Assembly: GCA_030425205.1 (NCBI GenBank)
Contig: JAUIAP010000003.1
Coordinates: forward strand, 310,001 to 374,000
From: Anaerolineae bacterium
GTDB lineage: Bacteria > Chloroflexota > Anaerolineae > Promineifilales > Promineifilaceae
DNA: 64,000 nucleotides
Reading direction: 5' to 3'
Made by a program: the position numbers and the translations under genes. Numbering within the stretch: position 1 is the first letter of the stretch; every line of letters begins with the position of its first letter. Of the stretch, positions 1 through 64,000 are shown one piece after another. The notes under the pieces were generated by a model. The model was not told the DNA's origin. It saw only the letters and a list, made by a program, of their open reading frames with translations, and did no database searches.

Positions 1-2880
1 CGGCTAAACTGGGAGGCGGTCGAAAGCGGAGAACTGATAGTTGATGTTGTCCAATTTCAGGAGACGTTTGACCAGCTGATCGAAGCCCCGCTCGAACAAT
101 CGAATGGTGAGATGTTGGTTGCGGCGGTTGAGCTTTATCACGGGCGTTTTCTACAGGGCTTTACCCTGACGGACAGTGCCGCATTTGACGACTGGCAAGC
201 GTTGGAGGCGGAGCGAATCGAGCAGCAGGTGGGTAAGTTATATGGACGGTTGGTGGCCTGGGCGTTGCGCTATGATTCGGCCGAAAATGCCACCCGCTAC
301 GCCCGCGAATGGATTTCACTCGATGCGCTCAATGAAGAAGGGCAACGCCAACTTATCACCGCACTCGCACGCAGCGGACAGCGCAGCGCAGCGGTGCGGC
401 AATATGAAACCTTTGTCAAATTACTCGACCATGAGCTAGGCGTTCCGCCACGTGATGAGACGGTTGAGCTTTACCACAGCGTGCGTGACAACTATGTGCC
501 GCCGCCGACAATTGACCCGATTTTGCGGCCGACGACGCTGCCCCAACCGACGACACTTTTTGTCGGCCGTGACCAAGAGATGCACGACATTGCCACGATG
601 TTGCAACGTGCCGATTGTCGCTTGGCAACGATTATTGGTGTCGGCGGGGTTGGCAAAACGCGCCTCGCCACAGAGATTGGGCTGGCGATGCAGAGTCAGT
701 GGAACGATGGCGTGTATTTTGTCGGGTTAGCATCGGTAGAAAGTGGCAACACGATCGATGATCTCGTCGTCGCAATCGCCAACGCGCTTGATTTTACCTT
801 TTACGGGCGCAACCTCAACGCGGCGCAGCGGCATCGCCAACTCCTCAATTTTTTAGGAAACAAACAGGCGTTGTTGCTACTCGACAATTTAGAGCATCTG
901 AGCAATGCTGAACAGCTCGTCGCAGACATTTTGCAACACGCCCCTCAGCTCAACATCCTGACCACTTCGCAAGAACGACTCAATTTGCAAGAAGAGTGGG
1001 TCATCGAGCTGCCTGGACTAAAAACGCCAACGGTCGAGACGCTGCGCGATTCAAGCGTCTATCAACTATTTGTGGAGCGGGCGCGTCAGGTCCGGCGGGG
1101 CTATTTGCTGGCCGAGACCGACTATGGCTATTTGGTGCAGTTATGTCGTTTGGTGGGGGGACTTCCGCTCGGGATTGAGCTCGCCTCGACGTGGGTACGG
1201 CTGCTGTCGCTGGTTGAAATTGTCGCCCAGATCGAACAGGATATCGACTTTCTCGCCACAGAGACGCGCAATGTGCCGTCGCGCCATCGCAGTTTGCGGG
1301 CCGTCTTCAATCATTCATGGCGACTTCTGACGGCGCGTGAGCGGGAGATGATGCTGCGCTTGGCCGTTTTTCGTGCGCCCTTTACACGCGAGGCCGCCAA
1401 AGAGGTTGCGGGAGCCAATCTGCCGTTGCTGATGACGCTGGCCGATAAATCGTTGATCACGCGCAACGCGACGGGCGTCTATGAAATTCCCGCCGTTCTC
1501 TTGGCCTATCTGCGCGAGCAGGGCGGGGATTCAGACACCTATAAACGTACCTTGCTGAGTCATGCTGAATATTTTGCCGCGTTTTTGCAGGAGCAGGAAG
1601 CGGTTTTGAAGGGGCGCGATCAACAAGAGGCACTGCTAGAAATCGGCCGAATTTCTCCCGACATTCGCAACGCATGGCAAACGCTGCTCGACAATCAGAT
1701 GCTCGATGCGGTTGAATGTGCGCTCCCGACGCTATATCTCTACTATGAGATGCGCGGGCTGTTTGAAGAAGGAGTTGCCTTGATCAAACAGGCACGTGAA
1801 ATGATGCCGATTGCCGAATCGCGGATTATTGGTCAGCTGATGGCGACGGAGGGAACGCTGCGTTGTTACCTCAACCAATATGAATTGGCGGAGAAGCTGC
1901 TGCAAGAGAGCCTGACGCTGCTGCGAAACGCCAGCCTTGATACGCATACCGCACTTGCGCTGCGTGGGCTGGGCATGGTTGCTGAGGCAAAGGGGGCGCA
2001 TGACGAGGCATTACGCTTTCACGAGCAGAGTCTTGCGCTCTATCGTCAGCGCGAAAATGAATGGGGGATGGCAGCCGTTTCGATGGCCATGGGAAATGTC
2101 CAACTATTGCAGGGCAAGCATGAGGCTGCCCGCGCCAACTACGAAGAAAGTCTCACCATTCGCCGCCTGATGGGTGATATCCAAGGGGAAGGGCGTTGCT
2201 ATCATAATTTAGGTCATATTCAGCACGCCTTAGGCAATTTTGATGAGGCGATGGCGCTCTACCAGCAAAGTGTTGAACTCAAAAAGCTGAGTGGCGCACA
2301 GCATGGGCTTGCATTGACGCTCAATAACATGGGGCATATTGCTTGTTTGCAGGGCAACTATGTCACCGCAGAACAGTTACTCAATGAGAGCAATGCGCTG
2401 CTGGATCGGGTCGGCGATCAACGTGGACGCGGGTTTTCTATCACCAACTTGGGCAGCGTCGCACTGGGGCGTGGGGATGCGCAAGTTGCCTTCGATTTGT
2501 ACAGCGAATCTCATCGGCTGTTCGATGCGATTGGCGACCCGTTCAGCCTTGCGCTTATTCATGTGCATCTCGGGCGGGCCATTTACAAGCTTGGCGATCG
2601 CGCCGACGCATTGCAACATCTGCAGTCAGGCATCAAGCAGGCGCACGAAATTGGTGCCAACATGATCATTTTGGAAGGATTGTTGGCAATTGTCGATATT
2701 GTCAAAGAGGAACCGGCCTATTTGCAATTTTCGGCCGATGTCATGGGAACGGCACAAACTCATCCAGAACTTTCGGCCGAAGGGCATATCAAATGGCGAG
2801 AATTGGCCGAAATAGTGACATCTAGTACCAAAACAGTTCCAATAAGTCAGCTTTATGACGTTGCCGTAACGATCTCGTAA
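1..2880 (+). CDS. SARP/AfsR-like transcriptional regulator (BTAD + NB-ARC ATPase + TPR), 5' end outside window
   Basis: The frame is open from base 1, so the gene starts upstream; the first internal ATG (112) is not the start. The visible part begins in a bacterial transcriptional activator domain (BTAD), ending near the 'LDHELGVPP' stretch. An AAA/NB-ARC-type ATPase follows, with Walker A GVGGVGKT (about 640-663) and Walker B 'ALLLLDNLEHL' (about 870-900). The last third (about 1730-2700) is a run of tetratricopeptide-like helices with the usual A-x-x-x-Y/G-x-A spacing. The N-terminal winged-helix DNA-binding domain expected for this family must lie off the left edge. Such proteins are signal-integrating activators. 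The last codons overlap a direct-repeat operator for the next gene, which suggests the regulator acts on its neighbour (inference). Confidence 0.85.
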   Translation, partial: RLNWEAVESGELIVDVVQFQETFDQLIEAPLEQSNGEMLVAAVELYHGRFLQGFTLTDSAAFDDWQALEAERIEQQVGKLYGRLVAWALRYDSAENATRYAREWISLDALNEEGQRQLITALARSGQRSAAVRQYETFVKLLDHELGVPPRDETVELYHSVRDNYVPPPTIDPILRPTTLPQPTTLFVGRDQEMHDIATMLQRADCRLATIIGVGGVGKTRLATEIGLAMQSQWNDGVYFVGLASVESGNTIDDLVVAIANALDFTFYGRNLNAAQRHRQLLNFLGNKQALLLLDNLEHLSNAEQLVADILQHAPQLNILTTSQERLNLQEEWVIELPGLKTPTVETLRDSSVYQLFVERARQVRRGYLLAETDYGYLVQLCRLVGGLPLGIELASTWVRLLSLVEIVAQIEQDIDFLATETRNVPSRHRSLRAVFNHSWRLLTAREREMMLRLAVFRAPFTREAAKEVAGANLPLLMTLADKSLITRNATGVYEIPAVLLAYLREQGGDSDTYKRTLLSHAEYFAAFLQEQEAVLKGRDQQEALLEIGRISPDIRNAWQTLLDNQMLDAVECALPTLYLYYEMRGLFEEGVALIKQAREMMPIAESRIIGQLMATEGTLRCYLNQYELAEKLLQESLTLLRNASLDTHTALALRGLGMVAEAKGAHDEALRFHEQSLALYRQRENEWGMAAVSMAMGNVQLLQGKHEAARANYEESLTIRRLMGDIQGEGRCYHNLGHIQHALGNFDEAMALYQQSVELKKLSGAQHGLALTLNNMGHIACLQGNYVTAEQLLNESNALLDRVGDQRGRGFSITNLGSVALGRGDAQVAFDLYSESHRLFDAIGDPFSLALIHVHLGRAIYKLGDRADALQHLQSGIKQAHEIGANMIILEGLLAIVDIVKEEPAYLQFSADVMGTAQTHPELSAEGHIKWRELAEIVTSSTKTVPISQLYDVAVTIS

Positions 2881-2897
2881 CGCTAGATGCGTATAGT
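2865..2897 (+). promoter_or_regulatory. Candidate SARP operator and -10 box ahead of the response regulator
   Basis: Two identical heptamers CGTAACG lie at 2865-2871 and 2876-2882, giving an 11-bp period. Nine bases after the second comes TATAGT (2892-2897), a good -10 hexamer, with no convincing -35 box. SARP activators are known to bind heptamer direct repeats with 11-bp period placed about 8 bp upstream of -10. The same 18-bp sequence with the same spacing recurs at 56452-56469. The expected start site is near 2904, followed by an AGGAG-type ribosome site and the ATG at 2922. Confidence 0.6.
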
Positions 2898-2921
2898 AAG
2901 CCTCAAATAGGAGTTCTTACT

Positions 2922-3341
2922 ATGGGAATTAGGCGACAACCTCACATTTTGATTATTGAAGATGATCCAGTGCTGCGCTATTTCGCCCAGCGAACGATTG
3001 AAAGGGCTGGATTCATCGCCTTGACTGCCGAGAATGGAAAGCAAGGCGTGCGACAGTTTTACGAATTTCGTTACAAGATTGAAGCAGTGCTGCTGGACAT
3101 TGATATGCCCGTGATGAACGGCATTGAAGCGTTACGCCGCATTCGAACCATTGATCCCGCTGCCTTAGTGATCATGACATCGAGTTATGGGCAATTTTTA
3201 CCTGCACATTTCCACGATGAACTGCTCGACGTGGCGATTTTGCCCAAGCCCTATCGTCGCGACGAGCTTTTGGCGAAGCTAACCAGTACCACATTGGTTT
3301 TGCCGCAAGATTTACAGCGGGTTCCGATCTTCGCGCATTGA
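2922..3341 (+). CDS. Single-domain response regulator (CheY-like receiver)
   Basis: A 139-residue receiver domain with no output domain. The acidic pocket is E13-D14-D15, the phospho-acceptor is D59 in 'LLDIDMPVMNG', the conserved Thr/Ser is T86/S87 in 'IMTSSYG', and the conserved lysine is K109 in 'ILPKPYRR'. All key residues are present, so it should be phosphorylatable. A ribosome site (ataggag) lies 8-9 bases before the ATG. No histidine kinase is encoded nearby, so its kinase is elsewhere. It sits behind the SARP-type operator and 27 bases ahead of the subtilisin gene, so the two are probably co-transcribed. Without an output domain it must act by protein contact. Confidence 0.9.
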   Translation: MGIRRQPHILIIEDDPVLRYFAQRTIERAGFIALTAENGKQGVRQFYEFRYKIEAVLLDIDMPVMNGIEALRRIRTIDPAALVIMTSSYGQFLPAHFHDELLDVAILPKPYRRDELLAKLTSTTLVLPQDLQRVPIFAH

Positions 3342-3368
3342 CCCCTTGCGGACGGTGCGCCTAACTAT

Positions 3369-6300
3369 ATGCGCCAACTCCGCTTGACCTTTCCGTTCCT
3401 AATTGCATTATTACTGTTGTTCGTGTTGCGAACAGCAACCGCTTCCCCTGCCTCGCGCTATGTAAATCTACAACTGAAAACGCTTGCCGCCGCACCGACG
3501 CTAGCAGGCGTGACGTTTCTGGAATTTATGCCCCCGCAGGGGTATTTGGTGCGCTTGCCGACGGACGCACGGGCGATTTTGGCCCATCCAGCGGTGCTTT
3601 CGGCCGATTCTATTCTCCCCCAGCAAAAAGTTAGCCCCATCCTCGCCGCCAAAACAACCCAATCTGAATTTGCTATCACGGTTGCGCCCTATCGGGATAT
3701 TGCGGCTGATAATTTAGTGCCAGAAGCTACGGGTGTGGGCATGGTGGTCGAGCGGGTTGATGAGGGGATGCTGCATGGGACGATTTCGGCCGAAAATCTA
3801 CACTCCCTCGCCGCCATTCCCGATGTGATGTGGATTCAAAACCGCGCGACATTTCAGGAGTTCAATGATGATGCGAGCTGGCTCTCCCAATCTGGCAAAC
3901 AGAATGTCACGTCGCTCTACGATAATGGCATCACGGGTATTGGTCAGGTCGGCGCCGTAGCCGATTCTGGCATGGCGGTCTTCGACTTTTTGGGTGACGG
4001 ATACCCAATGAGCCGCTTTTTCACCGATGACAGCGGCGGCCCAATTGCCGAACCGAGCCTGACCCATCGCAAAGTGTTGACCTATTACATTCCGGCTGGC
4101 GCAGATGCGGATAAGCGCGATGCGTCTGGACATGGCTCGCATGTCGTTGGCACCCTAGTTGGCGACAATGGAACGTGGCAACAACATGACCCATATGATG
4201 GGATTGCCTATGCCGCACAGGTGCACTTTCAGGATATTGGTCGCAACGCCGTCAGCCCCGAATTCCCATTGGGATTAATCAATCCCCCTGAAGATTTTGG
4301 CGATCTGTTTGCCGCAGCCTACGATCCGAACGGAGATGGCCTCTATCAGCCTGAATCGGAACCACGAACCCACAGCAACTCGTGGGGCGGCACTGAACAC
4401 GTCTACAATCTGCAAACGGCGCAGACGGATGCGTTTATGTGGAACCATCCAGACTTTTTGATCTTATACGCCGCCGGCAATCAAAATCAAGGCTCTCTCG
4501 GCGTTCCGATGGGCTATCCAGCCATCGCAAAGAACATCGTGACGGTGGGCGCGACAGAAAACGGTTTTGCCGTGCCAAACAATATGGCTTCTTTTAGTAC
4601 GCACGGCCCCGCGACGAATGGGCGGATGAAACCGACCGTCAGTGCGCCGGGCGATCGCGTGCGTTCGGTTGAGCGTGGCACAGAAAATGGAACGGTGCAT
4701 AAGAGTGGTACGAGCATGTCAACACCCGCGACGCACGCCATTGCGCTGCTGATGCGTCAATATCTGTGGGACGGTTACTATCCAACGGGTGAGCCGAACG
4801 TCGCCAATCGCATTCATCCGAGTGCCGCGCTGCTAAAGGCACTGTTGATGAACAGCGCCGTGCCGATTGACGGGCTGTACACGGACAGCCTCGTGGGCGG
4901 CAGTTGGCCGAGTAATGGACAGGGATGGGGGCGAATTTCGGCCGAAAATACCCTCTACTTTCCCGGTGATCGGCGCAATCTTTGGCTACATGACGAATAT
5001 GCGCTCGATGGGTCGGTCGGATTTGACGGCATGGGTCAAAGCCGCACCTTTACGCTGACCGTTGCCAAGGGCGATCCCTTTCCGCCCCAACCGCTGGCGA
5101 TCCATCTCGTTTGGACAGATTTTGCGAGTGCCTCTATCGCCAACGGCGCGTTGGTCAACAACTTGAATCTCGTCGTGACCGACCCATCTGGCGCAGACCA
5201 CTTTGGCAATGATCCGCTCACCAACGATTTTAACGGCGTGCCAGATTTGCCTGTTGTGCGACCCGACACGATCAATCCGTGGGAAGGGGTCTATCTCGCC
5301 AATCCAGATAGCGGCATTTACACTGTGACAGTCACGGCTGGGAATTTGGGATCGCTTGTGTTGGACAGTCGCAAACAAGGCTTTGCGCTGGTCGCATCGG
5401 CCGATTTGCAAGGAGCGGGATCACCCGTTCCCAGCACGCCGCGCATCTCTTTTGCGTATGACCATTACGACGTGGGCAGCCCACAAACCACGGTTGTGCG
5501 CGTGGTTGACTTGGCCGCCAACACCAATCACCTTGAAACAGAGATCGTTTCGGCAACCGTTGGGGGACAAGCTATCCAACTCGTTGAAACAACGTCTGAT
5601 AGCGGTGTTTTCACGGCAACGGTCACGCTCGATGAATCACTTGGGACGGTTGTGACGGCTCAATATGGCGCTGCTGCCCACGCCCAAGCCCGTCTGAACG
5701 GGATTCCAATCAATCAGATCAACCCCAGCACAGTCGCCGTCCCCACCGACACACTCGATGGACAGTTTGCGCTAAATTGGACAGTTCCCGAATCGGCCGA
5801 AAATCTCAGCCATTACGTTGTGCAGGAGACGGCGATTTTCACCCAGCCCCTGACTGAAGACGCGGAAAACGGGTTTGGCAACTGGATTTTGACCAGCGAC
5901 AATGCCGATTGGACGGTCGATGGCGCCTACAAAACGAGTGGCACGAACAGCTTTTGGTCAGGTCGGGGTGATGACTTTCAATTTGTAAATCGGTCGCTTG
6001 AGTGGATTCGGCCGATTACAATTCCCAACACCTTCACCTCCGCCCGCTTGACCTACAATAGCCGCTACTTCAACTATCTCAATGACAGCGGTTTTATCGA
6101 GATTTCGCTGGACGACGGTGCGACGTGGCAAATGGTTGAGGAAGAGTATGCGGCGACCTATGCCCAAGTGCCTGATGCGGCCCCTACAACCCGAATGCAG
6201 TTTCGTTCGATCGATTTGAGCAACTACATCGACCAACCATTCCGCCTGCGCTTCCGTTTTGACAATATGCAGGCGTCCATTGCGCCCGGCGCACCGGGCT

Positions 6301-6614
6301 GGTGGCTCGACGATATGCAGATTGAGGCGGGGCAATGGCGCACGTTTGCAGTTGTCGAGGCGCGCACGCTTGCGGTGTCCGCGAGCAGCTCAGGGGAGCT
6401 GGCCTATCGGGTTCAAGCGGTCTATGAGGATGGCACGGCAACTGCGTTCAGCGATGCAGTGACTGCGACGGTTAATGTCATCCCCACAGCTATCACACTG
6501 ACAACAACGCAGTCGGCGCAATTTTCGCTTAACTTCGTGCTGATCCCGCTTCTCTTCACGGTTGCGTTGTTCACAACCTACAGTTTCCTGACGAGGCGTT
6601 ATCGGCCGATTTGA
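3369..6614 (+). CDS. Secreted S8 (subtilisin) serine peptidase with C-terminal membrane anchor
   Basis: A 1081-residue exported protease. The N-terminus has a signal peptide (basic start, hydrophobic stretch to about residue 25). The catalytic triad of the S8 family is visible: D199 in 'AVADSGM', H255 in 'SGHGSHVVGT' and S449 in 'SGTSMSTPATH'. Residues 26-180 fit an inhibitory propeptide region. After the catalytic domain come beta-rich segments, including one near 5850-6350 resembling carbohydrate-binding or MAM-like modules ('WWLDDMQIE'). The last 40 residues form a Thr/Ser-rich stretch, one hydrophobic segment and a basic tail 'RRYRPI', a layout shared with the proteins at 10079 and 56601. 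It probably degrades extracellular protein while held at the cell surface; the substrate is unknown. Confidence 0.9.
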   Translation: MRQLRLTFPFLIALLLLFVLRTATASPASRYVNLQLKTLAAAPTLAGVTFLEFMPPQGYLVRLPTDARAILAHPAVLSADSILPQQKVSPILAAKTTQSEFAITVAPYRDIAADNLVPEATGVGMVVERVDEGMLHGTISAENLHSLAAIPDVMWIQNRATFQEFNDDASWLSQSGKQNVTSLYDNGITGIGQVGAVADSGMAVFDFLGDGYPMSRFFTDDSGGPIAEPSLTHRKVLTYYIPAGADADKRDASGHGSHVVGTLVGDNGTWQQHDPYDGIAYAAQVHFQDIGRNAVSPEFPLGLINPPEDFGDLFAAAYDPNGDGLYQPESEPRTHSNSWGGTEHVYNLQTAQTDAFMWNHPDFLILYAAGNQNQGSLGVPMGYPAIAKNIVTVGATENGFAVPNNMASFSTHGPATNGRMKPTVSAPGDRVRSVERGTENGTVHKSGTSMSTPATHAIALLMRQYLWDGYYPTGEPNVANRIHPSAALLKALLMNSAVPIDGLYTDSLVGGSWPSNGQGWGRISAENTLYFPGDRRNLWLHDEYALDGSVGFDGMGQSRTFTLTVAKGDPFPPQPLAIHLVWTDFASASIANGALVNNLNLVVTDPSGADHFGNDPLTNDFNGVPDLPVVRPDTINPWEGVYLANPDSGIYTVTVTAGNLGSLVLDSRKQGFALVASADLQGAGSPVPSTPRISFAYDHYDVGSPQTTVVRVVDLAANTNHLETEIVSATVGGQAIQLVETTSDSGVFTATVTLDESLGTVVTAQYGAAAHAQARLNGIPINQINPSTVAVPTDTLDGQFALNWTVPESAENLSHYVVQETAIFTQPLTEDAENGFGNWILTSDNADWTVDGAYKTSGTNSFWSGRGDDFQFVNRSLEWIRPITIPNTFTSARLTYNSRYFNYLNDSGFIEISLDDGATWQMVEEEYAATYAQVPDAAPTTRMQFRSIDLSNYIDQPFRLRFRFDNMQASIAPGAPGWWLDDMQIEAGQWRTFAVVEARTLAVSASSSGELAYRVQAVYEDGTATAFSDAVTATVNVIPTAITLTTTQSAQFSLNFVLIPLLFTVALFTTYSFLTRRYRPI

Positions 6615-6792
6615 GCCAATCGAAAAGCCTCTCATCTGTGTTACAATCGCCCTAATTAAAAACAAAACCAATTCGCGTCAGCATGGCGCGATTTTCATGT
6701 ACATCGCACATCAAAGTTGTTTTTGAACTCGTTGCGTTCTCCGCGCTCGTCGCGGTGAATCTTTTGAAACAACGCATTATTGAGGAGCAAAA

Positions 6793-9700
6793 ATGTCCGA
6801 AGATTTTATTTTTCGCGGCAACTTGAAAGAAGTTGACCCCGCCATTCACGACTTAATCCAGCGCGAAGCTGACCGCCAAGCCCGTACCATCATTTTGATC
6901 GCGTCCGAAAGTGAGTCCCCAGACGCGATTCACGAGGCGATTGCCAGCCCATTCGCGCACGTCTATGCGGAAGGGTATCCGCGTGAAGGCAGCCGCACAC
7001 AGGCGGAAGACGAAATAATCGACTATGACTATGAGTTGGCGCACTATCGCCGTTATAGCGACCCGCGCTACTATAAGGGTGTTGAGTACGCCGACATGTT
7101 GGAGGCGTTGACGCGCAGACGGGCGGCGGAGTTGTTCGCGGCAAATGGAATTTCGGCCGATGATCTCTACGTCAACGTCCAACCCCTCAGCGGTGCACCC
7201 GCTAACAATGCCGTCTACACCGCACTGCTCAAACCCGGCGATACGCTTATGGGTCTAAAATTGAGTCATGGCGGCCACCTCTCGCACGGCGCACCCGTCA
7301 ACCGCACGGGGCAGGTTTTCAACAGCGTTAGCTACACCGTTGACACTGAAACAGAAGAACTCGACTATGACGCAATTGAAGCGCAGGTCCTAAAAGTCAA
7401 GCCCAATATCATCGTCTGCGGTTTTTCAGCCTATCCGCTCATCGTTGATTGGCAGCGTTTCCGCGACATGGCAGATAAAGTCGGGGCATATCTCTTGGCT
7501 GACATCGCCCACATTTCAGGCTTAGTCGCCGCTGGCGTGCATCCGTCCCCCATCGGAATCGCTGATGTTGTCAGCACAACGACGCACAAGAGTCTTTGCG
7601 GCCCACGCGGCGCGATGATCATGACCCATCGCAAAGCCCTATCCTCTAAAATTGATCGCGCCGTTTTTCCCGGTGAGCAAGGTGGCCCCCATCTCAACAC
7701 GATGGCGGCGTTGGCCGTTGCGCTCAAGTTGGCGAACACCGATAAGTTCCGCGAATTGCAACATCGCATCGCCAGCAATGCAAAGCGGTTTGCTGAGAAG
7801 TTGATCGATCATGGATTTGCGATTCCATTCGGCCGATCTGAAAATCACCTCCTCATGATCGACTGTTCGGCCATCACTGGCCCCGATGGAACCCCATTCA
7901 AAGGCGACATGGCGGCACGCATTCTCGACGTCGCCGGCATTGTCATCAACATGAACACCATTTTGGGCGACACCAGCGCGTTTAATCCCAGCGGTTTGCG
8001 CGTCGGCATGGTCTGGCCCTCACAGCGCGGCTTTGGCGACGCCGAAGTGGACAAGTTGGCAGACGCATTTGCCGCCATCTTCCACAATGTCACCCCATAC
8101 CATTTCCGCACGGGCAGCCTCGCCAGCAAACGGTATCGCGCCAAAGTCAAGGCGGCCGGTTTGCAGGAAGCACGCCGACTGGTCAACGAATTGACGGGCT
8201 ACCTCGCGCCACCGATCAACTCAGAAAATGATACGGTTGTCGTGCGTGGCGACAAGGCGGTGCAATTTGTCAGCGCAGCAGTCACGGCAAACATCATCGG
8301 TTTGGCAAATGGCGAAGCGGCAGCCGCACACGTCTACGGTCATGACATCGATACAGACGTGACGGTTGAAGTGGGCGAAGGCTCCGTTTTGGTTCATTGT
8401 CCAGATGCAGTAACGGCGACAAAAGTGGCTCAATGGTTCTCCGATTTGTCCGATGGGTATGTTGATTTTGGTGATTTATATGGCAAGTTGGCAGGTCCGG
8501 TTGTGGTGAGTGTGATTTCGGCCGATACGCCGACCACCACCACAGATCAACCCATTGCCACCACGAAACCATTCTTCATTGGTCAAGAAAATCACGCCTC
8601 CGACGACGCTCTCCCCGAGTTCAGCTTTGAACCAGCCAAACAGGATGGACTAATCCGCACGGGTCTCTACGACACCCATAAAAAACTCGGCGCAAAACTA
8701 GTCGATTTTGGTGGCTATGAGATGCCTGTCTGGTACAGTGGCGTCAGCGAAGAACATGCGGCCGTGCGCGAGGCGGCTGGGCTGTTTGATGTCAGCCATA
8801 TGGGCGTGTTTGAAATCAGTGGCACCGGTGCAACGGAATTTCTCGATACCGTCACTACCAACAGCGTCTATGCGCTCTCACCCGGCAATAGCCACTATAC
8901 CTACCTTTGCGATCCGAACGGGCGCATCATCGATGATCTCTTGATCTATCAACTAGCCGATGAAAAGTATATGCTCGTCGTCAACGCCTCCAACAACGAC
9001 GAAGATTGGGCATGGCTCAACGCCGTCAACAATGGCGAAGTTCGCATTTCTAACGAACGCCCCAACGCCAAAATCCAAAATCCCGTCACTTTGCGCGATC
9101 TGCGCGACCCAAGCAGCGGCGACGACCAGCGTGTAGACATCGCGCTACAGGGGAAAGCGTCCAAGAAAATTCTGCTCGAAATGGCGGACGAAATGGGGCA
9201 GTGGGCGATCAACGGTCTCGGCTGGGGGCAACTTGCCCAGGTTCAGCTTGGCGACTATGATGTCATCGTTTCTCGTACAGGCTACACGGGCGAACGTACC
9301 GCCTACGAGCTATTTATTCACCCTGATCAGTTGGTGCAATTCTGGAATAAATTGCTTGAAATTGGCGCACCGCATGGTCTCAAACCAGCCGGTCTCGCCG
9401 CTCGTGACAGCACACGCACCGAAGCGGGACTGCCTTTGCATGGACATGAGTTGCAGGGTGAGTTGGGCTTGAACCCATTTGAAGCGGGTTTCTCAACATT
9501 TGTGAAGACGGATAAACCGTTCTTCGTTGGACGGGATGCCCTCATCAATGGCATGATCAACCTCGACCGCGTTGTTGTGCGCTTCCGTATGGATGAAAAA
9601 GGTGTGCGCCGCCCTGAATATGGCGACCCTATTATCGACAAACGTGGCAAAGTGATCGGCACCGTCACAAGTTGCGCGATTGACAGCGATGGTTATCTGC

Positions 9701-9855
9701 TCGGTCTCGCTATCGTCCCGATGGAACTGCGCAAGGTTGGGACCCAACTGAGCATCTACCAAACGGGCGGCGGCAAACGGGAAGTCAAGGGCACAAAAAC
9801 GCGCCTTCCCGTTCCGAACACGGCTTCTGTCATTTCTCGCTTCCCCAAACGCTAA
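6793..9855 (+). CDS. Fused serine hydroxymethyltransferase - glycine cleavage T-protein (GlyA-GcvT)
   Basis: One uninterrupted 1020-codon frame. Residues 1-450 are a fold-type I PLP enzyme of the serine hydroxymethyltransferase family, with the Schiff-base lysine K266 in 'STTTHKSLCGPRG'. Its active-site stretch 'IASESESPDA' is diverged from the usual 'IASENF'. Residues 450-610 are a linker with its own beta-rich piece and a Thr-rich spacer. From about 617 to the end lies an aminomethyltransferase (GcvT), from 'GLYDTHKKLGAKLVDFGG' to the folate-binding part around 'DSTRTEAGLPLHGHEL'. GlyA interconverts serine and glycine, and GcvT transfers the aminomethyl carbon to tetrahydrofolate, so the fusion joins two folate-dependent one-carbon steps. 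No gcvH, gcvP or lpd lies in the window. A good ribosome site (gaggag) precedes the ATG. Confidence 0.92.
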   Translation: MSEDFIFRGNLKEVDPAIHDLIQREADRQARTIILIASESESPDAIHEAIASPFAHVYAEGYPREGSRTQAEDEIIDYDYELAHYRRYSDPRYYKGVEYADMLEALTRRRAAELFAANGISADDLYVNVQPLSGAPANNAVYTALLKPGDTLMGLKLSHGGHLSHGAPVNRTGQVFNSVSYTVDTETEELDYDAIEAQVLKVKPNIIVCGFSAYPLIVDWQRFRDMADKVGAYLLADIAHISGLVAAGVHPSPIGIADVVSTTTHKSLCGPRGAMIMTHRKALSSKIDRAVFPGEQGGPHLNTMAALAVALKLANTDKFRELQHRIASNAKRFAEKLIDHGFAIPFGRSENHLLMIDCSAITGPDGTPFKGDMAARILDVAGIVINMNTILGDTSAFNPSGLRVGMVWPSQRGFGDAEVDKLADAFAAIFHNVTPYHFRTGSLASKRYRAKVKAAGLQEARRLVNELTGYLAPPINSENDTVVVRGDKAVQFVSAAVTANIIGLANGEAAAAHVYGHDIDTDVTVEVGEGSVLVHCPDAVTATKVAQWFSDLSDGYVDFGDLYGKLAGPVVVSVISADTPTTTTDQPIATTKPFFIGQENHASDDALPEFSFEPAKQDGLIRTGLYDTHKKLGAKLVDFGGYEMPVWYSGVSEEHAAVREAAGLFDVSHMGVFEISGTGATEFLDTVTTNSVYALSPGNSHYTYLCDPNGRIIDDLLIYQLADEKYMLVVNASNNDEDWAWLNAVNNGEVRISNERPNAKIQNPVTLRDLRDPSSGDDQRVDIALQGKASKKILLEMADEMGQWAINGLGWGQLAQVQLGDYDVIVSRTGYTGERTAYELFIHPDQLVQFWNKLLEIGAPHGLKPAGLAARDSTRTEAGLPLHGHELQGELGLNPFEAGFSTFVKTDKPFFVGRDALINGMINLDRVVVRFRMDEKGVRRPEYGDPIIDKRGKVIGTVTSCAIDSDGYLLGLAIVPMELRKVGTQLSIYQTGGGKREVKGTKTRLPVPNTASVISRFPKR

Positions 9856-9876
9856 CACTTTGCGATTTTAATGCCC

Positions 9877-9909
9877 GCCATCCACGCGAAGGTGGGAACC
9901 CATTCTTTC
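9877..9909 (+). repeat. Degenerate dRS3-like interspersed repeat
   Basis: The sequence CACGCGAAGGTGGGAACCCA followed by TTCTTTCT is a diverged copy of the element best seen at 12640-12674. It shares the central CGCGAAGG and the trailing CCATTCTTTCT. It lies between the glyA-gcvT stop codon and its terminator. Confidence 0.5.
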
Positions 9910-9915
9910 TAAAGA

Positions 9916-9939
9916 CCAACTGGAAACAGTTGGTTTTTT
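9916..9939 (+). terminator. Rho-independent terminator after glyA-gcvT
   Basis: A perfect 7-bp stem CCAACTG/CAGTTGG with a GAAA loop is followed directly by six T residues. It lies 60 bases after the stop codon of the fused gene. Confidence 0.85.
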
Positions 9940-10078
9940 GTTGGCGTGCGACCAAGATAGTCGCGCCCCTGTCTGTCGGATCGTTTTCGGATCGTTTGAT
10001 GTGTTATGTTATTTTCAGGCATAAATTTGAAGGTGTCTGACACAGAAGACAACTCATCTACAAAAAGGACGATGACAA

Positions 10079-12541
10079 ATGAACCGATTCAACCCTAAAC
10101 AAATATTTATTCGATTGCTCCCCTTATTTTTACTCATTGGCATGAGTCATACTGCGGTCCACGCAGCGAGTCGCGCCCCCCGTGTGGGCATCAACGGTGC
10201 GACGTGTGCGTATGAGACGATCAACGCAGCCGTCGCTGCCGCAAGTGCTGGCGACACAATCTATATTCGCGGCAGCTTTACGGACAAACAAACATACAAC
10301 GAGCGCATTGGTGTTGTTGATAAAACGCTGACGTTTTTGGCCGCAAGTTCCAACTGCACGAGCGAGTCCACGATTCTGCTAAATGATAGTGTCACCGTTG
10401 ATGGCGGCGGTGCAGCCGTGGCAAACGGCGGAATCATTCAAATAACGGGTGAAACAACGACTGTTACAATCAATAAGATGACGTTGCAAGATGCGACTGC
10501 ATCGACAGGCGGCATCGCACATCTCAGTGACGGCACACTGATTCTCAATGGCGTTGTCATGGAGGATGGCGTTGCAACCTCGACCTTTTCGGGCGGCGGG
10601 GCTGTTTATGTTTTTGATGGCACGCTGATTCTCAATGAGAATACAGGGATTGTCCGCAATGAGACGAGTGGCGTAAACGCGGCGGGAAAAGGGGGTGGTG
10701 TTTACTTAGCCAATGACGCTGTGATGGAGATGAATAATACAAGCTCTGTCAGTGGCAACACGGGCATACTGGGTGGGGGGATATTCTTGTCGCATAGAAG
10801 CTCACTCACGATGAACGATACTGCGCGGATTACGGTCAATTCGGCCGAAAATGGTGGCGGCGTCTACGCTGGTGGCCTCAACCCCGCAGGAGGCGGTTCA
10901 ATAATCACAATGAACGACAGTGCATACATCGGCGGCGCATTTAGTCCAACTGGAAATACCAGAAACCAAGCCAGCGAACGAGGTGGCGGTATCTATTTGA
11001 ACAATACCGACCAACTCATCATGACTGGCAACAGCTACATCTCAGCCAATACGGCAGAGGATGGCGGCGGCATTCATGCCAGCGATCAGGTCACGATTGA
11101 GCTATCTGGCAACAGCATGATCGGGGGTGTTGACGATTATGATGGCAATAAGGCGGTAGGCACATCGGCAACGACGGGGCGCGGGGGTGGTTTACACCTC
11201 TCTGCGACCGCCTCAACGATTCAACTCACACTGCGCGACAACAGTCGCATCATCAACAACAGCGCGGAAGCGAATACGCCGCGCGGTGGCGGTATTTACG
11301 CATCTGGCAATACGCTGATTGACCTGTCTGACAACGCACAAATCGAACAGAACGAATCGGCCGACGACGCAGGGGGTGTTTTGCTTGCGCTTGGCCCAAC
11401 CATGACGCTGACAGACAACAGTGCAATTCGTGGCAATATGGCCGCCGGTTTGGGTGGTGGCGTTCAACTTGATGGTGGCAAGCTCATCGTCAACGACTCA
11501 GCACAGGGTCGCCCAAGCATCGACAACAATAAAGCGCACTCAGGTGGTGGCGTATACGCGAGAGTGCGCGGTGATGGGAATGATGAGCTAACAATCAACG
11601 GAGGCGACATTATCAGCAATACGGCGTCGTTTGGTGGTGGTCTTTATCTTGCTGATGTAACCGGCACATTGTCCAATGTCGTTCTTGCCGATAACAGTGC
11701 TTCATCCAGTGGTGGTGGCGTCTATGTTGGAATTGATGCGGATTTGCAGATGGCTGCATCGATGACGGCAGGGCGTGGGTTGACATGTGACCCAACACAA
11801 CTCGCAAAAGGTCGCTATTGCTCTGAATTTTATGGCAACACGGGGCTTTATGGGGCGGCGATTCATGTGTCGGGATCGGCCGATATTTCGCACACGAGTT
11901 TTAGCCTAAATTCGGGGACGGGATCGGCCGATAGCTCCATCATCAGCTTGAGCGAAGGCAACACCACATTGACAAATGTCCTCATCGCGGACAACAGCGA
12001 CGTGGATCGCGTGATTAACTATCGCAACACCACACAGCCCTTGACCATCCGCGAGTCAACGATTGGCAACAACGATGGTCACGCAATCCTCACCGACGGC
12101 GGCAGCGGAGCAATGACCATCGACAACTCAATCTTGTGGGGCAACACAGAGGGCGCACTCGTTGAAAATGCCGTCACGCTCTCGCTCAGTTGCAACATTG
12201 CCCAAACCGTCGCGGCAGGATCACAAGCGTTTGGTGGTGACACCATCAACGCCGATCCACAGTGGTTCTCGACAGCGCGGGGCGACTATTTCCTCAACCC
12301 TGCATCACCAGCCGTCAACAAATGTAATGGGACGACGACGGTTGATTTGGAAAATATCGGCCGACCCATCAACGACGCACACGACATGGGCGCATTTGAA
12401 TCGGACGGTTCTACATCTCCCACCGCTGTCAGTCTCACCCAATTCGGCACAACCGCCGCGCAGCTTCCCCTATCCCTAATCGCTCTGACCGTTATTCTCA
12501 CCCTAATCACTAGCTGGCAGCGCATTAAAATTCGTCGTTAA
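10079..12541 (+). CDS. Secreted right-handed beta-helix repeat protein with C-terminal anchor
   Basis: An 820-residue protein with a signal peptide ending near 'AVHAAS' (residue 31). Most of the body is a series of imperfect repeats of about 30-40 residues, each with a 'GGGI/VY' turn followed by an Asn/Ser-rich strand such as 'LTMNDTARITVNSAENGGG'. This is typical of parallel beta-helix proteins and of polymorphic membrane (Pmp-like) repeats. Four cysteines lie in the second half. The end, 'SPTAVSLTQFGTTAAQ' plus a hydrophobic segment and 'RIKIRR', matches the tail architecture of the subtilisin at 3369. It is likely a surface or adhesin-like protein, or binds or cleaves polysaccharide; no catalytic residues can be assigned. 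AAGGAC about 9 bases before the ATG serves as ribosome site. Confidence 0.8.
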   Translation: MNRFNPKQIFIRLLPLFLLIGMSHTAVHAASRAPRVGINGATCAYETINAAVAAASAGDTIYIRGSFTDKQTYNERIGVVDKTLTFLAASSNCTSESTILLNDSVTVDGGGAAVANGGIIQITGETTTVTINKMTLQDATASTGGIAHLSDGTLILNGVVMEDGVATSTFSGGGAVYVFDGTLILNENTGIVRNETSGVNAAGKGGGVYLANDAVMEMNNTSSVSGNTGILGGGIFLSHRSSLTMNDTARITVNSAENGGGVYAGGLNPAGGGSIITMNDSAYIGGAFSPTGNTRNQASERGGGIYLNNTDQLIMTGNSYISANTAEDGGGIHASDQVTIELSGNSMIGGVDDYDGNKAVGTSATTGRGGGLHLSATASTIQLTLRDNSRIINNSAEANTPRGGGIYASGNTLIDLSDNAQIEQNESADDAGGVLLALGPTMTLTDNSAIRGNMAAGLGGGVQLDGGKLIVNDSAQGRPSIDNNKAHSGGGVYARVRGDGNDELTINGGDIISNTASFGGGLYLADVTGTLSNVVLADNSASSSGGGVYVGIDADLQMAASMTAGRGLTCDPTQLAKGRYCSEFYGNTGLYGAAIHVSGSADISHTSFSLNSGTGSADSSIISLSEGNTTLTNVLIADNSDVDRVINYRNTTQPLTIRESTIGNNDGHAILTDGGSGAMTIDNSILWGNTEGALVENAVTLSLSCNIAQTVAAGSQAFGGDTINADPQWFSTARGDYFLNPASPAVNKCNGTTTVDLENIGRPINDAHDMGAFESDGSTSPTAVSLTQFGTTAAQLPLSLIALTVILTLITSWQRIKIRR

Positions 12542-12639
12542 ATCTGTCGTTCGTTGGGATGTATGACAAACATCCCAACGAAAACCTTCCTCTCAATCTC
12601 TCACCTATGCTATGATTTGTTAGAATAAAGGTATAAACC

Positions 12640-12674
12640 GTCATTCCCGCGAAGGCGGGAATCCATTCTTTCTT
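12640..12674 (+). repeat. dRS3-like repeat (ATTCCC-N8-GGGAAT)
   Basis: ATTCCC at 12643-12648, eight bases, then GGGAAT at 12657-12662, followed by CCATTCTTTCTT. This matches the consensus known for Neisseria dRS3 repeats and similar elements in other phyla. It is the best-preserved forward copy of five in the window and lies just upstream of the DUF433 gene. Confidence 0.75.
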
Positions 12675-12709
12675 CTGCCAAAGACCAAAGATCTTAGAGG
12701 TAAGTCATC

Positions 12710-13024
12710 ATGACAACAGTCAAAACAACCTACAAACATATCGTCCGCACCCCAGACGTTGTCGGCGGCAAACCGCGCATCGCAGGTCATCGTATCACTG
12801 TGCAAAATGTTGCCATCTGGCATGAGCGCATGGGGTACAGCATCGAAGAAATCGCCTCCCTCTACAACCTAACTTTTTCTGAGGTCTATTCAGCATTAGC
12901 CTACTACTTCGACCACAAAGACGAAGTTGATCATGCCATTGCAGACAGCGAAAATTTTGTAGAAGACCTGCGCGAAAAGACCCCGTCGCTCCTTGCCCAA
13001 CGTTTACATGAACGCGCCAGTTAG
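12710..13024 (+). CDS. DUF433 family protein, probable antitoxin
   Basis: A 104-residue DUF433 (VapB45-like) protein. The family signature is visible from residue 7: 'HIVRTPDVVGGKPRIAGHRI' and then a helix-turn-helix-like stretch 'MGYSIEEIASLYNLTFSEVY'. The family consists of small winged-helix-like proteins that pair with DUF5615 PIN-fold proteins. The next gene is exactly that and overlaps this one, so the pair is probably a toxin-antitoxin module, with this the DNA-binding antitoxin. A TTAGAGGTAAG ribosome site precedes the start. A dRS3 repeat lies 36 bases upstream. Confidence 0.85.
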   Translation: MTTVKTTYKHIVRTPDVVGGKPRIAGHRITVQNVAIWHERMGYSIEEIASLYNLTFSEVYSALAYYFDHKDEVDHAIADSENFVEDLREKTPSLLAQRLHERAS

Positions 13025-13340
13025 CTTCTACATGGATGAACACGTCCATCCTGCCATTACACGCGGCTTGAGACTACGAGGGATCGACATCTTGACTGCT
13101 CAAGACGTTGGTATGCTTGGCGTAGCTGACGAGCGACATCTAAGCTTAGCAACCAGCTTAGAGCGTGTCGTGTTCACAAATGACGATGATTTTTTGAAAC
13201 TGCACGCCGCAGGTTTTGAACATGTTGGCATCGCTTTTGCTCATCACAATGCTTCGATTGGGCGCGTTGTTCGTGGATTGACGTTGATCTATGAAATCTT
13301 ATCAGTTGTAGAAATGAAAAATCACGTTGAGTTTTTATAG
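13008..13340 (+). CDS. DUF5615 PIN-like protein, probable toxin
   Basis: A protein of about 110 residues with the DUF5615 pattern: an N-terminal strand with acidic pair 'YMDEHVHPAITRGLRLRG', then 'DILTAQDVGMLGVADERHL', 'VVFTNDDDFLKL' and a C-terminal helix. The acidic residues (D/E in 'MDEH', D in 'TAQD', D in 'TNDDDF') match those that bind metal in PIN-fold nucleases. ATG 13008 is preferred over TTG 12993 or ATG 13032 because family members start a few residues before the first strand. It overlaps the DUF433 gene by 17 bases, indicating translational coupling. RNase activity is inferred from the fold, not shown. Confidence 0.82.
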   Translation: MNAPVSFYMDEHVHPAITRGLRLRGIDILTAQDVGMLGVADERHLSLATSLERVVFTNDDDFLKLHAAGFEHVGIAFAHHNASIGRVVRGLTLIYEILSVVEMKNHVEFL

Positions 13341-13355
13341 GCGTGGTGGATGAGA

Positions 13356-13390
13356 AAAGAATGGATTCCGGCCTTCACGAGAATGATGGA
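13356..13390 (-). repeat. Degenerate dRS3-like repeat, inverted
   Basis: Read on the minus strand this gives ATTCTC-N8-CGGAAT followed by CCATTCTTTTC, an imperfect copy of the 12640 element with the same trailing CCATTCTTT. It lies just after the DUF5615 stop codon. Immediately beyond it, an imperfect inverted repeat (about 13401-13460, arms GTCCACGAAGAACAC and GTGTTCTCCATGGAC) may terminate transcription from either side. Confidence 0.55.
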
Positions 13391-13465
13391 TTGAGGGGAG
13401 TGTGTCCACGAAGAACACAAAAGAGGTGAGGAAAAACTTCCTCCGTGTTCTCCATGGACGGTTGT

Positions 13466-14554
13466 TTATAAGAAACTCAACACTTTTTCAGTCATTTGCT
13501 GGGTATTGAGTGCAGTTTCATCGCCGTGTGCGAGGTCGCCTGTGCGGTGGCCGGCGGAGAGGGTGGCATCGACGGCGGCTTCAATGGCGGCGGCTTCTGC
13601 TTCGAGGCCGAAAGAGTGGCGGAGGAGCATTGCGGCCGACATGATTGTGCCAAGCGGGTTGGCGATGCCTTGGCCTGCGATGTCGGGAGCAGAGCCGTGA
13701 ATTGGTTCGTAGAGACCGCGCGGATGTCCGAGACGGTTGTTATCGGAGCCGAGCGACGCAGAGGGCAGATTGCCCATTGAGCCGGGTAGCATCGACGCTT
13801 CATCGGTGATGATGTCGCCAAACATGTTGCCAGCGACCATCACATCAAAGCTAGCGGGGCGATTGAGCAGGTGCATCGTCGCCGCGTCAACGAGAACGTG
13901 TTCGACTTCAACATCGGGGTAATCTTCGGCCGATTCCATCACCACCTTCCGCCACAATCGCATCACATCCAACACATTCGCCTTATCGATCGAACTCAGC
14001 TTGCCACGCCGACCCTGCGCCGCCTTGAACGCCAAATCGACAATACGCCGAATCTCGCTTGCGCTATAGACCATCGTGTTATACGCATGTTCTTCACCGT
14101 CTGCGTCTGTCCAGCGTTTACTTTCACCGAAATAGAGGCCGCCCGTCAACTCGCGGATGACGAGCAGATCGACGCCTTCGAGCTTCTCCGCTTTCAGCGG
14201 GGAGGCAGAGGCGAGGTCTGGATGAATCTTGACGGGGCGCAGGTTGGCGAAGAGGCCAAGCTCTTTGCGGATTTTGAGCAGCCCTTTTTCGGGGCGGTCG
14301 GTCGCGTCGGGATCGTCCCATTTGTAGCCGCCGACTGCGCCGAGGAGGATGGCATCGGCCGATTTTGCCGCCGCCAACGTCGCATCTGGCAACGAAGACC
14401 CCGCCTCATCGATTCCAATGCCACCAATCAGCTGTTCGTCAAACTCAAACGAATGCCCAAACTTTTCAGCAATCGCCTCCAAAACCTGAATCGCTGCCGC
14501 CGTCACTTCGGGGCCGATTCCATCACCGGGTAATACAACAATTTTTGCGTTCAT
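13466..14554 (-). CDS. leuB: 3-isopropylmalate dehydrogenase
   Basis: A 362-residue enzyme that oxidatively decarboxylates 3-isopropylmalate with NAD+ in leucine synthesis. Family marks are '[12 protein letters not shown]' at the N-terminus, '[14 protein letters not shown]', '[12 protein letters not shown]', '[23 protein letters not shown]' (metal and substrate aspartates; shown in parts) and '[19 protein letters not shown]'. The frame extends upstream to 14602, but that part is encoded by a hairpin repeat; ATG 14554 gives the normal family N-terminus. No leuA, leuC or leuD gene is in the window, so leuB stands apart from the rest of the pathway. The opposite strand carries a long shadow frame caused by codon bias. 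Confidence 0.96.
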
Positions 14555-14563
14555 ATAAAAAGT

Positions 14564-14614
14564 GGTGCGTGATGCATGGTGCGTAACGAATCCACGCACC
14601 ACGCATCACGCACC
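14564..14614. repeat. Long hairpin of repeated GTGCGT words between leuB and the VWA gene
   Basis: Two 21-base arms (14564-14584 and 14594-14614) pair with a single mismatch around a 9-base loop. Each arm is made of repeated (G)GTGCGT/GATGC words. Read from the minus strand the stem is followed by ACTTTTT, so it can end transcription of the VWA gene, which stops at 14628; a run of A on the other side makes it potentially bidirectional. It belongs to the same class as the hairpins at 17323, 31689, 40836 and 63843. Confidence 0.75.
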
Positions 14615-14627
14615 AAAAAAGTCTAAA

Positions 14628-17201
14628 TTACTCTAGGGTTAGAGTCGTCGGCATGTCGTCAACTTCAACCTCAAGCGTCTGCACTGGATTGGTCAAAATC
14701 TCGACCGTATAGGTTCCAGCAGGTAGCTCGATGGCTGCACCGCCAACGATGCCTGTGGCGACTTCTTCGCCGGCTGTGTCCAGCACACGATAGGGGACAA
14801 CAACGGCCGATTGCAGCGCGTCTGCCAAATCTTCAGCATTGTCTGCGTTGTAGTAGGTGCCGCCGCCAAGTTGCGCCCACGCTTCAAATTGGGCTTGCAA
14901 CGCGGGATCACCAATCGCAAAACCAACGATGTCGATGGTCACATTAATGCCGCTGTCACGCAGTTGTTGGATGGCTGCGGCAGGATCACCACCACAGTTT
15001 TCTTCGCCATCTGTCAGCAGAACGACACGCCGTTGACCGCCGAAGTTTGCGAGGTCTTGCGCCACTTGTGAGAGGGACATTGCAATCGGTGTATTGGCGT
15101 TAAATTGCGGTTCGATGCCGAGCAGAACGGTGCGCAACGGTTCACGATCTAGCAACTGTAGGGGTGATTCGAGGGCTGTCTGGCACTCCAGCGGCGCGGC
15201 ACGATTGCCAAAGCCACGCACGGCGATGGGTAGGTCGTCGGGCAAGCTATCAACGAGGGTGTTTAACGCTTCGCGTGCGATGGCGATGCGGCTGTCGGGA
15301 TCGTCGCTTGTCAGTCGGTTTTCACCGCTCATGTCGAGCGTCATGCTCCACGATGCATCCACGATTAGCTCGACGGCGGGGAGGGTGCTGCTGTTGAGTC
15401 CAGCGTCCGCTATGTCATCACCTTCGTCGCCCTCACCGCTATCATCGCCCGTGTCATCGCCGCTGCCCAAGCCTGCAAAGACGACGCGCAAGCTGCTTGA
15501 TTCAGCAGGTGCTGCGTTTGCTGGCTCTGGAATAGAGATGATGCGCGTTTGTGATTCGGCGATCGCTGCGCCATTGGTGTCCACAATGCGCATGGCGAGT
15601 TCATGGTTGCCGGGCGCGAGTTCATAGTCGAGCGAGAAGCTGTAGGCGCCCCCATCGTCTGTATTGAACTCCCCAACTTGTTCGCCATCCAGATAAACAA
15701 AGACGGTTGATCCGGCGGGTTCGACCGTGCCAGACAGTTCAAATGTGCCGCTGGCGGTTCCGTCGTCTGCAATGGTTGCCGGGTCGAGATTAAACCCATC
15801 ATCGGCAAGCGTGACCACTGCATCATTGGCCTCGTCAAGCGTTTCTGGAATGATGAGCGTGGTCGTTTCGGACGTGCTGAGAACGCTGCCATCATCATCG
15901 CGCAATTCGGCCGAAACCTGATACGTTCCCGGTGACAAATTCAACTCGGTCGTGAAGTTCCACTGACCGCTCGTGTCAATGGTCGTATCGCCTAGCTGGG
16001 TGTCGTTGAGAAACAGGACGACTTGTGCACCGATTGGTTCGCCCGTGCCGCTCAGATCGATGTTGCCGCTGGCAAGACCGTTCGTGATATCGAGATCGGC
16101 CGATTCAAGCGTCAATGGGTCTAGTGTGATCGCTGCCGCTCCCGTCGCCTCCGCTTCTGTTTCAACGATTGCTGCACCGCGTTGTAGACGAGTCGGGGTG
16201 GAAATGGCTGGCTCTAATGCGTCCGCGTCATTGGCAACGGCCACAAACTCAAATGAGGTTTCCTCAGGTGCGACTGCAACGTCTAGGAACCAATTCCCAT
16301 CGGCGTCGGTTGTCGCCACACCGCTAAGTTGCTCATTGGTGAAGATGCCCAAATCGACATTGGGTTCGCCCGTACCTTGCAAACGTATGATGCCGCGATC
16401 AGCGGAGCGTTCAGGGTTTAGCTCGATTGTCGGACGTTGCAGCGTTCGGCCGATGTTGAGTGTGATGGTGTCAATCGGCCGATCTGGGCTTTCTACCGAA
16501 CGGACTTCGATCGGATAGCTGCCCGGCTCTGTAAAGTTGCTGTTCAATTCCCATCGTCCGCTATCGTCAACGCGCACACGTCCCAGCGTGCGGTCGCCCG
16601 TCGTGACGATGACTTCTGAACCCGGCGTACTCGTTCCCGATAAGGCAATGCTCCCCGCTGCGACCAGCACGCCGTCCAACCCTGCCCCAAAGAGCGGGTC
16701 TTGAATCGGCAAGCCATTGAGGGTGTCACTCTCACCGATGCGCGGCAAATAGTTGACGGCACTGCGATCTGACTCGACTGAGCCAACCCGCTGCACATTA
16801 AAGGGATAGGTCGATGATTCAATCGTCCCGCCATCCCGTTGCGCCGTCACGCGCAGATCATGGCGACCGTCAGACATCGTCGTTTCATATGTCCAGCGTC
16901 CGAGACGATCTGTTTCGACGCGCTCCACAAATTGGCCGTCAATAAACAATTCAACGTGGTCATTGGGCAAATAACTTCCCGCAAACTGCACGTTGTTTTC
17001 TGCGCGATTTTTGATAATTGGCGCACTCGCTGCTGGTAAGACATTGCCGACATTGCCATAGGTCAATGCGCTCGCATCACGACTGGGCAAACAGCCGCGC
17101 AGCGCAAAGATAATAACTAAAAATATTAGGATCAGGAGCGGCGCAATGATGAGCCGTTCTTGATCTTCACGTAAACCAAATGCTTTTCTAAGCAAATCCA
17201 T
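14628..17201 (-). CDS. Membrane-anchored von Willebrand factor A protein with Ig-like repeats
   Basis: An 857-residue protein. Residues 15-40 form an N-terminal hydrophobic anchor ('IIAPLLILIFLVIIFALRG') followed by a Cys that could act as an imperfect lipobox. Residues 55-590 hold about five Ig-like/beta-sandwich repeats with recurring 'LSGTGEP..', 'GSTVFVYLDGEQVGE' and 'G.W.F...L..G.Y' signatures. The C-terminal third is a VWA domain with a complete MIDAS: 'VDASWSM' (DxSxS), a downstream Thr and 'LLTDGEENCGG'. VWA domains bind ligands through a metal ion; partners are unknown. A GGAG ribosome site lies 9 bases before the ATG. It is transcribed alone and followed by a hairpin terminator. Confidence 0.88.
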   Translation of the reverse strand: MDLLRKAFGLREDQERLIIAPLLILIFLVIIFALRGCLPSRDASALTYGNVGNVLPAASAPIIKNRAENNVQFAGSYLPNDHVELFIDGQFVERVETDRLGRWTYETTMSDGRHDLRVTAQRDGGTIESSTYPFNVQRVGSVESDRSAVNYLPRIGESDTLNGLPIQDPLFGAGLDGVLVAAGSIALSGTSTPGSEVIVTTGDRTLGRVRVDDSGRWELNSNFTEPGSYPIEVRSVESPDRPIDTITLNIGRTLQRPTIELNPERSADRGIIRLQGTGEPNVDLGIFTNEQLSGVATTDADGNWFLDVAVAPEETSFEFVAVANDADALEPAISTPTRLQRGAAIVETEAEATGAAAITLDPLTLESADLDITNGLASGNIDLSGTGEPIGAQVVLFLNDTQLGDTTIDTSGQWNFTTELNLSPGTYQVSAELRDDDGSVLSTSETTTLIIPETLDEANDAVVTLADDGFNLDPATIADDGTASGTFELSGTVEPAGSTVFVYLDGEQVGEFNTDDGGAYSFSLDYELAPGNHELAMRIVDTNGAAIAESQTRIISIPEPANAAPAESSSLRVVFAGLGSGDDTGDDSGEGDEGDDIADAGLNSSTLPAVELIVDASWSMTLDMSGENRLTSDDPDSRIAIAREALNTLVDSLPDDLPIAVRGFGNRAAPLECQTALESPLQLLDREPLRTVLLGIEPQFNANTPIAMSLSQVAQDLANFGGQRRVVLLTDGEENCGGDPAAAIQQLRDSGINVTIDIVGFAIGDPALQAQFEAWAQLGGGTYYNADNAEDLADALQSAVVVPYRVLDTAGEEVATGIVGGAAIELPAGTYTVEILTNPVQTLEVEVDDMPTTLTLE

Positions 17202-17322
17202 TTGATAGTTCTCCGCAGGATTTCATTGCTAAATTTTGAATGCCTAAGTGTACCGATTGCGTTGCTAGGTTACAAACAATGATCGCGGTATTTTACGTGG
17301 ACGGACTGGAAAGTGGATAAAA

Positions 17323-17378
17323 CGTCATGCGTAAATCGTAAATAGGCGCGATTTACGATTTACGTTTTGCGCATGACG
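17323..17378. repeat. Long word-repeat hairpin between divergent VWA and SDR genes
   Basis: The inner arms TAAATCGTAAAT (17332-17343) and ATTTACGATTTA (17351-17362) pair perfectly around a 7-base loop. The outer arms CGTCATGC (17323-17330) and GCATGACG (17371-17378) also pair, with a short bulge. It lies between two divergently transcribed genes, so it is not simply a terminator. Confidence 0.7.
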
Positions 17379-17394
17379 CACCATCATTCATGGC

Positions 17395-18171
17395 ATGAAA
17401 AAAATAGCTAAACTCGTGGTCGTTGTGACGGGCGCATCGGCTGGCATCGGCCGATCAATCGCCCTTGACCTAGCCAAATATGGGGCAAACGTGCTTGCCA
17501 CTGCCCGTCGCGCTGAGCGACTCGACGAACTTGTCCAAGATGCCAGCGGTCTAAAGGGTCAAATCGCCTACCTCGCGGGCAACATTCAAGATGAATCGTT
17601 CTGTCATGCGCTGATTGCAGAGGCGATTGAGCGTTTTGGACGGATCGATGTGCTGATCAACAATGCAGGGCTGGGGCATAGCAGTAAGCTTTCGGAGATT
17701 TCGGCCGAACATCTACAAACCATCTTCGACACCAACATTCGCGGCCTGCTCTACACCTGCCAAGCCGCCATCCCGCAGATGAAAGCCCAAGGTGACGGGC
17801 AAATCATCAACGTCTCCTCAATTGTTGGACAGCGACCGTTAATCAACTCAGGCATGTACACGGCCAGCAAAGCGGCCGTTAACTTTCTGAGCCGCTCACT
17901 GCGCATGGAGTTGCGCCCGCACAACATCATCGTCTCGCTGCTCTATCCGGGGCTGACGGCAACCGAATTTCACACCAGCACGCTCGGCGGACGTCCCCCA
18001 CGCCGCATTGCGGGTGTCTCACCACAGCGCGTCGCCAAAGTGACGCGCAAGGCGATCATGCGTCGCCGTCAAGAAATCTATGTGACATGGGTTGATTGGC
18101 TTTTTACACACATCAATCGTGCCTTTCCACGCACAATCGATCGCTTTGTAGCCATGCTGAATACATGGTAG
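17395..18171 (+). CDS. Short-chain dehydrogenase/reductase (SDR)
   Basis: A 258-residue classical SDR. The Rossmann cofactor loop T12-G-A-S-A-G-I-G19 is followed by 'ATARRAERL', whose arginines after strand 2 suggest NADP(H) preference. 'INNAG' lies near residue 88. The catalytic set is S142 ('NVSSIVG'), Y155 and K159 ('YTASKAAV'). The C-terminal tail 'RRRQEIYVTWVDWLFTHINRAFPRTIDR' resembles that of membrane-associated SDRs of lipid metabolism. The substrate cannot be told. The start ATG lies 17 bases after a hairpin repeat with no obvious ribosome site. Confidence 0.9.
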   Translation: MKKIAKLVVVVTGASAGIGRSIALDLAKYGANVLATARRAERLDELVQDASGLKGQIAYLAGNIQDESFCHALIAEAIERFGRIDVLINNAGLGHSSKLSEISAEHLQTIFDTNIRGLLYTCQAAIPQMKAQGDGQIINVSSIVGQRPLINSGMYTASKAAVNFLSRSLRMELRPHNIIVSLLYPGLTATEFHTSTLGGRPPRRIAGVSPQRVAKVTRKAIMRRRQEIYVTWVDWLFTHINRAFPRTIDRFVAMLNTW

Positions 18172-18233
18172 TCTACATTAGTGTATAGGTAGTGTCGCGG
18201 TCGGTTGCAAACCTGCCCAAACCGATTTGTTCG

Positions 18234-18244
18234 TATACTAAAAT
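18234..18244 (+). promoter_or_regulatory. -10 box directly ahead of the phoD-like start codon (leaderless)
   Basis: TATACT at 18234-18239 ends only five bases before the ATG at 18245. Transcription from it would start at or next to the start codon, and no Shine-Dalgarno sequence is present. The -35 region is weak. Confidence 0.45.
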
Positions 18245-19912
18245 ATGACAAACTTGACACGCCGTGAATTTCTCAACACATCGCTCGCCACAACCGCCGC
18301 CGCCATCCTCCCACAACCGCTACAACGTGCGACCGATTCAGTCGTCTGGCTATGGTCGGGCGCGTTGCAGCCGACGAGCTTTGCCGTCAATGCGCTGATA
18401 AACCGCGATAGCAGCCGCGTGCGCTTGCTTGCCAGCACGCGACCCGATATGCAAAACGCGCAAGCATCGCCGTTTGTGACGACCAATCAAGCGGCGAACA
18501 ATCGCGTTGCTGCCCTGCGCGTCAACGGGGTGCGTCCCGACACCTTTTACTACTATGCCGTCGAAACAGATGGGCAACTCGACAGCCAGCGTGGCAGCTT
18601 GCAAACGCCAAAAGTCGGCGCACACTCATTCACCTTTGCATTTGCATCCTGCGCCGAAAGCGGCTCAAATCATCCCGTCTTCGACACAATTCGGTCGCAT
18701 AAGCCGCTCTTTTTCATGCACATGGGGGACTTACATTATTTCGACATTGCCAGCAACAATCGGCAGATATACCGCGATGCGTACTACAAGGTGTTGAAAT
18801 CGCCTCGTCAGGCAGCACTCTACCGCAGCACGCCGATTGCCTACATGTGGGATGATCACGACTATGGCCCCAACGATAGCAACGGGCAGTTTATCGGCCG
18901 AACTGCCGCACGCCTCTCCTATCAAGAAAACACGCCGCACTTCCCCCTCGTCGCAGGTAGTGGCAATGTCCCCATCTATCAAGCATTTACCATTGGCCGC
19001 GTGCGCTTCATCATGACCGACACCCGCTCGATGCGCGACACGGACGGGATATCGGCCGATGCGCCCAGCAAAACGATGCTCGGTGCAACCCAAAAAGCAT
19101 GGCTCAAGCGCGAACTTCTCAACGCCAAACAGTTTCCCGTTTGTGTCTGGATGTGTACATCGCCATGGCTGGCTGATTCACCGGGCAGCGGCATCGACAA
19201 TTGGAATGGCTTCCGCGCCGAAAGACGCGAAATGGCAAACTTTATTGATCAAAATGACATTCGCAATCTGTTCTATTTGAGTGGTGACCTGCACGCGCTG
19301 GCACTCGATGATGGCACGAATAATCGCTATCATGACGCGAATCGGCGCGGGTTCCCGCTCATGATTGCCGCCGCGCTCGACCGACCCGGCTCATTTTTCA
19401 GCACGAACACCTACAGCGGCGGACAGTTCCCCAACGGGGGGCAATTTGGCCTGATGTCGATTACGGACAATGGCGGCGACGATGTGCGCGTGCGTTGGAG
19501 CGGTCGCAATGCGGACAACCGCGAAATTATCAGCTTGGAAATGCATCCCCCTAGCGTCAGCAGTCCACCGACGACCAGCACGCCCAATGTGCCGAGTGGG
19601 GAGCTTTCGGCCGATCAGCGCGAACTGCGGATTCAAACGATGGAGGGAGCCACCAGCCCTGCTACGGCAACCCTGCAACTAAGCGGCAATAACATCGCAT
19701 GGACAGCGCAATTGCAGCCCGCAACAAGCTGGCTCTCATTCGCGCCGACGAGCGGCACAACCCCCGCCACCATCACGTTTACAGCGCGTCCGACTGGGTT
19801 GCGCGCGGGCGTTTATGCCACTAGCTTACAAATCACCGATAGCGCACGGCGCAAGTCGATTTGGCTGCCAATTAAGTTGATTGTGCAACCAAAGTCATGG
19901 ACAAAAATATAG
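18245..19912 (+). CDS. PhoD-like alkaline phosphatase/phosphodiesterase with C-terminal BACON-like domain, Tat-exported
   Basis: A 555-residue exported metallophosphoesterase. The N-terminus 'LTRREFLNTSLATTAAA' is a twin-arginine signal. A fibronectin-like N-terminal PhoD domain (residues 30-130) precedes the catalytic domain with metal ligands in 'FASCAES', 'HMGDLHYFD', 'MWDDHDYGPND' and 'YLSGDLHAL'. Residues about 455-555 form a beta-sandwich with 'SWLSFAPTSGTTPATITFTA', typical of BACON domains that bind glycan or mucin. Family members cleave phosphodiesters and monoesters outside the membrane. The Tat route fits a cofactor-loaded enzyme. It ends about 85 bases before the promoter of the peptide/hairpin locus. 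Confidence 0.9.
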   Translation: MTNLTRREFLNTSLATTAAAILPQPLQRATDSVVWLWSGALQPTSFAVNALINRDSSRVRLLASTRPDMQNAQASPFVTTNQAANNRVAALRVNGVRPDTFYYYAVETDGQLDSQRGSLQTPKVGAHSFTFAFASCAESGSNHPVFDTIRSHKPLFFMHMGDLHYFDIASNNRQIYRDAYYKVLKSPRQAALYRSTPIAYMWDDHDYGPNDSNGQFIGRTAARLSYQENTPHFPLVAGSGNVPIYQAFTIGRVRFIMTDTRSMRDTDGISADAPSKTMLGATQKAWLKRELLNAKQFPVCVWMCTSPWLADSPGSGIDNWNGFRAERREMANFIDQNDIRNLFYLSGDLHALALDDGTNNRYHDANRRGFPLMIAAALDRPGSFFSTNTYSGGQFPNGGQFGLMSITDNGGDDVRVRWSGRNADNREIISLEMHPPSVSSPPTTSTPNVPSGELSADQRELRIQTMEGATSPATATLQLSGNNIAWTAQLQPATSWLSFAPTSGTTPATITFTARPTGLRAGVYATSLQITDSARRKSIWLPIKLIVQPKSWTKI

Positions 19913-19998
19913 TTATACGCGATAGTGAAGAGGCTGCATTTATTTCGGCCGAAAATTGCTATGCAGCGCAGAAACCACACCCAAAATTGGTGATTTGC

Positions 19999-20027
19999 TG
20001 GACAAATCCTGAAAATTGGGTTATACA
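19999..20027 (+). promoter_or_regulatory. Sigma-70-type promoter of the peptide/hairpin locus
   Basis: TGGACA (19999-20004), a 17-base spacer, and TATACA (20022-20027) make one of the best housekeeping promoter matches in the window. The predicted start is near 20034, a few bases before the left arm of the 32-nt inverted repeat at 20040. The transcript would therefore begin almost exactly at the enclosing stem. A TCGGCCGA palindrome lies about 50 bases upstream. Confidence 0.6.
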
Positions 20028-20093
20028 CCTTGTAATATGCTCAATTGCCAAAGAGAGATTCGCTAACAAACACTATCCTTTTAGGAGAACATC

Positions 20094-20159
20094 ATGTACG
20101 TAAAACCAGAAATTCAAAAGCACGAAGAATTGTCTCAAGTTACCTTCAGCTCTCACTAA
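20094..20159 (+). CDS. 21-residue peptide, copy 1 (RiPP/lasso-leader-like)
   Basis: ATG 20094, stop TAA 20157-20159, with a strong ribosome site AGGAG (20083-20087) six bases before the ATG. The peptide is MYVKPEIQKHEELSQVTFSS followed by His. The pattern Y-x-x-P-x-I ... L-x-x-V-T matches the spacing of lasso-peptide leader sequences (Y-x-x-P-x-L ... L-T), except that the usual Gly is replaced by His-Glu. Only four residues (FSSH) follow the conserved Thr, so a normal core is missing. It is identical in protein sequence to the copy at 20347, and all four nucleotide differences are synonymous, which is direct evidence of selection on the peptide. No RiPP modification enzyme lies in the window except a nucleotidyltransferase-family gene downstream. 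Confidence 0.75.
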   Translation: MYVKPEIQKHEELSQVTFSSH

Positions 20160-20183
20160 GCCGAAGAACACGACACTAAATTA

Positions 20184-20312
20184 GCGCGCAAGCGCACGAC
20201 TATGTAAGTAGTCACGGGGGTGCAAGCCTCCAACGAAAACGCAAGTTTTCACCGGGTACGCAAGTACTCACTGGATGTGAAAACATCCGCTAATCGATAC
20301 AAAATGTATCGA
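20184..20312 (+). repeat. Tandem array of seven small hairpins with GNRA loops
   Basis: Stem-loop positions: 20184-20195 (4-bp stem, loop GCAA), 20198-20213 (GTAA), 20216-20231 (GCAA), 20235-20250 (GCAA), 20254-20269 (GCAA), 20273-20288 (GAAA) and 20294-20312 (8-bp stem, 3-nt loop). The five central units are all 16 nt with a period of 18-19 nt. Their stems have unrelated sequences, so this is not a simple sequence repeat; what is repeated is the structure. Spacers are too short for a CRISPR array. Confidence 0.8.
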
Positions 20313-20346
20313 ACTAAAAAAGAACTTTAATCATAGGAGCATTCCC

Positions 20347-20412
20347 ATGTACGTAAAGCCAGAAATCCAAAAGCACGAAGAACTTTCTCAAGTTACCTTC
20401 AGCTCTCACTAA
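20347..20412 (+). CDS. 21-residue peptide, copy 2 (RiPP/lasso-leader-like)
   Basis: This encodes the same 21 residues as the gene at 20094. The differences are AAA/AAG (Lys), ATT/ATC (Ile) and TTG/CTT (Leu, two bases), all silent. The ribosome site AGGAG (20335-20339) lies seven bases before the ATG, in sequence context unlike that of copy 1, so both sites are independently maintained. It lies directly after the seven-hairpin array and before two further hairpins. Function is unknown. A leader for post-translational modification, a regulatory upstream peptide or a signal peptide are all possible. Confidence 0.75.
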   Translation: MYVKPEIQKHEELSQVTFSSH

Positions 20413-20515
20413 ACCGACTCTATTGATGGCATAAGCCATCCGGTAGCGTAACGCTGCCGCATAGACCGACCGTTAACTCGTTTGGTAGCGCGTCTCTCTT
20501 TGGCAATTGAGGCAG

Positions 20516-21697
20516 ATGAAAAAATCCCCATTACATGCAACGGAATCAATTTTAGATGCACTGCGCCCTGACTGGTCAGCGGCGAAGTGGCGCGCGAAGT
20601 GGCAAGACAATCTCAATTGGGATGATGTCGCCATTCGTGCAATTGTGCTGGGGCTAGCGCCTCAGCTCTATCATCGCGTCAGCGAGTGGGAACTTGACGT
20701 TCCGATCCGTGCCTTCGCCAAGCTCAAGGTCACACACGCGGCACAAGCTAAACGTGCAGACGCCATCTATGAGCAGTTGGCTGGGGTGCTGGCCGCATCT
20801 GATGCGCGGGGAATTCGGCCGATTGCGCTCAAAGGCGCACACCTTGCCGCCCACATCTATCCCGAACCCGCCCTGCGTCCAATGAACGACATCGATCTGC
20901 TGTTTGAGCCAGAACAGTTACCCAAGGCAGAGGAGATGTTGAGCGAGTTGGGGTATGGTGGGAAACATAAATCGGCCGAAACGGGCGCAGGTGTCACAAA
21001 ACACACCTCCACATTCAAGCGCGATGGCGCATCCGACAACACGCCGAACCCATACCTCTCCGCCAAAAATGATCGCATGATCGAACCGCATAACTCGATT
21101 GAGGAGTCGTGGTACGGTCTCAAAGTCAACATCACGCCGGGCATTCGTCAACGGGCAGAACTGGTTCAATTTGGCGACCAGAATTGTCGCGTCTTGGCGC
21201 GTGAAGATTTGTTGCTGCACGTCTGTGTTCACTTTTGCTTCCACCTCATCGAAGGCGCACCGTCGCTCGTCCAATTCACCGACATCATGCGCGTCACCAG
21301 TGCAGGCAACATCGACTGGCAAACGTTCACCCAACGTGCCCTCGAACGCCGCGCCGCGCCCTACGCATTGGCTGGCCTCATGCTTGCGCAAAAGCTGCTC
21401 AGCGCGCCCGTTCCCACTGACGCATTGCAACGTTTGGCAGACGCGACGCCTGCCAAACTGCGCGACCACATCGCCACGCTGGGCCTCACCGACATTCTCA
21501 AGCGCAGCCAGCAAAAACCTGTCCAAACCCTTTCTGACCGCATTAAGCGCGGCGTTGAAGATCGCGCGGCAACGGCCCAATGGTCGGCCGATTTCCGCAG
21601 CAAAATTGCCGTCTGGCGCACCCTCATCGACGTATTCAAAACGGATACGGGGCGGATGCTGCTAGGCAAAGAACGAAAAACTGTTATTAGTGGCTAG
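20516..21697 (+). CDS. Nucleotidyltransferase-fold protein of the NTP_transf_5 (PF14907) type
   Basis: About 393 residues from ATG 20516; TTG 20507 is an alternative. The hallmark is 'IRPIALKGAHLAAHIYPEPA' and then 'RPMNDIDLLFEPEQL', with the paired aspartates D-x-D of nucleotidyltransferases, then 'MLSELGY'. A helical domain with 'LAREDLLLHVCVHFCF' follows. Family members occur in some lasso-peptide clusters, beside HPr-kinase-like and PqqD-like proteins, which links this gene to the peptide genes upstream. The GAGG (20509-20512) before the ATG is mostly inside the 3' arm of the enclosing stem, so translation may depend on RNA folding. The spacing from GAGG to ATG is short (3 bases). Substrate unknown. 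Confidence 0.8.
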   Translation: MKKSPLHATESILDALRPDWSAAKWRAKWQDNLNWDDVAIRAIVLGLAPQLYHRVSEWELDVPIRAFAKLKVTHAAQAKRADAIYEQLAGVLAASDARGIRPIALKGAHLAAHIYPEPALRPMNDIDLLFEPEQLPKAEEMLSELGYGGKHKSAETGAGVTKHTSTFKRDGASDNTPNPYLSAKNDRMIEPHNSIEESWYGLKVNITPGIRQRAELVQFGDQNCRVLAREDLLLHVCVHFCFHLIEGAPSLVQFTDIMRVTSAGNIDWQTFTQRALERRAAPYALAGLMLAQKLLSAPVPTDALQRLADATPAKLRDHIATLGLTDILKRSQQKPVQTLSDRIKRGVEDRAATAQWSADFRSKIAVWRTLIDVFKTDTGRMLLGKERKTVISG

Positions 21698-21766
21698 TGA
21701 AGAGTGAAGAGTGAAGAGTGATTATTTTTATTCTCTCCACTCTCCACTCTCCACTCTCCACTCTCT
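21696..21766. repeat. Word-repeat inverted element (GTGAAGA / CACTCTC)
   Basis: Three copies of GTGAAGA are followed, after an A/T-rich loop, by four copies of CACTCTC. The two halves pair imperfectly. This is the same design as the other word-repeat hairpins but from different words. It separates the nucleotidyltransferase gene from the DUF5693 gene and has probably added spurious codons to the latter's frame. Confidence 0.6.
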
Positions 21767-21770
21767 AAAC

Positions 21771-23720
21771 TTGAAACTTTCTCGAATCCTCTCCCTCACT
21801 GCAACCGCCATTGGCACAATTGCCAGCACGAAAATACTCCAGCAACGTCACGCCCAAGAGCAACGCAACAATAAGGTTGGCATTTGTGTCGATTTTGACG
21901 ATGTGACTGTCGCCGCGTTGCGTGCGGGTATTGCGTTTGATGATCTCGTCAAGCAGCTTGTTGCCAAAGGGGCAACCCACATTTCACTGCCCGAGATGAC
22001 GCTGAACGGCTTGATCAAACGTGGCGTTTTGCAACCGATGGTGCCCGCACAGCCGCTCAGCGAAGAACCGCCGCTGGGTCAATGGGTCTATCTCTATGGC
22101 ACAAAGGCGTTTATCCCCATCATCGAAAGTGCGCTCAACTGGCGACTGCCTGAACTAAAGGGGCAGATATTGGGAGAAAACACGCTTGTTTTTGCTGGCA
22201 GCTTGCCCGCGCATGGTGATTTGGGGCTTGGTTTTGATGAGGCATTTGGCGAACATTTACAGTCACTTGGTCTCGCCGTCGTGCCGCGCCCCGTCAGTTA
22301 TGACTGGCCCGATCCCGCATTGATCGATCATGGGCTGCACTCGGCGGGGCATGTCGGCAAGCTGATCGCGTTTGAAGGGGATTGGGTGCTCGGTCATGAG
22401 ATGCAGATCAACGATACGCTCAAGGCGATGAACAACTTTGGTCTTTCGATGGCCTACTTCGCCGAATCGCGTCATCAACGCGGCGACTGGTTTATCGCCA
22501 AGGGGCGTTTGCCGCACGTCGTTCTCGCTCATCGCTTTACGCAAGAAGAGATGATGGAGATGGATTACCATTCGGCCGCGCACACATGGGTGCATCTTGC
22601 CAATGAGCGCGGTGTACGTCTCTGCTACATCAACTTTTTCCGCGTTCTGCACGCCACTGCGCCACTTGAAGGATTGGACTACGTTCACTATCTCAAACAC
22701 GCGCTTGAAGATGCGGGTTATCAATTGAGTCAGAATTTATCGGCCGATGAGGACGCCATCAAGCAGAGTGAAGCCAAGCCGCATAAACTCGCGCTCGCTG
22801 GTCTCGCGGCCGCTGGCATTGGTGCTGCTGCCATCAGCGACACGCTCAATCTGCCCGAATCGCTCGCGGTGCCGTTTGTGACAGCCGCCAGCCTTGGTGC
22901 TGCCGCGCTGCCGTTTGTCGAGCAAAAGGGGATGTTGACCCCTGCGCCACATTCGCATGGTAGTGACGGCGGGAGTGAACAGGGTCATGCCCACACCCAT
23001 TCACTGAACGGCGTTGAGGCGATTCACGCGCATGGCGGTGCTGGACACCATCATCACGGCGAAGGGGATGTGGCCCCAATGCAGACCTCTTTTGCGCCTA
23101 AGTTAATTGCGCTTGCGTCGGCCACGCTCGCCCCTGCGGCCGCCTTGACCAGCGCGCAAGGTGCTGGCTGGCTGAACTGGCTGATTGGACAAACCTATCT
23201 GGAAGCAGGTGCAGTCACACTTGCCGCTGCCACATCTGAAACAGCCTACCGTCAGCGTGTCGAAGCGTTTCGCGGCTGGGATTTAGACTGGTTTGTGCCA
23301 CTGACTGTTGCCGCGCTGCAATTTGAAAGCCCCAAAACAAAGGCGATCATGATTGCCGCATTGACGGGCGCATGGATTGCCGCGCAGCGCAATGGAGACT
23401 TGCTGAGCAAAATTGACGCACCCCACGCAGAGGCGCATACGCATCATGTTTCTGTTGCCAATCGGATTGTCGGCGATTTGTCGATGAAGCTCGGGCTGAA
23501 ACCTGCACGGAAGTGGGCTTGGGTAGGGCCGCTCGCCCTCGCATTTGCCGACGGCGAATTTACACCGTCACAGGTGGTGGGATTCGCTGGAACTGTCGCC
23601 AATACGATGGCTCTGAGTGCCTATCGTCACCCCGAACGCGCCATCAAACGCACCGCACGTGGCACCATTCCCGCATGGGTGACGGGCTACGGCTTAGGAT
23701 TTGCTGGTCGGCTCCTCTAG
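21771..23720 (+). CDS. DUF5693 family membrane protein with histidine-rich loop
   Basis: About 649 residues. The frame continues up to GTG 21711, but those codons come from a repeat. TTG 21771, just before a hydrophobic segment ('ILSLTATAIGTIAS'), is the likelier start; there is no good ribosome site. After the anchor comes a soluble domain opening 'VGICVDFDDVTVAALRAG' and 'LVAKGATHISLPEMTLNGL', typical of DUF5693. The C-terminal half has several membrane segments rich in Ala/Gly. Residues about 400-445 form a His-rich loop ('AHTHSLNGVEAIHAHGG', 'GHHHHGEG') that could bind divalent metal. In Firmicutes the family lies beside cell-surface polymer genes; here its role is unknown. Confidence 0.7.
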   Translation: MKLSRILSLTATAIGTIASTKILQQRHAQEQRNNKVGICVDFDDVTVAALRAGIAFDDLVKQLVAKGATHISLPEMTLNGLIKRGVLQPMVPAQPLSEEPPLGQWVYLYGTKAFIPIIESALNWRLPELKGQILGENTLVFAGSLPAHGDLGLGFDEAFGEHLQSLGLAVVPRPVSYDWPDPALIDHGLHSAGHVGKLIAFEGDWVLGHEMQINDTLKAMNNFGLSMAYFAESRHQRGDWFIAKGRLPHVVLAHRFTQEEMMEMDYHSAAHTWVHLANERGVRLCYINFFRVLHATAPLEGLDYVHYLKHALEDAGYQLSQNLSADEDAIKQSEAKPHKLALAGLAAAGIGAAAISDTLNLPESLAVPFVTAASLGAAALPFVEQKGMLTPAPHSHGSDGGSEQGHAHTHSLNGVEAIHAHGGAGHHHHGEGDVAPMQTSFAPKLIALASATLAPAAALTSAQGAGWLNWLIGQTYLEAGAVTLAAATSETAYRQRVEAFRGWDLDWFVPLTVAALQFESPKTKAIMIAALTGAWIAAQRNGDLLSKIDAPHAEAHTHHVSVANRIVGDLSMKLGLKPARKWAWVGPLALAFADGEFTPSQVVGFAGTVANTMALSAYRHPERAIKRTARGTIPAWVTGYGLGFAGRLL

Positions 23721-23801
23721 GAGATGCTCAGTGCAATTATCTTTGAGTCAATTGTTCGGCATATAACTGGACCCCAGAGGGTGCAATTCTCGAAGTCAAA
23801 C

Positions 23802-23829
23802 GCCCACCTGTCGCGTCTATAAGGTGGGC
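23802..23829. repeat. Hairpin between DUF5693 and ftsK genes
   Basis: A perfect 8-bp stem GCCCACCT/AGGTGGGC encloses a 12-base loop. There is no T-run, so it is not a clear intrinsic terminator; it could stop an RNA-end nuclease or be part of a short untranslated region. Confidence 0.45.
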
Positions 23830-23872
23830 CGTGTTGTTAGTCATACCACTACATGGCAACGCCAAAACGTGC

Positions 23873-23885
23873 TACGATAAGGTCA
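23873..23885 (+). promoter_or_regulatory. -10 box just ahead of ftsK (leaderless)
   Basis: TACGAT (23873-23878) lies seven bases before ATG 23886, so the transcript would begin at or beside the start codon. This favours 23886 over the in-frame ATG 23853. Confidence 0.35.
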
Positions 23886-26069
23886 ATGGCGAGACAGGAC
23901 GATTCGGCCGAAACTTTTGAAGCACGCACATGGGATGAAAAGCTATTCCCCATGCTGCGCCCATGGTGGGTAGAAATTCTCGGCGCATTTCTCATTTTGT
24001 TTGCAGTTCTCAATATCTTAGCCTTGCCGAGTTTTGCATCGGCCGGCTATCTGCGCTTCACGGCGGGTCTCGCCAAGCAGCTATTTGGGTGGGGCGCATA
24101 CCCGTTTTTCATTTCGGTTGGCGTGGCGGGTGTGCAAATGACGGCGCGGCATCTACCGATTCGGCGCGACATCCCTGCCCGCACCATCATTGCCATCGAA
24201 CTGCTCTTTTTTCTCTCACTTCCCATTCTGCATATCGCGCTAAAAACGACCTATGACGAAGCGTTTCTAGGTCATGGCAGTGGCTTACTTGGCTGGGCAT
24301 TGGCTGAACCGCTACTCTTCTTTTTAGGACCATTCTTGACGCTGTTAGTCTATGTCGTCGCGTTTTTTAGCGCAATCGCCATTTTGCGCCAGTGGACGCT
24401 CAATGACACGATTCGCTGGATGATCCTGACGGCGGGTCGCTTGCGTCGCTGGGCGGATGAGTTAGACGTTGACCCCGAAGAGGACGTGGTACGCACGGTC
24501 ATTGAGCCAGTTGCGCGACCGACCATCTCTCCAAACTCGCATCCTACGCATCAAGCTACGCTGCGCCCACGCGAAGAGGAGCCGTTAATCGCGTTTGAGC
24601 CAGATATGCCGCCGTTGACATTGCTGATGGCGGGCAGTCGCGAAGGGGTCAGCCCATCGGAAGTCCAACATAGCGCAAAAATTATCGAGCAGACGCTGAA
24701 GGACTTTGGCTTGGAAGGGCGCGTAACGGAGATTCGCAGCGGCCCAGCGTTGACGCAGTTCGGAATCGAACCCGGCTACATTGTGCGACACGATGCGAGT
24801 GGGGCAGTCGTGCGTCGGCAGAAGGTACGGATTTCGCAGATTGCCAATTTGCAGCGTGACTTTGCGCTGGCGTTGGCCGTTCCACGTTTGCGGATTGAGG
24901 CACCTGTGCCGGGTCGTGGGATTGTCGGGATTGAGGTTCCCAATGTCGAAGCCAATCTGGTGCGACTGCGCGATGGGTTGGAATCGGCCGAATTTCACGC
25001 CATTCATACCAAACCGCTCGCCGTAGCACTGGGGGAATCGGTCGCGGGCAATCCTATCGCCATCGACATTGCCAAAATGCCGCACATGTTGATTGCGGGG
25101 ACGACGGGATCGGGTAAATCAGTCTGCATGAAAGCGTTGATCACCAGCCTGATTATGCACAATTCGCCCGAACGATTGCGGCTTGTGTTGGTTGATCCGA
25201 AGCGGGTGGAGATGATTCGCTTTAATGGATTGCCGCATCTTTTGGGATCGGCCGAAGTTGAAGGGGAACGCATTATCGGCGTGTTGCGCTGGGTCGTCGC
25301 TGAAATGGAGCGTCGCTATGAGCTGTTTGAACAGACGGGTTCCCGCCAGCTTGCGACGCATAATCGGACGATGGCTGGACGCGGTCAGAAAACGTTGCCG
25401 CACATCGTCGTTTTTATCGACGAATTGGCCGACCTGATGGTGCAGTATGGTGCGGAGACGGAGCGCACGCTTTGTCGGCTCGCCCAGATGTCACGCGCCA
25501 CAGGCATCCACCTGATCGTCGCCACCCAACGCCCCTCGACAGACGTGATTACAGGATTGATCAAGGCCAACTTCCCCGCCCGCATCGCCTTTTCAGTTGC
25601 CAGCAGTATCGATAGCCGCGTCGTTCTCGACACATCAGGCGCAGAAACGCTGCTCGGGAACGGGGATATGCTCTTTTTGGGGTCTGACGCCAGCACGCCC
25701 GTGCGTGTGCAGGGCTGTTTTGTCGATGATGATGAGACAGATCGGGTTGTGGAGTTTTGGCAGGCGCAGTATCCTGAGCACGACGACACCCCACCGTGGC
25801 AATCGCTATTGACCCGCTTGAAAGTCATCGAAGAGACAGACGACGAGATTGAGGAAGCGATTGCGCTTTGCCAGAAGTATGACACCATTAGCACCTCGCT
25901 GATTCAGCGACGATTGCGCGTCGGATTCCCCCGTGCGGCGCGGATCATGGAACAACTTTACGAAATGGGCGTTGTCGAAGACCCGAAAACGGGCGGTAAG
26001 ACGCGCAAAACGTATGTGTCTGATGAAGATGAAGACCCGTTGGGGGATATTATTGCCAATCAGGAATAA
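23886..26069 (+). CDS. ftsK: DNA translocase FtsK/SpoIIIE family
   Basis: About 727 residues. Residues about 25-170 contain four membrane segments that anchor it at the septum. An alpha domain follows ('LTLLMAGSREGVSPSEVQHS'), then the RecA-like motor with Walker A 'IAGTTGSGKSVCMKALI' and Walker B 'VVFIDELADLMVQYG'. The C-terminal gamma winged-helix domain ('DTISTSLIQRRLRVGFPRAA') is present, so it should recognise polar DNA sequences. It pumps chromosomal DNA during division. The upstream ATG 23853 is in frame but lacks signals. It is followed 38 bases later by the aldehyde dehydrogenase gene. Confidence 0.95.
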   Translation: MARQDDSAETFEARTWDEKLFPMLRPWWVEILGAFLILFAVLNILALPSFASAGYLRFTAGLAKQLFGWGAYPFFISVGVAGVQMTARHLPIRRDIPARTIIAIELLFFLSLPILHIALKTTYDEAFLGHGSGLLGWALAEPLLFFLGPFLTLLVYVVAFFSAIAILRQWTLNDTIRWMILTAGRLRRWADELDVDPEEDVVRTVIEPVARPTISPNSHPTHQATLRPREEEPLIAFEPDMPPLTLLMAGSREGVSPSEVQHSAKIIEQTLKDFGLEGRVTEIRSGPALTQFGIEPGYIVRHDASGAVVRRQKVRISQIANLQRDFALALAVPRLRIEAPVPGRGIVGIEVPNVEANLVRLRDGLESAEFHAIHTKPLAVALGESVAGNPIAIDIAKMPHMLIAGTTGSGKSVCMKALITSLIMHNSPERLRLVLVDPKRVEMIRFNGLPHLLGSAEVEGERIIGVLRWVVAEMERRYELFEQTGSRQLATHNRTMAGRGQKTLPHIVVFIDELADLMVQYGAETERTLCRLAQMSRATGIHLIVATQRPSTDVITGLIKANFPARIAFSVASSIDSRVVLDTSGAETLLGNGDMLFLGSDASTPVRVQGCFVDDDETDRVVEFWQAQYPEHDDTPPWQSLLTRLKVIEETDDEIEEAIALCQKYDTISTSLIQRRLRVGFPRAARIMEQLYEMGVVEDPKTGGKTRKTYVSDEDEDPLGDIIANQE

Positions 26070-26107
26070 GCAATGCTGCGTGGAGAACGCGGAGGAAGTG
26101 AGCGAGA

Positions 26108-27814
26108 ATGACCACAGTTAAGTTTGATGAAGGCGTTTTGGACAGACAGATCGAGACGCTCAATAACCACAAAGAGGCGTGGGCCACGTTGCCGATTCCA
26201 CAGAAGATGGCGATGCTCGTCAATTGTCGGGATCGGTTGGGCAAGGCGGCGGAGCGTTGGGTTGCCGTGTCGGTCAAGGGGAAGCAGCTTTCGGCCGATT
26301 CTGCATGGGTTGGCGAAGAGTGGAGCAGCGGCCCATGGGCGACAATCGAGGGGATTAACGGTCTGCTGGAGACGCTCAAGGCGGTGCATAGTGAAACAAT
26401 GCCTGAATTTGGCCCCGTCCGCACACGCGAAAATGGTCAGGTGGTGGCGCATGTCTTTCCACGCAACACCTATGATAAGTTGCTGACGAACGGAATATCG
26501 GCCGAAGTTTGGTTCAACAAAAACGTTCACGCTGGCAACTTGCAAGATCAGATTGCCACCTTTTACAAAGACCCCAACCCAAAAGGCAAGGTTGCGCTTG
26601 TCTTAGGGGCAGGCAATATCAATAGCATCGCGCCGCTCGACACACTCTACAAACTATATGCAGATGGCGAAGTGGTTATCCTAAAATTGAATCCCGTTAA
26701 TGAGTACATGGCGCCGATTCTGGAGGATGTGTTTAAGCCATTTGTCGATAGCGGTTTTTTGCACGTCGTCTGCGGCGGGGCGGATGTCGGTGCATTTTTG
26801 ACGGAGCATAAAGGGATCGACACCATCCACATTACGGGGAGCGCCAAGACGCACGACGCGATTGTGTTTGGAAAGGGCGACGAGGCAGAAAAGCGCAAAC
26901 GTGAATATCGACCCAAAAACAACAAGCCAATCACGAGTGAATTGGGGGGCGTTGGCCCCGTCATTGTGGTGCCGGGCCCTTGGACATCGGCCGATATTCG
27001 CTATCAGGCGGAGCGCATCGTTTCCCAAAAGCTGCACAATGGTGGCTTCAACTGCATCGCCGCACAAGTTCTCATCTTACCAAATATCTGGCCGCAAAGT
27101 AGCGAGTTGCTCAACGCGATTCGCCAGTTGTTCCGTGAGCTTCCTCCCCGCACTCCCTACTATCCACAGGCAGAAGATCGCATGGAAGAGGCGATTTCCC
27201 ATGCTGAAAATGCGGAGCAGATAAACGGGCGCGTGCTGATTACCGACCTCAATCCACACGACACACAAAACAACTGTTTTACAAATGAATTTTTCTCTGC
27301 CGTGCTTGCGCAGACGTATATCGACGGCAATGATCCCGCTGACTATCTGCGTAACGCCATCCAATTTGCCAACGAGACGCTCGACGGTACGTTAGGCGCA
27401 CAAATCATCATCCATCCCCAAACGATCAAACAGCTCGGTGATGAGTTTGAGAAGCTATTTGCTCAGTTGCGCTATGGGACGATTGGCATCAATCTGTGGA
27501 GCGGAGTTGGTTTCTTGCTGCCCGGTGTCGCGTGGGGAGCCTATCCCGGCCATCCGCTGACAGATATCGAAAGTGGGCGTGGTGTCGTGCACAATGCCTA
27601 TCTGTTTGATAACACGGAGAAAAATGTCATCTACGGCCCATTTTGGGAGTCGCCGCGCGGAATCAAGCACGGTTATTTTGGGATGTTGCCCAAGCCCCCA
27701 TGGTTTGTGACAAACAAGACATCGGCCGAAACCAGCCGCTTGTTTACCGAGTTCGCACTTGATCCCAGCCCAAAGAAGTTGCCAGCGTTGGTCATTTCTG
27801 CGCTGCGTGGGTGA
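26108..27814 (+). CDS. Aldehyde dehydrogenase family protein
   Basis: 568 residues, longer than the usual ~480. The nucleophile is C316 in 'HNGGFNCIAAQ' and the general base is E278 in 'ITSELGGVGP'. The cofactor-fold elements 'VALVLGAGNINSIAPLDTLY' and 'IHITGSAKTHDAIV' are in order. The sequence lacks the classical 'FTGS' and 'NAGQ.C' wording, so it belongs to a diverged branch; the substrate is not predictable. A GGAGG site precedes the ATG. It lies tightly between ftsK and holB and is probably co-transcribed with them. Confidence 0.85.
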   Translation: MTTVKFDEGVLDRQIETLNNHKEAWATLPIPQKMAMLVNCRDRLGKAAERWVAVSVKGKQLSADSAWVGEEWSSGPWATIEGINGLLETLKAVHSETMPEFGPVRTRENGQVVAHVFPRNTYDKLLTNGISAEVWFNKNVHAGNLQDQIATFYKDPNPKGKVALVLGAGNINSIAPLDTLYKLYADGEVVILKLNPVNEYMAPILEDVFKPFVDSGFLHVVCGGADVGAFLTEHKGIDTIHITGSAKTHDAIVFGKGDEAEKRKREYRPKNNKPITSELGGVGPVIVVPGPWTSADIRYQAERIVSQKLHNGGFNCIAAQVLILPNIWPQSSELLNAIRQLFRELPPRTPYYPQAEDRMEEAISHAENAEQINGRVLITDLNPHDTQNNCFTNEFFSAVLAQTYIDGNDPADYLRNAIQFANETLDGTLGAQIIIHPQTIKQLGDEFEKLFAQLRYGTIGINLWSGVGFLLPGVAWGAYPGHPLTDIESGRGVVHNAYLFDNTEKNVIYGPFWESPRGIKHGYFGMLPKPPWFVTNKTSAETSRLFTEFALDPSPKKLPALVISALRG

Positions 27815-27831
27815 GTGAAGGAGCAAACTGT

Positions 27832-28839
27832 ATGAGCGAATGGCAGAAGATTGTGGGACATGCGTGGGCGGTGGAGATGCTGGCGGGGGCGATCCAGCAC
27901 GAGCGGATCGGTCATGCCTATCTGATTACAGGCCCCGCACAAGTGGGCAAAACGACGTTGGCAATCACGTTTGCGATGGCGTTGAACTGTGAAAGTGACG
28001 ATGCCCGTCCGTGTGGAACGTGTCGCGCCTGTACGCTGATTGCAGCGGGACGACACCCCGACGTGAGCATGGTCGAGCCAATGATTAGCAAGCGCGGCAA
28101 AAAGACGCTCAAGATCGACATGATGCGCGACTTGCAACGTAAATTGCAGTTGGCGGCTATCGAGGCGCGCCATAAGGTTGGCATTATCACTGAATTTGAT
28201 GCGGCCAATACCAATGCCGCCAATGCATTTTTGAAGACGTTGGAGGAGCCGCCGGGCGACACGGTGCTGATCTTGACGGCGACAGAGGCGGATGGATTGC
28301 TCGACACGATCAAGTCGCGCTGTCGTGTGGTGGGAATTCGGCCGATTCCCACACCGCAAATCCAACAAGCCCTGGTCACACGTTGGCATGTCGCAGCTGA
28401 CCAAGCCCATTTGCTCGCCCATCTCGCCAATGGTCGCCTCGGCTGGGCGGTCAATGCGAGCCAAGACCCAACCCTGATCCAAACACGCCTCGATCAACTG
28501 TCGCTCTTACGTGACATCCTCAGCAGCAATATCGTCGGTCGCTTTAAACATGCCGATAAACTTGCCAAGCAGCCAGATCAGCTATTTGATCTACTTAACA
28601 CATGGTTGACGTGGTGGCGCGACCTCGTTCTCCTGACGCACCAAAGTGACAGACTGATCAACATAGATGAGCGCACCGTCTTGGAACAGCTAAAAGCGAC
28701 GTGGGAGGACGACGAAATCTTGGCCAGCCTCAACCAAACAAAAGCGTTATTGTGGCAGCTAGAACGCAACGTCAACATTCGGCTGGCATTGGAAAACCTA
28801 TTCTTAACCTTTCCAAAAATGGCAATGGCCAATGAATAA
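27832..28839 (+). CDS. holB: DNA polymerase III delta-prime subunit (HolB-like)
   Basis: 335 residues. AAA+ clamp-loader architecture: Walker A 'GPAQVGKTTLA' at about residue 33, a zinc-binding cysteine set ('CESDDARPCGTCRACTL'), 'NAFLKTLEEPPGDTVLIL' and the sensor 'LLDTIKSRCRVV'. Delta-prime is a stator of the clamp loader that puts the sliding clamp on DNA. The ATG at 27832 with GGAG nine bases upstream is chosen over the in-frame GTG 27811, which overlaps the preceding gene. The C-terminal collar domain is complete. Confidence 0.92.
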   Translation: MSEWQKIVGHAWAVEMLAGAIQHERIGHAYLITGPAQVGKTTLAITFAMALNCESDDARPCGTCRACTLIAAGRHPDVSMVEPMISKRGKKTLKIDMMRDLQRKLQLAAIEARHKVGIITEFDAANTNAANAFLKTLEEPPGDTVLILTATEADGLLDTIKSRCRVVGIRPIPTPQIQQALVTRWHVAADQAHLLAHLANGRLGWAVNASQDPTLIQTRLDQLSLLRDILSSNIVGRFKHADKLAKQPDQLFDLLNTWLTWWRDLVLLTHQSDRLINIDERTVLEQLKATWEDDEILASLNQTKALLWQLERNVNIRLALENLFLTFPKMAMANE

Positions 28840-29104
28840 CTTGCTAGATTAGATGCGTATGTATAGGATGTAAACAACACGATCCTTGTTGCGCAATTTA
28901 CACGTTTCTAAGTGTGAATTGATAGACTGCATGACTTGGATAGTATGATACGCTATCATTCAAATCATCGTAGGGGTAGACAGTCGGTTGCGGTTCGGCC
29001 GAACTGTTTTGAACAGAGGGAATACAGGATTTCAAGCGTCCTGATTGCCGATTAATACCTTAAAATCCGTCTTAGCGGATCAAAGGGACTCAGAGGAAAT
29101 TGCT

Positions 29105-31615
29105 GTGAATTCAAGCATCTGGGAACGATTTACAAAACGCGCCCGTCAAGTATTCAGCTACGCTCAAGAAGAGGCCAAGCGTCTCAACCACAGCTACATT
29201 GGTGGTGAGCATTTGCTTATTGGGCTATTGCGCGAAGAAGGCGGCGTAGCTGGTCGCGTCTTGCGTGAACTAGGATTGGAAACTAACCGCGTCCGCACGG
29301 TCGTGGAACGCCTCACGGGAGGCAAGAGCAGTGGAACCCCATTTTCAAAAATCGAATTAGCCCCCTCAACCAAGCGTGTTCTTGAATACGCATTGGAAGA
29401 AGCTGGGCGCATGAATCAACACTATGTCAGCACAGAGCATTTGCTGCTCGGCATGGTGCGCCAAAGCGACTCGCGCGCTGTTGAAGTGCTGCGGAAATTT
29501 GGTGTGACACAAGAACAGATTCGTCGCCAAACACGCCGCATGTTGCGTGAAAACCCAGCGACTGCTGGCGGGGCGCAAGAAAAGCCTAAGTCGGCTTCAC
29601 GTCGCAACAAGGGCAAGAAAGAGAAAAGCAAAACGCCACTCGTTGATCAATTAGCAACCGATTTGACGGCGATGGCGGATGAAGGCAAGCTAGATCCGGT
29701 TATCGGCCGACAGATGGAAATCGAGCGCGTCATTCAGGTATTGGCACGTCGCCGTAAAAATAATCCGGCCCTCATCGGTGAGCCCGGTGTCGGTAAATCC
29801 GCCATTGTGGAAGGATTGGCTCAGCGCATCGTTGATGGCAAGGTGCCGACAGCACTGGCTGGCAAGCGTGTCTTGCAGCTTGATGTAGGTAGCCTTGTAG
29901 CTGGCACGATGTATCGCGGACAGTTTGAAGAACGTCTCAAGCGCATCATCGAAGAGCTGAAAACGAGCGATTCGATTCTCTTCATTGACGAAGTTCACAT
30001 GCTGGTCGGCGCGGGATCGGCTGGCAGCTCTGTTGATGCGGCCAACATTTTGAAGCCATCGCTGGCGCGTGGAGAGCTGCAATGTGTCGGCGCGACGACG
30101 CTCGATGAGTATCGTAAATATATTGAAAGCGATGCTGCGCTCGAACGCCGCTTCCAAAAGGTTTCCGTCGACGAGCCATCCCCCGAAGATGCCATTAAGA
30201 TTTTGAAGGGCATCAAAGGGCCATACGAAGCACATCACAATCTAACGATTACAGATGAGGCGATTGAGCAGTCGGTAAAACTGTCGGCACGTTATGTGAC
30301 CGAGCGATTCTTGCCCGATAAGGCGATTGACCTGATCGACGAAAGTGCGTCGCGTGTGCGTCTCTATCGCGGCATTCAGCCTGGCGATATTGATGATTTG
30401 CGTGATTCACTCGACGATTTGCGCGCAGATCGTGAACGTGCGTTGAGCGAAGGTCGTTTTGATGACGCAGCACGTCTGCGTGAGCGTGAAGATGATGTAC
30501 AGCACGATCTCGACATGAAGATTGCGCTCGATACAACTGAGTTGAAAGTACACGCCGAAGACATCGCAGAAGTGTTGGGTATGTGGACGGGTATCCCGAT
30601 CACACAGCTCACACAAGCCGAGTCACAGCGTCTGCTCGAAATGGAAGCGGTATTGACCAAGAGCATCATCGGACAGCCAGAGGCGATCACGGCGATTGCA
30701 AAGTCTGTGCGCCGGGCGCGGAGTGGTTTGAAAGATCCACGTCGGCCGATCGGTTCATTCATCTTCTTGGGCCCCACTGGGGTTGGTAAGACGGAGTTGA
30801 CCAAGACGCTTGCGCGCTTCTTGTTTGGTACAGAAGAGGCGTTGATTCAGCTCGACATGAGCGAGTTTATGGAGCGACACACCGTTTCACGCCTGATCGG
30901 CTCGCCTCCCGGCTATGTGGGGTACGATGATGCTGGACAGTTGACCGAGGCAATTCGCCGTCGCCCCTATTCAATTATCGTCTTTGATGAAATTGAAAAG
31001 GCACATCCCGATGTGTTCAACGTCTTGCTGCAAATCATGGAAGAAGGGCATCTGACCGACTCAAAAGGGACGATTGTCGATTTCCGCAACGCCATGATTA
31101 TCATGACCTCCAATGTCGGCGCAGCGACCATTAAGCGCGGCCCAAGCTTTGGGTTCTCCTTCCAAGAAGGCGACATTGCGACAGAAGACACGAAGTACCG
31201 TGACATGAAGAAGACCCTGATGGAACAGTTAAAGCGACAGTTCCGCCCAGAGTTTATCAATCGTGTTGACAGCGTGATCGTTTTCCGTGAGCTGGCGAAA
31301 GAGCACATCAAAGACATCGTCAATATCATGTTGGGTCAGTTGAATCAGCGACTTGAAGAGCACGAAATCATCATTGAGGCAACTGAGGCCGCACGTGATT
31401 GGCTCGCTGATAAGGGCTACAATCGTGAGTTTGGCGCACGTCCATTGCGTCGTTTGATTCAGTCTGAGATCGAAGATGAGTTGTCTGACCAAATGCTTGG
31501 TTTAGTGTTTGAAGCGGGTGACACAATCCAGATCGATGTAAACGAAGAGGCCGACGAACTCGTTCTCACAGAGAAAGAGCAAGACGAATCGCTTAAAGAG
31601 CTTTTCACTGCCTAA
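29105..31615 (+). CDS. clpC: ATP-dependent Clp protease ATPase subunit ClpC
   Basis: 836 residues from GTG 29105, which has AGAGGA 7 bases upstream; the frame extends to TTG 29045 but those 20 residues lack the family pattern. Order: two Clp-N repeats ('[16 protein letters not shown]'), AAA module 1 with Walker A '[10 protein letters not shown]', a UVR-type coiled linker ('[16 protein letters not shown]') that marks ClpC rather than ClpA/B, AAA module 2 with '[12 protein letters not shown]', and the D2-small domain. It unfolds proteins for ClpP. The 265-base upstream region holds a TCGGCCGA palindrome and small hairpins but no CIRCE or CtsR-like operator that I can see. Confidence 0.97.
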
Positions 31616-31641
31616 ATCGTTCTGATTTCAATAATTGTAAG

Positions 31642-31675
31642 AAGGCACTGGGTTAGTAACTCGGTGCCTTTTTTT
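31642..31675 (+). terminator. Rho-independent terminator after clpC
   Basis: The stem AAGGCAC/GTGCCTT extends inward with GGGTT/AACTC pairs around an AGT loop and is followed by a run of T. It lies 26 bases after the clpC stop codon. Confidence 0.85.
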
Positions 31676-31688
31676 ATTGGGAAAAGAC

Positions 31689-31747
31689 GTATTGCGTGGT
31701 GCGTATTGCGTGAACTGGATACGTGCTACGCAATACGCAATACGCAC
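31689..31747. repeat. Long word-repeat hairpin downstream of clpC
   Basis: The left half repeats ATTGCGT/GTGCGT words; the right half repeats ACGCAAT words. The arms pair for about 20 bases around the loop GAACTGGAT. It is the same class as the elements at 14564 and 63843. Beyond it, 31748-31877 shows nothing but A/T-rich sequence that may hold the promoter of the CsbD-like gene. Confidence 0.7.
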
Positions 31748-31877
31748 TTAGGTGGCGAAGATCTAATGATGCTAACAGATTTCCAAATCCCAAAACACGC
31801 ACCCAATGACAATTTTGTACCGATTATTATGTCTTGATTTGCCGTGATGTTTATATTCGACTGATACCGTTATAAGC

Positions 31878-32420
31878 ATGATGAAACTAAAAACAAATCA
31901 GGACATTTTGCAAGGTGAATGGAAACAACTTCAAGGGGCTGTGCGACAGCAATGGGGCAAGTTGACAAATGACGATCTGATGACCGCGCAGGGGGGCTGG
32001 GAGCAGATGATCGGTCAGTTGCAATCGCGCTACGGGTATACTCGTGCAGATGCAGAGACGCGACTTGATGCGTTTATCAACCATTGGAACGTGAACGTGC
32101 GCGATAAATCGGCCGATGCCGCAGAAAACGCACAAAACAGCGTGACCGAGACAGTTGAAGCTGCCAAATCGAGCGTTGCCGACACATTTCAATCCGCGAA
32201 ATCGACCCTCGCAGATGCAGCCCAACAGACACAGCAATCGGTCAGTCATGCCGCCCAGCAAACACAGAAGAGCGTTGCTCAAAAGGCACACCAAGTGCAG
32301 GATGCGGCCGTCACGGCCGGAACGACCGTTGACAAAAAAGTAAAACGCAACCGGTGGAAATTGTTACTGATGACGCTGCTTGTTGGGGTTGGTGTCGGTT
32401 ATTGGTTAAGTAGCCAGTAG
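31878..32420 (+). CDS. CsbD-like stress protein with C-terminal membrane segment
   Basis: 180 residues. The first 60 match the CsbD pattern 'GEWKQLQGAVRQQWGKLTND' and 'GGWEQMIGQLQSRYGYTRADAE'. Residues 75-150 are an Ala/Gln/Ser-rich amphipathic helix with 'AKSSVADTFQSAKST' repeats, like apolipoprotein/YtxH-type helices. A final hydrophobic segment ('LLLMTLLVGVGVGYWLS') anchors it. CsbD proteins respond to general stress; the biochemical role is not known. It overlaps the convergent Nudix gene by 15 bases. Confidence 0.75.
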   Translation: MMKLKTNQDILQGEWKQLQGAVRQQWGKLTNDDLMTAQGGWEQMIGQLQSRYGYTRADAETRLDAFINHWNVNVRDKSADAAENAQNSVTETVEAAKSSVADTFQSAKSTLADAAQQTQQSVSHAAQQTQKSVAQKAHQVQDAAVTAGTTVDKKVKRNRWKLLLMTLLVGVGVGYWLSSQ

Positions 32421-32831
32421 ATGGATAAACTGGTCGTGCTCCGCGATGAGCGGCGGTACGCCAGCCAACGGAACCCAGAAAAATCGGAAAAGGGGCCGAT
32501 CCCCCGCCGAGCTATATTCTTCAAAACGCTCCCATGTTTTTGGGGGCTTTTTTGTGCAAGTTAGCTGGAAAAATCGCCGCTGGTGTATTTCTGGCTTGCC
32601 AAAATCTTGCATGTTGCGCATCTGCTCACCAAGCATGCGCATCAATTTGAGTTGTTCCCGCAGGCCTGTCTCTTCCGCCGCCTCGCGTAAAACCGCTGTC
32701 TGCCAACTTTCGCCCGCTTCTACTGTTCCCGCAGGCACTTGGAGCCCCACTTCAGGATGGTGTGGATGGCTAAATACGAGAAGATGGTCATTGTATGTGA
32801 CATATGCAAATGCCTTTTTGACTATTTTCAT
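32406..32831 (-). CDS. Nudix hydrolase
   Basis: 141 residues with an intact Nudix box, G-x5-E-x7-REAAEETGL, in 'GTVEAGESWQTAVLREAAEE'. Such enzymes hydrolyse nucleoside diphosphates linked to another group, with Mg2+ bound by the glutamates. The substrate is not predictable. It is convergent with the CsbD-like gene. Confidence 0.9.
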   Translation of the reverse strand: MKIVKKAFAYVTYNDHLLVFSHPHHPEVGLQVPAGTVEAGESWQTAVLREAAEETGLREQLKLMRMLGEQMRNMQDFGKPEIHQRRFFQLTCTKKPPKTWERFEEYSSAGDRPLFRFFWVPLAGVPPLIAEHDQFIHLLAT

Positions 32832-32982
32832 GCGGCAATTTTATCAAGGCGTGACTAAATAGAGCAGTGAATCTTGTCGCAGCTATGATGCGCGCTGAAT
32901 CATAAAATCGCTGTGCAAAACGAATTTCCAGCTATTGGCAAAACCCATTTGACATTTCTACAGATTTGACTAGCCTACAGGT

Positions 32983-33600
32983 ATGAGTGAAATAAAAGGA
33001 ACGCCACAAAAGAAGACGCTAACCGATTTTCTAAGAGCTAGCACAAAAGGATTAATCGATCCAGTTGTTGCCGTGCTTGCCCGATTGGGAGTCACGCCCA
33101 ATGCATTGACCATCTTTGGATTATTGATGCACATTCCAGTTGCATGGGCGTTGGTCAATGGGGAGTGGCGCTGGGCAGCATTTTTTGGCATCTTTTCGGT
33201 CGCAGATGTGCTGGACGGATCGTTGGCGCGTTACCTGAATAAGGAATCGACTAGCAAGTTTGGCGCGTTTTTAGACTCTACAACCGATCGGATTGCAGAG
33301 GTGCTGGTATTTGGGGGTTTGGTGTGGTGGTTTTCGGCCGAAACTCAACCCCTCTATGCCCTGCTTTCACTTCTCGCCCTCGCTGGCTCGCTGCTTGTCA
33401 GCTACACACGCGCACGTGCAGAGGCACTCGGTTTTGAGTGCAAAGTTGGCCTTTTCTCACGGGTCGAACGTTATCTGGTTCTTTTTGTATTTGGGATGTT
33501 GCAACAGCCTGAGATTTGTGTGGCCGTACTCGTCGTTGGGACATGGCTGACCGTCTTGCAACGTGGTTGGACGGTCTATCAACAGGCTAAAATCGCGTAG
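32983..33600 (+). CDS. CDP-alcohol phosphatidyltransferase family membrane enzyme
   Basis: 205 residues with about six hydrophobic segments. The family signature D-x2-D-G-x2-A-R-x8-G-x3-D-x3-D is complete in 'DVLDGSLARYLNKESTSKFG' and 'AFLDSTTDR'. The enzyme joins a CDP-activated lipid with an alcohol such as glycerol phosphate or inositol phosphate, making a phospholipid head group. The missing PgsA-specific context means the acceptor alcohol is unresolved; phosphatidylinositol-phosphate synthase is an alternative. ATG 32983 is preceded by CTACAGGT with no clear ribosome site. Confidence 0.88.
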   Translation: MSEIKGTPQKKTLTDFLRASTKGLIDPVVAVLARLGVTPNALTIFGLLMHIPVAWALVNGEWRWAAFFGIFSVADVLDGSLARYLNKESTSKFGAFLDSTTDRIAEVLVFGGLVWWFSAETQPLYALLSLLALAGSLLVSYTRARAEALGFECKVGLFSRVERYLVLFVFGMLQQPEICVAVLVVGTWLTVLQRGWTVYQQAKIA

Positions 33601-33645
33601 CTGATCCGTCGTTTAGTAGTTCTCGTTTCGTTTCAGTCGTTCTGC

Positions 33646-33658
33646 TACACTCATGCCA
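33646..33658 (+). promoter_or_regulatory. Extended -10 box ahead of the FlgD-Ig-like gene (leaderless)
   Basis: TGC-TACACT (33643-33651) is an extended -10 element. Its last base is seven bases before ATG 33659, so the mRNA would start near that codon. This favours 33659 over ATG 33653. Confidence 0.4.
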
Positions 33659-35002
33659 ATGCAAAATAATCTCAGAACCACGCTCATCGTGAGCCTTGTC
33701 GCGGCTGCAATTGTGTTGCTGGCCGTCCTTATCGCCACTCGTCTCTATCGCGGCGACGACACCCTTTTACGCAACGTCGCCTTTGAGAGCGACATGATCA
33801 CGCCAAATGCGGATGGTGATACAGATGCTGTCCGTATTCGCTATGAAACAACCCGCGACGCGCTTGTCTCAATCTACTTTGTCGATGAAAAAGGGGAAAA
33901 GTTCATCTTCCGTGACGCGGAACGGCGCGGTGCCGATCAATATAGCGTCTTGTTTAGCGGAATCGTTGCTGGCTACCGACTACCCGATGAGCAGTTTGAA
34001 AGTGAAGTGATCGAACGGTTGTTGCATGATGGAACCTATCGCTGGGTGATTGAAGCCGTTGACGTGGCGGGTGGCGAGCCGATCATTGCAGATGGGACAT
34101 TGACGATTGCGGATGCAGACAACGCCCTCCCCATTATTGCCGGCTACGAGTTTAGCACCGACCTATTCACGCCCAATCGAGATGGGATCGATGATCGCGT
34201 GCGGATTCAATTTGATCTAAAAAAAGCGGTTGAAACGTTGCGCGTCTATCTGCTGACACCAGATGGCGCACAGCTTGAAGTGAGCGAGTTGCCGCGCAAT
34301 ATCCCAGCCAATAGTGAAGGGCGACACATCTTTGATTATGAGGGCGGTGTTGATCTGGGCGCGACCCCACCTGAGGATGGAACCTATGAGATGGTGGCGT
34401 ATGCGGCCGATGCAGAGGGCCAAAAAGTGCAAATTTCCCGACCGCTGACGTTGCAATTTGGTGGCGTTCCGCGTGCCGAAGTTGTTTCGCCCGTCGTTGG
34501 CGACACAATTGAATTTAGCACGACGGCTATTCAGTTGTGTGACACGATCTACTTTACAGCCACAGTCCGCAATTATGGCGAAGTGCCGATTCGCACAACA
34601 GGGCCAGAGCCGGGCACGGTTTACGATTCAGACTGGAACTACAATTCACTGGGCTGGAATACTGAATCAGGTGCGTTTCGATTTGCGATTGGGTACGAAG
34701 ATGAAATTCGCAATTATGGCTTCCGCTGGGCAACGGGTAGCCGCGATGAGTTGACCCAAATTGGCGATCATTACTATTTAATGCCAGACCAGCAGGTGGT
34801 TATTACAGGTGGAATGCGCATCGTCAACGAGCTGGGTGAACGCAATCCACAGCCGATGTATGCCGGCCTGATTCACGAGGATGTCGAAATCTCTCAATTT
34901 AATGACCGTGTCGATCCAAAGTCGGTCATTATCGACTATCCACCAACTGAACAGATTGGGCAGTGTGAACCCCGCGAGATTCCCGTGCGAGAAAGAGAGT
35001 GA
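33659..35002 (+). CDS. Membrane-anchored extracytoplasmic protein with FlgD-Ig-like repeats
   Basis: 447 residues. An N-terminal hydrophobic segment ('TTLIVSLVAAAIVLLAVLIA') is an uncleaved anchor or signal. Two domains begin with 'MITPNADGDTDAVRIRY' and 'LFTPNRDGIDDRVRIQF', the F-x-P-N-x-D-G-x-x-D motif of FlgD-type Ig domains found in secreted bacterial proteins. The C-terminal third is a third beta-rich domain with no recognised motif, containing 'VRNYGEVPIRTTGPEPGTVY'. The function is not known; display or structural roles are likely. A hairpin terminator follows at 35081. Confidence 0.65.
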   Translation: MQNNLRTTLIVSLVAAAIVLLAVLIATRLYRGDDTLLRNVAFESDMITPNADGDTDAVRIRYETTRDALVSIYFVDEKGEKFIFRDAERRGADQYSVLFSGIVAGYRLPDEQFESEVIERLLHDGTYRWVIEAVDVAGGEPIIADGTLTIADADNALPIIAGYEFSTDLFTPNRDGIDDRVRIQFDLKKAVETLRVYLLTPDGAQLEVSELPRNIPANSEGRHIFDYEGGVDLGATPPEDGTYEMVAYAADAEGQKVQISRPLTLQFGGVPRAEVVSPVVGDTIEFSTTAIQLCDTIYFTATVRNYGEVPIRTTGPEPGTVYDSDWNYNSLGWNTESGAFRFAIGYEDEIRNYGFRWATGSRDELTQIGDHYYLMPDQQVVITGGMRIVNELGERNPQPMYAGLIHEDVEISQFNDRVDPKSVIIDYPPTEQIGQCEPREIPVRERE

Positions 35003-35080
35003 GTATGAACATAATCTAAAGTGATGGCGTGTGGATAGTAAGAACACGTCGTTCGTATAAATCAGAATGTTACAATCCTT

Positions 35081-35107
35081 GACCAGCGGTTTTGCTGGTC
35101 TTTTGTT
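35081..35107 (+). terminator. Terminator-like hairpin abutting the PhnD-like gene
   Basis: A 7-bp stem GACCAGC/GCTGGTC is followed by TTTTGTTT, which runs straight into ATG 35109. A TATAAA at 35056-35061 and a TACAAT at 35071-35076 lie upstream. The hairpin either ends the preceding transcript or lies in the leader of the next gene and controls it. Confidence 0.55.
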
Positions 35108-35108
35108 T

Positions 35109-36305
35109 ATGAAAAAAGTTGTACTTCCGATTTTTATCTTTCTTTTCGCAGTCGCGTGCCAAACGTCGAATGGTGGGTCTGTTCCAATTGTACAGACCGT
35201 CGAGGTGACGCGGCAGGTGGTTGTGACGGAATATGCGACGGTGCAAGTTCCCGTTGAGGTGACGCGGCAGGTGTTTATTGAGGTGGAAGCGGAAGTCACG
35301 CCACGTCCGACTCGCGTGCCTGAGTTTGCGGCGGGTTCGGCCGAAAATCCGATCCGTCTCATCTTCTCGCCCATCTATGGCCAAACTGTCACAGAGATTC
35401 GTGCGGAAAACATTGCGTTGGCGTTAACACGCGAGACAGGGCTGGAAGTAGACGTTGTGCTGGCAGAAGATTATGCTCAAACGCTTGCGGCCGTCTGTCA
35501 AACTCCCGATACAACGGTCGCTATATTAACGTCGCTAGAATACGTGCTGGCGGAGCGACAATGTGGGCTCGAAATTGGCTATGCTGGTCTTCGAGACGGC
35601 ATCACATGGATTTCATCAATGATCATGGTGCGTGACGAAGAGATCACGACGATAGAAGATTTGACCGATCTAACGTGGGGTGTCAGTGCCACTGAGGATT
35701 TAACAAACTATCTCTGGTTTCAAGCACTGTTTGACGCAGAAGGGATTGCAACGGGCGACGTGACGACGTATGGCACTGATGCCAGCACGGTGATTGCGGG
35801 ATTTAATGGTGAAGTCGATTTTGTAACCGCGACTTACCTGCCTCCAATTTTGCCTTATGATGAGGTGCAGTGGCGGTTTGGCGAAGATGATCCCGAACTG
35901 TGGCGGCGCACAAGCCAACAGCCGCGCCGCAGCGGAATTGGCTTCGTCGTGGTTTTGGGTTATGTCGAAGATGGTGGCTATCGTGTGCGCGACGCGCGCG
36001 CCATCGCGCTTGATTCAGAGCCAGATATTTTTGCCGAGACGGATATCTTGCGTCTCTCGGACCAAATGCCGAACGATGCGCTTGCCTTTAGTCCAGAGAT
36101 GCCACTCGCATTGAGCCGTCAAATCGGTCAGACGCTCGAAACGTATGCGCTGAGTGAAGATTGCAACATGGGTCTTTGCTCCGCTGACTTTTTTAATTGG
36201 GAGGGGATCGCCCCTGTCCGCGATGAATTCTATGATTCGGTTCGTTTCGTGATTGAGCAGTTAGAACTCACGGAAGCTGACGTATTCACCTATCTGAACG
36301 AATGA
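35109..36305 (+). CDS. PhnD-like periplasmic binding lipoprotein (phosphate/phosphonate type)
   Basis: 398 residues from ATG 35109, which gives a textbook lipoprotein signal: 'MKKVVLPIFIFLFAVAC', with the modified Cys at residue 17. A Val/Thr-rich linker ('VEVTRQVVVTEYATVQVPVE') precedes the PhnD-type binding domain, with 'TGLEVDVVLAEDYAQTL', 'TTIEDLTDLTWGVS' and 'VIAGFNGEVDFVTATYLPP'. Such lipoproteins capture a small anion or other solute for an ABC importer; no permease or ATPase gene is adjacent. A leaderless start at ATG 35067 (after TATAAA) is possible and would add 14 residues encoded by the hairpin. It overlaps the next gene by four bases (ATGA). Confidence 0.82.
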   Translation: MKKVVLPIFIFLFAVACQTSNGGSVPIVQTVEVTRQVVVTEYATVQVPVEVTRQVFIEVEAEVTPRPTRVPEFAAGSAENPIRLIFSPIYGQTVTEIRAENIALALTRETGLEVDVVLAEDYAQTLAAVCQTPDTTVAILTSLEYVLAERQCGLEIGYAGLRDGITWISSMIMVRDEEITTIEDLTDLTWGVSATEDLTNYLWFQALFDAEGIATGDVTTYGTDASTVIAGFNGEVDFVTATYLPPILPYDEVQWRFGEDDPELWRRTSQQPRRSGIGFVVVLGYVEDGGYRVRDARAIALDSEPDIFAETDILRLSDQMPNDALAFSPEMPLALSRQIGQTLETYALSEDCNMGLCSADFFNWEGIAPVRDEFYDSVRFVIEQLELTEADVFTYLNE

Positions 36306-37255
36306 TTCACCCAACACCTCCACCTTCCACCTCCAGCCGGCGCACGGCGCAGCTCGACGTTGCCATTATCATCGTCAGTTGGAACGTGCGGCACTATCTT
36401 GCTGACTGTTTGCGCTCCGTCATGGCCGAGCTGCGCTATTCTAAATTGCGCGGAGAGGTATGGCTGGTCGATAATGATTCAACAGACGGCACGATTGAGT
36501 TTGTCGAGACGCTTTTTCCAAACGTCAACATCATCGCCAACAGTGAAAATACTGGATTTGGTGCGGCAAACAATCAGGGAATGCGAGCGGCGATGTTGAA
36601 GAGTCCGCGCCACTTTTTGCTGCTTAACCCCGATACGCTCGTGCGCAATGGGGCGATTGGCAAGATGGTGCGTCATCTGGATGAAAATCCGTCGGTTGGC
36701 ATGGTCGGTGCGCGTCTCGTCTATGGGGATGGGCGGTTACAGCACAGCGCATTTGTCTTTCCCGGTTTGCGACAACTGCTGTTTGAATTTTGGCCGCTGC
36801 CTGCACGCCTCTATAACACACGCATCAATGGCCGTTATGCGACGCGCAAATTTACGTTGGGCTATCGGCCGTTTGACGTCGATTTCCCGCTCGGCGCGGC
36901 GATGATGGTGCGGCGCGATGTGGCAGAGCAAACGGGTGGCTTTGATGAAGCCTTCCACATGTATTGTGAGGAGATCGATTGGGCGTGGCGGATTCGTAAC
37001 GCGGGTTGGGGAATTATGATGGTGCCATCGGCCGAAATTGTCCACTATGGCGGCGAATCGACCAAACAGATCGCGGCGACGAGTGTGATCAACCTCTGGA
37101 AAAGTCGCGCCATGCTCTATCGAAAATACTACGCACCGTGGAAGGTTCAAATCGCCAAGCATATTGTGCAGTCTGGCCTTTTGCGGCGTTCCGTTCTCGC
37201 CGAGACAGAAGAGCTTAAATCGGCCTATCAGACAGCGGCCGACGCATGGGCATAA
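36302..37255 (+). CDS. Family 2 glycosyltransferase, rhamnosyltransferase-like
   Basis: 317 residues. GT-A fold: 'VAIIIVSWNVRHYLADCL', 'VWLVDNDSTDGTIEFVE', 'NTGFGAANNQGMRAA', the D-x-D-like 'LLNPDTLV' and the acceptor-side 'MYCEEIDWAWRIRNAGW'. This matches the WbbL/rhamnosyltransferase group that adds sugars to cell-surface glycans. The start overlaps the preceding stop (ATGA), so it is translationally coupled to the PhnD-like gene, an odd pairing. A second glycosyltransferase follows after 40 bases. Confidence 0.9.
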   Translation: MIHPTPPPSTSSRRTAQLDVAIIIVSWNVRHYLADCLRSVMAELRYSKLRGEVWLVDNDSTDGTIEFVETLFPNVNIIANSENTGFGAANNQGMRAAMLKSPRHFLLLNPDTLVRNGAIGKMVRHLDENPSVGMVGARLVYGDGRLQHSAFVFPGLRQLLFEFWPLPARLYNTRINGRYATRKFTLGYRPFDVDFPLGAAMMVRRDVAEQTGGFDEAFHMYCEEIDWAWRIRNAGWGIMMVPSAEIVHYGGESTKQIAATSVINLWKSRAMLYRKYYAPWKVQIAKHIVQSGLLRRSVLAETEELKSAYQTAADAWA

Positions 37256-37295
37256 GCGTTGGCTAGTCCAATGCGCGGATGATCATCTGCCCAAC

Positions 37296-38027
37296 ATGCG
37301 CCTAACTGCCATTATTCTCACGCTCAACGAAGCTGAACACATCACCGACTGTATCCAATCGCTCGATTGGTGCGATGAAGTCGTCGTTTTTGATTCGTAT
37401 AGTCAGGATGCCACCGCACAATTGGCAGAGGCCGCAGGAGCGCGCGTCGGATTTGCCAAATTTGAAAACTACGCGCAACAGCGTAATGCAGCCCTAGATT
37501 TTGTCACAACCGATTGGGTCTTTTTTGTTGATGCAGATGAACGGGGATCGGCCGAACTTGGCGCAGAAATTCGTCGTGTCATGCAGCGTCAAGAAGCGGG
37601 ATGGCACGTGCCGCGTCACAACTACATTTTCGGCAAGCTGACGTTGGGCGCAGGCTGGTGGCCAGACTACCAATTACGGCTATTCCAGCATGGCAAAGTG
37701 CGTTATGAACGCCCCGTGCATGAGGTCGCCGTTGTTGATGGAACGATTGGTCATCTCGAAAATCCGCTCATTCACTACAACTATCGCAATCTCGCACAAT
37801 TTCACGCCACCCAACGCAAGTACACCGCATATGAAGCGACGATCCTCAAACGTGATGGCGTTATCCCTAAGTTTCACACGCCATACACGATGCCACTGCG
37901 CCACTTCTATTGGCGATTTGTCACCTTGAAGGGGTATCGTGTCGGTCTGCACGGACTGTATTTATCTTTGTTGATGGCCTATTACGAGCATCAAAAATAT
38001 CGGATGCTCGCCAACAGTTTTGAATGA
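37296..38027 (+). CDS. Family 2 glycosyltransferase, WaaE/KdtX-like
   Basis: 243 residues from ATG 37296; the frame runs up to 37164 but the family N-terminus 'MRLTAIILTLNEAEHITDCI' begins here. Other marks are 'VVFDSYSQDATAQLAE', 'RNAALDFVTTDWVFFVDADE' with the metal-binding D-x-D, and 'RLFQHGKVRYERPVHE'. The group resembles WaaE-type transferases acting on lipopolysaccharide core or related surface glycans; the acceptor here is unknown. The stop overlaps the maf start (ATGA), so the genes are coupled. Confidence 0.9.
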   Translation: MRLTAIILTLNEAEHITDCIQSLDWCDEVVVFDSYSQDATAQLAEAAGARVGFAKFENYAQQRNAALDFVTTDWVFFVDADERGSAELGAEIRRVMQRQEAGWHVPRHNYIFGKLTLGAGWWPDYQLRLFQHGKVRYERPVHEVAVVDGTIGHLENPLIHYNYRNLAQFHATQRKYTAYEATILKRDGVIPKFHTPYTMPLRHFYWRFVTLKGYRVGLHGLYLSLLMAYYEHQKYRMLANSFE

Positions 38028-38659
38028 GAATTATTCTTGCCTCCCAGTCGCCACGCCGACGCCAGTTGATTCAATTTTTGGGATTAGACATTGAGGCGAT
38101 TTCGGCCGATGTAGATGAATCACTCGCCACCGCTCCTGATCCTGCCCAAAATGCCATCGACACCGCACACCTCAAAGTCGCCGCCTTTGCCGATCTGCCC
38201 GACGCAATCATCATCGGGTCAGATACAAATGTCGCGATAGATGGTGAGATATTGGGTAAGCCGCGAGATTCGGCCGAATCTCGCCAAATGCTCGTCCAGC
38301 TACGTGGACGTGTTCACCAAGTTCATACGGGCATCGTGGCACTCCGCACGGCCGATGGCGCACTTGCCACCACCGTTTCGAGCAGCGATGTTCACATGCG
38401 CGACTATAGCGACGACGAAATCAGCGCATATATCGCAACGGGCGATCCGTTTGACAAGGCTGGTTCATATGCGGTGCAGCATCCTGACTTCATGCCCGTC
38501 GCTCACATCGACGGCTGTTTTGCAGGCGTGATGGGGTTGTCGATTTGTCAATTGGCGGGGGTATTGCGCGAGGTAGGTGTGAACGTGCCGGCTGAAATTA
38601 CGGTGCCTTGCCAAACCACAGCCTGTTTTCGACAACCGATGTACGATCCACACTTCTAA
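38024..38659 (+). CDS. maf: Maf-like nucleotide pyrophosphatase
   Basis: 211 residues. It starts with the family motif 'IILASQSPRRRQLIQFLGL' and has 'IIGSDTNVAIDGEILGKP', the equivalent of the usual 'SDTVV...ILGKP', and 'FDKAGSYAVQ', the equivalent of 'DKAGAYGIQ'. Maf proteins hydrolyse dTTP/UTP or modified nucleotides and can arrest septation when overproduced. The C-terminal ~20 residues after 'VNVPAEITVPCQ' are unusual for the family. It is coupled to the preceding glycosyltransferase gene by a four-base overlap. Confidence 0.93.
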   Translation: MRIILASQSPRRRQLIQFLGLDIEAISADVDESLATAPDPAQNAIDTAHLKVAAFADLPDAIIIGSDTNVAIDGEILGKPRDSAESRQMLVQLRGRVHQVHTGIVALRTADGALATTVSSSDVHMRDYSDDEISAYIATGDPFDKAGSYAVQHPDFMPVAHIDGCFAGVMGLSICQLAGVLREVGVNVPAEITVPCQTTACFRQPMYDPHF

Positions 38660-38720
38660 AATGCTAATGGTCGTGTTCATCTCCCTACGTTAAACTAAAT
38701 GCATCAACTAAATAATTTAA

Positions 38721-38848
38721 CCTTCGGGGCAGGGTGAAATTCCCGATCGGCAGTGATAGTCTGCGAGCGTGACCGATTCCATAATTGCGGTCGTGCAGGA
38801 GATGGTGAAATTCCATCGCCGACAGTTATAGTCTGGATGGGAGAAGGT
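38721..38848 (+). promoter_or_regulatory. FMN riboswitch (RFN element)
   Basis: Conserved FMN-aptamer blocks appear in order: CTTCGGGGCAGGGTGAAATT, GATCGGCAGTGATAGTCTGCG, a variable arm, GGAGATGGTGAAATTCC (near-universal core), GCCGACAGTTATAGTCTGG and GGGAGAAGG (quoted in parts). FMN binding normally switches off riboflavin genes. It lies upstream of ribD-ribE-ribBA-ribH and is followed by three hairpins before the ribD ATG. Confidence 0.95.
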
Positions 38849-38933
38849 TTTGGCGATTTATGATTTTGGATTGTCGCATTTCGATTGCATTGCAGTCAAA
38901 ATGTGATGAATGCCATTGTTGTATAACGTGATG

Positions 38934-38966
38934 ACCCCGAATGTGATCTTGCATTCGGGGTTTTTT
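38934..38966 (+). terminator. Riboswitch expression-platform terminator
   Basis: A perfect 10-bp stem ACCCCGAATG/CATTCGGGGT with an 8-base loop is followed by TTTTT. It lies 86 bases after the aptamer and before ribD, so it is the likely off-state terminator. Confidence 0.8.
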
Positions 38967-38969
38967 GTT

Positions 38970-39052
38970 GAACGGTCTTTTGACCGTTCTTGAAACGTGG
39001 ACTTCTGTCTGCACACTATCGCCGCATCCTCTCCCCCACCATCGCGTGGGGG
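38970..39052 (+). other. Two further hairpins in the ribD leader
   Basis: GAACGGTC/GACCGTTC with a TTTT loop (38970-38989) and CCCCCAC/GTGGGGG (39033-39052, followed by TTTCT) are both perfect. The second lies 30 bases before the ribD start. They add to the 38934 terminator and may make the switch a two-step device or protect the RNA. Confidence 0.55.
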
Positions 39053-39081
39053 TTTCTATTTCTGCCCTGAACAGATGAAAC

Positions 39082-40218
39082 ATGACAATAGATGAACAGT
39101 ACATGCGCCGTGCGGTTGCATTGGCACAACGCGCAACAGGTCGCACAAGCCCAAACCCGTTGGTGGGCGCCGTGCTGGTGAAGGGCGGCCAGATTGTTGG
39201 CGAAGGTTTTCACCAGCGCGCAGGGATGCCCCATGCAGAGGTCGAGGCGTTGCATATGGCTGGTTCGGCAGCCCGTGGCGCGACCGTATATGTGACGTTG
39301 GAGCCATGTTCGCATTACGGGCGCACCCCGCCTTGTACCCGCGCGCTGATCGATGCAGGCGTACAAACGGTGATCTACGCGACGGACGATCCGAATCCGT
39401 TGGTCAGCGGGCGCGGTGCCGAGCAACTGCGCGCGGCCGGAATGACGGTACACGGCTCAGTTTGTCATGGGGAGGCAACAGCGATGAATAAACCATTCTT
39501 TAAATATATTCAGACAAAAATGCCGTTTGTGACGGCAAAATTTGGCATGACGCTCGATGGAAAAATTGCGACGGTCGATAGTGAGAGCAAGTGGATCACA
39601 AACGCAACGGCACGAGTACAGGGGCATCGTTTGCGCAATATGAGCGATGCGATTGTTGTTGGGGTGACGACTGTCTTGTCGGACGATCCGAGTTTGACGA
39701 CGCGCCTGACAGATGTTGCCGATATCCGACATCCCGTGCGTGTGATTGTCGATACACATGGACGCACACCGCTCGACGCGAAAATGGTCAACGGCTCGCT
39801 GCCGGGAAAGACGATTTTGGCGACGACAGAGCGAGCCAACCTCGAATATCGGCAGGCTGTTGAGGCGCAAGGGGTAACGGTATGGGTGTTGCCACTGGAT
39901 GCAGATGGGCGCGTGGACCTGCTGGCAATGCTGAAGAAGATGGGCGAGGCGGAGATGGTCAATGTGATGGTTGAGGGTGGCGGTGAGCTGTTGGGGAGCT
40001 TCTTAAAGCTGGGACAAATTGATCGGGTGTGGGCGTTTATTGCGCCGAAAATTGTGGGGGGTCAACGTGCGCCGACTGCGGTTGGTGGTGTGGGAATCGG
40101 CCGATTATCTGAGGCACTCAACCTAAGAATCACTGATGTGATGCAACTTGATGGGGATATTTTGATTCAAGCGGATGCAATGCGGCCGCTTGAAGCTGAC
40201 GTTTCGGAAATTAATTAA
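39082..40218 (+). CDS. ribD: Bifunctional riboflavin biosynthesis deaminase/reductase
   Basis: 378 residues. The N-terminal deaminase has the zinc site 'PHAEVEAL' and 'TLEPCSHYGRTPPCTRAL' (His, two Cys). The C-terminal reductase starts near residue 150 with 'PFVTAKFGMTLDGKIATVD', has 'SDAIVVGVTTVLSDDPSLT', and ends with 'NVMVEGGGELLGSFL'. It deaminates and then reduces the pyrimidine intermediate. It is the first gene of the riboflavin operon under the FMN riboswitch; the order is ribD-ribE-ribBA-ribH. Confidence 0.97.
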   Translation: MTIDEQYMRRAVALAQRATGRTSPNPLVGAVLVKGGQIVGEGFHQRAGMPHAEVEALHMAGSAARGATVYVTLEPCSHYGRTPPCTRALIDAGVQTVIYATDDPNPLVSGRGAEQLRAAGMTVHGSVCHGEATAMNKPFFKYIQTKMPFVTAKFGMTLDGKIATVDSESKWITNATARVQGHRLRNMSDAIVVGVTTVLSDDPSLTTRLTDVADIRHPVRVIVDTHGRTPLDAKMVNGSLPGKTILATTERANLEYRQAVEAQGVTVWVLPLDADGRVDLLAMLKKMGEAEMVNVMVEGGGELLGSFLKLGQIDRVWAFIAPKIVGGQRAPTAVGGVGIGRLSEALNLRITDVMQLDGDILIQADAMRPLEADVSEIN

Positions 40219-40233
40219 CGCTACAGGTGAAAA

Positions 40234-40830
40234 ATGTTTACAGGAATTGTTGAAGAAATGGGAACGGTGCGTGCGATTGGCAAGATTGATGATGGCTGGG
40301 AGATGACGCTTGCGGCGAACATCGTGCTGGAAGGGACAAAATTGGGCGATAGCATCGCAGTCAATGGGACGTGTTTAACGGTGGCTGAAATGACCGACAG
40401 CACGTTCAAAATTGGCATGGCCCCAGAGACGATGAGCCGCACCAACTTAGGCGATCTGTCTGTTGGGTCGCCCGTCAACTTAGAGCGGTCTGTACCTGCA
40501 AATGGACGCATGGATGGGCATTTTGTCCAGGGACATGTCGATGGCACAGGCGTGATCCGCACGTTTCGCGCCGATCACGATTCACTTTGGGTAACGGTTG
40601 CGGCCGCACCAGAAATCATGCGCTACATCGTGACCAAGGGCTACATCGCCGTCGATGGCACCAGTTTGACGGTGGTGGATGTGTTTGAAGATGCGTTCAC
40701 GTTCATGCTGGTCGCCTACACGCAGCAGCACATCATCATTCCACAGAAAAAAGTCGGTGATCGTGTCAACTTGGAAGTGGATATTTTGGGAAAGTATATT
40801 GAGAAGTTTGTGGCAGCGCGAAGTAATTAA
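40234..40830 (+). CDS. ribE: Riboflavin synthase alpha subunit
   Basis: 198 residues with two homologous lumazine-binding barrels. It starts 'MFTGIVEEMGTV' and has the characteristic 'GDSIAVNGTCLTV' in the first barrel and 'GYIAVDGTSLTVV' in the second, with 'HFVQGHVDGTG' between them. It dismutates two dimethylribityllumazine molecules into riboflavin. It lies 15 bases after ribD. Confidence 0.97.
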   Translation: MFTGIVEEMGTVRAIGKIDDGWEMTLAANIVLEGTKLGDSIAVNGTCLTVAEMTDSTFKIGMAPETMSRTNLGDLSVGSPVNLERSVPANGRMDGHFVQGHVDGTGVIRTFRADHDSLWVTVAAAPEIMRYIVTKGYIAVDGTSLTVVDVFEDAFTFMLVAYTQQHIIIPQKKVGDRVNLEVDILGKYIEKFVAARSN

Positions 40831-40835
40831 TCGTT

Positions 40836-40884
40836 GCACGTTGTGTATTGCCAGTGAGAATTTTGCTTGCAATGCGCAACGTGT
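40836..40884. repeat. Long hairpin between ribE and ribBA
   Basis: Bases 40836-40851 pair with 40869-40884 over 16 positions, three of them G-T, around a 17-base loop. The arms read TGCACGTTGTGTATTGC-like words, as in the other word-repeat hairpins. No T-run follows, so ribBA transcription should continue; it may set the relative levels of the two genes. Confidence 0.65.
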
Positions 40885-40898
40885 GATTTGTAACTCTC

Positions 40899-42125
40899 AT
40901 GAATGTTGAATCAGTTAAGAAGGCAATTGAAGCTTATCGACGGGGCGAGATGGTCATTATCGTCGACGACGAGGATCGGGAAAATGAAGGGGATTTAGCG
41001 ATGGCGGCACAGTTTGCCACGCCCGCGGCAATCAACTTTATGGCGCGTCATGCGTGTGGATTGATCTGCGTGTCGTTGACTGGTGAGCGGCTGGATCAGT
41101 TGGGGCTGGCGCAAATGGTTCCGCCAGCAGCAAATGAGTCGGGCTTTGGCACACCATTTACGGTGTCAGTTGAGGCACGCACAGGTGTGACGACGGGAAT
41201 TTCGGCCGCTGACCGCGCGCACACGATCCAAACGCTGATCGATCCCACCAAACAGGCGCACGACATTGTGCAACCGGGCCACATGTTTCCGTTGCGGGCG
41301 CATCCTGATGGTGTTTTCGGCCGATCTGGGCAAACAGAAGCGTCGCTCGATTTGGCCAAATTGGCCGGTCTCTATCCCGCAGGCGTCATCTGTGAGGTGA
41401 TGAACGAGGACGGGACGATGGCGCGGATGCCGCAGTTGGAGCGATTTGCGGAAACGCATGACATGGTGATTACATCGGTGGCGGCGATTGAGGCATATCG
41501 AAGGATGCAGGGGGAAAGCCGTACCCGCAGAGAGCGACCGGTCGAAAAGCCAATTGTCGGTCGCGTCACAGCGGCCGAACTGCCCACAAAGTATGGCGCG
41601 TTTGAAATTGTTGGATTTGTCGATTGCAAGAATCGGCTCGAACACGTTGCCTTAGTCGCGGGTGACGTCGCGGATGTGCCACTCGTGCGCCTGCACTCCG
41701 AATGTTTGACAGGGGATGTGTTGGGGTCGGCACGCTGTGATTGTGGGGAGCAGCTCGCCTTTTCGCAGGAAATGATCGGCGAAAGTGGGGGGATACTGCT
41801 CTATTTACGACAAGAAGGACGTGGAATTGGGTTGCTCAACAAATTGCGCGCCTATGCGCTGCAAGATGAAGGATTCGATACGGTCGATGCGAATTTACAT
41901 CTAGGGTTTGGCGCAGATCAGCGCGACTATTCAGTGGCGGCCGCCATGTTGCGCGACTTGGGCGTGCAGCGTGTGCGCTTGTTGACCAACAATCCTGCAA
42001 AGGTGGTTGGTTTGGAACTGCATGGAATTGAAGTGGTCGAACGGGTGGGATTGATGGTTCGGCCGAATCTTCATAACGAAAACTACTTGACGACAAAACG
42101 AGAGCGGATGGGGCATTTGATATAG
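40899..42125 (+). CDS. ribBA: Bifunctional DHBP synthase / GTP cyclohydrolase II
   Basis: 408 residues. The first half is 3,4-dihydroxy-2-butanone 4-phosphate synthase: '[18 protein letters not shown]', '[14 protein letters not shown]' and '[20 protein letters not shown]'. The second half is GTP cyclohydrolase II with the zinc set '[18 protein letters not shown]' and the catalytic '[14 protein letters not shown]'. Together they feed both branches of riboflavin synthesis. The fusion is common in bacteria and plants. Confidence 0.97.
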
Positions 42126-42195
42126 CATAAATGACCACTAGGATACGGTTTATCTGGATTAGAGATAAACCATCCTCTATCTAAGCGAGAAAAAG

Positions 42196-42663
42196 ATGGC
42201 GAATATTTTTGAAGGTAATTACATTGGAACTGGTTTGAAATTTGCAATCGTTGCGGCGCGGTTTAACAACGCCATTGGCAAAGAGTTGCTCGACGGCGCA
42301 CAAGATACCCTGGTGCGGAGCGGCGCCGATGCGGACGATATTGATGTCGCATGGGTTCCCGGCGCGTTTGAGATTCCGCTCGTTGCGAAGAAGCTGGCAC
42401 AGAGTGGTCGCTATGACGGCGTCATTTGCGTGGGCGTAGTGATTCGCGGCTCGACGAGTCACTATGACTATGTCGCGGGCGGGAGTGCGAGTGGGATTGC
42501 GGCGGTTTCGGCCGAAACGGGCGTCCCCATCCTGCTCGGCATCGTCACAACGGAGAATATCGAACAGGCGTTAGAACGTGCTGGCACAAAGGCGGGCAAC
42601 TATGGGTCGGCCGCCGCTCGTGCCGCCATCGAAATGGCGACACTTTTGAAGCAGCTAGATTGA
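42196..42663 (+). CDS. ribH: 6,7-dimethyl-8-ribityllumazine synthase
   Basis: 155 residues. Family motifs are '[18 protein letters not shown]', '[19 protein letters not shown]', '[18 protein letters not shown]' and '[20 protein letters not shown]'. The active-site His is in 'STSHYDY', usually 'TPHFDY'. It condenses the two precursor molecules and typically forms a 60-subunit shell or pentamers. It is the last gene of the riboflavin operon. Confidence 0.96.
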
Positions 42664-42729
42664 GTCTAAATCAAAACCTACAGCTTCGTTAAAAGTCGGC
42701 AGAATTGGCAACTTCTAACACTGCATGGT

Positions 42730-42741
42730 TACAATGGGCGC
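42730..42741 (+). promoter_or_regulatory. -10 box ahead of the prolyl oligopeptidase gene (leaderless)
   Basis: TACAAT (42730-42735) ends six bases before ATG 42742, with TTGGCA 19 bases further upstream as a possible -35. No ribosome site is seen. Confidence 0.45.
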
Positions 42742-44802
42742 ATGAATATCATCTATCCAGAAGTACGCCGCGACGATTCAATCGTCGAAGATTTTCATGG
42801 CACACCCATTGCTGATCCCTATCGCTGGTTGGAGGATGCGGATTCGGCCGAAACGCAAGCTTTCATTCAAGCACAATCTGCAATCACCGAGCAGTATCTC
42901 GACGGCATTCCCGTTCGTGAAAAAATCGAGACACGCCTGACGGAACTGCTCAACTATGAACGCTATTCGAGCCTTTCACGCAAGGGCGATTACTATTACT
43001 TTTGGCGCAATGATGGGTTGCAAAATCAACCTGTCTTGTGCCGTAGTGAGACGCTGCATGGTGACGTACAAATCGTGCTTGATCCCAACACGTTTAGTGA
43101 AGATGGCACAACGGCAATTACGTCATGGAGCGTCAGCGAAGATGGAACAAAAGTCGCCTATGTGATTACGGAGGGGGGCAGCGACTGGCAGAAAATTCGG
43201 ATTCGCGATGTTGCAGCAGGGGAAGATTCGGCCGAAACGCTCGACTTCGCCCGTTTTTCGAGCATCGTTTGGCATCCTAATGGAACTGGCTTCTTTTATA
43301 ACGGTCACACCGACCCCGTCAATCGTCCTGTTGAGGAAAAGAACACCCACAACAAACTTTTTTGGCATTCGCTGAATACGACACAGGCCGAAGATCTGGT
43401 TGTCTACGAGCGTCCTGATGAAAAAGAGTGGAATTTTCCAACAGCATTGAGCGATGACAAGACGTTTCTCGTAACCACAGTTTGGTATGGGGCGATCAAT
43501 CGCAATCGAATCTATTACCGTCCGCTGGCGCAAGACGGCGGACTCATACCGCTGATTGATGAAGCTGATGCAGAGTATCGCGTCGTTGGCAATGTCGGAA
43601 AAACGTTCTACATTCAGACCGATCTCGACGCACCCAACAAGCGCATTATCGCAATCGATCTTGACAATCCTGACCGCGAAAATTGGCGCGAAGTCGTCGC
43701 AGAACAGGCGGATGCGATTGCGTTTGCCAACCTGATCAATGGGCAGTTTGTGATTGTCTATTTGCACAGTGCCTATCACGTCATTAAACGCATCTCATTA
43801 GCAGGTGAGCCGCTCGGCGACATCGAATTGCCGACGCTTGGCACCGTTTTGTGGACACAGGGTAAGGCGACTGACAGCGAAGTTTTCCTTGATTTCTACT
43901 CTTTCCTCTATCCGATCACATCCTTGCGCTATGACTTTGCAACGGATGAGTTGACGACATGGCAGCCCTCCCAAATAGACTTTCCAATTGACGACTATGA
44001 GACCAAACAGATATTTGCGACCTCAAAAGATGGCACGCGCGTCCCAGTATTTGTCACGTTTAAAAGCGGGATCGACCTCGATGGGAGTCACCCGACCATC
44101 TTGTATGGTTATGGTGGCTTTTCAGTTGATTTGACACCTCGCTTTTCGGTGACGCGCTTACAATGGTTGGAGATGGGGGGCGTGTATGCACAGGCGGTTC
44201 TACGCGGTGGCGCAGAATTTGGGGAGGCATGGCACAAAGCTGGGATGCTTGAGAAGAAGCAGAATGTGTTTGATGATTTTATCGGATCGGCCGAAACCCT
44301 AATCAACTTCGGCTACACCAGTGCCAACAAGCTCGCCATTCAGGGCGGCAGCAACGGGGGCTTGCTGGTCGGCGCGACAATGGTGCAGCGGCCAAAGCTA
44401 TTCGGTGCGGTAATCTGCCAAGTTCCCGTCATCGACATGTTGCGCTATCATAAATTTACAGCGGGTCGCTACTGGATTCCCGAATATGGCAACGCGGAAG
44501 ACCCCGAACAATATCCGTTTATGCTGGCCTATTCACCGCTGCACAACATCAAGCCCGGCGTCGTCTATCCCCCCACGTTGATCCTAACGGCCGACAAAGA
44601 TGATCGCGTTGTTCCCATGCACGCGCACAAGTTCGCCGCCGCATTGCAATATGCTGATGATAGCGAAAATCCACTGTTGCTCCGTTTTGAATTCAAAGCT
44701 GGGCATGGGTTTGGCAAATCGATCACCAAAATCATCGCGGAAACAACCGATATACACGCATTTTTATACCAGACTTTAGAGATGGATCGTTTTGATCGCT
44801 AA
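42742..44802 (+). CDS. Prolyl oligopeptidase (S9A)
   Basis: 686 residues, the normal length. An N-terminal seven-bladed propeller precedes the C-terminal alpha/beta hydrolase. Catalytic Ser is in 'LAIQGGSNGGLLVGA', Asp in 'LTADKDDRVVPMHAHKF' and His in 'FKAGHGFGKS'. 'VLRGGAEFGEAWHKAG' and 'YGYGGF' are family marks. There is no signal peptide, so it is cytoplasmic and cleaves short proline-containing peptides. Confidence 0.96.
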   Translation: MNIIYPEVRRDDSIVEDFHGTPIADPYRWLEDADSAETQAFIQAQSAITEQYLDGIPVREKIETRLTELLNYERYSSLSRKGDYYYFWRNDGLQNQPVLCRSETLHGDVQIVLDPNTFSEDGTTAITSWSVSEDGTKVAYVITEGGSDWQKIRIRDVAAGEDSAETLDFARFSSIVWHPNGTGFFYNGHTDPVNRPVEEKNTHNKLFWHSLNTTQAEDLVVYERPDEKEWNFPTALSDDKTFLVTTVWYGAINRNRIYYRPLAQDGGLIPLIDEADAEYRVVGNVGKTFYIQTDLDAPNKRIIAIDLDNPDRENWREVVAEQADAIAFANLINGQFVIVYLHSAYHVIKRISLAGEPLGDIELPTLGTVLWTQGKATDSEVFLDFYSFLYPITSLRYDFATDELTTWQPSQIDFPIDDYETKQIFATSKDGTRVPVFVTFKSGIDLDGSHPTILYGYGGFSVDLTPRFSVTRLQWLEMGGVYAQAVLRGGAEFGEAWHKAGMLEKKQNVFDDFIGSAETLINFGYTSANKLAIQGGSNGGLLVGATMVQRPKLFGAVICQVPVIDMLRYHKFTAGRYWIPEYGNAEDPEQYPFMLAYSPLHNIKPGVVYPPTLILTADKDDRVVPMHAHKFAAALQYADDSENPLLLRFEFKAGHGFGKSITKIIAETTDIHAFLYQTLEMDRFDR

Positions 44803-44822
44803 TTGATTGGGAAATCTGCCAA

Positions 44823-45641
44823 ATGCCAAATGCAAACACACCGCTGATCATTGAAGGAGAAGCACAGCGCATTCCGCCAGCCACGAACAACGTTGAGATG
44901 TTAACACGTCTGGCGTTGGGTTTGGGTTTAGAAGGGGTTGATGAACTGCTGGCTAAACTCAAACAGTGGGAAGCGGAGATTGCTGATGGGACAGATATTG
45001 CTGCGGGATCGGCCGATGAAACCGCGACTGACAAAATGCGTTATCTACTCATCGGCGCACTGTTTGAATCGCAACGACGCACGCGCAAGCGGCTCGACTA
45101 TGCGACGGGGGTGGCAGGGCGTGTCTATGGCATGCTGCGCGAAAATTGGTGGGTGCAGGCGGGTGAATCACTGTTAGCCGATCGATTTGACAGCATGAAT
45201 CGACTTATTCTAGAGGGGCGCTTACAGGAGCAGAACGCCCGTCGTCTCTCGCGGCGCATGACGGGCGGAACGATTGACGAGATTCTCAACTACCTGACTG
45301 AAAACGAGTACGTCGATCGTCTCGTCAACAGTCAAGTCGATCAGCTACAAGAAAATCCACACGTCCAAAATCTCTCAAAGGATATCGTCGAGAACTTTGT
45401 CGAAAACCCTGAACCGATCCGCAAACTCGTTTCAAATCAGAGTATCGGACTGACCTCTGAGCTTGCCGAAGAGGTGCGCGAACGCTCTGTCACGCTCGAT
45501 ATGCTGGCGGAGAGCATCGTGCGGCGTGTGTTGCGTCGTCCATCTCGTCGTACCCTTGCCGAACCTCCTGAGGCGGTCAAATCGCGCGCCCGCTATGTCC
45601 ATAATGACGACCTGCACGCAGGCGATGCGCCAACCACATGA
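44823..45641 (+). CDS. Uncharacterised soluble helical protein
   Basis: 272 residues with no motif I recognise. It is highly charged and predicted to be mostly helical, with heptad-like stretches ('QEQNARRLSRRMTGGTIDEI', 'RLVNSQVDQLQENPHVQNLS'). There is no signal peptide or membrane segment. The last 40 residues are Arg-rich ('RRVLRRPSRRTLAEPP') and end with His/Asp residues. Its stop overlaps the RDD gene start (ATGA), so the two products are probably made together; a membrane-associated partner role is a guess. Confidence 0.6.
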   Translation: MPNANTPLIIEGEAQRIPPATNNVEMLTRLALGLGLEGVDELLAKLKQWEAEIADGTDIAAGSADETATDKMRYLLIGALFESQRRTRKRLDYATGVAGRVYGMLRENWWVQAGESLLADRFDSMNRLILEGRLQEQNARRLSRRMTGGTIDEILNYLTENEYVDRLVNSQVDQLQENPHVQNLSKDIVENFVENPEPIRKLVSNQSIGLTSELAEEVRERSVTLDMLAESIVRRVLRRPSRRTLAEPPEAVKSRARYVHNDDLHAGDAPTT

Positions 45642-46219
45642 CAGACTATACACGCAGTCAAATTGGGCAGTACGCGGGCTTTTTTAGCAGACTCTTCGCG
45701 ACCGCAATTGATGCTGGCATCATCGCCATTGTCGTCTTTCTGTCGCTGCTTGCGGCGCGTTTGATTTTTAATACATTTGGTTTTGATTGTGTCGTTGCGT
45801 TGAACATGCCTTGTGAGGAACAGGGGTATGGGGAATGGATTCGGCCGATTGCAACCGTTTTAGAATCAGCTGCGCCCGTTGTTGGTCTCTTCTTCACGCC
45901 GACATTCTCAGCCTTCTACCTGCTCTTTTTCTGGGCGCACACGGGTCAAACACCGGGTAAGGCCCAAATGGGTGTGCGGGTCGTGCGAATTGATGGCGAA
46001 ATGATGACGTGGTTTGTTGCCCTGCGCCGCCTCATCGGATATGGCTTTTCAATCCTGCCGTTGCTGCTTGGATTTGGCTGGATATTGGTTGACGATCAGC
46101 GACGCGGCATTCATGATCGCTTTGCCGGCACATGCGTTGTCTACTCATGGGATGCGCGACCCGACGAACATTTCTTAATGGAAACCCTACGCACCTTCCA
46201 ACGGCGTGCATCAAAATAG
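45638..46219 (+). CDS. RDD family membrane protein
   Basis: 193 residues with three to four membrane segments. The first starts with 'GFFSRLFATAIDAGIIAIVV', in which Arg and Asp match the R-D-D family signature. The third segment is preceded by 'HTGQTPGKAQMGVRVVRIDG', a hallmark of the family, and followed by 'LVDDQRRGIHDRFAGTCVV', equivalent to the usual 'KRQALHDKIAGTVVV'. The function of RDD proteins is mostly unknown; transport has been suggested. It is translationally coupled to the preceding gene. Confidence 0.88.
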   Translation: MTDYTRSQIGQYAGFFSRLFATAIDAGIIAIVVFLSLLAARLIFNTFGFDCVVALNMPCEEQGYGEWIRPIATVLESAAPVVGLFFTPTFSAFYLLFFWAHTGQTPGKAQMGVRVVRIDGEMMTWFVALRRLIGYGFSILPLLLGFGWILVDDQRRGIHDRFAGTCVVYSWDARPDEHFLMETLRTFQRRASK

Positions 46220-46255
46220 GCATCTTGTAAAATCACTGTTTGCTGACCGTAAACC

Positions 46256-46286
46256 CGTCATTCCTGCGCAGGTGGGAATCCACTTC
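46256..46286 (+). repeat. dRS3-like repeat abutting a start codon
   Basis: ATTCCT-N8-GGGAAT (46260-46279) followed by CCACTTC and then ATG 46287. The repeat supplies the bases ahead of the SGNH gene start, including GGTGGGA, a weak ribosome-site match. Confidence 0.65.
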
Positions 46287-47573
46287 ATGCCAAACCAAAA
46301 AGCACGACTAACCCGCATTGCAAATATCGCTGTTCCACTCTTGCTCACGCTGATTGGCAGTGTGGCTGTGCTTGAAATTGGACTGCGTCAACTATACCAA
46401 CTCATCCCGCTGGAGGTCTGCGCACGTGATTTCATCATCGGTAACTACATTTGCCAACCCTACTTTCAATATGACAAACCCATAGAGATCGCCTATCGCT
46501 ATGAACCCGGCTTGAAAATTGAGGGATATTGGGACCCAGCCAACCCGTATTTGAGCGATGTAGGCGCCGAAACGCGACCTTCTGAACGCAGCGATCCGTT
46601 TTGGTATGTTTTGGAAACGGATGAGATGGGCTTTCCCAACAGCCAGTATGAGTGGCAAGATCAGTATGACATTGTCGTGACGGGGGACTCATTTACGGTG
46701 CGCTCAGCCCCGCAAACGTGGATCGAACTCCTATCTGAACAGACGGGCAAAGATATCTTGACGCTCGGCGCGCCGAGTTGGACAACGCTCAACGAAGTCG
46801 CCGCCGTTGAGAAATTTGGATTAGACAAAAATCCTGAATGGGTCATTTTGATGTACTTTGAGGGCAACGACCTGATCAATGTGCAGCAATATCTTGAGAA
46901 GCAAGCGAGCGGGTTGAGCTGGAAAGAGTATGACATGCAAGACGTTGCATGGCATGAACGCATGGTGACGTGGCATTTTGTGGGATATATGTGGGATAAA
47001 TTTGGGAAAGAAGAAGAGCCATCTGAGCCTGTGCGCTATCGTTATCCCGTTGCCGTTGATACTTCAATTGAAAAGGTAGATACGGTTCTAAAGGACATTC
47101 ACCTGCTCCCCCTCAGCGTCGATTATGCGACATTGGAGCAGTCTAACGAGTGGGCGGCCGTTAGCGAGGCGTTGCTGCGCTTGCAACAAGCGGTTGAGGC
47201 GCAAGGCTCCCAATTTCTATTTGTCTACATTCCCAGCAAAGAGCACGTTTACTGGTCACGTATTTGGGATGAAACAGATGTCAACAACGTTTTGGAACGC
47301 ACGGTCACGGTTGGTTTGAATGAAAATGGCTCTCTCGCTTGGGAACCACAATATTTGAGTTATGATCAGTTTAGTGCAATTTATCGGGATCAGATGCGTT
47401 TGGTCGAGGATTTCGCCACGCAAAACGACTTTCACTTTCTCAACCTGACCCCGATCTTTTTCAGCCAACTGCTCGAACAGGGTGAACTTTTCCACTATGC
47501 CGACCCGCATTGGAATCAGGCGGGCAATCAGTTGGTTGCGGATGAAATTGAGCGATTTTTAGAAGAGCAATAG
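46287..47573 (+). CDS. Membrane-anchored SGNH/AlgX-like hydrolase
   Basis: 428 residues from ATG 46287; the frame reaches GTG 46206 but those codons are a repeat. An N-terminal anchor ('IAVPLLLTLIGSVAVLEIGL') is followed by an extracytoplasmic domain. The SGNH block I Ser is in 'IVVTGDSFTV', the Asn in 'MYFEGNDLIN', and Asp/His in 'YADPHWNQAGNQLV', as in AlgJ/AlgX-type and carbohydrate esterase proteins. These act on O-acyl groups of glycans. It opens a four-gene run (DUF5989, membrane protein, carbamoyltransferase) and probably takes part in decorating a surface or secreted glycan. Confidence 0.75.
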   Translation: MPNQKARLTRIANIAVPLLLTLIGSVAVLEIGLRQLYQLIPLEVCARDFIIGNYICQPYFQYDKPIEIAYRYEPGLKIEGYWDPANPYLSDVGAETRPSERSDPFWYVLETDEMGFPNSQYEWQDQYDIVVTGDSFTVRSAPQTWIELLSEQTGKDILTLGAPSWTTLNEVAAVEKFGLDKNPEWVILMYFEGNDLINVQQYLEKQASGLSWKEYDMQDVAWHERMVTWHFVGYMWDKFGKEEEPSEPVRYRYPVAVDTSIEKVDTVLKDIHLLPLSVDYATLEQSNEWAAVSEALLRLQQAVEAQGSQFLFVYIPSKEHVYWSRIWDETDVNNVLERTVTVGLNENGSLAWEPQYLSYDQFSAIYRDQMRLVEDFATQNDFHFLNLTPIFFSQLLEQGELFHYADPHWNQAGNQLVADEIERFLEEQ

Positions 47574-47610
47574 GTGTTGCGGCGATTGAAAATCGCGGCG
47601 GCAGATCATT

Positions 47611-47787
47611 ATGTTAGATAAAACAAAATCACGCGCTGGAATTATTGGTGAACTATTCAAGTTCTTGAAGAAACGTAAGCTATGGTGGCTGATGCCGATG
47701 ATCACCATGTTGTTGATCGTGGGTGCATTGCTGATCTTGGCAACCGTTTCATCGACGTTTGCGCCCTTTATTTATACGCTGTTTTAG
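47611..47787 (+). CDS. DUF5989 small membrane protein
   Basis: A 58-codon gene from ATG 47611 to TAG 47785-47787. The protein has a basic amphipathic start ('GELFKFLKKRKLWWLMPM'), one membrane segment and the ending 'STFAPFIYTLF'. This pattern (E-L-x-x-F-L-x-x-R-K-x-W-W-L-x-P ... A-P-F-I-Y-T-L-F) is that of DUF5989, a family usually encoded next to carbamoyltransferases, as here. The role is unknown; it may hold the transferase at the membrane. There is no strong ribosome site. A small hairpin (GCGATT/AATCGC) lies just upstream. Confidence 0.85.
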   Translation: MLDKTKSRAGIIGELFKFLKKRKLWWLMPMITMLLIVGALLILATVSSTFAPFIYTLF

Positions 47788-48105
47788 AATCCGGCCCTCT
47801 TAATCAGGGCGGAAATTTTGCGGGTTTCTGGGTGTATTTGCAGTTTAAAAAATAGATCAGGTAACAAAATCAGCGCGTGTTTCGGGAATGTCACTCTGTG
47901 ACCCTGCGGTATGGATTTCCCGAAACATTGTCGCCAGAAGAGTGGATTCCCGCCTTCGCGGGAATGACAGATCGATTACCGGATTAATTTTCTTAAAGAC
48001 CAATGACACCCAGATACCCACAAAAAGATTTTCCAGTCCGCCGATGGCGATGGCGATTATCAACATCGGTACGAACTCTCGTTGTCATGCTGGGAAGAGA
48101 ATTTT
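47788..48105. other. Intergenic region with nested inverted repeats and a dRS3-like element
   Basis: No gene is seen. From left to right: a hairpin GCCCT/AGGGC near 47798-47813; a 10-bp inverted repeat GTTTCGGGAA/TTCCCGAAAC (47879-47888 and 47917-47926) enclosing a second hairpin GTCAC-TCT-GTGAC (47890-47902); then an inverted dRS3-like repeat ATTCCC-N8-GGGAAT at 47946-47965. The last 100 bases hold the ribosome site GGGAAGAGA of the next gene. Confidence 0.6.
47940..47972 (-). repeat. dRS3-like repeat, inverted
   Basis: ATTCCC (47946-47951), GCCTTCGC, GGGAAT (47960-47965). The minus strand reads TCATTCCCGCGAAGGCGGGA and then ATCCA, almost identical to the forward copy at 12640. Confidence 0.75.
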
Positions 48106-48645
48106 ATGCACACATTGGGCTTGATATTACTTTCGATGGTTGGATTCTCAACGGGCTGCGTCATTGTATTGCGGCGACGGCAATACGAACCCTCATTGCT
48201 GGATCTATTGACAGTGGTTGGCGTGTGGGTCGTTGTCTTTAGAATTGAGGATGGTTTCGGCCGATGGTCTTCCCTCGCTATTGCATTGCTAGTTGGCATC
48301 GTTGCTGGCGTGGTCATCACCTTGCTGCGCAATGCGACGGCCAGCGCAGTCGATGTAATCCCCGAATCTGAACTACCCGAACATGCGCAAGAGCGCGCAA
48401 TTCAGGAACAGCTCTCGATTTGGCAAAAACTTAAACGGGGTTGGGCAAATTATGGCGAACGAATGGGTGGCGTGCAGGGTCGGCTCTTGATGGGCTTTTT
48501 CTACTTTATCATCGTTCTTCCCTTTGGCCTTATCGCACGGATTGGCAGTGATGCACTCGCAATAAAACGCAAACCTGCAAACTCAGGCTGGGTCATGTGG
48601 GAAAATTCAACTGCCACGTTGGATGAGGCGCGCGAGCAAGGATAG
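48106..48645 (+). CDS. Membrane protein of a carbamoyltransferase cluster
   Basis: 179 residues from ATG 48106 (ribosome site GGGAAGAGA). The frame starts at TTG 48082, but ATG is favoured. Three N-terminal hydrophobic segments cover residues 1-75; then a charged helix ('ESELPEHAQERAIQEQLSIW'), a re-entrant or fourth hydrophobic segment ('LLMGFFYFIIVLPFGLIARI') and a short tail ending 'SGWVMWENSTATLDEAREQG'. That tail resembles the W/P-rich ending of SxtJ-like membrane proteins that accompany carbamoyltransferases. I cannot assign an enzymatic role; it is probably the membrane partner in the group. Confidence 0.6.
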   Translation: MHTLGLILLSMVGFSTGCVIVLRRRQYEPSLLDLLTVVGVWVVVFRIEDGFGRWSSLAIALLVGIVAGVVITLLRNATASAVDVIPESELPEHAQERAIQEQLSIWQKLKRGWANYGERMGGVQGRLLMGFFYFIIVLPFGLIARIGSDALAIKRKPANSGWVMWENSTATLDEAREQG

Positions 48646-48693
48646 GCCGTCAGCGGCACTTGGAAGACCGTTTTTCTTTCCGTACTAACACTT

Positions 48694-50466
48694 ATGAACG
48701 TACTTGGTATCTCCTGTTTTTATCACGATGCGGCGGCCGCACTACTCGTTGATGGCGATTTGATTGCAGCGGCCGAGGAAGAACGTTTCTCACGCAAAAA
48801 ACATGACGCGAGTTTTCCAAAACATGCCGTTGAATTTTGCTTAAAAACGGCGAGTTTAACCGCTCAAGATTTAGATTACGTCGTCTTTTATGAAAAACCG
48901 TTGCTCAAATTTGAGCGGATTTTACGCTCGCAGTTGGCGACCTTTCCGCGATCATGGCGCGTTTTTGGTGAGGCAATGATCGCGTGGATCGGAGACAAGC
49001 TTTGGGTTAAGAGTCATTTGGCAGAGGGAGTGGGTGTTTCGGCCGAAAAAATACTCTTCGTCGATCACCATCTTTCGCACGCCGCCAGCGCATTCTTCGC
49101 CTCGCCCTATGAAAGTTCGGCAATTTTGACGGTCGATGGCGTCGGCGAATGGACGACGATGGCAAAGGGGGTTGCGGCTGGCAGCTTCAGCGATGGCTCG
49201 CAGAATCTGCTCAAACTCACCCACGAACAGCGTTTCCCACATTCGCTTGGATTGCTCTACTCCGCATTCACCGCCTTTCTCGGCTTTCGCGTGAACAACG
49301 GGGAGTATAAAGTGATGGGGATGTCGCCCTATGGCGAACCCAACTACGTGGACAAAATCGACCAGCTTTTCCATGTCTATCCAGATGGATCATTTTGGAT
49401 GGACATGGACTATTTTGACTTCCATCATTCACGCGATCGCACCTTCAGCGACAAATTTATCAAGCTGTTTGGTGAACCACGCACGCACAGCGACAACTTT
49501 TTTACCGCAAAAACGAACCCCGAATTGAGTGCCAGCGATCCGCAAGTTAAGCAAAATCAATACTACGCCGACATCGCCGCCAGCATTCAGCGTGTGACCG
49601 AAGAGACATTGCTCAAGCTGCTCCATTCGCTACATGCGGAGACGGGATTATCGAACGTGTGCATGGCAGGTGGGGTTGCCTTGAACAGCAAGGCGAATGG
49701 TCGCTTGCTGCGCGAATCACCCTTTGAGAACATCTTTATCCAACCTGCCGCTGGAGATAGTGGCGGGGCGTTGGGTGCGGCGTTGTATGCCTATCACGTC
49801 CTGTTGGGCAAGCCGCGCAAATTTGTCCAAACCCACAGCTACTTTGGCCCAAGCTATAGTGATGCGGAAATTCGTGGCGCAATCGAGCGCAGTGGTCGTC
49901 AGTTTGAACGGATCGATGATGAGTCAAAATTGACGGAACGCATTGTTGACGACATTTTGCAGGGGAAAGTGATCGCATGGCATCAAGGACGCTTTGAATG
50001 GGGGCCGCGTGCGCTGGGCAATCGCAGCATCATCGCTGATCCGCGCCGTGCTGAGATGAAGGAGATCGTCAACACAAAGATCAAGTTCCGCGAACCATTT
50101 CGACCATTTGCACCCGTCATCACCGAAGAATCAGTTGGCGATTGGTTTGACGCAGATGATTCGCAAAATCCGTTGGCAAAATATATGCTCACGGTGCAGC
50201 CGTTTAAGCCAGAGCCGGGCGCGCAAGTTCCCGCAGTCAACCATCTTGGAACGGGCCGTTTACAAAGCATCACCCGTGAGATGAACGCACGCTACTATGA
50301 TCTCGTCCATCAATTTGGACAGGCGACAGGTGTGCCAATTTTGATCAATACAAGCTTTAATCTGCGTGGCGAACCCATTGTCAACACGCCGACGAATGCG
50401 TTGAATACGTTTGGCAATAGTGATTTGGATACATTGGTAATCGGGAATTTTGTGATTAAGAAGTAA
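48694..50466 (+). CDS. Carbamoyltransferase of the NodU/CmcH family
   Basis: 590 residues, full length. The Kae1/TobZ-like N-terminal domain has 'VLGISCFYHDAAAALLVDG', 'AAAEEERFSRKKHDASFP', 'FVDHHLSHAASAFFASPY' (metal-binding His residues) and 'LTVDGVGEWTT'. The C-terminal YrdC-like lobe has 'VIAWHQGRFEWGPRALGNRS', 'IKFREPFRPFAP' and 'PILINTSFNLRGEPIV'. Such enzymes move a carbamoyl group from carbamoyl phosphate and ATP onto a hydroxyl of a sugar or natural product. With the SGNH protein, DUF5989 protein and membrane protein upstream it forms a probable glycan-carbamoylation group. Confidence 0.95.
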   Translation: MNVLGISCFYHDAAAALLVDGDLIAAAEEERFSRKKHDASFPKHAVEFCLKTASLTAQDLDYVVFYEKPLLKFERILRSQLATFPRSWRVFGEAMIAWIGDKLWVKSHLAEGVGVSAEKILFVDHHLSHAASAFFASPYESSAILTVDGVGEWTTMAKGVAAGSFSDGSQNLLKLTHEQRFPHSLGLLYSAFTAFLGFRVNNGEYKVMGMSPYGEPNYVDKIDQLFHVYPDGSFWMDMDYFDFHHSRDRTFSDKFIKLFGEPRTHSDNFFTAKTNPELSASDPQVKQNQYYADIAASIQRVTEETLLKLLHSLHAETGLSNVCMAGGVALNSKANGRLLRESPFENIFIQPAAGDSGGALGAALYAYHVLLGKPRKFVQTHSYFGPSYSDAEIRGAIERSGRQFERIDDESKLTERIVDDILQGKVIAWHQGRFEWGPRALGNRSIIADPRRAEMKEIVNTKIKFREPFRPFAPVITEESVGDWFDADDSQNPLAKYMLTVQPFKPEPGAQVPAVNHLGTGRLQSITREMNARYYDLVHQFGQATGVPILINTSFNLRGEPIVNTPTNALNTFGNSDLDTLVIGNFVIKK

Positions 50467-50511
50467 GTTGGAGCGTGACCAGCTTGGTCGCGCTCTGTGT
50501 GGGGAAGGATG

Positions 50512-51918
50512 ATGAGCGCACCACAAGGGAAATTGTCGCTGACAACAAAGTTCGTCTACGGGTTGGGGGATTGGCCGACAGTTGCCGCATTGACGGCGCG
50601 CAGTTTTTTCTGGCTGTTGTTTCTGACAGAAATCGTTGGGATTCCAATTGGTGTGGCAGGGACGGTGGTGGCAATCGGCCGAATTTGGGATGCCATTAAT
50701 GATCCCGTCGTTGGGATGATAAGCGACCGCTTACAATCGCGCTTTGGTCGTCGTCGCCCCTTCTTTCTGATCGGCGCACTCCCGCTCGGTGTCTCCTTCT
50801 TTCTGACCTTCTATGATCCTGGTCTAAACTCGACGCTTGCCTATACGCTCTACTACATTGGCGTCTTCTTCATTTTTGACCTGAGTTTTACCATCATCAA
50901 TGTGCCGTATAGCGCGTTGACGGCCGAGTTGACCCATGACTATGACGAGCGCAGCAGTCTTGCGGGTTGGCGTATGAGCATGGCGATGACGGCAACGCTC
51001 GTAACGGCCGCCGCGTTCCAACCGCTGGCTGAGAGCGTCTTTTCCCCTTGGTTCGGCGCATCCCCCAACGCGGGTGGGTATGCGGTCGCGGCGGCCATTT
51101 GGGGATCACTGATGGTGATTGTGCCGCTCATCTTGTTCGCTGTGATTCGTGAACCTGATAGCGAGCCAGATGATGAGCCGATCAACTTGCTCAAGACATT
51201 CCGCGAAGTATTCCAAAATCAGTCATTCAAATGGGGTGCAATCATCTACCTGTTGACCTTTACGGCGGTGGACATCATCGCCGCCATCTTTGTCTTTTTT
51301 GTGCTTTATGCGATTGGTTTTCCCGATGGACAAGGGATCGGCAGCATTGTGTTGGGGATGGTGCTACTTTCAGCGTTCTTGTGTATGCCAGTTGTTGTGC
51401 GTCTGTCGCAGCGGTTTGGGAAAAAGAAGACGTACATCTATTGCATGGCGGGCTGGTCTGTGACGATGGTTGTGATTGGGTTTTTGCCGACGGGAACTGC
51501 GCTTGTGCCAATGCTCGTCGCGGCGGCTGTGGCAGGGATCGGTTATAGTGCGGCCAACGCCATTCCGTGGGCGATTGTGGCCGACGTGATTGAAGAAGAT
51601 GAGTGGAATACGGGCAAGCGGCGCGAAGGGATTTACGCGGGCTATTTGGTCTTTTTCCGCAAATTTGCGGCGGGATTTGCGGTGGCGATTGTCACGTGGA
51701 CGCTAGGGGCGTTGGGGTTTGACAATGCGGAGAAATCGGCCGAATCGATCCAAGCTCTCCGCATCTTCATTGGTATCGTGCCTGCCATTCTTCTAGCGTT
51801 CGCCATGTGGGCGGCCAGCAAATATCCATTGACAAGAGAGGCGCACGCGGAGTTACGCCAGCGATTGGAGAAACGGCGCGAGGAACAGGGAAGGCTGGCG
51901 ACGAATTCGGCCGATTAG
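50512..51918 (+). CDS. GPH-type sugar/cation symporter (MFS superfamily)
   Basis: 468 residues with about 12 membrane segments. The start is uncertain among 50497 (GTG), 50509 and 50512 (ATG ATG); GGGGAAGG just upstream and the family opening 'LSLTTKFVYGLGDWPTVAAL' favour 50512. The hallmark is 'RIWDAINDPVVGMISDRLQS' with 'RFGRRRPFFL', typical of the glycoside-pentoside-hexuronide:cation symporters. The substrate is not known; a TCGGCCGA palindrome lies within its stop region. It is convergent with gltX, six bases apart. Confidence 0.88.
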   Translation: MSAPQGKLSLTTKFVYGLGDWPTVAALTARSFFWLLFLTEIVGIPIGVAGTVVAIGRIWDAINDPVVGMISDRLQSRFGRRRPFFLIGALPLGVSFFLTFYDPGLNSTLAYTLYYIGVFFIFDLSFTIINVPYSALTAELTHDYDERSSLAGWRMSMAMTATLVTAAAFQPLAESVFSPWFGASPNAGGYAVAAAIWGSLMVIVPLILFAVIREPDSEPDDEPINLLKTFREVFQNQSFKWGAIIYLLTFTAVDIIAAIFVFFVLYAIGFPDGQGIGSIVLGMVLLSAFLCMPVVVRLSQRFGKKKTYIYCMAGWSVTMVVIGFLPTGTALVPMLVAAAVAGIGYSAANAIPWAIVADVIEEDEWNTGKRREGIYAGYLVFFRKFAAGFAVAIVTWTLGALGFDNAEKSAESIQALRIFIGIVPAILLAFAMWAASKYPLTREAHAELRQRLEKRREEQGRLATNSAD

Positions 51919-51924
51919 CCCATT

Positions 51925-53406
51925 TTACGCACTATCAAGCCGCGCCAACACCCCATCCAACCGCGCCAGCGTGCGTGTCTTGCCCAGTGCCATGATCGAC
52001 TCAAACAGCGGCGGCGACACCTGTTGTCCCGTCACGGCATAGCGCATCGTCCCTAAGAACGGTCCCGCCTTTTGATTGTCGGTGTATTGCTCGCCTATTT
52101 CGCGCATTTTTCCACCGAGTGACTCAAGATCATAGTCGTTTGCCGCAATAAACTCGCGTGCGGCCGAAAACGCGCGAACGGCTGCTGGTTCTGCTAATTT
52201 CTTGTGCGTCAGTCGCCCCTGCTCTGGTTGCCAGCTCTCATCATCTAAGAACTGCAAAAATTCCAGCGCGTCGGGGAGTCGCTTCATGCGCACGCTCATG
52301 GCTGGCATGAGGGCGATCAAGGCATCCACATTGACTTCAATCCCCGCCGCATCGAGGTAGGGTTTGACCAATTTAGCCAGTTCAAGCGGTTCCAATGCTT
52401 GAATATACTGCCCGTTGAGCCATTCGAGTTTGCTAAACGGCAGCTTTGTCGGAGCGGGATTCATGTCCGGAATGGTGAAACGCTGAATCGCATCCGCAAT
52501 GTCAAAGATTTCGACATCATCCCCATAGTTCCAACCGATATTTGCCAGCCAGTTGATCGTCGCCTCAGGCAGAAAACCATCCTTCGCATAGTCAAGCGTT
52601 TTGACCAGTACATACGAATCGCCATCTTGAAACGCCTGATCACGCTTGCTCAACTTGCCACGCCCCGAAGGGCTAAGAATGACGCTGAGATGGGCGATGT
52701 TGGGCATATTCCAGCCAAACGCATCGTATAGGTGTTTGTGGAGCGGTGCGCTGCTGATCCACTCCTCACCGCGCATGATGTGCGTGATCTGCATGAAGTG
52801 ATCGTCCACGACATTGGCGAGATGATAGGTTGGAAACCCGTCCGATTTGAGGAGCACGTTGTCCTGAATTTGGTTGTTCTCAAAGACGATGTCGCCGCGC
52901 AAAAGGTCGGGGATGACCGTTTGCCCGTCGAGTGGTGCTTTGAACCGGACGGTGTAGCCGAGACCTTGCGCTTCGAGATCTGCGATCTCATCTGCGCTCA
53001 AATCACGATGCCGCCGATCATAACCCAGCGGCAATCCATTCGCTTTTTGATAAGCTCGCATCTCCGCGAGTTCCTCTTTCGTTGTGAAATCTTTATAGGC
53101 GTGACCGTTTTCAAGCAGATAATCCGCCCATTTCCGATAGAGTTCGGTGCGCTCCGACTGTGTATAGGGGCCATAGTTGCCGCCCACATCAGGCCCTTCG
53201 TCCCAATCGAGACCGAGCCATTTGAGACTTTCCAGCAGATTTTCTATCGCCCCTTCGACATAGCGTGATTGGTCGGTGTCTTCAATGCGCAGGATAAAAT
53301 CGCCGCCATGTTTGCGTGCGAACATCCAGTTAAATAGAGCGGTACGTGCGCCACCGATATGCAGGTAGCCAGTTGGAGAAGGAGCGAATCTTACGCGAAC
53401 GGTCAT
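51925..53406 (-). CDS. gltX: Glutamyl-tRNA synthetase
   Basis: 493 residues, class I. The HIGH signature is in 'APSPTGYLHIGGARTALFNW' and the KMSKS signature in 'SGRGKLSKRDQ'. 'RIEDTDQSRY' and 'MRGEEWISSAPLH' (equivalent of 'RGEEHISSTP') are family marks. It charges tRNA-Glu and, if no glutaminyl-tRNA synthetase exists, may also charge tRNA-Gln. A leader of about 260 bases with a series of hairpins precedes the ATG; the last hairpin ends next to the GGGGAT-type ribosome site. Confidence 0.97.
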   Translation of the reverse strand: MTVRVRFAPSPTGYLHIGGARTALFNWMFARKHGGDFILRIEDTDQSRYVEGAIENLLESLKWLGLDWDEGPDVGGNYGPYTQSERTELYRKWADYLLENGHAYKDFTTKEELAEMRAYQKANGLPLGYDRRHRDLSADEIADLEAQGLGYTVRFKAPLDGQTVIPDLLRGDIVFENNQIQDNVLLKSDGFPTYHLANVVDDHFMQITHIMRGEEWISSAPLHKHLYDAFGWNMPNIAHLSVILSPSGRGKLSKRDQAFQDGDSYVLVKTLDYAKDGFLPEATINWLANIGWNYGDDVEIFDIADAIQRFTIPDMNPAPTKLPFSKLEWLNGQYIQALEPLELAKLVKPYLDAAGIEVNVDALIALMPAMSVRMKRLPDALEFLQFLDDESWQPEQGRLTHKKLAEPAAVRAFSAAREFIAANDYDLESLGGKMREIGEQYTDNQKAGPFLGTMRYAVTGQQVSPPLFESIMALGKTRTLARLDGVLARLDSA

Positions 53407-53678
53407 AGTTGTTATCCCCTGTGATTGCAGCCACAGGTCAAGTTAGAAAGCACGCTTTTGGAGCTTGACAATTTAATCAGGTAACTTGAAGACCTATGGC
53501 TAAAACCACAGGCTGATATGCGAAACACGCTAAAGCGCGTTGCTCTCAGTGCGTTTGAACGCACTTTGTGTACCAGCTTTCGGTTTTAACCGTAAGTTTT
53601 TTACATCCTGATTTATTTGTTAACGACTAAAAGCGCGCTGAATTTGTTTAGATTGAGGTGGAATTGTAGCAGAACTGA
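53407..53678 (-). other. Hairpin-rich 5' leader of gltX
   Basis: On the minus strand a -10-like TACAAT lies near 53660-53670, then a series of small hairpins in transcript order: CGGT-TAAA-ACCG, AGTGCGT-TCAA-ACGCACT, an AACGCGC-TTTA-GCGTGTT pair with one mismatch, CCTGTGG...CCATAGG, AGGT...ACCT, GTCAAG...CTTGAC, and CCTGTG...CACAGG just before the ribosome site. No T-box specifier or other known leader was recognised. It may be an interspersed repeat or a regulatory leader. Confidence 0.55.
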
Positions 53679-55664
53679 TTACGGTGTCATCTCCGTCGGC
53701 AAGACCAGTGGTTCGCCAAGGCGAGTTGCTGTGGCAGGGTAGTAAAAGCCAGTAATGAGTTGGCACGTCGTGCAGTCGGTTGGTTCGAGCGTAAATGTGT
53801 CACGAATTTGTTCGCCGATTTTCCAATCGGCCGTTGGATAGCCCGACGGCGGTCGATCTTGTTGTGCCAAAATCGTGCCGTCTGCATCGATGAGATGAAC
53901 AAATGCGGTCAGTGATTGGTCAATTGTCTGCAACGGTTGCCAGTCGAGAACTATTTGATAACCGCCTGAATCTAGTCGGGTGACGCTGCTGCCAACGGCG
54001 ATTGTGTCTGATAGTACACCAATTGGTTCAAACGGCGGCACAGCGATCCAAACCGCTCTCCAGTTGGGATTAACCTGAGTGCTCTTACTGGTGAACGGTG
54101 CAATACGGTCATAGGTTGTACTGTCATTGGCCGAAATTAGATGAACGGTGGGGGTTTCAGATCGGCCGAAAAGCACGACCTCCCCCCCGTAATTGCGAAA
54201 ATCCGCTCGTTTATCCCCCAACCCGAATAAGATGGTCGCTAACTCCTCTTGCGTTGGGGTCAGATAGACATCTGTTCCCGTTGGTAATGCGCCTGCCCAT
54301 TCACCAAGTTGTCGGTCTGAAAGATAGAAGTCAGTCGCAATGTCGGGATGATTGCCGTAAACGATAAAGTAATCGTAATATGTCCAGAGAGAGCTGACAA
54401 TAAACAGCCCATAGATGAGGAATCGGGCTTTCTTGAGCGTGTGAAACAGCAAGGTTGCGCCACTGCCAATGAAGATAGCGACGACAGGAACGACGCCTGT
54501 TAATCGGCCGAAATGGGGCGCATCCCCGCTCAGCACCGATGGCAACCACATCACAAAGAACCAGATGAGCAAAAATAACCACTTGTCCGTCCGCCAGCGC
54601 AACGCGATCAACAGCCCAACGCTCGCAAAAAGCAGTTGGATTGCATCCAAATAGGGACGACCGGGCAGATTGTGACGAAGATGCGTCTCTCCTTGCCAGA
54701 TGAAGCCGCGTGCAATTCGGCCGAAATTCAACACCGCCGTCAAAATCGGCCGACCTGCCACAATCCCCTTTCCGTGCGTCGCCACGTAGCCACTTCGAAA
54801 AACCAAAAAGTAAGGATATGCCCAAAAATAGAGTAGCATCGGCAGCGCGACCAAAAACGCGACCGCCGCCATTAGCACAAACACCCGCAATGTCCCAGAT
54901 GCACGCACATGCTTAAGCACGCCTTCGTTCCCACGGATTCCCCTCACCATTTCCCGCCCCAAATACCATCCACAGAAGAGTACAAACACCAACGGCAACA
55001 TCCGTGCCGCGGCGTAAACATACAGTCCCGCGCCCAATAAGACTCCCGCCAAAATAAACCAACGCGCTGATACTTGCCCCACAATGTCTGAGGAAGAGGG
55101 TCTACCGGTGAGCGTTCGCAAACCTTTCCAAAACAATCCCACACACAGCGTCTCTAACGGCACAAACAACATCGCCCGAAGCCCAAAACGCGAAAAATGC
55201 ACCGCTGGAAACAAAATAGCACAACCCCATGCCGCGAACGCAGCCACCTCCCAGCGTCGTTCGACTGGCGCAAGCTGCCACGCCACCCATGCCGTCGTCA
55301 GCACCCCCAGCACGCCCGCCAACGCGGGAACGAGCCGCACCGCCCAAACCTGCGCCCCAAACAGTTTGATCGAAAGTGCCATCAAGTAGACATGCAGCGG
55401 CTCTCGTCCGTAATTCCCTTCAAAAAAGAGGGGTGTTTTTGTCTCATGCGCACCGCGTTCCCCATGCGCTTCGATACGATAGAGTTCCCAGCCCTCGTAA
55501 AATTGTGGGAATGTGCGCCCCTCATTGAGGGAAAGCGCGTCGAGCGCGTTGTACGCTTCATCATGATAAAAGCCCGGCGGCATCACATCTAACCGCCACA
55601 AGCGCAAAAACGCCGCAATGCAAACGGCGAGCAAAATAATTAGTATGGCGGTGCGACGACTCAT
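53679..55664 (-). CDS. GT39/PMT-type membrane glycosyltransferase
   Basis: 661 residues with an N-terminal membrane domain of about ten segments and a C-terminal extracytoplasmic domain. The first periplasmic loop has the acidic motif 'FYHDEAYNALDALSLNEG' (usual D-E), and 'NYGREPLHVYL' follows, as in dolichyl-phosphate-mannose and ArnT-type transferases. These move a sugar from a lipid-phosphate donor to an acceptor outside the membrane. The C-terminal ~150 residues form a beta-rich domain with 'DWQPLQTIDQSLTAFVHL'. Its ATG overlaps the methyltransferase stop (TAATG), so the genes are co-translated. Confidence 0.88.
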   Translation of the reverse strand: MSRRTAILIILLAVCIAAFLRLWRLDVMPPGFYHDEAYNALDALSLNEGRTFPQFYEGWELYRIEAHGERGAHETKTPLFFEGNYGREPLHVYLMALSIKLFGAQVWAVRLVPALAGVLGVLTTAWVAWQLAPVERRWEVAAFAAWGCAILFPAVHFSRFGLRAMLFVPLETLCVGLFWKGLRTLTGRPSSSDIVGQVSARWFILAGVLLGAGLYVYAAARMLPLVFVLFCGWYLGREMVRGIRGNEGVLKHVRASGTLRVFVLMAAVAFLVALPMLLYFWAYPYFLVFRSGYVATHGKGIVAGRPILTAVLNFGRIARGFIWQGETHLRHNLPGRPYLDAIQLLFASVGLLIALRWRTDKWLFLLIWFFVMWLPSVLSGDAPHFGRLTGVVPVVAIFIGSGATLLFHTLKKARFLIYGLFIVSSLWTYYDYFIVYGNHPDIATDFYLSDRQLGEWAGALPTGTDVYLTPTQEELATILFGLGDKRADFRNYGGEVVLFGRSETPTVHLISANDSTTYDRIAPFTSKSTQVNPNWRAVWIAVPPFEPIGVLSDTIAVGSSVTRLDSGGYQIVLDWQPLQTIDQSLTAFVHLIDADGTILAQQDRPPSGYPTADWKIGEQIRDTFTLEPTDCTTCQLITGFYYPATATRLGEPLVLPTEMTP

Positions 55665-56347
55665 TAATCCTTATATCCAATGACAAGATCGTAGTTTGAT
55701 TGCCAATCCAACAGTTGAACTCTGCCCATCCCCATTTGTTCAACCAGATTTTGCATATTTTCCCGTGATCGATAGCGCCACAAGAACGCATACGCTTCCC
55801 ACTCCTTGCGTCGCGTCACCATCAAGAATCCGCCCGGTCGCAGGACACGCACCATTTCGCGCAGAGCCGCCGCATCGTCGGGCAAAAATTCCAACGCTTC
55901 TAAACTGGTGACCACATCAAACGAATTGTCTTCAAACGGGAGTGGGGTGGCATTTTCGTGGTGGAAAGAGATGTGAGACTGCGATTCGGCCGAAAGTTCG
56001 CCAATCCGCTTTATCGCATACCCCAACATCTTTGCCGACCCGTCAATTGCCACGATCTCCCCCTCAAATCGGCCATCTTCCATTAAGAAGTACGGCACGC
56101 GCCCCGTTCCGGTCGCCACATCGAGCAGTCGTGGCGCAACTGCGCGTGTCCCCGCCAAAATCGGCTCAACTACCAAAATCTGTTCATCTTCTAGCTCATA
56201 ATCTTTTACTTTGTCATACCGAAATGCGCTAATGTCATACAGCCAAACGACGAGCCGGCGCCCCAAAAAGACCCCTTCTGTCAAAATAATCAGCCAATAG
56301 TATAGGCCGATCAACAAGAGAATTGCCCCAATGATCCAATATTCCAT
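55664..56347 (-). CDS. Membrane-anchored class I methyltransferase
   Basis: 227 residues from ATG 56347; the frame reaches 56440 but the anchor helix 'YWIIGAILLLIGLYYWLIIL' begins here. The SAM-binding motif I is 'RLLDVATGTGRVPYFL'; motif II is 'EIVAIDGSAKMLGYA', and 'SFDVVTSLEALEFLPDDAAA' and 'VRVLRPGGFLMVTRR' follow. It looks like a UbiE/Methyltransf_11 type acting on a lipid or small molecule at the membrane. It is coupled to the glycosyltransferase gene by a one-base stop/start overlap. Confidence 0.88.
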   Translation of the reverse strand: MEYWIIGAILLLIGLYYWLIILTEGVFLGRRLVVWLYDISAFRYDKVKDYELEDEQILVVEPILAGTRAVAPRLLDVATGTGRVPYFLMEDGRFEGEIVAIDGSAKMLGYAIKRIGELSAESQSHISFHHENATPLPFEDNSFDVVTSLEALEFLPDDAAALREMVRVLRPGGFLMVTRRKEWEAYAFLWRYRSRENMQNLVEQMGMGRVQLLDWQSNYDLVIGYKD

Positions 56348-56451
56348 AACCCCGAATTGTACAGCGCAATGGCAAGAGCGCGACTTTACAGCCTTGTTTT
56401 CATGCTGGATGGTCTCCCTTGGCAATTGCATGAGTGCCATGCCGACTTTCT

Positions 56452-56484
56452 CGTAACGATCTCGTAACGGTAAGTGTGGACAAT
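56452..56484 (+). promoter_or_regulatory. Candidate SARP operator and -10 box ahead of the LVIVD protein gene
   Basis: CGTAACG at 56452-56458 and 56463-56469, with the same ATCT spacer as at 2865, form an identical 18-bp operator. Nine bases later comes GACAAT (56479-56484), a fair -10 hexamer, as at the first site. This leaves a leader of about 110 bases before the ATG. Outside the operator the two regions are only weakly similar. Confidence 0.55.
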
Positions 56485-56600
56485 GGTTAGAGAATTAGAT
56501 CCTGGATTCCGTATGCTTCCATTGCACTCAAACAACCTGTATGCAACTAAATCTATAACTGTAGGAATCGAATGACTTCTATCAAAGAGAGGAGAAATAT

Positions 56601-58361
56601 ATGAAATTACGCATAGCTATCCCATTTTCAATTGTCCTTTTATTTCTGACGATGATGCTGACACACTATTCTGTCTCCGCCCAAACGCATGGGACGCTTG
56701 ATTGTGTGGGCGGCAACATCGGGTTGCCAGCAACGATATTTCCCTGTGAAGATATTAGCTTAGAAGCAATTTTGCCGACAAATTTTATTTTTAGTGAGTC
56801 GAGTCTTGCGCTACCGGGAACGGGAGCCGATTTATGGGGGTGGACAGATGATATGGACACGCCAGATGACAAGAGTGATGATCGGGAATATGCCATTGTG
56901 GGCAATAGCATTCAAACCTCTTTTGTCGATGTCACGACGCCAGAATCGCCCGAGCTACTGGCCATCCTGCCTGCACCAAACACGCTGGATAATGCCTTAT
57001 GGCGCGACGTAAAAACGTTGGGTCACTATGCGCTCATTGTGGGCGATTTTAACATTTTGAACACGCACGGCGTCCAAATTTTCGATCTACACAAGTTGCG
57101 CCCGCTTGAAGCGGATGGCGTTGTACTGACCTTTACGACATTTGATCCCGATACAGACGCCATCACCTATTTGGGAACGGAAGATCATCCAATTGACACG
57201 GCTCACAATATTGTCACGAACGAGGACACGGGCTTTGCCTATGCAGTCGGTGCAGGCAGTTGTTCAGGTGGATTGCACACAATCGATATGAGCAACCCAC
57301 TCAATCCAGTATTTGCGGGTTGTTTTGATGAGGATGGCTACACACACGATGCGCAGTGCGTTGTCTATCACGGGCCAGATGAAGATTATGTGGGGGACGA
57401 AATTTGTATGAATGCCAACGAGGATTTTCTGACTGTTGTCAACATGACAGACAAATCAGCCCCCGTTATGCTTGATACTGAAACGTATCCAACGGTTGGT
57501 TACACACATCAAGGCTGGCTAACAGAGGATCACGCCTACTTTATTCTTGGCGACGAAACGGATGAGACAGATGGAGCGGTGGAAAACACAACATCCTATA
57601 TCTGGGATGTGCGCGACCTTGATGCGATTGAGCTAATTGGCATTCATTCGCACGAAACGCTTTCGACAGACCACAACTTATATGTCAAAGATGGTCTCGT
57701 CTATATGGCGAACTATACGCAAGGGGTGCGCATCCTTGATTTAACCGAGATTTCGGAAGGCAGATTAACGGAAGTTGCATACTTTGATGCCAGCCCCGGA
57801 CGTGATGAGCCAGCGACGTCTGGTGGCACATGGAGCGTTTATCCCTACTTTGAGAGTGGCACAATTGTGATAAATGAATTGGAAAAAGGGTTGATCGTTT
57901 TGCGCCCCGTAATACCTAACTTCAAGCTCACACAAGATGTGACGCTCTCATCCCGCGCTGCGCCACAGCCGGGTGAAACAGTGGAATATACGGCAGTTGT
58001 GACCAATACTGGCACGGCTGCGGGGACAGAAATGGCGGTCGTTATCGAGGTTAATGGGGTAGATTATCCGATGAGTGGGCCAACGACATTGGCCGAAGGG
58101 GCATCGGCCGAATACACCTACACCTACACCGTACTCGAATCAGATTGCGACATGTTATCAGCCCATGCACGCATGATGAGTGCGGAAGATATCGGCCGAA
58201 GAGTTGACCTTCCGCTTGAGACAGCGGTTTGCAATTCGACTGTGCCATTGACGGTTGGCCTATCCAGTTCCAACATCACCCAATCAGTGAGCCCTATGTT
58301 ACTGATTGTGGCCGTCTTGTTTGGCGCGACAGGCGCATTCTATTTGCTAAAAGTCCGTTAA
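56601..58361 (+). CDS. Secreted LVIVD-repeat / choice-of-anchor B protein
   Basis: 586 residues. A signal peptide (to about residue 28, 'HYSVSAQT') is followed by LVIVD-like beta-propeller repeats: 'REYAIVGNSIQTSFVDVTTP', 'HYALIVGDFNILNTHGVQIF', 'GFAYAVGAGSCSGGLHTIDM' and 'DGLVYMANYTQGVRILDLTE'. Residues about 445-535 form a DUF11/CARDB-like domain ('GETVEYTAVVTNTGTAAGTE'). The end, 'STVPLTVGLSSSNITQSVSP' plus hydrophobic segment and 'LLKVR', matches the tails of the proteins at 3369 and 10079. It is a surface protein of unknown ligand, placed behind a SARP-type operator. GAGAGGAG is the ribosome site. Confidence 0.82.
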   Translation: MKLRIAIPFSIVLLFLTMMLTHYSVSAQTHGTLDCVGGNIGLPATIFPCEDISLEAILPTNFIFSESSLALPGTGADLWGWTDDMDTPDDKSDDREYAIVGNSIQTSFVDVTTPESPELLAILPAPNTLDNALWRDVKTLGHYALIVGDFNILNTHGVQIFDLHKLRPLEADGVVLTFTTFDPDTDAITYLGTEDHPIDTAHNIVTNEDTGFAYAVGAGSCSGGLHTIDMSNPLNPVFAGCFDEDGYTHDAQCVVYHGPDEDYVGDEICMNANEDFLTVVNMTDKSAPVMLDTETYPTVGYTHQGWLTEDHAYFILGDETDETDGAVENTTSYIWDVRDLDAIELIGIHSHETLSTDHNLYVKDGLVYMANYTQGVRILDLTEISEGRLTEVAYFDASPGRDEPATSGGTWSVYPYFESGTIVINELEKGLIVLRPVIPNFKLTQDVTLSSRAAPQPGETVEYTAVVTNTGTAAGTEMAVVIEVNGVDYPMSGPTTLAEGASAEYTYTYTVLESDCDMLSAHARMMSAEDIGRRVDLPLETAVCNSTVPLTVGLSSSNITQSVSPMLLIVAVLFGATGAFYLLKVR

Positions 58362-58389
58362 ATAAAGAGGTGTTTTTTGCCAAATAACG

Positions 58390-58422
58390 AGCCGCTCCTG
58401 ATGTTAATGGAGCGGCTTTTTT
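58390..58422 (+). terminator. Rho-independent terminator after the LVIVD gene
   Basis: A perfect 9-bp stem AGCCGCTCC/GGAGCGGCT with a 10-base loop is followed by TTTTT, 28 bases after the stop codon. Confidence 0.9.
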
Positions 58423-58445
58423 GATCGCAAAATTTAGAACAATTG

Positions 58446-58474
58446 TTTTGCAATCCGCACTTTTGTGCTATAAT
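58446..58474 (+). promoter_or_regulatory. Promoter of the NERD-helicase gene
   Basis: TTTTGC (58446-58451), a 17-base spacer and a perfect TATAAT (58469-58474). The start is expected near 58481, giving a leader of about 40 bases with AGGAG at 58508-58512. Confidence 0.6.
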
Positions 58475-58519
58475 TCTCTTGTCAGACAGAACATAAGGTC
58501 GAGTGACAGGAGCAACCAA

Positions 58520-60205
58520 ATGGCACAGATGATTCCCGAATTTCTGGAAATGAGTGAGCAGGTTAGTTCGGCCGAATATAACCTCTATTACGCCCTACAA
58601 AATCAGCTAAATGACCGTTATACCGTCTTCCACAGCGTCGCCTGGCAGTCGCGTGCTGCCAACGGCCGACCACAAGATGGTGAAGCCGATTTTGTGATTG
58701 CACATCCCGACGAAGGGATTTTGGTCCTTGAAGTCAAAGGGGGGCGCATTCGCTTCACACCGCAAAGCCAGACGTGGGAAAGCATCAGCGATGGCGACAA
58801 GGCGTACCCGATCAAGGACCCATTTGCCCAAGCACGTGTTTCAAAATACGCGCTGATCGACCTGCTCAAACAGGTGATGCGGCGGGTGCGTAATATCAAT
58901 ATCGGTCATGCGGTTGCCTTTCCCGATGTTGTTTTGGGGGATGCGATTTTGGGCATGGATCGGCCGCGTCAAATCGTGCTGGATTTATGTGATTCGGCCG
59001 ATCTTGCCCTCTGGGTCAGCGATGCACTCAACTACTGGCGCGGACAAAATGAGATCAAGGAAACCGCGCCCGGCAAAAAGGCACTCAGCGCACTCAACTA
59101 TCTGCTTGCCAAAACCCGTGAACTAGAACCCGCCTTGTGGGGGCAGATTCGTCATGAGCAAGAGGCGATGATTCGCTTAACGGAGGAGCAGTATTCACTG
59201 CTCGACATGCTCAATCGGCAACGGCGCGTGGCGATTGCGGGCTGTGCAGGTTCGGGAAAGACGTTGCTGGCCGTCGAGAAGGCGGTGCGCTTGGCGCGGA
59301 GTGGGTTCAAAGTCTTGCTCACCTGCTACAACAAAAATCTGAGCAACTATCTCAAAGAGCGCGTTGGAGCGGAACCAAATCTCGATGTGCGCAACTTCCA
59401 CAAGCTCTGCTTTGATCTGGCGCGTGAAGCAAACCTGTTGCCCTTACAGACAGAACGGAAAGATGATTTCTACAACTATCTGTTGCCTGAGGCGATGATG
59501 GAATCGGCCGAATTGCTCAACAAGAAGTACGACGCAATCATTGTGGATGAAGGGCAAGATTTTCACGAGGCGTGGTGGATTCCACTCCAGACGTTGTTGC
59601 ATGAACCGGAAGAGGGGATCATGTACATCTTCTACGATGACAATCAGCAAATTTTTAGCCAACTCAAGCAGGTGTTGCCCATCCACACACCGCCTTTCTT
59701 GTTGACAATCAACTGCCGCAACACGCGCAGCATTCATGATCAGGTGGCACGATTCTTTAAGGCAGATTGGACAACCGAAGCACGTGGGCCAATCGGCCGA
59801 CCCGTCAGCGTCACACGTTATCGTAGCGCAGAACACCTGCACGCAACGCTCTCCGACACCATTCGCTATCTGACCCGCACCGAAAAGATTCCCGCCAACG
59901 AAATCACGGTGTTGACCCCCTTATCTCGGCGCAACAGCGATCTTTGGCTGGCGAACGGTTTTCGTGGCGTGCGCTATTCAGACGAATGGCCGACCCAACC
60001 ACAAGAAGTCCACTGCAATACCGTTCATGCCTTCAAAGGGCTGGAAAGCTCGGTGGTCATATTGGCTGAGATGGAGCGTTATAGCGATCGGCCGAAAGAA
60101 CTCGACCCGCTGCTCTATGTCGCCTGTTCCCGCGCAAAGAATCATTTGGTTGTATTACTACCTGATGGGGCCGCCCCAAGTTTACATCGGCGTTTCGCCG
60201 CATAA
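58520..60205 (+). CDS. NERD nuclease-domain / UvrD-like superfamily I helicase
   Basis: 561 residues from ATG 58520 (AGGAG eight bases upstream); the frame reaches TTG 58421 but that runs through the promoter. Residues 20-130 are a NERD domain with the nuclease core 'GEADFVIAHPDEGILVLEVK' (Asp, then E-x-K). The SF1 helicase follows: Walker A 'IAGCAGSGKTLLAVEKA', Walker B 'YDAIIVDEGQDF', motif III 'IFYDDNQQIF', and the C-terminal 'NTVHAFKGLESSVVILAEM' and 'LLYVACSRAKNHLVVLL'. Such NERD-helicases act in DNA repair or in defence against foreign DNA. No other defence gene lies nearby, so the role is open. Confidence 0.9.
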   Translation: MAQMIPEFLEMSEQVSSAEYNLYYALQNQLNDRYTVFHSVAWQSRAANGRPQDGEADFVIAHPDEGILVLEVKGGRIRFTPQSQTWESISDGDKAYPIKDPFAQARVSKYALIDLLKQVMRRVRNINIGHAVAFPDVVLGDAILGMDRPRQIVLDLCDSADLALWVSDALNYWRGQNEIKETAPGKKALSALNYLLAKTRELEPALWGQIRHEQEAMIRLTEEQYSLLDMLNRQRRVAIAGCAGSGKTLLAVEKAVRLARSGFKVLLTCYNKNLSNYLKERVGAEPNLDVRNFHKLCFDLAREANLLPLQTERKDDFYNYLLPEAMMESAELLNKKYDAIIVDEGQDFHEAWWIPLQTLLHEPEEGIMYIFYDDNQQIFSQLKQVLPIHTPPFLLTINCRNTRSIHDQVARFFKADWTTEARGPIGRPVSVTRYRSAEHLHATLSDTIRYLTRTEKIPANEITVLTPLSRRNSDLWLANGFRGVRYSDEWPTQPQEVHCNTVHAFKGLESSVVILAEMERYSDRPKELDPLLYVACSRAKNHLVVLLPDGAAPSLHRRFAA

Positions 60206-60320
60206 GTCAGTTAACAGGACGCGGATAACGCCACTGTTACTGACATAGCCTCTCATAAAATCGTCTCGCCACCCTCACATGTGCGAGATGATTCCTCTCA
60301 CGACCTACTGCTTTGTGAAA

Positions 60321-60346
60321 GGCCGCTCGTATAGAGCGGCTTTTTT
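60321..60346 (+). terminator. Rho-independent terminator between convergent genes
   Basis: A perfect 7-bp stem GCCGCTC/GAGCGGC is followed by TTTTTT, 115 bases after the helicase stop and just beyond the end of the convergent GNAT gene. It resembles the terminator at 58390, with the same GCCGCTC core. Confidence 0.8.
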
Positions 60347-60347
60347 C

Positions 60348-61241
60348 TTATTCAACCGGCAGAACCCAAATGCTAAAGCGATCGCCCGTTGTCTTAAATC
60401 CAAACCGTTCATAGAGGCGATGCGCAACCGCGTTGTCGACTTGTGTATTGAGCGTCACATATTGAAAACTTTCCGCTTCATACTGGCGCAATGCGTTGTC
60501 TAACAAGGCGGCGCCAATCCCTCGACCGCGTGCTGTAGGGACAACCGCAATCCGCACGATGTGCGCCTCGCGTCGGCCCGTCCATGCGCCAAACGTAAAG
60601 CCAACCATTTCCCCATCAAGCTCTACCACATCAAAGTTGACCGCACCCTGTGCCGCACGCTCCATCTGCTTTTGGCTACTCCACCACAGTGGATCGTCGA
60701 ATGCCGCATGTTCGATTTCAACCAACTTGGCAAAATCACCTGCATGAACTTTACGGATGGTCAAATTTGGCTTGCTGACTGATCGACGCGCTTTGTGAGA
60801 TTGAGGTCTAAACGATGGTTCCCACTCCATCCCCATAATTTCTTGTCCGACCGTAAATCCGAATTGTGGCAGCTCTTCATCGAGCCATCTGCCAGATGAA
60901 AGGCACGCCAGCAACTGTGCATCGGTATCTTGAAGACGTTCACGGGCGGCGGCAATCAACTTGCGCAGTGGATAGGCTGCCTCGTGTTGGTCCACGACAA
61001 CGACGCGCAACCATGCAATCGGCGGCGGATCAAAGTGGGCGACGAGCAATCCTCGCACGCTGTCATCCCGTGTCTGGATCAGCGCGGCAGGGGAGGCGAG
61101 CCAATCTTCAAACGTTGAATAGTCTGGGTGGAGGTGGACGAATGGGGCATTATCGGCAAGACGCAGAATGGTTGCCTCGTCACTTGGAAGAATGTCACGA
61201 ATACCTTCGCCATTCGGCCGAATCATATTTGCATATCGCAT
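60348..61241 (-). CDS. GNAT family N-acetyltransferase, two-domain
   Basis: 297 residues from ATG 61241; the frame goes to TTG 61268. TACAAT on the minus strand (61253-61248) ends six bases before this ATG, so a leaderless start is likely. The C-terminal half is a complete GNAT domain: 'HIVRIAVVPTARGRGIGAAL' with the acetyl-CoA loop R-G-x-G-I/A, then 'YVTLNTQVDNAVAHRLYERF'. The N-terminal half is a degenerate GNAT-like domain. The substrate is unknown. A TCGGCCGA palindrome lies in the first codons. It is divergent from recA. Confidence 0.88.
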   Translation of the reverse strand: MRYANMIRPNGEGIRDILPSDEATILRLADNAPFVHLHPDYSTFEDWLASPAALIQTRDDSVRGLLVAHFDPPPIAWLRVVVVDQHEAAYPLRKLIAAARERLQDTDAQLLACLSSGRWLDEELPQFGFTVGQEIMGMEWEPSFRPQSHKARRSVSKPNLTIRKVHAGDFAKLVEIEHAAFDDPLWWSSQKQMERAAQGAVNFDVVELDGEMVGFTFGAWTGRREAHIVRIAVVPTARGRGIGAALLDNALRQYEAESFQYVTLNTQVDNAVAHRLYERFGFKTTGDRFSIWVLPVE

Positions 61242-61247
61242 AATCCT

Positions 61248-61253
61248 ATTGTA
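61248..61253 (-). promoter_or_regulatory. -10 box of the GNAT gene (leaderless)
   Basis: TACAAT on the minus strand, six bases before the ATG, with the same box and spacing as at 42730. No ribosome site is present. Confidence 0.4.
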
Positions 61254-61333
61254 CACTAATCCGAACAACCGTTCACATTTCTAACTTTGCATAGACACTC
61301 CGGTTTCGCACGATCGCGAAATGCGGCGACCCC

Positions 61334-62383
61334 ATGGCTAAAAAGAAAAAAACCAAGCTCGACCCCAACGCAGGACGCGAACGCATCATCGAAACCACAA
61401 TTGCTAATATTACCAAAAAGTATGGTGAGGGAACCATCATGAAGTTGGGTGATGCCCATCACATGGAGGTTGATGTCATCCCGACTGGCTCACTTGCCAT
61501 TGATATCGCACTCGGCGTAGGCGGCTTGCCAAAAGGGCGCGTCGTTGAAATCTACGGGCCAGAATCGTCTGGTAAAACGACATTCTGCCAACACGTCATC
61601 GCTGAAGCACAAAATCGCGGTGGCTTATGTGCATTCATCGACATGGAGCACGCGCTCGATCCCCAATACGCCGCCAAGATCGGCGTAGACATTGACAATC
61701 TTTATGTCTCCCAACCGGATACGGGCGAACAAGCGTTAGAGATTGCCGACGCGCTCATTCGCTCTGGCACGATGGCCGTCATTGTGATCGACTCGGTCGC
61801 GGCATTAGTTCCGCGTGCAGAGGTCGAAGGTGAGATGGGCGATACGCACGTTGGGTTGCAGGCTCGCCTCATGAGCCAAGCGTTACGCAAGCTGTCGGGG
61901 TTTATTCAACAGTCCGATACGCTGGTCATCTTTACCAATCAAATTCGCAGCAAAATTGGCGTGATGTTTGGCAGTCCCGAAACGACATCGGGGGGGAACG
62001 CGCTCAAATTCTATGCCTCCGTGCGACTCGACATTCGTCGCATTCAGGCGATTAAACAGAGTGGGGATGTCGTCGGCAATCGCACCCGTGTGAAGGTCAA
62101 GAAGAATAAGGTTGCGCCACCGTTTACCGAAGCAGAATTTGACATCATGTATAACGAAGGGATGTCACGCTCTGGCGACATCATCGATCTTGGTGTGCAG
62201 TATGAGATTTTGACCAAGCGCGGTGCGTTTTATCGCTATGGTGAACAGTTGTTGGGGCAGGGGCGCGAAAACTCAAAAACGTTCCTACGCGAGAACCGAG
62301 AGATAATGTTCGAGCTGGAAAATCTTATTCGCCAAGAGGCTGGCTTGCCGCTGTTAGAACAACAAGAATTGGAACCCGCATAG
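61334..62383 (+). CDS. recA: RecA recombinase
   Basis: 349 residues, normal length. Walker A is '[16 protein letters not shown]', Walker B region '[20 protein letters not shown]', loop L1/L2 region '[20 protein letters not shown]' and '[17 protein letters not shown]'. It forms filaments on single-stranded DNA, drives strand exchange and triggers the SOS response. I could not recognise a LexA box in the 92-base upstream region. It carries no TCGGCCGA palindrome, which is unusual for a gene of this length here. Confidence 0.98.
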
Positions 62384-62386
62384 CGT

Positions 62387-63745
62387 TTAATTTGCGCCGT
62401 CTACGATCTTTCGGGCGGCCTGTTCTCCGTGTCGAATACAGTCGGGAATGCCCACGCCGTCAAAATAGGAGCCAGCGAGCAGCAGACCGCGTTGCTGGCT
62501 GGCGCGGTGTTGGATTCGCCCAATGCGGGCGCGATGTCCAAGCGTGTATTGCGGGATTGAGTTTGACCAACGGTGAATCGTTTGCAGTTGCGGTTCGGCC
62601 GAAATTCCCACGCCCTCCAACACTTCTTGCCGCGCCATAGCAACCAGCTTCTCATCCGGATACGCCGTAACGTCAATCCCATACCGTCCTAAATAGACAC
62701 GCAACAGCACCTGCTCCACTGGCGCACGCCGCGCCCACTTGCTCGACGACCAAGTACACGCCAACACTTCTTGTCCTTCAACTCGTGGGATGACATAACC
62801 ATAGCCGTTCAATGGTTGCGGCAGATCATCTTTCGCAAAGGCCAGCGTGACGATGGCGGCCGAACTGTAGGGTATCTCGTGAAGCAAGTCGGAAAGCGTG
62901 CGATCAAATGGGGAAACGAGCTGGGCGGTCACATAGGCGGGTGTTGTGGCGATGATGTGATCGGCCGAAAAATCCCCCACCGCACTCGCAACTCGAAATC
63001 CGGTCGGCACTTTCTCAAGGGACGTTACGGGGGCATCGAGATAGATTTCGGCATCGACGACGGTCGATAATCGGCCGATTAACTCGCCCATCCCGTTGGC
63101 AAATGAGACAAAGGGCGGCGTGTCGGCGTTGGGGGCAGCAGGCCTATTTTCAAACCCTTTGAGCAAACTGCCTGCGCGTCGCTCTAACGCGACCAACGGG
63201 GCAAAGATCGCATCGACACTCAACAGATCGGCACGTCCTCCATAGATTCCCCCCATCAACGGTTCGATCAAATTTTCATACGCCTCTTGTCCCATGCGCC
63301 GCGTGATAAATTGGGCAATCGTCTCCTCACTATCGTCCATGCGTGGCGGAACAGCGCGCTCATTGCGCACGCGCTCGACACCATCGGCCGATAACAGCGT
63401 GCTGTTTGTCAAGGCGTCGAGATTGGTTGGAATGAGTCCAGTGAGACCTTCGGGCAGCGGGTGCAGCTTGCCATGCCGTTTGACAAAGGTGGCGCGGTTT
63501 TCGGGGATGCGTCCTTGAATTTGCATACCTAACTCGTTGACAAGCGCCATCCCAGCCGGTTTGCGTGAGAGAAAAGAATCGGCCGATCCCTCCACCAAAA
63601 ATCCGCCGATTCGTTCGGTCAAAATCTTACCGCCCAGCCGATGACTGCTTTCCAGCAGGGTGACCTCTACATCTGGCGCGTATTTTTTTAGATAGTAGGC
63701 GGCTGATAAACCTGTGATGCCGCCACCAATGATAATCGTGTGCAT
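62387..63745 (-). CDS. hemY: Oxygen-dependent protoporphyrinogen/coproporphyrinogen oxidase
   Basis: 452 residues from ATG 63745; the frame reaches GTG 63763. The FAD-binding motif is 'HTIIIGGGITGLSAAYYLKK', followed by 'VTLLESSHRLGGKI' and 'FLVEGSADSFLSRKP'. The C-terminal FAD contact is 'LAGSYFDGVGIPDCIRHGEQ'. It belongs to the PPOX family (HemY-type), which oxidises protoporphyrinogen IX or coproporphyrinogen III in heme synthesis; sequence alone does not settle which. No other heme gene is in the window. It is convergent with recA, three bases apart. Confidence 0.93.
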   Translation of the reverse strand: MHTIIIGGGITGLSAAYYLKKYAPDVEVTLLESSHRLGGKILTERIGGFLVEGSADSFLSRKPAGMALVNELGMQIQGRIPENRATFVKRHGKLHPLPEGLTGLIPTNLDALTNSTLLSADGVERVRNERAVPPRMDDSEETIAQFITRRMGQEAYENLIEPLMGGIYGGRADLLSVDAIFAPLVALERRAGSLLKGFENRPAAPNADTPPFVSFANGMGELIGRLSTVVDAEIYLDAPVTSLEKVPTGFRVASAVGDFSADHIIATTPAYVTAQLVSPFDRTLSDLLHEIPYSSAAIVTLAFAKDDLPQPLNGYGYVIPRVEGQEVLACTWSSSKWARRAPVEQVLLRVYLGRYGIDVTAYPDEKLVAMARQEVLEGVGISAEPQLQTIHRWSNSIPQYTLGHRARIGRIQHRASQQRGLLLAGSYFDGVGIPDCIRHGEQAARKIVDGAN

Positions 63746-63842
63746 AGGTCGCGGATTAAACACGGATTTTGATCGCGCCGCAAGCGAACGAAATCGTAAG
63801 AACTAACAATCGCACGTGTCTTTTGGTCTTCGTTACTTTAAG

Positions 63843-63903
63843 TGCGTGGTGCGTGGTGCGTGGTGCGTGGACAGGTTACGCACCACGCACCACGCACCAC
63901 GCA
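63843..63903. repeat. Long perfect word-repeat hairpin (GTGCGTG)n
   Basis: Bases 63843-63868 pair without mismatch with 63878-63903 (26 bp) around a 9-base loop. The left arm is nearly four copies of GTGCGTG, the right arm the complement. It is the most perfect member of the class also seen at 14564, 31689 and 40836. It lies between the divergent hemY and the gene at the right edge. Confidence 0.8.
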
Positions 63904-63968
63904 TGCACTATGACATAACAAGAATCCGCTGTCATCGACAACGGATTTGAATAGTGTGAGGCGAGCCA

Positions 63969-64000
63969 ATGACTAACAATCAATCTGCGCTCACCCCGTT
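63969..64000 (+). CDS. Start of a gene cut by the right edge
   Basis: ATG 63969 follows an excellent ribosome site GAGG (63958-63961) by seven bases. Only ten codons are visible (MTNNQSALTP), so no product can be named. A short inverted repeat (ATCCG...CGGAT) lies 20-45 bases upstream. Confidence 0.45.
   Translation, partial: MTNNQSALTP

What the first reader, a model, noticed from the sequence alone, without database searches (positions are those of the whole stretch)
20040..20511. Twin 21-codon peptide genes inside one folded RNA with a periodic GNRA-hairpin array
Seen: two peptide genes with identical products, each with its own AGGAG site; seven consecutive hairpins between them, five of them exactly 16 nt on an 18-19 nt period with GNRA loops; and a 32-nt complementary pair of ends (19 perfect pairs) around the whole. 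A promoter would start transcription about 6 nt before the left end. Stem sequences vary while pairing is kept, so structure is under selection. I know of no described RNA or peptide system with this layout. It could be a RiPP precursor locus whose mRNA is a structured particle, or an RNA-peptide regulatory device.
Basis: partly seen in the sequence, partly recalled or inferred. Interest (0 to 1): 0.93.

Follow-up and report, generated by a model that had tools for sequence, protein, structure and literature searches.

The report
RNA stem encloses tiny peptide genes
In 22 loci of related bacteria (Chloroflexota), a gene for a peptide of 21 to 23 amino acids sits between two DNA stretches that have changed together so as to stay complementary; the transcript is predicted to close into a long RNA stem around the peptide gene, which likely keeps its message apart from the enzyme genes that follow.

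Summary
In detail: twin 21-codon genes with identical product, seven hairpins between them, and a 32-nt complementary pair of ends. Homologues change what matters. The peptide (Y-x-K-P-x3-K-[HQ]-x2-L-x2-[VI]-T-F-S-x-H) occurs in 23 loci of 22 genomes. In 22 of 22 loci where both sides are readable, the gene or gene pair lies inside complementary arms. Of 22 aligned base pairs, 21 show changes on both sides (0 of 500 shuffles reach this), and mismatches favour G.U over A.C 33 to 8, so the stem very likely acts as RNA of the coding strand. The GNRA-hairpin array is the window's own elaboration (0 of 21 homologues); twin copies occur in 5 of 22 loci. Enzyme genes of kinds known from peptide modification follow: a PF14907-type nucleotidyltransferase first (17 loci) or after a B12 radical-SAM gene (4 loci). 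Most likely this is a RiPP-like precursor whose message is a closed RNA domain, predicted to be cut or set apart so that the peptide outnumbers its enzymes. The RNA stem is strongly supported; its function is inferred. No Rfam family matches it in the window or nine relatives scanned, and my paper searches surfaced no description.

The parts
20040..20071 (+). 5' arm of the closing stem
   Evidence: 91% complementary to 20480-20511; covaries with the 3' arm across 21 distinct rows
20083..20087 (+). AGGAG ribosome-binding site of peptide 1
   Evidence: sequence
20094..20159 (+). peptide gene 1, MYVKPEIQKHEELSQVTFSSH
   Evidence: translation; homologues in 22 further loci
20184..20195 (+). hairpin 1 (4 pairs, GCAA loop)
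20198..20288 (+). five 16-nt hairpins, six pairs and a GNRA loop each, starts 18-19 nt apart
   Evidence: absent from 21 of 21 homologues
20295..20311 (+). hairpin 7 (A-rich loop, not GNRA)
20335..20339 (+). AGGAG ribosome-binding site of peptide 2
   Evidence: sequence
20347..20412 (+). peptide gene 2, same product as gene 1
   Evidence: translation; 4 silent differences from gene 1
20425..20459 (+). two further hairpins after peptide 2
20480..20511 (+). 3' arm of the closing stem; overlaps the first three bases of GAGG (20509-20512) before the next gene
20516..21697 (+). PF14907 NTP_transf_5 (nucleotidyltransferase-like) gene; the mechanical ORF starts at 20507
   Evidence: its orthologue was found in all 8 family genomes that one search shows to hold the peptide
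21711..23720 (+). DUF5693 gene (PF18949)
   Evidence: same family downstream in relatives

Best explanation
The peptide gene lies between two complementary arms that covary among 22 of 22 readable loci, and the transcript is therefore predicted to fold into a closing RNA stem that likely sets the peptide's message apart from the enzyme genes behind it, probably through RNase III-type cutting, so that the small substrate would outnumber the enzymes that modify it. Shown: peptide conservation, the arms, their covariation, the G.U bias that points to RNA of the coding strand, and the adjoining PF14907-type gene. Inferred: that the stem forms in the cell, that it is cut or blocks read-through translation, and that the peptide is a RiPP-like precursor modified near its Ser-Ser-His end (kinase, nucleotidyltransferase, glycosyltransferases). 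The hairpin array of the window is read as a lineage-specific packing or protection of the same loop. In 8 of 9 readable loci of the window's family the stem also ends within 17 nt of the enzyme's start codon and would lower its translation.
For: Arms in 22 of 22 readable loci, each scoring above all 200 of its own shuffles, with 19-36 Watson-Crick pairs; 13 of 4000 random placements, some overlapping, reach the weakest of them. 92.6% of 462 cells paired against 71.3% shuffled, 21 of 22 pairs changed on both sides, 112 cells against 31, 0 of 500 shuffles; a slide of one to three columns drops pairing to 40-50%. G.U 33 against A.C 8, p 5.6e-5; 25 against 8, p 0.002, after four close relatives are dropped. 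Promoter-like sites within 170 nt before the 5' arm in 16 of 22 loci against 2.8 expected from shuffles, so the arms should be transcribed. Loop length (142-408 nt) and the distance to the next gene vary while the stem stays, as insulation would allow. The own genome has RNase III over the family cut-off. Of 52 family genomes, 8 hold the peptide and these 8 hold the PF14907 orthologue; the exceptions are G030 (a partial orthologue, no peptide found) and G019 (a peptide cut by its contig end, no orthologue found).
Against: No transcript, cleavage or peptide data. The stem core keeps sequence as well as pairing (G12-C39 invariant; A11, C16, G17 and T19 at 90% or more), more than a generic RNase III site needs, so a specific binder is possible. 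The stem could act without being cut. The kinase, radical-SAM, FGE-sulfatase and transporter genes found beside relatives are not beside the window's copy; own-genome matches are a kinase at 43% identity on another contig, radical-SAM proteins at 26-30% and FGE-like pieces at 36-55%. The whole peptide is conserved, unlike precursors with a variable core. The inner loop has no fold shared by the loci and in some is no more folded than shuffles.
Confidence: 0.45

Rival explanations
1. Translational shut-off: the 3' arm holds the start region of the first enzyme gene closed while the peptide start stays open, perhaps opened by a signal or by ribosomes in the loop.
For: Stem ends within 17 nt of the enzyme start in 8 of 9 readable family loci, mostly without a clear Shine-Dalgarno site by eye; enzyme start region predicted less accessible with the 5' arm, by more than 0.05, in 9 of 16 loci modelled, while the peptide start hardly changes on average, 0.51 against 0.49.
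Against: The drop exceeds 0.2 in only 3 of 16, and in 7 of 16 there is none (six of the 22 loci were not modelled because the start codon was uncertain). In the four radical-SAM-first loci 11-75 nt, some with a Shine-Dalgarno site of their own, separate stem and gene. So it cannot be the function shared by all.
Confidence: 0.25
2. The stem is a binding site for a specific protein, possibly the neighbouring nucleotidyltransferase or kinase, for feedback control or to hold enzyme and nascent peptide together.
For: Conserved core letters beyond pairing; the first clustered downstream gene is the PF14907-type enzyme in 17 loci and the radical-SAM enzyme in 4, with L073 cut off too soon.
Against: No RNA-binding domain was called in the enzymes scanned; nucleotidyltransferases also serve lasso-peptide clusters (PMC8498205), where I recall no such RNA.
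Confidence: 0.15
3. A DNA-level inverted repeat: mobile-element ends, or an invertible segment.
For: Near-perfect inverted arms would also stay matched by inversion or gene conversion.
Against: G.U over A.C 33 to 8; no second copy of the element in the genome, the next match elsewhere being at E 0.14; the peptide points the same way as the PF14907-type gene in 21 of 21 loci where both are called.
Confidence: 0.05
4. A transcription terminator between precursor and enzyme genes, as in microcin C operons.
For: Same need for substrate excess; a terminator hairpin lies between mccA and mccB (PMC6495379, abstract and passages seen).
Against: Terminator-like sites in 2 of 22 loci against 1.8 expected, none in the window. 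L045 shows a GC hairpin followed by seven T by eye that the rule misses.
Confidence: 0.05

Closest known systems
Microcin C mccA-mccB operon (PMC6495379, abstract and passages seen)
   Same: Very short precursor gene first in an operon with its enzyme genes, RNA structure between them, precursor message in excess
   Different: There a terminator hairpin and a 7-codon gene; here a long-range stem encloses the whole gene and terminator-like sites are no more common than chance
Phosphoglycosylated lasso peptides such as pseudomycoidin (PMC8498205, passages seen)
   Same: [quoted passage not shown] related enzyme kinds stand at several of these loci
   Different: Peptide of 21-23 residues with almost no variable core; no lasso protease or cyclase among the genes scanned (not every neighbour was scanned)
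PqqA, precursor of pyrroloquinoline quinone (recalled)
   Same: Similar length, K-P near the start, conserved throughout, single-purpose precursor
   Different: The one radical-SAM protein scanned is of the B12-binding kind, not PqqE-like; resemblance of the peptides by eye only
Downstream-peptide / yfr6 RNA (PMC2864571, passages seen)
   Same: Structured RNA linked to a conserved short ORF
   Different: 5' UTR motif in cyanobacteria, ORF outside the structure
Processing stems of pre-rRNA (recalled)
   Same: Long complementary ends closing a folded RNA, cut by RNase III
   Different: Here it encloses a coding RNA; no cutting shown

Membership tests
RiPP precursor / gene cluster | short translated precursor beside modifying enzyme genes | tested here: met
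   Silent-only differences in 4 of 4 twin pairs that differ; PF14907, B12 radical SAM, FGE-sulfatase, glycosyltransferase, amine oxidase and ABC genes in relatives; in the window only PF14907 and DUF5693
RiPP precursor / gene cluster | modified product | not testable with these tools
   needs mass spectrometry
RiPP precursor / gene cluster | conserved leader with a variable core | tested here: not met
   Conserved to the last residue, T-F-S-x-H; so it is called RiPP-like only
A described RNA family | match to an Rfam model at the gathering score | tested here: not met
   None in the element of the window or of nine relatives (its two hits are tRNA genes outside the element)
Conserved cis RNA structure | compensatory base changes | tested here: met
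   21 of 22 pairs; G.U bias
Mobile element ends / invertible DNA | further copies, or both orientations | tested here: not met
   no second copy in the own genome; same orientation in 21 of 21; reads not examined
Intrinsic terminator / attenuator | hairpin followed by a T run between precursor and enzyme gene | tested here: not met
   2 of 22 loci, 1.8 expected
RNase III-processed RNA | cut in the stem, dependent on rnc | not testable with these tools
   only stem length and presence of the enzyme
Lasso peptide | leader protease and asparagine-synthetase-like cyclase | not tested
   none among the genes scanned, but not every neighbour was scanned

The most novel reading that the evidence does not exclude
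A class-wide RNA architecture in which the message of a peptide substrate is itself a closed RNA body recognised by the peptide's own modifying enzymes, so that translation and modification take place on one RNA scaffold; the window's GNRA array would be an extra set of docking or packing hairpins.
Probability: 0.12. Interest if true: 0.92.

Novelty: new variant of a known kind. Interest (0 to 1): 0.74.

Why it matters
If right, it is an RNA element absent from Rfam that marks a precursor-peptide family found here in 22 genomes. It would offer a test of how short-peptide operons set the ratio of substrate to enzyme without a terminator, and the stem plus the T-F-S-x-H peptide could be used to find more such clusters.

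Tried and rejected
Mobile element: the whole unit was sought in the own genome; no second copy. Plasmid records: no match at blastn sensitivity. Terminator reading: not above chance. General occlusion of the enzyme start: holds for the window's family, 9 of 16 loci modelled overall. Search for the array elsewhere: 12 of 52 family genomes hold the pattern GCAAG-N13..15-GCAAG-N13..15-GCAAG; of the 30 places laid out as loci only the window's own shows six-pair GNRA hairpins (5; the other 29 show 0, after one search had read one strand only); the pattern also needs GCAAG, so arrays with other loops would be missed. A structural model of the array was not built because the aligner slid the overlapping units onto each other. 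Phylum-wide search with the wider peptide alignment: 1 of 400 genomes, the own one; the 21 genomes it lists are all of the window's class and the other 379 are not shown, so absence from other classes is weakly tested. Inner regions of the 22 loci: z from -4.8 to +1.9, 60 shuffles each, no shared fold seen. Literature: all ten searches used; one search returned no paper, one search listed 15 of 1,402, the others short lists seen as listings; nothing in them describes this peptide or stem. Only PMC6495379, PMC8498205 and PMC2864571 were opened (outline or passages).

Full report
What is there. Two genes of 21 codons, 20094-20159 and 20347-20412, encode the same peptide, MYVKPEIQKHEELSQVTFSSH, each behind an AGGAG. 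Between them lie seven hairpins, five of them 16 nt long with GNRA loops at starts 18-19 nt apart, and the whole is bounded by 32-nt arms, 91% complementary. The unit folds far better than shuffles, as does the array region alone. The next gene, a PF14907 nucleotidyltransferase homologue with ATG at 20516, begins four bases after the 3' arm; a DUF5693 gene follows.

Homologues. A DNA search of 59 genomes (the own one and 58 relatives) matched the peptide region in four relatives at E 4e-6 or better; most of the other matches are at chance level. The peptide alone is found in 8 of 52 genomes of the family. A profile finds 16 of 396 in the class, among them a ninth family genome (G019) whose contig ends inside the peptide. 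Together these are 23 loci in 22 genomes; the unnamed ones are placed in Chloroflexota by kinship to the named ones. The copies were located. The pattern is Y-x-K-P-x3-K-[HQ]-x2-L-x2-[VI]-T-F-S-x-H. Twin copies occur in 5 of 22 readable loci; in the four twin pairs that differ, all 22 base differences are silent, and the fifth pair is identical, so the peptide is translated and kept.

The closing stem. For each locus I compared up to 120 nt before the peptide with up to 420 nt after it under plain DNA scoring. All 22 readable loci gave a complementary pair scoring above each of 200 own shuffles (L085 is cut inside the peptide). Of 4000 random placements with the same geometry 13, some overlapping, reached the weakest of them. 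On 21 distinct rows of 22 pairs, 92.6% of cells pair, 21 pairs have changes on both sides and no shuffle of 500 comes near; sliding by one to three columns destroys it. The rows were chosen for complementarity and related sequences are not independent, so the size of the excess, not the count, is the evidence. L042 was adjusted by one base by hand.

RNA or DNA. An inverted repeat kept alike at the DNA level should leave about as many A.C as G.U mismatches. I found 33 G.U and 8 A.C (p 5.6e-5; 25 to 8, p 0.002, without four close relatives). 14 loci favour G.U, 2 favour A.C, 6 tie. Promoter-like sites stand before the 5' arm in 16 of 22 loci against 2.8 expected from single-base shuffles; six loci have none. 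The stem is thus best read as RNA of the coding strand. No RNA has been measured.

What is not conserved. Six-pair GNRA hairpins number 5 in the window's loop and 0 in each of 21 others. Within the window the five units keep pairing through different letters: 100% of cells paired (0 of 500 shuffles), 5 of 6 pairs changed on both sides (14 of 500 shuffles reach this). So the array itself may be under selection or may have grown by copying and diverging. Inner regions of some relatives are also strongly folded but differently, and others not at all.

Neighbours. By protein clustering the first gene after the 3' arm is of the PF14907 cluster in 17 of 22 loci, a B12 radical-SAM cluster gene with PF14907 second in four (L074, L075, L076, L078), and not callable in L073, whose contig ends. 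Pfam itself was run on three of these PF14907 first genes, from the window, L042 and L081, and on one radical-SAM protein (L077). Others nearby in relatives are DUF5693, FGE-sulfatase, a second PF14907 protein and ABC transporter parts, glycosyltransferases, an amine-oxidase-like protein and a Polysacc_synt protein. A kinase-like gene lies on the other strand upstream in six loci; the one scanned, from L042, has no Pfam match and matches HprK_rel_A below that family's cut-off. Its homologue in the window's genome (43% identity) is on another contig, next to genes that match, in the same order, two neighbours seen in L043 and L048. In the family the PF14907 orthologue was found in 9 of 52 genomes: the 8 and G030, where the match covers only residues 199-390 and no peptide was found; G019, with its peptide cut off, shows none.

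How it most likely works. HPr-kinase homologues phosphorylate the C-terminal Ser of lasso precursors, and a nucleotidyltransferase then attaches sugars in pseudomycoidin (PMC8498205, passages seen). By analogy the S-S-H end of this peptide is a likely target; this is inference. A substrate needs to outnumber its enzymes; microcin C has a terminator between precursor and enzyme gene (PMC6495379, passages seen). Here terminator-like sites are no more common than chance. The shared feature is the stem, which would let RNase III, present in the genome, or another nuclease release the peptide message, or would simply insulate it. In 8 of 9 readable family loci the stem also lies just before the enzyme's start, with lower predicted access, but elsewhere mostly not.

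Verdict. My confidence that the RNA stem is real and selected is about 0.95; that it serves insulation or processing, 0.45.

Noticed in passing
window 38716-38852 (+): FMN riboswitch (RF00050, 106 bits).
   Followed up: no
L142 9493-14142 (own genome, contig C69): HprK-like kinase with neighbours that match a membrane protein (flippase-like by eye) and a PF14907-type gene standing beside the peptide in L043 and L048; the own-genome peptide search found no copy there.
   Followed up: partly
L063, between 3' arm and enzyme start: A 12-pair hairpin, CCTCCGAGTGTC...GACACTCGGAGG, stands between the stem and the enzyme gene (by eye).
   Followed up: no
L045, loop: GC-rich hairpin followed by seven T, terminator-like by eye, missed by the rule.
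   Followed up: no
L075 5326-5407 and 5662-5734 (-): Two tRNA genes on the same strand as the peptide; the nearer ends about 40 nt before the 5' arm, so the element may share their transcript.
   Followed up: no
G025 contig C78, 50380-50496: Tandem repeat of about 20 nt with GCAAG...CTTGC palindromes.
   Followed up: no
L081 and L082, loop: The two loops share a long similar stretch near GTAGCCGGTCATTTGCC, perhaps a further structured RNA in that lineage.
   Followed up: no
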